From an uncultured Alphaproteobacteria bacterium (GTDB lineage: Bacteria > Pseudomonadota > Alphaproteobacteria > Micavibrionales > Micavibrionaceae), in the NCBI GenBank assembly GCA_937124505.1, contig CAKZKV010000278.1, forward strand, positions 1 to 14,654: a DNA stretch of 14,654 bases. The letters are read 5' to 3'. The notes under the pieces were generated by a model that did not search any database, was not told where the DNA came from, and saw only the letters and a program-made list of their open reading frames with translations. Shown here one piece after another: positions 1 through 14,654 of this stretch (its first letter is position 1; each line of letters opens with the position of its first letter). The position numbers and the translations under genes are program-made.

Positions 1-1384
1 CCCATTCCTGTTCAATCAGATAACGAATCTCCGCCTCATACACATCATCACCGTAATGTGTCCCCAAATCGCTCTCTGCATGCGCCCGGCCCAGAATTTG
101 AAAGGAGATCGTCCCATAGGCGCGGGCATAACGGCGCAGCATTTTTTCATCCGCCCAGTCATAGCGCATTTTTAATTCTTGAAAGAACAATTCAAAATCC
201 GCTGCGGAAATCTCCCCACCCGGTAAAATCGCATCGCGCGTCCAGGCAGACCGGGCTTCCGGAAAAAACGACACGATCTGATCGACAGCCTGCTCCGATA
301 GTTTGCGGAAAGTCGTCAGTTTACCGCCAAACACATTCAGCAACGGCGGCCCGAAAGAGGTCTCCAGATCCAGTTTATAATCACGCGTGACCTTTGAGAG
401 ATTTTTGTCCCCGCTATCCAGCAACGGGCGCACGCCGCTGTAATGCCAGACAATATCATCCACCGTAATTTGCTTTTCAAAGCTGCGGTTGACAGCGTTA
501 CAAAGGTATCTCTTTTCATCCTCTGAAATCTCCGCACATGCCGGATCTCGATCATAAAGAGCGTCCGTTGTCCCGATCAGGGTAAACTTTTGCTCGTAAG
601 GAATAGCAAAGACAATCCGTTTGTCTTCTTGTTGCAGGATATAGGCCTGTTCCCCGTCATAAAGACGCGGCACAATAATATGACTGCCTCTGGAATGACG
701 AATTTTATAAGTCTCTCCTTTGGCCAGGCCCTTTGCATCCAGCAGCGACCGCACCCATGGCCCGGTTGCATTCACCACGCATTTTGCTGCAAGAGTTTTC
801 TTTGCGCCGTTCGTCTTGTTTTCCAGGGTCACATGCCAGACATCATTATCAGGTTTCAGCGCCACACATTCCGTTCGCGGCAAAATCGCAGCGCCCTTGA
901 TGGCAGCGTCTATGGCATTCAAAACCACCAGCCGCGCATCGTCTGCCCAGCAATCGGCATAGGACACACCCTTTTTATATATTTTTTTGAGCGGCTTTCC
1001 CGCGGGATGTATGTTGAAGTTCACCCCTTTGGAGGCTGGCAGCAATGTTCGCTTTCCCAGAAAATCATAAAGATACAATCCCAAACGGATCATCCAGTAC
1101 GGGCGCACATGTTTTTCGTGCGGCAAAATAAATTCCAGCGGCCAGATAATATGAGAAGCGCTGTGCAGCAATCGCTCCCGCTCGTTCAAAGACTCCGCCA
1201 CCAGTTTGAAATCATATTGCTCCAGATAGCGCAAACCACCGTGAATCAGTTTGGTGCTGGCGGAAGAGGTCGCGCCAGCGAGATCGTCTTTTTCGACAAG
1301 CAAAACTTTCAGACCCCGGCCTGCCGCGTCCCGTGCAATGCCGCATCCGTTGATGCCTCCTCCAATGACAATCAGATCATACAT
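1..1384 (-). CDS. glpD: Aerobic glycerol-3-phosphate dehydrogenase, C-terminus cut by window edge
   Basis: FAD-dependent, membrane-associated enzyme that oxidises sn-glycerol 3-phosphate to dihydroxyacetone phosphate and passes electrons to quinone. The frame is open from ATG at 1384 to the left edge and gives 461 residues (my translation). Seen: N-terminal Rossmann dinucleotide motif G8-x-G10-x-x-G13 directly after the start, with E31 at the end of the second strand; SSASTKLIHGGLRYLE (40-55); NATGPWV (205-211); an IGTTD motif (270-274); SGVRPL (316-321); and FGGKLTTFRKL (352-362). All are typical of GlpD. Family members are about 500-510 residues, so roughly 45 C-terminal residues lie outside the window. 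The start is firm because the FAD motif begins at residue 8, although no clear Shine-Dalgarno precedes it. It lies 58 nt downstream of the adhesin gene on the same strand. Its metabolic role shows no obvious link to the secretion genes, so co-transcription may be incidental. Confidence 0.95.
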   Translation of the reverse strand, partial: MYDLIVIGGGINGCGIARDAAGRGLKVLLVEKDDLAGATSSASTKLIHGGLRYLEQYDFKLVAESLNERERLLHSASHIIWPLEFILPHEKHVRPYWMIRLGLYLYDFLGKRTLLPASKGVNFNIHPAGKPLKKIYKKGVSYADCWADDARLVVLNAIDAAIKGAAILPRTECVALKPDNDVWHVTLENKTNGAKKTLAAKCVVNATGPWVRSLLDAKGLAKGETYKIRHSRGSHIIVPRLYDGEQAYILQQEDKRIVFAIPYEQKFTLIGTTDALYDRDPACAEISEDEKRYLCNAVNRSFEKQITVDDIVWHYSGVRPLLDSGDKNLSKVTRDYKLDLETSFGPPLLNVFGGKLTTFRKLSEQAVDQIVSFFPEARSAWTRDAILPGGEISAADFELFFQELKMRYDWADEKMLRRYARAYGTISFQILGRAHAESDLGTHYGDDVYEAEIRYLIEQEW

Positions 1385-1442
1385 ATTATCTATACTATTA
1401 CATCAGGCACGCCCTGATTACCAGTTACGAAGATGATTCATT
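1385..1442 (-). other. Intergenic gap between adhesin stop and glpD start
   Basis: This 58-nt spacer holds a short inverted repeat (separate entry) and an AT-rich stretch directly before the glpD ATG. I see no convincing Shine-Dalgarno for glpD. A TATAGA-like hexamer lies only a few bases from the start codon with no matching -35 box, so I do not call a promoter. Confidence 0.6.
1402..1418. repeat. Short inverted repeat between adhesin gene and glpD
   Basis: ATCAGG (1402-1407), a 5-nt loop CACGC, then CCTGAT (1413-1418): perfect 6-bp arms. No U-run follows on the minus strand, so it is not a standard intrinsic terminator. It could be a weak RNA hairpin at the adhesin mRNA end or an operator for glpD. 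The arms are short enough to arise by chance. Confidence 0.35.
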
Positions 1443-4400
1443 TTATGAAGATAATGCCTGCCGGAGTTTCTCTTGCCGCTGTTCCTGATAGGTGAGAACA
1501 TCCACAAAAACATCATTGACATCATAATGTCCGGTATGTTCCGGGATATCTTCCTGCAAATCATTCATGTTCCGCAGGAAAGCGACCATTTCACGCAGAT
1601 TGGTGTAGTCTTCTCCCTCCTGTGTCTCTGCTGGAATTTCGCCTGTTCCTTCAGGAAGAAACATATTTGCCTGCACTACACCAGTCGGCAAGACAATGCT
1701 TTGCTCCAGTCCGGGAATGTTCTGTATCTGCTGCGTTGTATATGTGCGAAGAATTTGTTCAAAATCGCCAAGAAGACTTCTACTGTGATTAAAAACATCC
1801 GGATTCAGAAATGTCTGCAAGACACGTTGCGTTTCATGCCCGGATGAAAGATGGAACGGCTCTCTTTCCAGCAGAGGACGGAGATGTGTTTCCGGCTCTA
1901 CGAACCCGTCCAGACCGGCTTCCCTGAGATCATTGACATGAATGGTAAAAGCCCGGTCAAATTGATTGCCGTCCAGATCGGTAACGCGAATGACAATATC
2001 TATTTCCGGTGTTGTCTCAAAATCTATACTGCCCTGTACCAGCAGACTATTTTCATGCAGGACAAAGATATTGTCCGGGTTACTCATCAGGGCATATGTC
2101 ATTACATCACCCGGCAGATCGGGGTCGGCTGCCTCCAGCATACCAACCAGAGTTCCCGCCGCAACGTTTTCCTCAACACTGTCATGGTCAAGCGTCATGC
2201 CTGTCGGTGCCGCATTATCCATCACATTGATCGTAAAGACCCGGTCAAAAGTCCCGCCGTTTCCATCATTCGTCCGGATGGTAACGCTATGGCTGTTTTG
2301 CGCTTCATAATCCAGAACATCATTCAAGACCAGCTTGTCGCCAACCACATCAAACTTGCCATCCGGGTCGGCCAGGATGCTATAAGTAAATGTATCCGAG
2401 GGCAGATCGGCATCCGTTGTCGATAACGTCCCTATCACAGTGCCAATTTCTGTTGTCTCCAGAACAGACGTATGAGAGAGATTTAAAGCCGTGGGAGCAT
2501 CATTCACCGGCGTGACGATAATGCTTAGAGTGTCCGTGTCTGCCCCTGCTCCGTCTTCCAGACCGTCCGCCAGAGAAATATCAAACCCGGCGCTTATTGT
2601 TTCGCTGCCATCATGAACAAAGACTACATCCCCGTCGATAATATCTTGAAGGGTAAAGGTATTTTGAACAATCCCTCCCACTTCAATATGACCGTTTGAC
2701 AAGTTGGAGGCTGTGTAAGTCAACTCCGCAGCATTATCATCGGGATCAACGGCATTCAAATCGGTTGTTGTCAATGTGATGGTTGCCCCTTCATTGACAC
2801 CAAGAGTCAAATCCCCCGTAATGACCGCACCGTCATTTTGCGGCGCAATCGCAATGGAGAATGTATCTGCCGCCAAAGTCGTCGTACCGTCCCGCACCGT
2901 AAAATCAAAAGAATCTGCGATTGTCTCGGTTCCATCATGAACATAGCGCACGCGCTCGGCCTCAATATCCGCAAGCGTAAAACTGCTGATGGCAACACCG
3001 GGATTGGTGGAACGTTCCACGCGACCATGTGAGACATTTGAGGTGATATCAAACACCACTTTACGGGGCTCGGTATCGACATCCGAAGTCGTCAGTTCCA
3101 AAGCGGAAATTGTAACGGTCGCCCCTTCATTGATGCTCAGACCGTTATTTGTCGCTGCGGCAGGTGCATCATCCAGCGGATTGACAACAATATCAAAATG
3201 TCCCGTGTCCGCGACCGTCCCGTCCTCACCGCCATCAGCCAGAGAAATATCAAATCCGGCGGTCAGGCTCTCGCTGCCATCATGAATGTAGGCCACACGG
3301 TTATTATCAATATCATCCTGGGTAAAGGTATTCTGTGCCACACCACCGACTTCAATATGACCGTTTGTGATATTTGATGCGGTAAAGGTCAGTTCCACAC
3401 CGCTATCATCCGGATCGGTACTATTGAGATGGGCGTTCGTAATATTGAATGTGCCGCCTTCATCCATCTCAAGATTCAGGCTGTTTTCATAAAAATTAAC
3501 ATTACGGAAAGACAGGTTGCCTGTTGGGGACGCATCATCATCCAGAACAAATACCAGTTGCGTCATAGGTCCCGTATAATCCAACCCGATCGGAATATCG
3601 AAACGGACCCAGCCATCACCACTTTGATAGGTCCTGAAAGACTGGTCCATCCCGTTCCAGACTTGCGTCCCGTTTAACTGGTAACCATTCACGCCCCCTC
3701 CAAAACCGCTGGCATCGTCAAAACCGATTCCGGCGATTTCCACAATGGAATCCGTCCTGAATTCAAAAGATAAAACGGTATTGGCAGTCAAGGTATAAGG
3801 GAAGTCTACCTTTTTCCATGCATTTCCGCTTAGTGTCAAAACTGTTCCATCAGGACTGACAGTAAACGATGTCGGATCACCGCCCTGACCATCCTGAGAG
3901 GCATCGAACGGATCAATCGTGTAATCGTTAAAATTAATGACATTCGGATCACCATCGTTGACCACCAATGTCGGAGCTTCATTCACCGGCGTAACATTAA
4001 TTGTAAACGTATCCGTGTCAGGCAGCGCGCCATCTTCTCCCCCATCTGCAACCTGAATATCAAACCCGGCAGTCGTTGTTTCGCTATCGTCGTGAACAAA
4101 CGTCACAAGCCCGGCATCCAGATCCGCCTGCGTGAAGGTATTCTGGGTCACGCCACTGACTTGCAGGATGCCATTGGACAGGCTGGAAGCCGCCCAAGTC
4201 AGATCGGCGCCGAAGTCGTCCGGATCAAAGGAATCCAGCATGGTTGTATCGATAACGAGCGTGGTCCCTTCATTCATCGTCGGCGTAGCATTTGTCGCAA
4301 TAACCGGCGCATCATTGACATTATCAACGCTCAGGCTGAATGTATCGGAAACCGTTCCGGCCCCGTCTTCCCCGCCATCCGCAAGTATAAAATCAAATCC

Positions 4401-7400
4401 GGCGGTTGTCGGTGGCCCGCTATGGCGAAATACTAGACGTGAATTATCAATATCGTCCTGTGTGAAGCTAGCAATCGCAACATTCGGGTTGGAAGCCAGT
4501 TCCACCTGCCCGTTTGACGTCCCCGTAACCGTAAAGGTCAACCCCACGCCACTATCATCAGAATCAGCGGCACTCAGGACGGAGTTCTTGATCACGACAA
4601 TGCTGTTCTGGTTTACACTGGCACCGGCATTCACCCCGATCGTTGGCGCATCATTGACATCAAGCTTGTTTAACACAGCAGCGGCTGTTGCCGGAAGCGC
4701 GCCATCTTCTCCGCCATCTGCCACACTGATATCAAACCCTGCATCACCTTCATTTCCATCATGACGGAAAACAACCCGGTTATTTTCCAAATCATTTTGC
4801 GTAAAGCTGATAATCGGCACACCAAGATTTGTCGATAATTCCACAAAACCGTTTATGATTCCCGATAGGGTATAGACGATTCCTGTCGCGCTATCATCCG
4901 GATCGGTCACGTTCAGGTCTGCGGTTGTAACTGTGACCGTCTGCCCTTCGACAACATCAATCACATTATTCGTCGTAATGAGCGGCGCATCGTTGACATC
5001 CGTCTTTGTCACTGTAAAGGTTGCCGTTACTGGAAGCGCTCCGTCTTCCCCGCCATCGGCCAGAGACAAATCAAATCCGCCGTCTCCCTCACTTCCATTA
5101 TGCACAAAGACAACGAGATTATTATTTACATCTGCCTGCGTAAAGGTGTTTTGACTTACACTATTGACCTCAATATGACCGTTGACGAGTGATGTCACCG
5201 TATAAGTCAACTGATCCGGCGTATCAATACTGTCAGGATCACTGCTGTCCAGCATCGCCTGCGTGACCGTCACACTGCCACCTTCTAAAACAGTAGCCCC
5301 CGTGTTCACATCAATGGCAGGAGCCAGGTTGATCAACGTAATATCAACATTGATGACAGTCCCGGAAATCGTATAAGCCCCATCGCTGACGCTAAATTCA
5401 AAACTGTCGCTTGTTGTCTCATACGCATCATGCATATAGACCACACGATCATTCTGAAGATCGTCCAGCGTAAAGCTTGTAATTTGATAGCCCGGATATG
5501 TCGTCAGTTCCAGATGACCATTTGCCGGCCAGGTTGTAAGCCTGAATTGCGTATCAGCGGCAACACCATCCGGATCGGAAATATTCAGGTTGGATGTTGT
5601 CAAAAGTACACTGCCGTCTTCAAGCATTTCCAACGTGTCATCCGTCATGGAAAGCGAGAGTCTATCGTCGAATTTTATAGTAATATCAATTTCCGTAAAC
5701 TTACCACCCACCGTTTCCGTTGCACGGACAGTTAATACATAAGTATCTGTTATGGTCGCATCCAGATTCGTTATATCCAGAATTCTGAGTTCCCCGGTTA
5801 CGGAATCCAGCTCAAAAATGCCGTCCGCATTACCCGCCTCGATTGAAAAGCTCAGGGCATCCCCCTCCGGATCAATACTTTTTACAAAGCCTATGGAATC
5901 TCCCACATTTACATCCGAAGCATCGGGATTAACATGAGACACCAGATACGTGTCATTATTAATCACGTCCCTGCCTTCCCATTCGATGACAGAATGGCGT
6001 GAATTGCCGTTGCCATCGTCATACCAGGAATCATTGTTGTTCATAATGGCGTAATTTGCGCCTGTCCCGCTGTTTGGCTCTGAACCGGCCCACCGATTGT
6101 AGAAGCCACCGTGATCAACATTGCCGCTTTTGGTCAACTGCGTCCCGGCTTCAGGCCCGGCCATCCAGTACCATTCTCCCTCATTCCCGGCATCACTCAG
6201 GGCAATCCAGGCATGCGTCGTGGTCACCGTATCGACAAACGCATTTTCCGCCGCAGAAGTAATAGTGACCAGATGTCCGGCAACACCTTCCAAAAGCTGT
6301 GTTTCTGCATAGGACAACGCATTATCAAACGTGAGATTGGTCGTGACCAATGTATAGAAATTCCCCGTATCGACACTGTAAACGATGCCGCTATATTGTG
6401 TTTCAATAACATCCTCAATATTCAGAAGCGGCGCTTCATTGATATCTGTAATATTGATTGTCACATTCTGGTCTGTATATTTTGACAGATCATTATCATC
6501 CGTCGCCCGAATCGTCAGAACATACTGATTGTAGCGGTCATAATCGAGATTTGCCGTATTGTTGATCTCAATCAGACCCGATGAAGAATTGATCTTGAAA
6601 ATACTGTCCCCGTTTCCGGCAACAATGCTGTAATTTACGCTGTCACTTTCTGCATCGGTTGTAACAATCGTGCCCACATCGTCATTTACAGCCGCATCTT
6701 CAGAAACTATAAACGGCCCGAATGTTGTAAAGACAGGAGCCGTATTCTCAAAAGCATCCTGAATGTTAATTGTCACCGTCTGTTCATCAAACAACAGTCC
6801 CGGCCCGTTATCCGTCGCCCGTACGGTCAATGTGTATGACGTTGTGCCGGATTCATAGTCAATCGTACTGTTATCTGCAACGACAATTTCCCCTGATGAA
6901 GAATCCACCGCAAAAATCCCGGCCCCCGTTCCGCCTGTCACAGAATAGCTCAGACTTTGCCCCGCATCCGGATCACGCGCTTCAACAAAACCGATCAAGT
7001 CGTTATTGGCAGCCAGTTCTGAAACCTGGAATGCGCGCACTGCCCCGGCAGAGCCAACTTCCGCGATACGGATATTATCAATCCCAAATGACTCGTCATT
7101 CAGGTTCGTACTGTTCAGACTACTGCCAAAACCGAGCTTAATATTTGTATCGGTCGTTTTGACCGTCAGGGAGTAGGTTAAAACCTGATCGTAATAGGAG
7201 GCATTATAGGTCAGATATCCCAAACCATCGGTCAGTTCCTGCACACGATAGCTCACATTCCCTGTCTCTCCGTTTGCCTCCGTATCAAATATTGTATAAC
7301 GATAAAGATGACTGTTCAAAACCTGGGTATCATCAATGAACACATAAAAATATTCATTATCCCAGGTGTCGAACTCAAAAAAATCAAATTCGATTGTGAC

Positions 7401-9341
7401 GTAGTCCTGCGTCCCGGACAAAGCAAACGTCTGGTATAATTCCTGATTACCGCTCACATTAATGTTACGGTTAAAACGCCCCCAAAACTCGCTCAACTTG
7501 GAATCTGTAGACGTTGTATTATTATTCCAGCCTGATGTCCCACCTTCAAAGTCTTCATCATAGATAACAGTTTCATTCAACATTGACGGGGCTGTATTCA
7601 CCGTATCGACCCGAATATCAAAGGTTTGTCCAGCAATAGTGTTTGTGCCGTCATACAGACTGAACGTAAACTGATCATCACTACCAATGAGGTTTTGGTA
7701 GGTGACAATTCCCGTATCCAGATCGGCCTGCGTAAATGTATCATTCAAACCCAGAGCAATTCCATCACGATAGAGTGTTCCGAACGAAACATTGCTGGTG
7801 ATCGTATAAATCAGGTCTGCAGCACTATCATCTACATCCGTTGCCACCAGCTTTGTGTTGGCTCCGCCCAGATCAGTCGGAAAATCATAAACGATCAGGG
7901 GACTGTCGATGCTTCCCTGAAAATCCCGTGTACCGCTAACGGACCCGGTATAACCGCCATATGAACCTCCCCCGACAACGCCCAGACCTCCATCATTTCC
8001 CCCGGAAAGGTCTGTCGTATCCGTGAAGCCATTGAGTTGTTCTTCCGGCGTACGGCCAAAAGAAAACCAGTCAAAATCTCCCGCCTGCCTGTAATGCATG
8101 CGGATCTGGTCTGTGTCCTTGTCAATTTCCACAACCACCGCATATTGCGTCGATGTTGCCAGAGGGATAGAAGACGTAAGCTCCGGCGTACCTTCAGCAA
8201 CACCAGCATACCAGGCTAGTTCGTTTGCACTGTTTATATAAAGTCCTATGCCACGCCCGGAACCACCATCTTCAAATAAAACCTGCCCCGGAACCCCTGT
8301 ATGAGAGGTTGAGTCCGTTGTAAAGATCAGAGTGAACATACTGTTCTGGTTGTCAATGAGGGATTGATTGCTGGTATAGGTTCCCACTCCTGTCTCCCTG
8401 TAACGCTCCAATCCAAATTGCGGTGCCTCGCCCCCAATGGAGATCGAAAAACCGAGAGACACGTCCGCGCCGTTATTGGTAACAATCACGGGCGCTTCAT
8501 CCACCGGAGTCACCGTAATGTTAAAATTCTGGTCTGCCGTCGTCTCCGTTCCATCCGTGACAGAAAATGTAAAACTGTCGGATGTTGTTTCCGAGTCATC
8601 ATGCACATATTGCACACGGTTATTATTCAAATCATCCAGCGTGAAGGACGTAATCGCCACGCCTGTATTCGTTGTCAGTTCCAGACGTCCGTTTGTAACC
8701 GTCGTTGAGATATTAAAGGTCACCTCTGTATCCAGATTATCAGGATCGCTCACCCCCAGCATGGCCGGGCTTAAAACCAAGGAATCCCCTTCATTTACGG
8801 TCATCCCTGCATTGGCATCAATCGAAGGAGCCTCATTTTGCGGAACAATCGTAACGTCTACATCTTCCGAGAAATACGCCGCCAGCGCAAAATTAATCGT
8901 CCTGCTGGTTGTTGGGTTATCGGACGTATTCTGATAGGTGATATTCTCAATCACCCTCTCTATTGCCGCCTTGCTGGCATTGACATTCAGATCAACCGTC
9001 AGGTCTGCACCATTCGCCCCGCCAGAAGAGAGCGTCCCGATCAATGTCCCTTCATATGTGACGTTTGCCCCGTCAAATCCGACCTGCCCGGCCCCTGTTC
9101 CCTCATCATGTATGGTTAATTGGTCTTCTGCGCCTCCCGTTGTGGAAATGACCAGGCTGTCCCCTGTAAAGTCTGTCGTTGAGCCACTCACAGAAACATC
9201 ATTATCCAGCACTTGCGGCGTGCTATTCGCATCATTTTCGGCAATCACAGTCGTTGTCGTCAAAGCTCCGAGAGAAGCATCCAGCATCATCCGCTTTTCA
9301 AGTGCCTTGATCGACAATTTTTTACGCCGCAATTCCTTCAT
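1443..9341 (-). CDS. Giant cadherin/CSPG-repeat surface adhesin with lectin-like modules (2632 aa)
   Basis: Predicted very large secreted or surface protein, probably mediating adhesion to glycans or cells. Order seen: basic N-terminus with an LEPR-like motif, LEKRMMLD (14-21); a Ser/Thr/Gly-rich beta domain (~30-168); one CSPG/NG2-type repeat (~170-281); a LamG-like module (~295-492) nested in a second repeat that resumes to ~583; a jelly-roll-like module (~587-764); two cadherin repeats (~765-973); a C-type-lectin-like module (~985-1127); one cadherin repeat (to ~1225); a run of eight CSPG-type repeats (~1229-2280), one carrying a CBM-like insert (~1799-1957); two cadherin repeats (~2281-2472); and a unique 160-residue C-terminus. 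There is no hydrophobic Sec signal, no RTX GGxGxDxxx nonapeptides, no LPXTG or PEP-CTERM tail, and I find no cysteine. The ATG at 9341 is supported by a Shine-Dalgarno and by the LEPR-like motif near the start. It sits directly downstream of an outer-membrane factor and adaptor genes, its likely exporter (inference). Ligand and exact function are unknown. Confidence 0.93.
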   Translation of the reverse strand: MKELRRKKLSIKALEKRMMLDASLGALTTTTVIAENDANSTPQVLDNDVSVSGSTTDFTGDSLVISTTGGAEDQLTIHDEGTGAGQVGFDGANVTYEGTLIGTLSSGGANGADLTVDLNVNASKAAIERVIENITYQNTSDNPTTSRTINFALAAYFSEDVDVTIVPQNEAPSIDANAGMTVNEGDSLVLSPAMLGVSDPDNLDTEVTFNISTTVTNGRLELTTNTGVAITSFTLDDLNNNRVQYVHDDSETTSDSFTFSVTDGTETTADQNFNITVTPVDEAPVIVTNNGADVSLGFSISIGGEAPQFGLERYRETGVGTYTSNQSLIDNQNSMFTLIFTTDSTSHTGVPGQVLFEDGGSGRGIGLYINSANELAWYAGVAEGTPELTSSIPLATSTQYAVVVEIDKDTDQIRMHYRQAGDFDWFSFGRTPEEQLNGFTDTTDLSGGNDGGLGVVGGGSYGGYTGSVSGTRDFQGSIDSPLIVYDFPTDLGGANTKLVATDVDDSAADLIYTITSNVSFGTLYRDGIALGLNDTFTQADLDTGIVTYQNLIGSDDQFTFSLYDGTNTIAGQTFDIRVDTVNTAPSMLNETVIYDEDFEGGTSGWNNNTTSTDSKLSEFWGRFNRNINVSGNQELYQTFALSGTQDYVTIEFDFFEFDTWDNEYFYVFIDDTQVLNSHLYRYTIFDTEANGETGNVSYRVQELTDGLGYLTYNASYYDQVLTYSLTVKTTDTNIKLGFGSSLNSTNLNDESFGIDNIRIAEVGSAGAVRAFQVSELAANNDLIGFVEARDPDAGQSLSYSVTGGTGAGIFAVDSSSGEIVVADNSTIDYESGTTSYTLTVRATDNGPGLLFDEQTVTINIQDAFENTAPVFTTFGPFIVSEDAAVNDDVGTIVTTDAESDSVNYSIVAGNGDSIFKINSSSGLIEINNTANLDYDRYNQYVLTIRATDDNDLSKYTDQNVTINITDINEAPLLNIEDVIETQYSGIVYSVDTGNFYTLVTTNLTFDNALSYAETQLLEGVAGHLVTITSAAENAFVDTVTTTHAWIALSDAGNEGEWYWMAGPEAGTQLTKSGNVDHGGFYNRWAGSEPNSGTGANYAIMNNNDSWYDDGNGNSRHSVIEWEGRDVINNDTYLVSHVNPDASDVNVGDSIGFVKSIDPEGDALSFSIEAGNADGIFELDSVTGELRILDITNLDATITDTYVLTVRATETVGGKFTEIDITIKFDDRLSLSMTDDTLEMLEDGSVLLTTSNLNISDPDGVAADTQFRLTTWPANGHLELTTYPGYQITSFTLDDLQNDRVVYMHDAYETTSDSFEFSVSDGAYTISGTVINVDITLINLAPAIDVNTGATVLEGGSVTVTQAMLDSSDPDSIDTPDQLTYTVTSLVNGHIEVNSVSQNTFTQADVNNNLVVFVHNGSEGDGGFDLSLADGGEDGALPVTATFTVTKTDVNDAPLITTNNVIDVVEGQTVTVTTADLNVTDPDDSATGIVYTLSGIINGFVELSTNLGVPIISFTQNDLENNRVVFRHDGNEGDAGFDISVADGGEDGALPATAAAVLNKLDVNDAPTIGVNAGASVNQNSIVVIKNSVLSAADSDDSGVGLTFTVTGTSNGQVELASNPNVAIASFTQDDIDNSRLVFRHSGPPTTAGFDFILADGGEDGAGTVSDTFSLSVDNVNDAPVIATNATPTMNEGTTLVIDTTMLDSFDPDDFGADLTWAASSLSNGILQVSGVTQNTFTQADLDAGLVTFVHDDSETTTAGFDIQVADGGEDGALPDTDTFTINVTPVNEAPTLVVNDGDPNVINFNDYTIDPFDASQDGQGGDPTSFTVSPDGTVLTLSGNAWKKVDFPYTLTANTVLSFEFRTDSIVEIAGIGFDDASGFGGGVNGYQLNGTQVWNGMDQSFRTYQSGDGWVRFDIPIGLDYTGPMTQLVFVLDDDASPTGNLSFRNVNFYENSLNLEMDEGGTFNITNAHLNSTDPDDSGVELTFTASNITNGHIEVGGVAQNTFTQDDIDNNRVAYIHDGSESLTAGFDISLADGGEDGTVADTGHFDIVVNPLDDAPAAATNNGLSINEGATVTISALELTTSDVDTEPRKVVFDITSNVSHGRVERSTNPGVAISSFTLADIEAERVRYVHDGTETIADSFDFTVRDGTTTLAADTFSIAIAPQNDGAVITGDLTLGVNEGATITLTTTDLNAVDPDDNAAELTYTASNLSNGHIEVGGIVQNTFTLQDIIDGDVVFVHDGSETISAGFDISLADGLEDGAGADTDTLSIIVTPVNDAPTALNLSHTSVLETTEIGTVIGTLSTTDADLPSDTFTYSILADPDGKFDVVGDKLVLNDVLDYEAQNSHSVTIRTNDGNGGTFDRVFTINVMDNAAPTGMTLDHDSVEENVAAGTLVGMLEAADPDLPGDVMTYALMSNPDNIFVLHENSLLVQGSIDFETTPEIDIVIRVTDLDGNQFDRAFTIHVNDLREAGLDGFVEPETHLRPLLEREPFHLSSGHETQRVLQTFLNPDVFNHSRSLLGDFEQILRTYTTQQIQNIPGLEQSIVLPTGVVQANMFLPEGTGEIPAETQEGEDYTNLREMVAFLRNMNDLQEDIPEHTGHYDVNDVFVDVLTYQEQRQEKLRQALSS
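1446..1925 (-). other. Unique C-terminal domain of the adhesin (residues ~2473-2632)
   Basis: After the last cadherin strand the composition changes from beta-rich and acidic to mixed helical: LRPLLEREPFHLSS (2487-2500), ETQRVLQTFLN (2503-2513), SLLGDFEQILRTYTTQQIQN (2522-2541), a VLPTGVVQANMF stretch (2550-2561), NLREMVAFLRNMNDLQEDI (2581-2599) and a terminal helix YQEQRQEKLRQALSS (2618-2632). I do not recognise a family. It lacks RTX repeats and any membrane anchor. Placed like the secretion signal of type 1 cargoes, it may be recognised by the export machine (inference). Confidence 0.55.
1926..2501 (-). repeat. Two C-terminal cadherin repeats (residues ~2281-2472)
   Basis: Two related units, NLSHTSVLETTEIGTVIGTL (2287-2306) and MTLDHDSVEENVAAGTLVGM (2382-2401), each followed by DADLP or DPDLP, a FTYSIL/MTYALM strand, a LDYE/IDFE strand and a final FDRVFTINV / FDRAFTIHV strand. 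This is the cadherin form common at the ends of bacterial giant proteins. Confidence 0.85.
2502..5657 (-). repeat. Array of eight CSPG/NG2-type (Cadherin_3-like) repeats (residues ~1229-2280)
   Basis: Repeats of ~110 residues start near 1229, 1339, 1451, 1565, 1678, 1788, 2058 and 2170. Shared pattern: NxG..VxEG, then LxxxDPDD, then NGHIEV or GxVELxTN, then FTQxDLDNNRVxFVHDGSE, then GFDISLADGGEDG, then a final strand and VNDAP. The sixth repeat carries a ~160-residue insert. At DNA level the repeats are diverged: I see shared short blocks, such as an ~19-nt match around the NGHIEV codons at 2682-2700 and 3352-3370, but no long identity, so they look old rather than freshly duplicated. Likely role is a calcium-stabilised stalk (inference). 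Confidence 0.85.
3471..3947 (-). other. CBM-like insert within the sixth CSPG-type repeat (residues ~1799-1957)
   Basis: The repeat begins NEAPTLVVNDGDPN (1787-1800). An unrelated domain then starts with VINFNDYTIDPFD (1801-1813), runs through LSFEFRTDSIVEIAGIGFDD (1857-1876), GYQLNGTQVW, and GWVRFDIPIGLDYTG (1910-1924), and ends LSFRNVNFYE (1943-1952). The repeat resumes with LEMDEGGTFNIT (1957-1968). The composition, with Trp, Tyr and Asp on predicted strands, suggests a carbohydrate-binding jelly-roll. This is pattern-based only. Confidence 0.5.
5667..5960 (-). repeat. Third cadherin repeat (residues ~1128-1225)
   Basis: After the lectin module: VGDSIGFVKSIDPEGDALSF (1146-1165), GIFELDSVTGELRIL (1174-1188) and TYVLTVRATET (1200-1210) match a cadherin repeat. 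It links the lectin module to the CSPG-type array. Confidence 0.8.
5961..6389 (-). other. C-type-lectin-like module with EPN motif, no cysteines (residues ~985-1127)
   Basis: Features of a C-type lectin fold: YSVDTGNFYTLV opening (988-999), a helix of the LTFDNALSYAE type (1003-1013), HLVTITSAAENAFV (1023-1036), WIALSD (1045-1050), EGEWYWMAG (1054-1062), RWAGSEPN (1083-1090), then SWYDD (1105-1109) and the final strand HSVIEWE (1116-1122). E1088-P1089-N1090 is the calcium/sugar motif associated with mannose-type specificity in this family. SWYDD stands where WND is usual. The disulphide cysteines common in animal lectins are absent, as in many bacterial members. A cadherin repeat follows. Confidence 0.75.
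6423..7049 (-). repeat. Two cadherin repeats (residues ~765-973)
   Basis: Classical cadherin pattern twice: a VSE start, EARDPDAGQSLSYSV (787-801), GIFAVDSSSGEIVV (808-821), LDYE-type strand, YTLTVRATDN (836-845); then TTDAESDSVNYSIV, IFKINSSSGLIEI, LDYDRYNQYVLTIRATD, ending DINEAP (966-971). The Asp/Glu-rich DPD, RATD and DxNEAP positions are the usual calcium-coordinating sites between repeats. Confidence 0.85.
7050..7583 (-). other. Jelly-roll / carbohydrate-binding-like module (residues ~587-764)
   Basis: Aromatic-rich segment starting with YDEDFEGGTSGWNNN (594-608) and ending with ESFGIDNIRIAEVG (750-763). The EDFEGG...GW opening and the FGIDNIRI ending are hallmarks of secreted beta jelly-roll modules that often bind carbohydrate. 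It follows NTAPSM (582-587) and precedes the first cadherin repeat. Ligand is unknown and the family name is uncertain. Confidence 0.45.
7866..8459 (-). other. LamG/ConA-like lectin module nested in a CSPG repeat (residues ~295-492)
   Basis: The segment has the look of a concanavalin A-like beta-sandwich: it opens with alternating beta/Gly residues, continues with GRGIGLYIN (362-370) and ELAWYAG (374-380), then QYAVVVEIDKDTDQIRMHYR (399-418), and closes with SGTRDFQGSIDS (469-480), a typical ending of LamG/Pentraxin-like folds. It interrupts a CSPG-type repeat: the repeat starts at ~282 (DEAPVIVTNNG) and resumes at ~493 (GANTKLVATDVDDS). The fold call is from pattern only. Confidence 0.5.
9279..9302 (-). 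other. N-terminal LEPR-like motif of the adhesin (residues 14-21)
   Basis: LEKRMMLD within the first 21 residues, preceded by a Lys/Arg-rich stretch, is a variant of the LEPRxLL-type motif seen at the extreme N-terminus of many giant repeat proteins of Gram-negative bacteria. Its function is not established. Its fixed N-terminal position and the lack of a Sec signal make it a candidate export or sorting element (inference). Confidence 0.6.
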
Positions 9342-9410
9342 ACAAAAATTCTTTTCCTGTTTTTACCAGTTTAGCGGAATTCCCTTAAAAACTCTTAAAA
9401 TTCAACGTTT
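9342..9410 (-). other. 69-nt gap between outer-membrane factor and adhesin genes
   Basis: AT-rich leader of the adhesin. It contains the adhesin Shine-Dalgarno (separate entry), an EcoRI-type palindrome GGAATTCC and a direct repeat CTTAAAA (plus strand). A TTGAAT hexamer has no TATAAT-like partner at 16-18 nt, so no promoter is called. No terminator hairpin is seen, so read-through from the upstream genes is plausible. Confidence 0.5.
9351..9358 (-). promoter_or_regulatory. Shine-Dalgarno of the adhesin gene
   Basis: AGGAAAAG on the minus strand, 9 nt before the ATG at 9341. It supports this start for the 2632-residue protein. Confidence 0.75.
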
Positions 9411-10835
9411 TTAGCGCCTTGGTAATAAATCACGCCCAAGTGTATTATTCAATGTCGCATAGGCGTCCTGTACATCAATAACATATTGATACAGTTCTAT
9501 TTTTTTGATCTGCGCCTCAACTTCCTGTAAAAAGGCATCCTGCGCGTTCATAAAACCCGCTTTTTCTTTCTGAGCACTGGCAAAGGACAAAAACTGCTCA
9601 TGTTTCTGCATTTTTTTGGCATGGCGATATAAATCACTTAGGTAATCCAGCCTTTGACGCGCCAGATGAACCTGCGTCAATGCGGCCAAAGACAAGGACA
9701 AGCGGCGGGCCTCATCTATTTTCTTCTGGTTCTCCGCATGACGCTTGCGGGAAGGATAAGTCAGCAAGGACACCAGATTTTGCTGAAGCGTCAGCGTGAA
9801 ATTCCCCCACTGGCTTTCACGCAGAAAATCGTTACTGTCCCGGTTCATGGCAAAGAACAACTCCGCCCCCGGAACGGTGCGGATCACTTCTTCACGGATC
9901 GCCTGCGCATTGATATTATCCTGTAAAACCAGTTCCCGCACTTCGGGACGGTTTTTCAGGGCTTCTGCTTCCTGCGCCCGCACATCTTCCGACAAAAGCC
10001 GTGAAATACGCTTTTCATCCCCTTTCAAATCCCCACTGAGTTGAAGGTGGACAGTTTGCGGCAAAGACAACAGGCTTTTCAGTTCCGTTAATGCCAGAGA
10101 TAACTCTCCCTGCTGCGTTTTCAGGGTGGCCAGTGCCGTTTGTATGTCCCGGCTTTTCGAACTGACAATTTCCCCCGACAATAATTGTTTTTGCTGCGCC
10201 CGTTGCAAATTTCGCAAATGTGTGTCCCCCTCCCTGATCAAACGCTCCGAAATTTTTTCAGTTTCCTGCGCCGCCAGAGCACGGAAATAGGCAGAATAAA
10301 TATCCTTTTGAATATTCTGACGGACTTTTTGCAGGCGCTCCTGGGCAATACTGTGCTGCGCTTTTGCTGTTTGTGTTTCAGAAACCGCCAGCAGGATATT
10401 GATCAGGTTCCAGTTCATGCTCAAGTCCTGCACATCCCTGTATTGTTCCGTCGAATAGGAAGGTTCCAGAGATTGCGTATTGGTCAGGATGGAACGGCTG
10501 GACGCAGCGCCCTTGTTTGATCTGCCGATATAGCTGGAAGACAACATCAGAGACGGAAAAGCATTCAGCCGCGCCAGATTGATCTCCTCACCTGCCGCCA
10601 GCGCTTCCAATGCTGCAACCTGTGCATCCAGATTATAATCAACACCGCGCATCAACGCTTCTTGCAAGGAGAGAGTGATCGTTTCTTTCTTCACCTCATC
10701 AAATCCCAGTTTTTTCTGATCCTGTTGCAGCATTTCAATATGCTCTGCCGTATCAAGCCCCGTCTGCGGCGCGACACACGCCGTCAAAAGAAGAGAGGAA
10801 AGTGTTACAGTCAGAAATCCTGGCTTTTTCATCAT
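9411..10835 (-). CDS. TolC/NodT-family outer-membrane factor lipoprotein
   Basis: Predicted trimeric outer-membrane channel with a long periplasmic alpha-barrel that docks on HlyD-type adaptors and lets cargo leave the cell. The chosen start gives 474 residues, usual for the family. N-terminus: MMKKPGFLTV, hydrophobic stretch, then lipobox LLTAC with the acylated cysteine at residue 20. Residues ~53-74 (ITLSLQEALMRGVDYNLDAQ) are the typical opening of an OEP domain. Long Gln/Glu/Arg-rich helices (~152-262), with a second such set in the C-terminal half, form the expected twofold OEP architecture. The frame is open upstream to an ATG at 10874, but that start would put 13 residues before the signal peptide. 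ATG 10835 overlaps the stop of the preceding gene as ATGA, which points to translational coupling. Context places it as the exit duct for the giant adhesin encoded next (inference). Confidence 0.9.
   Translation of the reverse strand: MMKKPGFLTVTLSSLLLTACVAPQTGLDTAEHIEMLQQDQKKLGFDEVKKETITLSLQEALMRGVDYNLDAQVAALEALAAGEEINLARLNAFPSLMLSSSYIGRSNKGAASSRSILTNTQSLEPSYSTEQYRDVQDLSMNWNLINILLAVSETQTAKAQHSIAQERLQKVRQNIQKDIYSAYFRALAAQETEKISERLIREGDTHLRNLQRAQQKQLLSGEIVSSKSRDIQTALATLKTQQGELSLALTELKSLLSLPQTVHLQLSGDLKGDEKRISRLLSEDVRAQEAEALKNRPEVRELVLQDNINAQAIREEVIRTVPGAELFFAMNRDSNDFLRESQWGNFTLTLQQNLVSLLTYPSRKRHAENQKKIDEARRLSLSLAALTQVHLARQRLDYLSDLYRHAKKMQKHEQFLSFASAQKEKAGFMNAQDAFLQEVEAQIKKIELYQYVIDVQDAYATLNNTLGRDLLPRR
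10832..10835 (-). promoter_or_regulatory. ATGA stop/start overlap coupling the protease-adaptor gene to the outer-membrane factor gene
   Basis: The TGA stop at 10834-10832 shares bases with the ATG at 10835-10833. A second in-frame ATG (10832-10830) follows at once. An AGAAAG stretch lies 9 nt before the first ATG. Such an overlap is a hallmark of translational coupling and of fixed stoichiometry between partners. Confidence 0.75.
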
Positions 10836-12949
10836 AAAATTTCGCTTTCTGGTAAGAACAGGGCATACAGCCAATGAAAAAATATACTCACAGGCATTAC
10901 GTTTTCTGCCTTGATCGTGATGATTCCAGATGTAACCTGCAAAAACTCAGGCTCTTTAGGCTCCAAAGTCACCTTGTAAAGACTTTGCCTGGGAACAATG
11001 CGTACCGCTTCATTCCCGCTTTGGAAGAGTTCACTATAGACAGGGCCGCCATAAACCGAGGATACTTCTGCTTTATCCAGATTTGCCACATTGGTTTTTT
11101 CAATACTTTTCACATGCAGCGGCAACGTTTCGATCAAAGAATATGCGGCGCGAAATTCCGCCGGATTGTCCTGATGGATACGCTCGATATCCTGCTCGCT
11201 CACATAGGCTGTTACCAGATTTTGCTGCGAATTGATAACGCGAAATAATAAATCATCAACGGAAACATAACGCCCGTCATGCAGCTCCGGGTTCATATCC
11301 TTGATATAGCCATTAAACGGCGCTTTCACCGTTAACTGCTCACGTTTTTGCTGAAAAGATTTCAATCTGATTTTCAGGTCATCAATCCGGCTCTGCAAAA
11401 GAGCTTGATTTTCACGCAACAAAGCCACATCTGTTTGCTGGCGGCGCATCTGTTTCTCAAGTTCCTCAAGGGAAATCTGCGTCAGTTCATAATCCTTCTC
11501 AAGTTCCGCAGATTCAAGCCGCGCCAGAACCTGCCCTGTCTCGACAAACTTATTTTCTGCAACATTCAATTGCACAAGCTGCGACGGATAAGAGGCATAG
11601 ACATCCCTGTACTCTGCGGCGTGAACCACACCCGGCGCATTCACATGGCCCTGTATCGGCAAAAACAGGAAAATCGAGGCGATGAATGCAATAGCAAAGG
11701 TCATTTTACCGCGTGTATATCTGATAAGGTCTGCCGAGCGGGAAATCCAGACTTTTAGCTCTGACAGAATCGGAAGAACAATAAACCACAGGACTTCAAT
11801 GACCATCAGGATCAGGCCGAATGGCTTGGGGAACAACATATAGACCAGCGCCGCAATCCCGGCAAACAGGAAAAACCTGTAAATCAGCGTTGCCCAGCCA
11901 AAACACACAAGGAAACGCCGCCTCGAGCCGATGGCCGCTTCCGGGCATTCATCCTGCCAGCCAAACAACATTTTTCGCAATCCCCAGCGCGCGCAGGCGA
12001 ACCCGCGCCCATGCAGGTTTTCAATGCCCAAGGCGGCCCCCAGAATAAAGTAGCCGTCAAAACGCATCAGCGGATTCAGGTTAATCAGCAATGACCCCAG
12101 CAGCGAAATCGCCACAACGCTAAAAGCAATACTTTGCAATAGTCCCGGCGCAGCATCATTCCAGACAAGTAAAAAGATGGCCGCCAGCATCAGTTCCAAG
12201 CGAATACCCGCCAGCCCGATTTCGACCTTCTCCCTGCGCCCGGCCAACGCCCAGGCGGAAGTCGTTTCCGTATAAAACACCGGATACATGACCATAAAGG
12301 CAACGCCCATATGCGGCACGTTCAGGCCATATTTGATACATGTATAGGCATGGCCCAGTTCATGCAGCAATTTGATAACCGTAAATACCAGCGCAACCGT
12401 CAAAGCGCCTTCCATACTGAACAGGTTCAAAAATGTCGCCGTAAACTCATCAAGACGGCCAAACGTCATCACCGCGCCATACAGTAACACCAGCAGGGCG
12501 ATCAGACTGGCCTCTTTTGAAAAGAAAAATGCAACATAAGGATAGGTCGCTTCCAGAAATTTCTGCGGCCTGACCAGCGGCAACGAAAAAAACAGGTAGT
12601 TGTGAACCAGCCCGGACAGCAGGGATTTTGTTTCCTTGGCAGGCGGTGTTAAAGGCAACCCTTCCACAGGCCTGATCAGGCCATGCCGGTTCAAAAACAA
12701 CAAAAGTTCTTTAAACCTTTCTTCGTCAGGTTCCAGCGTTGTCTCCCGGCGCAATTTATCCGCCAGTTCCCGATAAGTTGTACACAACGAAAAGCGGGAG
12801 AGGTATTCAAATTCTTCCCAACCCAGATGAAAATATTGATGGGAAACAGGGTGATACAAGCGCCAGTTCGGCGTTCCGTCCTCCGCTGCGCTCCCCTTCA
12901 CCAGTTTCAAATCAGGATTCAAGCGGGGAATTTTTGTGTCCGGGGTCAT
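10832..12949 (-). CDS. PqqD-like + M50 zinc metalloprotease + HlyD adaptor fusion protein
   Basis: Inner-membrane protein of 705 residues from the chosen start. Seen in order: N-terminal PqqD-like winged-helix region (~10-95, with NWRLYHPVSHQYFHLGWEEF); then about eight hydrophobic membrane segments (~145-432). These contain the zinc motif HELGH (196-200; H196, E197, H200) and the third-ligand motif NPLMRFDGY (292-300; D298), both intact, as in site-2-type M50 proteases. The C-terminal half (~438-705) is a periplasmic HlyD adaptor: lipoyl half (VQLNVAENKFVETGQVLARL), charged coiled-coil hairpin (~480-540), second lipoyl half (VKAPFNGYIKDMNPELHDG) and beta-barrel. Family knowledge: such M50-HlyD fusions are annotated as peptide zinc metalloproteases, mostly uncharacterised. 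Its place beside an outer-membrane factor suggests it forms or controls the inner-membrane part of an exporter, or processes the cargo. An ATG at 12964 would add five residues, but ATG 12949 has the better ribosome binding site. Confidence 0.9.
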   Translation of the reverse strand: MTPDTKIPRLNPDLKLVKGSAAEDGTPNWRLYHPVSHQYFHLGWEEFEYLSRFSLCTTYRELADKLRRETTLEPDEERFKELLLFLNRHGLIRPVEGLPLTPPAKETKSLLSGLVHNYLFFSLPLVRPQKFLEATYPYVAFFFSKEASLIALLVLLYGAVMTFGRLDEFTATFLNLFSMEGALTVALVFTVIKLLHELGHAYTCIKYGLNVPHMGVAFMVMYPVFYTETTSAWALAGRREKVEIGLAGIRLELMLAAIFLLVWNDAAPGLLQSIAFSVVAISLLGSLLINLNPLMRFDGYFILGAALGIENLHGRGFACARWGLRKMLFGWQDECPEAAIGSRRRFLVCFGWATLIYRFFLFAGIAALVYMLFPKPFGLILMVIEVLWFIVLPILSELKVWISRSADLIRYTRGKMTFAIAFIASIFLFLPIQGHVNAPGVVHAAEYRDVYASYPSQLVQLNVAENKFVETGQVLARLESAELEKDYELTQISLEELEKQMRRQQTDVALLRENQALLQSRIDDLKIRLKSFQQKREQLTVKAPFNGYIKDMNPELHDGRYVSVDDLLFRVINSQQNLVTAYVSEQDIERIHQDNPAEFRAAYSLIETLPLHVKSIEKTNVANLDKAEVSSVYGGPVYSELFQSGNEAVRIVPRQSLYKVTLEPKEPEFLQVTSGIITIKAENVMPVSIFFHWLYALFLPESEIL

Positions 12950-12956
12950 CTCAAAT

Positions 12957-12960
12957 TCCT
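12957..12960 (-). promoter_or_regulatory. Shine-Dalgarno deciding the start of the M50-HlyD gene
   Basis: AGGA lies 7 nt before ATG 12949. For the alternative ATG at 12964, directly abutting the preceding TAG stop, the only G-rich stretch ends 3 nt upstream, which is too close. The internal ATG is therefore preferred. Confidence 0.55.
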
Positions 12961-12964
12961 GCAT

Positions 12965-14275
12965 CTACACCCCCGCCATGTTACGCAGGGCAATCAGGGG
13001 CCGCCGCAAAATCCGGTATCCCAAAACGCTCCAGTCTCCCCTGATTTTCGCCACGCCCTTCCAGCCGATGCGGATGCCTTGTGCCTTTTCTGAAAAGCCT
13101 GCGCGGATTTTGTAACTCAGCAGCCCATCGGAATCCTTGCTTGCCTGATAGCCGATTGATTGAATATCAGCGGCATAATTGCGAAGCGGCGCGGCATTTG
13201 GAAAAAAAGAAACAGTGGATGTTTTGTCAACGGGGATGATGGCCTGTAGAGGGACACGAACCAGCAATTCCGTCTGCTCCGGGTCAGCAATCTGCATGAT
13301 GGTCTGCCCGGTTTGCACAGGTTTTTCACGGAAATCATTCACATCGGCAAAAATCGCCACACCGTCCCGCGGCGCCCGGATCTCCGCCTTCTGCAACTGG
13401 CTTTGCGCATAAGACGCCTCAATCTCTTTGGCCTTGATATCCGCCAATACTTTCCCCAATTCTGCTTTTCGTTCCGGATTTTGCAGCACCTCCCTGTTCA
13501 GTTGAGAGAGTTTGGCCTCCGCCGCGCGCAAGGCCTCCATCGCCGTATCGGCCTGCAGGGCAAGCGCCTGCACGTCCATGCGGGCGATCACCTCCCCTTC
13601 CTTCACACGCGCGCCGGGACGAACGGAAATATCTTTCAAAACACCGTCAAAGGGGATGCTCACCGTTTGGGAGGAGACCGCGACCACTTCCGCAGGCGCG
13701 GTGATCACCAATCTGACAGGCACAAACAGCAGGAGAATAAGAACCGCCCATATGTATTTTTTGTAAGAACGCATCCGCTCGGACAGCGGTAAAAAATCAC
13801 GTTTGTTGATACCCCGGCTGAGGAACAGTGCGCGTGTATAGTAAAACGCCAGTTCTTCGAGGATGTGTTTCTCCCCGTCTTCAAACTCTGTTTCCCGCTC
13901 AATCCAGAGCCCGCCGATGATGTCATTCTGTTCCCCATAACGGAACACAACCAGCATTACACAAGGCGCAACGCCCTCGGCTTCTTTTTCGTTGTCTGCT
14001 TGTGAAATCTCGCAGGACATCTGATCGCCCCCCAGCGCCTTAATCTCCTTCAAAATTTTCTGCTGTATCCAGAGCGCATGCGGCCCGTTTTCATCTATGA
14101 GCGCATTGCCGGATACATTCTGAAGGCGGATGCGGTGCTTCCCCGTCCAGAAAACGGCGCGGCGGTAATCAACAAGCTTTTTCGTGGCATTGACTGCATG
14201 GAATCCCAGCTCATTTTCAGATGCGGCTTCCATGGCCTGCCTCTGGATCTGCAGGAGCCGTAACGCCTTATCCAT
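12965..14275 (-). CDS. GAF-like domain fused to an HlyD-family periplasmic adaptor
   Basis: A 436-residue single-pass inner-membrane protein. Residues ~1-155 look like a cytosolic GAF-type sensor: a leading helix, a beta-strand with RRAVFWTG (38-45), a central strand CVMLVVFRYG (105-114), then DIIGGLWIER (118-127), FEDGEKHILEELAFYYTRAL (131-150). A membrane helix spans ~174-192 (IWAVLILLLFVPVRLVI). The periplasmic part has a lipoyl half-motif (FDGVLKDISVRPGARVKEGE, 209-228), an Ala/Glu/Gln-rich hairpin (~236-295), the second lipoyl half (IRAPRDGVAIFADVND, 299-314) and a beta-barrel. Its start overlaps the previous gene by 8 nt and its TAG stop is 15 nt before the M50-HlyD start. A cytosolic sensor on an adaptor could link export to an intracellular signal, but the ligand is unknown and the GAF call rests on pattern only. 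Confidence 0.85.
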   Translation of the reverse strand: MDKALRLLQIQRQAMEAASENELGFHAVNATKKLVDYRRAVFWTGKHRIRLQNVSGNALIDENGPHALWIQQKILKEIKALGGDQMSCEISQADNEKEAEGVAPCVMLVVFRYGEQNDIIGGLWIERETEFEDGEKHILEELAFYYTRALFLSRGINKRDFLPLSERMRSYKKYIWAVLILLLFVPVRLVITAPAEVVAVSSQTVSIPFDGVLKDISVRPGARVKEGEVIARMDVQALALQADTAMEALRAAEAKLSQLNREVLQNPERKAELGKVLADIKAKEIEASYAQSQLQKAEIRAPRDGVAIFADVNDFREKPVQTGQTIMQIADPEQTELLVRVPLQAIIPVDKTSTVSFFPNAAPLRNYAADIQSIGYQASKDSDGLLSYKIRAGFSEKAQGIRIGWKGVAKIRGDWSVLGYRILRRPLIALRNMAGV

Positions 14276-14654
14276 CTTCCAGCCCTCTCAGGGCATAAGA
14301 CAAGCCACGCATATGACGGGATACCTGCGAATCCTCATAACCCGCCGCCTGACGTTTTCCTTCCAGATACCCCCGGATGCCTGCCTGTCTGATATCAGAT
14401 GCATTTAATACAACCAGGCCGCTCATCCCCGGTAAAAGCGGATCGTCATAATCAGACAACCGCGCACTCATCTGGATAGACTGACTGACCGGGTCAACCT
14501 CTCCATATATCCTGATGATCTTTGCCTGATATGTCTGTTCCGTTTCATTAATACGCATCGTCAGCGGCGCCCCGACATTCAGATAACGCAGCCATTTGGA
14601 CGGCACGATAAATTCAACTTCCAGCTCATTACGGGACGCAATTTCCATCAAAAC
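14268..14654 (-). CDS. Periplasmic adaptor (RND/HlyD type), C-terminal part only
   Basis: The frame is open to the right edge, so the 5' part is missing; 128 residues are visible. They match the beta-barrel and membrane-proximal end of a membrane-fusion protein: LMEIASRNELEVEFIVPSKW (the strand following the second lipoyl half), LNVGAPLTMRINETEQTYQA, AKIIRIYGEVDPVSQSIQMS (the typical I-x-P-x-V/D-P-xSQ-type strand pair), and LLPGMSGLVVL, the near-universal L-x-PGM ending. The last ~30 residues are a polar tail. It is the first visible gene of the cluster and probably a third adaptor of the same export system (inference). It could instead belong to a separate RND pump whose transporter lies further upstream. 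Confidence 0.88.
   Translation of the reverse strand, partial: VLMEIASRNELEVEFIVPSKWLRYLNVGAPLTMRINETEQTYQAKIIRIYGEVDPVSQSIQMSARLSDYDDPLLPGMSGLVVLNASDIRQAGIRGYLEGKRQAAGYEDSQVSRHMRGLSYALRGLEDG
14284..14289 (-). promoter_or_regulatory. Shine-Dalgarno of the GAF-HlyD gene
   Basis: GAGAGG lies 8 nt before the ATG at 14275, inside the end of the preceding coding region. The overlap (stop TAA at 14270-14268) implies coupled translation. Confidence 0.6.

Follow-up and report, generated by a model that had tools for sequence, protein, structure and literature searches.

A Conserved Gene Cluster Built around an M50–HlyD Fusion as a Candidate Exporter of LEPR-Tagged Giant Proteins

What might a cluster of adaptor and channel genes do that adjoins the gene of a giant protein and has no ATPase gene beside it? 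The question is raised by a stretch of 14,654 nt (hereafter the window), which is one entire contig of a Micavibrio-like genome of 2.0 Mb and within which no ATPase gene was found. A preliminary description had interpreted the locus as an undescribed export system. The gene set that it reported is confirmed, and is more than a chance arrangement because the same set recurs in relatives; the interpretation as an export system is partly supported, and a literature search found no description of such a machine.

Layout of the Locus

All five genes lie on the minus strand at the positions where they had been placed, as a packed set in which neighbors overlap by 8 and 43 bp or are separated by gaps of 0 and 69 bp; the 43-bp overlap involves a TTG start, and the true one probably comes later. 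The features are as follows:

14268..14654, minus strand: periplasmic adaptor of RND type (MFP1), of which the window has the final 128 aa, with HlyD_3 and RND_mfp matches
12965..14275, minus strand: GAF-like/HlyD adaptor, 436 aa, with one transmembrane segment (residues 175–193)
10832..12964, minus strand: PqqD-like/M50/HlyD fusion, 710 aa
12665..12931, minus strand: putative PqqD/RRE-like N-terminal domain of the fusion, residues about 12–100, three strands followed by three helices
12350..12364, minus strand: HELGH zinc-protease motif, residues 201–205
12053..12076, minus strand: NPLMRFDG, second M50 motif, residues 297–304, with D303 invariant in the fusion profile A1
10895..11659, minus strand: HlyD/MacA-like part of the fusion, residues about 436–690
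9411..10874, minus strand: TolC/OprM-type outer-membrane lipoprotein
1443..9341, minus strand: giant cadherin-like cargo, 2,632 aa
9276..9302, minus strand: LEPR-type N-terminal tag LEKRMMLDA, residues 14–22 of the giant
1446..1523, minus strand: C-terminal segment of the giant, residues 2607–2632, alike in many Micavibrio cargo giants

The RND/HlyD-type adaptor is cut by the contig end. Its fragment matches HlyD_3 (44.7 bits) and, below the cut-off of 94.9, RND_mfp (41.7 bits), in agreement with the type first assigned to it; the full-length counterpart in a complete same-genus genome (G001) has 419 aa. For the second adaptor, which had been called GAF-HlyD, the HlyD part stands; Pfam detects no GAF domain in the window protein and finds GAF_2 in one of 15 family members (E = 0.038), and the GAF assignment is instead carried by an alignment of the family profile with proteins of a sister type of the cluster (see below), of which both that were scanned pass the GAF cut-off. 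An OEP/TolC-type match and the lipobox LTAC uphold the identification of the TolC-type lipoprotein, the true start of which probably lies inside the called reading frame. An HlyD-type adaptor and a TolC-type outer-membrane factor (OMF), as in type 1 secretion, are both present.

The M50–HlyD Fusion

The fusion carries the signature of site-2-type M50 proteases, an HExxH motif plus a distal Asp in membrane helices, and these residues are invariant in 16/16 proteins of profile A1 (drawn from 15 genomes, the partial protein of G031 being left out) and in 19/19 of the sister-type profile A5. Its score against Pfam M50 is 21.5 bits (cut-off 27.2), and residues 38–396 match the NCBIfam model daptide_HExxH with 146.7 bits, below the model cut-off of 300. 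The HlyD part is closest to MacA/EmrA/MexA-type adaptors, by fold as well as by sequence. The PqqD–M50–HlyD architecture first proposed is borne out for its M50 motifs and its HlyD part; for PqqD there is a weak fold match. Pfam PqqD is found at E ≤ 1 in none of the 16 A1 proteins of the window's type and in 5 of 19 sister-type fusions (best E = 1.3e-4), with whose N-terminal domain that of the window's type could be aligned by hhalign. The best Foldseek matches, queried with a single-sequence structure model (pLDDT 61), are RiPP leader-binding proteins at E = 0.13–0.37, none reaching 0.001, and a comparison of the domain profile with PDB sequences gave no meaningful match. On these weak matches, the N-terminal domain looks PqqD/RRE-like, with a leader-binding fold.

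The Giant Protein and Its N-Terminal Tag

The 2,632-residue protein adjoins the cluster as had been described. Pfam recognizes ten Cadherin_3 stretches and a C-type lectin stretch (residues 1021–1114) in it; it contains no Cys, no GGxGxD motif, no RTX repeats, and no transmembrane-like segment in a 19-residue hydropathy window. Near its N-terminus lies LEKRMMLDAS, a variant of LEPR-XLL: the L-E-x-R core followed by D/S and then A/G is present, close to the beginning of a very large protein, with a score of 12.5 bits against the LEPR-XLL model NF012209, below the curated cut-off of 17. A profile of the tag (A3), derived from cargo adjoining the machine, comprises 32 rows, two available pieces being left out; L14, E15, R17, and D21 are invariant in 32/32 rows, and the window tag scores 52.8 bits in this profile, which includes its own row.

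Among distant cargo pieces, three of three pass the cut-off of the LEPR-8K model (17.4–21 bits); DUF4347 follows the tag in nine of the ten scanned and RTX repeats follow the tag region in two (L100 and L132). Pfam found no DUF4347 in the window giant. The first 100 residues of the tagged giants show no transmembrane-like stretch in 35/35 cases (19-residue window, mean hydropathy ≥1.6; four duplicate loci left out), a measure that would miss a short signal-peptide core. Open frames of the LEPR-XLL/DUF4347 kind reach 19,427 residues.

Codistribution of Tag and Machine

The gene set recurs across Proteobacteria and Nitrospira. Within the host order (58 genomes), the fusion (≥389 bits) is encoded in 16 genomes and the tag (E ≤ 2e-5) in 15 of those, as opposed to none of the 42 genomes that lack the fusion (Fisher p = 5e-13); in the sixteenth, tag-less genome (G031), the contig ends inside the fusion. 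The same pattern is seen in 200 genomes of the phylum, spanning 110 genera and including related genomes: the tag occurs in 64 of 67 with the type-1 fusion (that of the window's type) and in 1 of 133 without. Starting from the tag, the NCBI model LEPR-8K at ≥20 bits in frames of at least 600 aa (a threshold chosen, like those of 1e-110 and 695 bits, after the scores were known) selects 37 genomes, of which 36 encode a fusion recognized by profile A1 and the last one recognized by A5; 12 genomes with LEPR-8K matches only in frames below 600 aa were dropped, 5 with and 7 without a fusion. Cargo and machine lie on separate contigs in two genomes (G049 and G050). Alignment A7 contains 16 of 17 sequences.

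Linkage was followed in 80 loci listed of 577 confirmed relatives, some of these records being also among the genome set. Wherever the flank sufficed, the GAF-HlyD partner was found on the same strand as the fusion (75/75, a count of strand only and not of distance), the RND adaptor in 63 of 65 loci, and the OMF in 57 of 64. The five-gene set is therefore conserved in relatives, and the absence of linkage, which the preliminary description had named as one case against its reading, is excluded; the co-occurrence that it had proposed to look for among M50–HlyD, GAF-HlyD, RND adaptor, OMF, and LEPR giant is likewise found, as the tag tracks the fusion. These data support the view that the machine is a conserved unit tied, almost one to one, to a LEPR-type giant. 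No giant is seen at certain loci despite long flanks on either side (e.g., L082, L126, and L133), and at L070 (Thiotrichaceae) the large protein downstream has, on sequence inspection, a signal-peptide-like start and no tag. Magnetospirillum pMSR-1 was considered as a further tagged example and set aside, the neighboring repeat protein having no tag at its annotated start.

Search for a Motor at Type-1 Loci

In the preliminary reading, the M50 protein would take the place of the ABC component or add to it; M50 proteins are not ATPases, and the sister type has a separate SecA-like gene. A type 1 secretion ABC transporter, searched with a profile from two host ABC proteins, was found at 0 of the 80 listed loci of 577 relatives; with none in the window and none at the same-genus locus, the reported lack of an ABC ATPase in the cluster holds. 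An ATPase gene just beyond position 14654 had also been suggested, and this is not borne out by the gene order in the complete same-genus genome, where the RND adaptor comes first and is preceded by a MatE transporter, the next gene upstream, and a purL-like gene. No RND, MFS, or MacB pump gene was found in the window.

Protein clustering yielded 11 ABC-like proteins in 9 of the 80 listed loci. The generic ABC genes at L062, L064, and L095 were rejected, being upstream with other genes between them and the operon; we take the intervening genes to be glycyl-tRNA-synthetase-like and those further upstream to be a LolD/MacB-like ABC pair. L040 presumably has an RND-like pair some kb from the operon. 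The other six ABC-like loci are covered by a Walker-A regular-expression scan of direct same-strand neighbors (within 400/600 bp, on simple gene calls that fail in places at GC-rich loci), which gave four matches over the 80 listed operons, all rejected: three large or cut cargo-side frames and one 223-aa kinase-like gene at a single locus. At L092, the neighboring SecA has 907 aa and both SecA_SW and SEC-C and is of the housekeeping kind.

A Sister Type with a SecA-Like ATPase

A sister type of the fusion has an ATPase next to it. A SecA-like protein of about 660 aa (≥695 bits) is encoded directly downstream of 35 of 44 sister-type fusions, and, conversely, 35 of the 37 SecA-like genes at ≥695 bits sit directly downstream of such a fusion. 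No SecA-like gene was found beside the type-1 fusion at any of 123 loci checked (rows at ≥534 bits, leaving aside the window and five rows that score 457–508 bits). Nine of the 44 sister fusions are not SecA-adjacent at this threshold, below which SecA-like genes are hidden among housekeeping SecA scores; in three of these (L160, L165, and L170) a SecA-like frame with a lower score follows the fusion, and at least one of the nine runs to the end of its contig. Walker A and B are invariant in 15/15 aligned SecA-like proteins (15 of 17 were aligned), and a GRCGRQGDPG-type motif is largely so. Neither wing/scaffold nor SEC-C was matched in 8/8 sister proteins scanned; one housekeeping control has the wing/scaffold match.

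Proposed Mechanism and Alternatives

We consider it somewhat probable that the cluster is a dedicated exporter of LEPR-tagged giant surface proteins, with energy from the SecA family favored. We infer leader binding, proteolysis, the channel role, transport direction, surface retention, and the energy source as follows. The giant would carry a short N-terminal tag, here LEKRMMLDAS, to be bound by the putative PqqD/RRE-like domain of the M50–HlyD fusion in the cytosol. In the membrane, the M50 part, which may also cut the tag, would pass the unfolded chain to a periplasmic tube of three HlyD/RND-type adaptor parts, and the lipoprotein OMF would carry the giant across the outer membrane, where it would stay displayed. 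A SecA-family ATPase is the most likely energy source, since a SecA-like gene accompanies the fusion in the sister type; in the window's type, housekeeping SecA would serve. As a bolder reading, which we think less likely than not, the cluster may be a separate secretion class: a site-2-protease-type membrane domain with an RRE, fused to the periplasmic adaptor, would serve as gate or channel in the inner membrane. Two types would then exist, each with its own tag code, the ...D[AG] type lacking a dedicated motor and the ...S[AG] type being driven by a shortened SecA. Lacking wing/scaffold, this SecA might feed its cargo to the M50 protein and not to SecY.

Energy could also come from a canonical type 1 secretion ABC transporter that is encoded elsewhere and acts in trans, with M50–HlyD, GAF-HlyD, and OMF as extra conduit parts. 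A canonical ABC operon elsewhere had been named from the outset as evidence against a distinct system, and two LssB-type ABC genes that pass the cut-off are indeed present in the host genome (contigs C296 and C106). The one on C296 lies next to where a different giant, which has RTX repeats, ends; nothing was seen that links either to the window adhesin. An LssB-type ABC over the cut-off is present in 42 of the 44 order genomes (of 58) taken for the SecA and LssB searches, with or without the machine and including all 16 with it, and a supply in trans is thus possible in the order. We nonetheless judge it quite unlikely, given the absence of such ABC genes from the listed loci, the N-terminal position of the conserved tag in a giant without GGxGxD repeats, and the 7 of 30 distant machine genomes (completeness not given) with no type 1 secretion ABC over the cut-off in LssB, PrtD, and HlyB.

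Passage of the giant through ordinary SecYEG/SecA, with the cluster serving only to take it across the outer membrane, remove the tag, and keep it at the surface, appears unlikely. It would suit the single SecA match in each of the host and same-genus genomes, the SecA relative kept by the sister type, and the fit of adaptors and OMF to an outer step; it sits poorly with the lack of transmembrane-like segments at the N-termini of the tagged giants, even if a short signal-peptide core could escape, and with the missing wing/scaffold of the sister SecA-like proteins, and it leaves little for a cytosolic leader-binding domain to do after Sec. We regard as very unlikely a processing or anchoring apparatus of intramembrane protease and scaffold, the giants being exported by another, unlinked route: the invariant M50 catalytic residues and the closest NCBIfam model, a RiPP-maturation protease, would agree with it, but one OMF together with three HlyD-type parts looks more like a conduit across the envelope than like a scaffold. 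The search for exporters covered type 1 secretion ABC and SecA.

Relationship to Known Systems

With type 1 secretion (HlyB-HlyD-TolC and LapBCE-type), the cluster has in common HlyD-type adaptors, a TolC-type OMF, and giant repetitive surface cargo beside the export genes; it differs in the absence of an ABC gene from the listed loci, the N-terminal tag, and three adaptor parts, one of them fused to an M50 domain. The MacAB/AcrAB/EmrAB pumps share the kind of adaptor seen in the fusion, whereas the window has no pump gene and the linked gene encodes a giant protein. Daptide and epipeptide RiPP maturation (PqqD-M50, RRE) supplies the top-scoring NCBIfam model for the PqqD-M50 half and the weak RRE-like fold matches; the fusion, however, scores below the daptide model cut-off, is joined to HlyD, and is linked to a giant and not a peptide. 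A second SecA, as in accessory Sec (SecA2), is present in the sister type, without wing/scaffold and SEC-C matches, but was not found beside the 123 type-1 loci. The LEPR-XLL/DUF4347 giants resemble the distant cargo, whereas the window giant stays below the LEPR-XLL cut-off and has no Pfam DUF4347.

These giants are widespread, and our literature search found no export route for them in searchable papers; linking the tag to one machine would supply a testable exporter, and the sister type, with a SecA-like gene of its own, gives the question of energy a concrete form. Tractable bacteria have the system too: it is present in Azospirillum brasilense Sp7, and a near-identity search of 5426 E. 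coli genomes found it in 24.

Gene Content and Conservation of the Cluster

The contig, all of which is the window, comes from a draft genome of 2.02 Mb (96.6% complete) and carries five genes head to tail, followed by glpD after the giant. In reading order these are:

Gene 1, minus strand: RND-type adaptor, C-terminal 128 aa only
Gene 2, minus strand: GAF-like/HlyD adaptor, 436 aa
Gene 3, minus strand: M50-HlyD fusion, 710 aa
Gene 4, minus strand: TolC/OprM-type lipoprotein
Gene 5, minus strand: giant, 2632 aa

A complete genome of the same genus, G001 (three contigs, rated 100% complete), has counterparts of all five genes in matching order, flanked upstream by MatE transporter and purL-like genes and downstream by glpD. 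The preliminary description had placed a possible ATPase gene beyond position 14654; given these upstream neighbors, and if synteny holds, no ATPase is hidden past the contig end. The position of glpD (2–1384 of the window) directly downstream of the giant in both genomes shows synteny kept within the genus.

We compared 80 loci from among at least 577 confirmed relatives. The claimed linkage of the genes is borne out: the HlyD partner shares the strand of the fusion in all 75 listed loci with at least 1.5 kb upstream, and the RND adaptor (63/65) and the TolC-type outer-membrane factor (OMF; 57/64) are found in most listed loci with enough flank. The claimed absence of an ABC ATPase likewise holds for the T1SS type, which was found in none of the 80 listed loci. 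SecA was seen in one of them, where it is the housekeeping copy; generic ABC-like proteins occur somewhere in nine, and in a Walker-A scan of the 80 these were never a direct same-strand neighbor. Judged by this ABC component, and as tested here, the window system does not count as a T1SS.

The N-terminal cargo tag is visible in 28 of the 80 listed loci; in many of the remainder, a giant frame continues past the retrieved sequence or the contig stops short. Some loci with long flanks (such as L082, L126, and L133) count against the pattern, as no giant was found there. So does locus L070, where a 2937-aa frame (4438–13248) that follows a type-1 fusion (the kind found in the window) at a distance of ∼1.1 kb has a signal-peptide-like start and no LEPR tag; this protein may have no tie to the system, or it may be a cargo that enters by a different route. 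On Magnetospirillum pMSR-1 (L178, 8502–16088) the machine adjoins an ELWxxDGT repeat protein without a LEPR tag at its annotated start, either truncated or a different cargo. In genome G025, a second, divergent M50-HlyD cluster (L054, contig G025:C7, 14100–19513) precedes not a giant but a gene of 583 aa whose kind is unknown; a tagged 944-aa frame lies ∼7 kb from it on the same contig.

The Cargo Tag and Its Codistribution with the Fusion

The giant of the window carries LEKRMMLDA at residues 14–22, a variant of the LEPR-XLL motif (NCBI model NF012209). An alignment of 32 cargo proteins, drawn from the order as well as Pseudomonas, Nitrospira, Rhizobiales, Azospirillum, Desulfobacteraceae, and other groups, keeps the tag residues L, E, R, and D invariant. 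All three distant cargo pieces pass the NF012209 cut-off; the window giant scores 12.5 bits, below the cut-off of 17. A 19-residue hydropathy window (≥1.6), which a short signal-peptide core could escape, showed no TM-like stretch within the first 100 residues of any of 35 tagged giants. Of ten distant cargo pieces, nine carry DUF4347 behind the tag; it was not found in the window giant. A C-terminal helix-like segment (window 1446–1523; FxDVxTYHExRxxxLRxAL-like), similar in many Micavibrio cargo giants, is possibly a retention or anchoring signal.

We examined 58 genomes from the order: 16 carry the fusion (≥389 bits), and the tag (E ≤ 2e-5) is confined to 15 of them, the next tag match being a 124-aa frame at E 0.029. 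In the sole fusion genome without a tag (G031), the contig end falls inside the fusion gene. In two genomes (G049 and G050) machine and cargo occupy different contigs, the machine being far from the ends of its own, so the pairing is more than gene proximity. Across 200 genomes drawn from the phylum, the window genome among them, the tag occurs in 64 of 67 with a type-1 fusion versus 1 of the 133 lacking one (Fisher p 2e-47, overstated because the genomes are related); our tag profile matched nothing in G101, G176, and G216 despite their type-1 fusions. Counted per genus, a fusion of either type is present in 38 of 110 and the tag in 31 of 110. The independent NCBI LEPR model identified 37 genomes at ≥20 bits in frames of ≥600 aa, all 37 with a fusion of some type, and 58 at ≥17 bits, of which 56 have a fusion (G115 and G276 do not); these counts leave out 12 genomes with matches only in shorter frames, seven of them without a fusion.

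The M50-HlyD Fusion

HExxH and a distal Asp are invariant in all 16 type-1 fusions aligned. An AlphaFold2 model (mean pLDDT 82.9, pTM 0.60) predicts a three-strand, three-helix N-terminal domain, a membrane-helix bundle with HELGH in one of its first helices, and then a MacA/MexA-like part; by helix count, the N-terminal domain would be cytosolic and the HlyD part periplasmic. In a Foldseek search with the N-terminal domain alone (single-sequence model, pLDDT 61), RiPP leader-binding proteins ranked top but weak (E 0.13–0.37, no match at E ≤ 0.001), nine of the 12 best matches being a sactipeptide enzyme and lasso-peptide B1 proteins. Pfam PqqD was found at E ≤ 1 in none of the 16 type-1 fusions and in 5 of 19 fusions of the related sister type (best E 1.3e-4), and hhalign aligned the two types nearly end-to-end, N-terminal domain included (E 2e-88). 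Among curated models, the PqqD-M50 half matches the daptide intramembrane metalloprotease best (146.7 bits, under its cut-off of 300). Of the matches listed, the named ones closest to the window fusion come from Micavibrio and further alphaproteobacterial MAGs, so a Micavibrio-like host is most probable.

A Sister Type with a SecA-Like Gene

Some genomes encode a second SecA-like gene, of ∼660 aa, in clusters ordered GAF-HlyD, M50-HlyD, SecA-like, and then a periplasmic adaptor or a giant. We found 44 sister fusions in 32 of the 200 genomes. In 35 of these 44, a SecA-like gene (≥695 bits) lies directly downstream on the same strand, at a gap of −36 to 164 bp (957 bp in one case), and this position accounts for 35 of the 37 SecA-like genes at that score. 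The 123 type-1 fusions checked include no such case. By genome, the pairing holds for 28 of the 29 that carry the SecA-like gene and for 28 of the 32 that carry a sister fusion. Its products carry SecA_DEAD, preprotein-binding, and P-loop domains, with Walker A and B invariant in all 15 aligned; the wing/scaffold and SEC-C domains, both found in the one housekeeping control, were found in none of the eight scanned. Sister cargo tags, seen at eight starts, close with S[AG] (five read LE[DE]R[IV]L[LM]SA[DE]), versus D[AG] in type 1, and a tree of the fusions splits 78 type-1 from 19 sister-type proteins (support 0.92). Weak SecA_DEAD matches, below or near the cut-off, recur in many genomes in frames near 1165–1210 aa and 690–730 aa; both sizes probably represent different helicases, for example Mfd and RecG.

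Proposed Function and Energy Source

With its conserved composition, its co-occurrence with the tag, and its two types, the cluster is best read as a dedicated exporter. For everything that moves in it we infer that the RRE-like domain of the fusion would read the N-terminal tag of the giant, that the M50 membrane part would gate and possibly clip this tag, and that the adaptors and OMF would form the tube. As the sole ATPase recurrent inside the clusters is SecA-like, we favor a SecA-family motor, which in type 1, by analogy, would be the housekeeping SecA.

Alternatively, proton motive force may drive export, or an ABC transporter may act in trans. The window genome does have two LssB-type ABC genes over the cut-off, one on contig C296, presumably next to an OMF-like gene and the end of an RTX-repeat giant, and one on C106, presumably next to OMF- and HlyD-like genes. 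Such genes occur in 42 of 44 order genomes tested, machine present or not, so this lineage has no discriminating power on the need for an ABC. Among 30 distant machine genomes, seven (G062, G063, G068, G070, G071, G073, and G080) have no ABC of the LssB, PrtD, or HlyB families over the cut-off, which supports a machine working without a T1SS ABC but, as completeness is not given, does not decide it.

The system looks like a tripartite envelope-spanning exporter joined to a RiPP-like recognition and protease module; a bold reading would make it a new class. Open-access papers naming LEPR-XLL (two) or DUF4347 (four) give no description of the export of these proteins in their titles or abstract starts, and term searches in the part of a tripartite-system review covered (PMC8277102) showed no such exporter; a prior description is possible elsewhere, most subscription papers and preprints being outside the search. 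The Micavibrio aeruginosavorus genome paper describes T1SS and RTX proteins, the words giant and cadherin being absent from the main text as retrieved in part (PMC3189940). Two further candidates proved unrelated in the portions seen (PMC12502724, PMC3482391).

Occurrence in Tractable Hosts

The system should be testable in Azospirillum brasilense Sp7 and on Escherichia coli plasmids. Sp7 encodes cargo, TolC, RND adaptor, HlyD, and M50-HlyD in one row, the cargo having the N-terminus MALEPRFMFDAAGAV and DUF4347. An E. coli plasmid (L177, NZ_CP081687.1, 1–18073) carries all five genes of a type-1 cluster, including a 4459-aa DUF4347/Ig-like giant (start ...ALESRQLFDGAAL) and a fusion annotated merely as "HlyD family efflux transporter periplasmic adaptor subunit". 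A search limited to near-identical DNA placed the cluster in 24 of the 5426 E. coli genomes, plasmid-borne in 21 of 25 places. Citrobacter plasmids also match the fusion.
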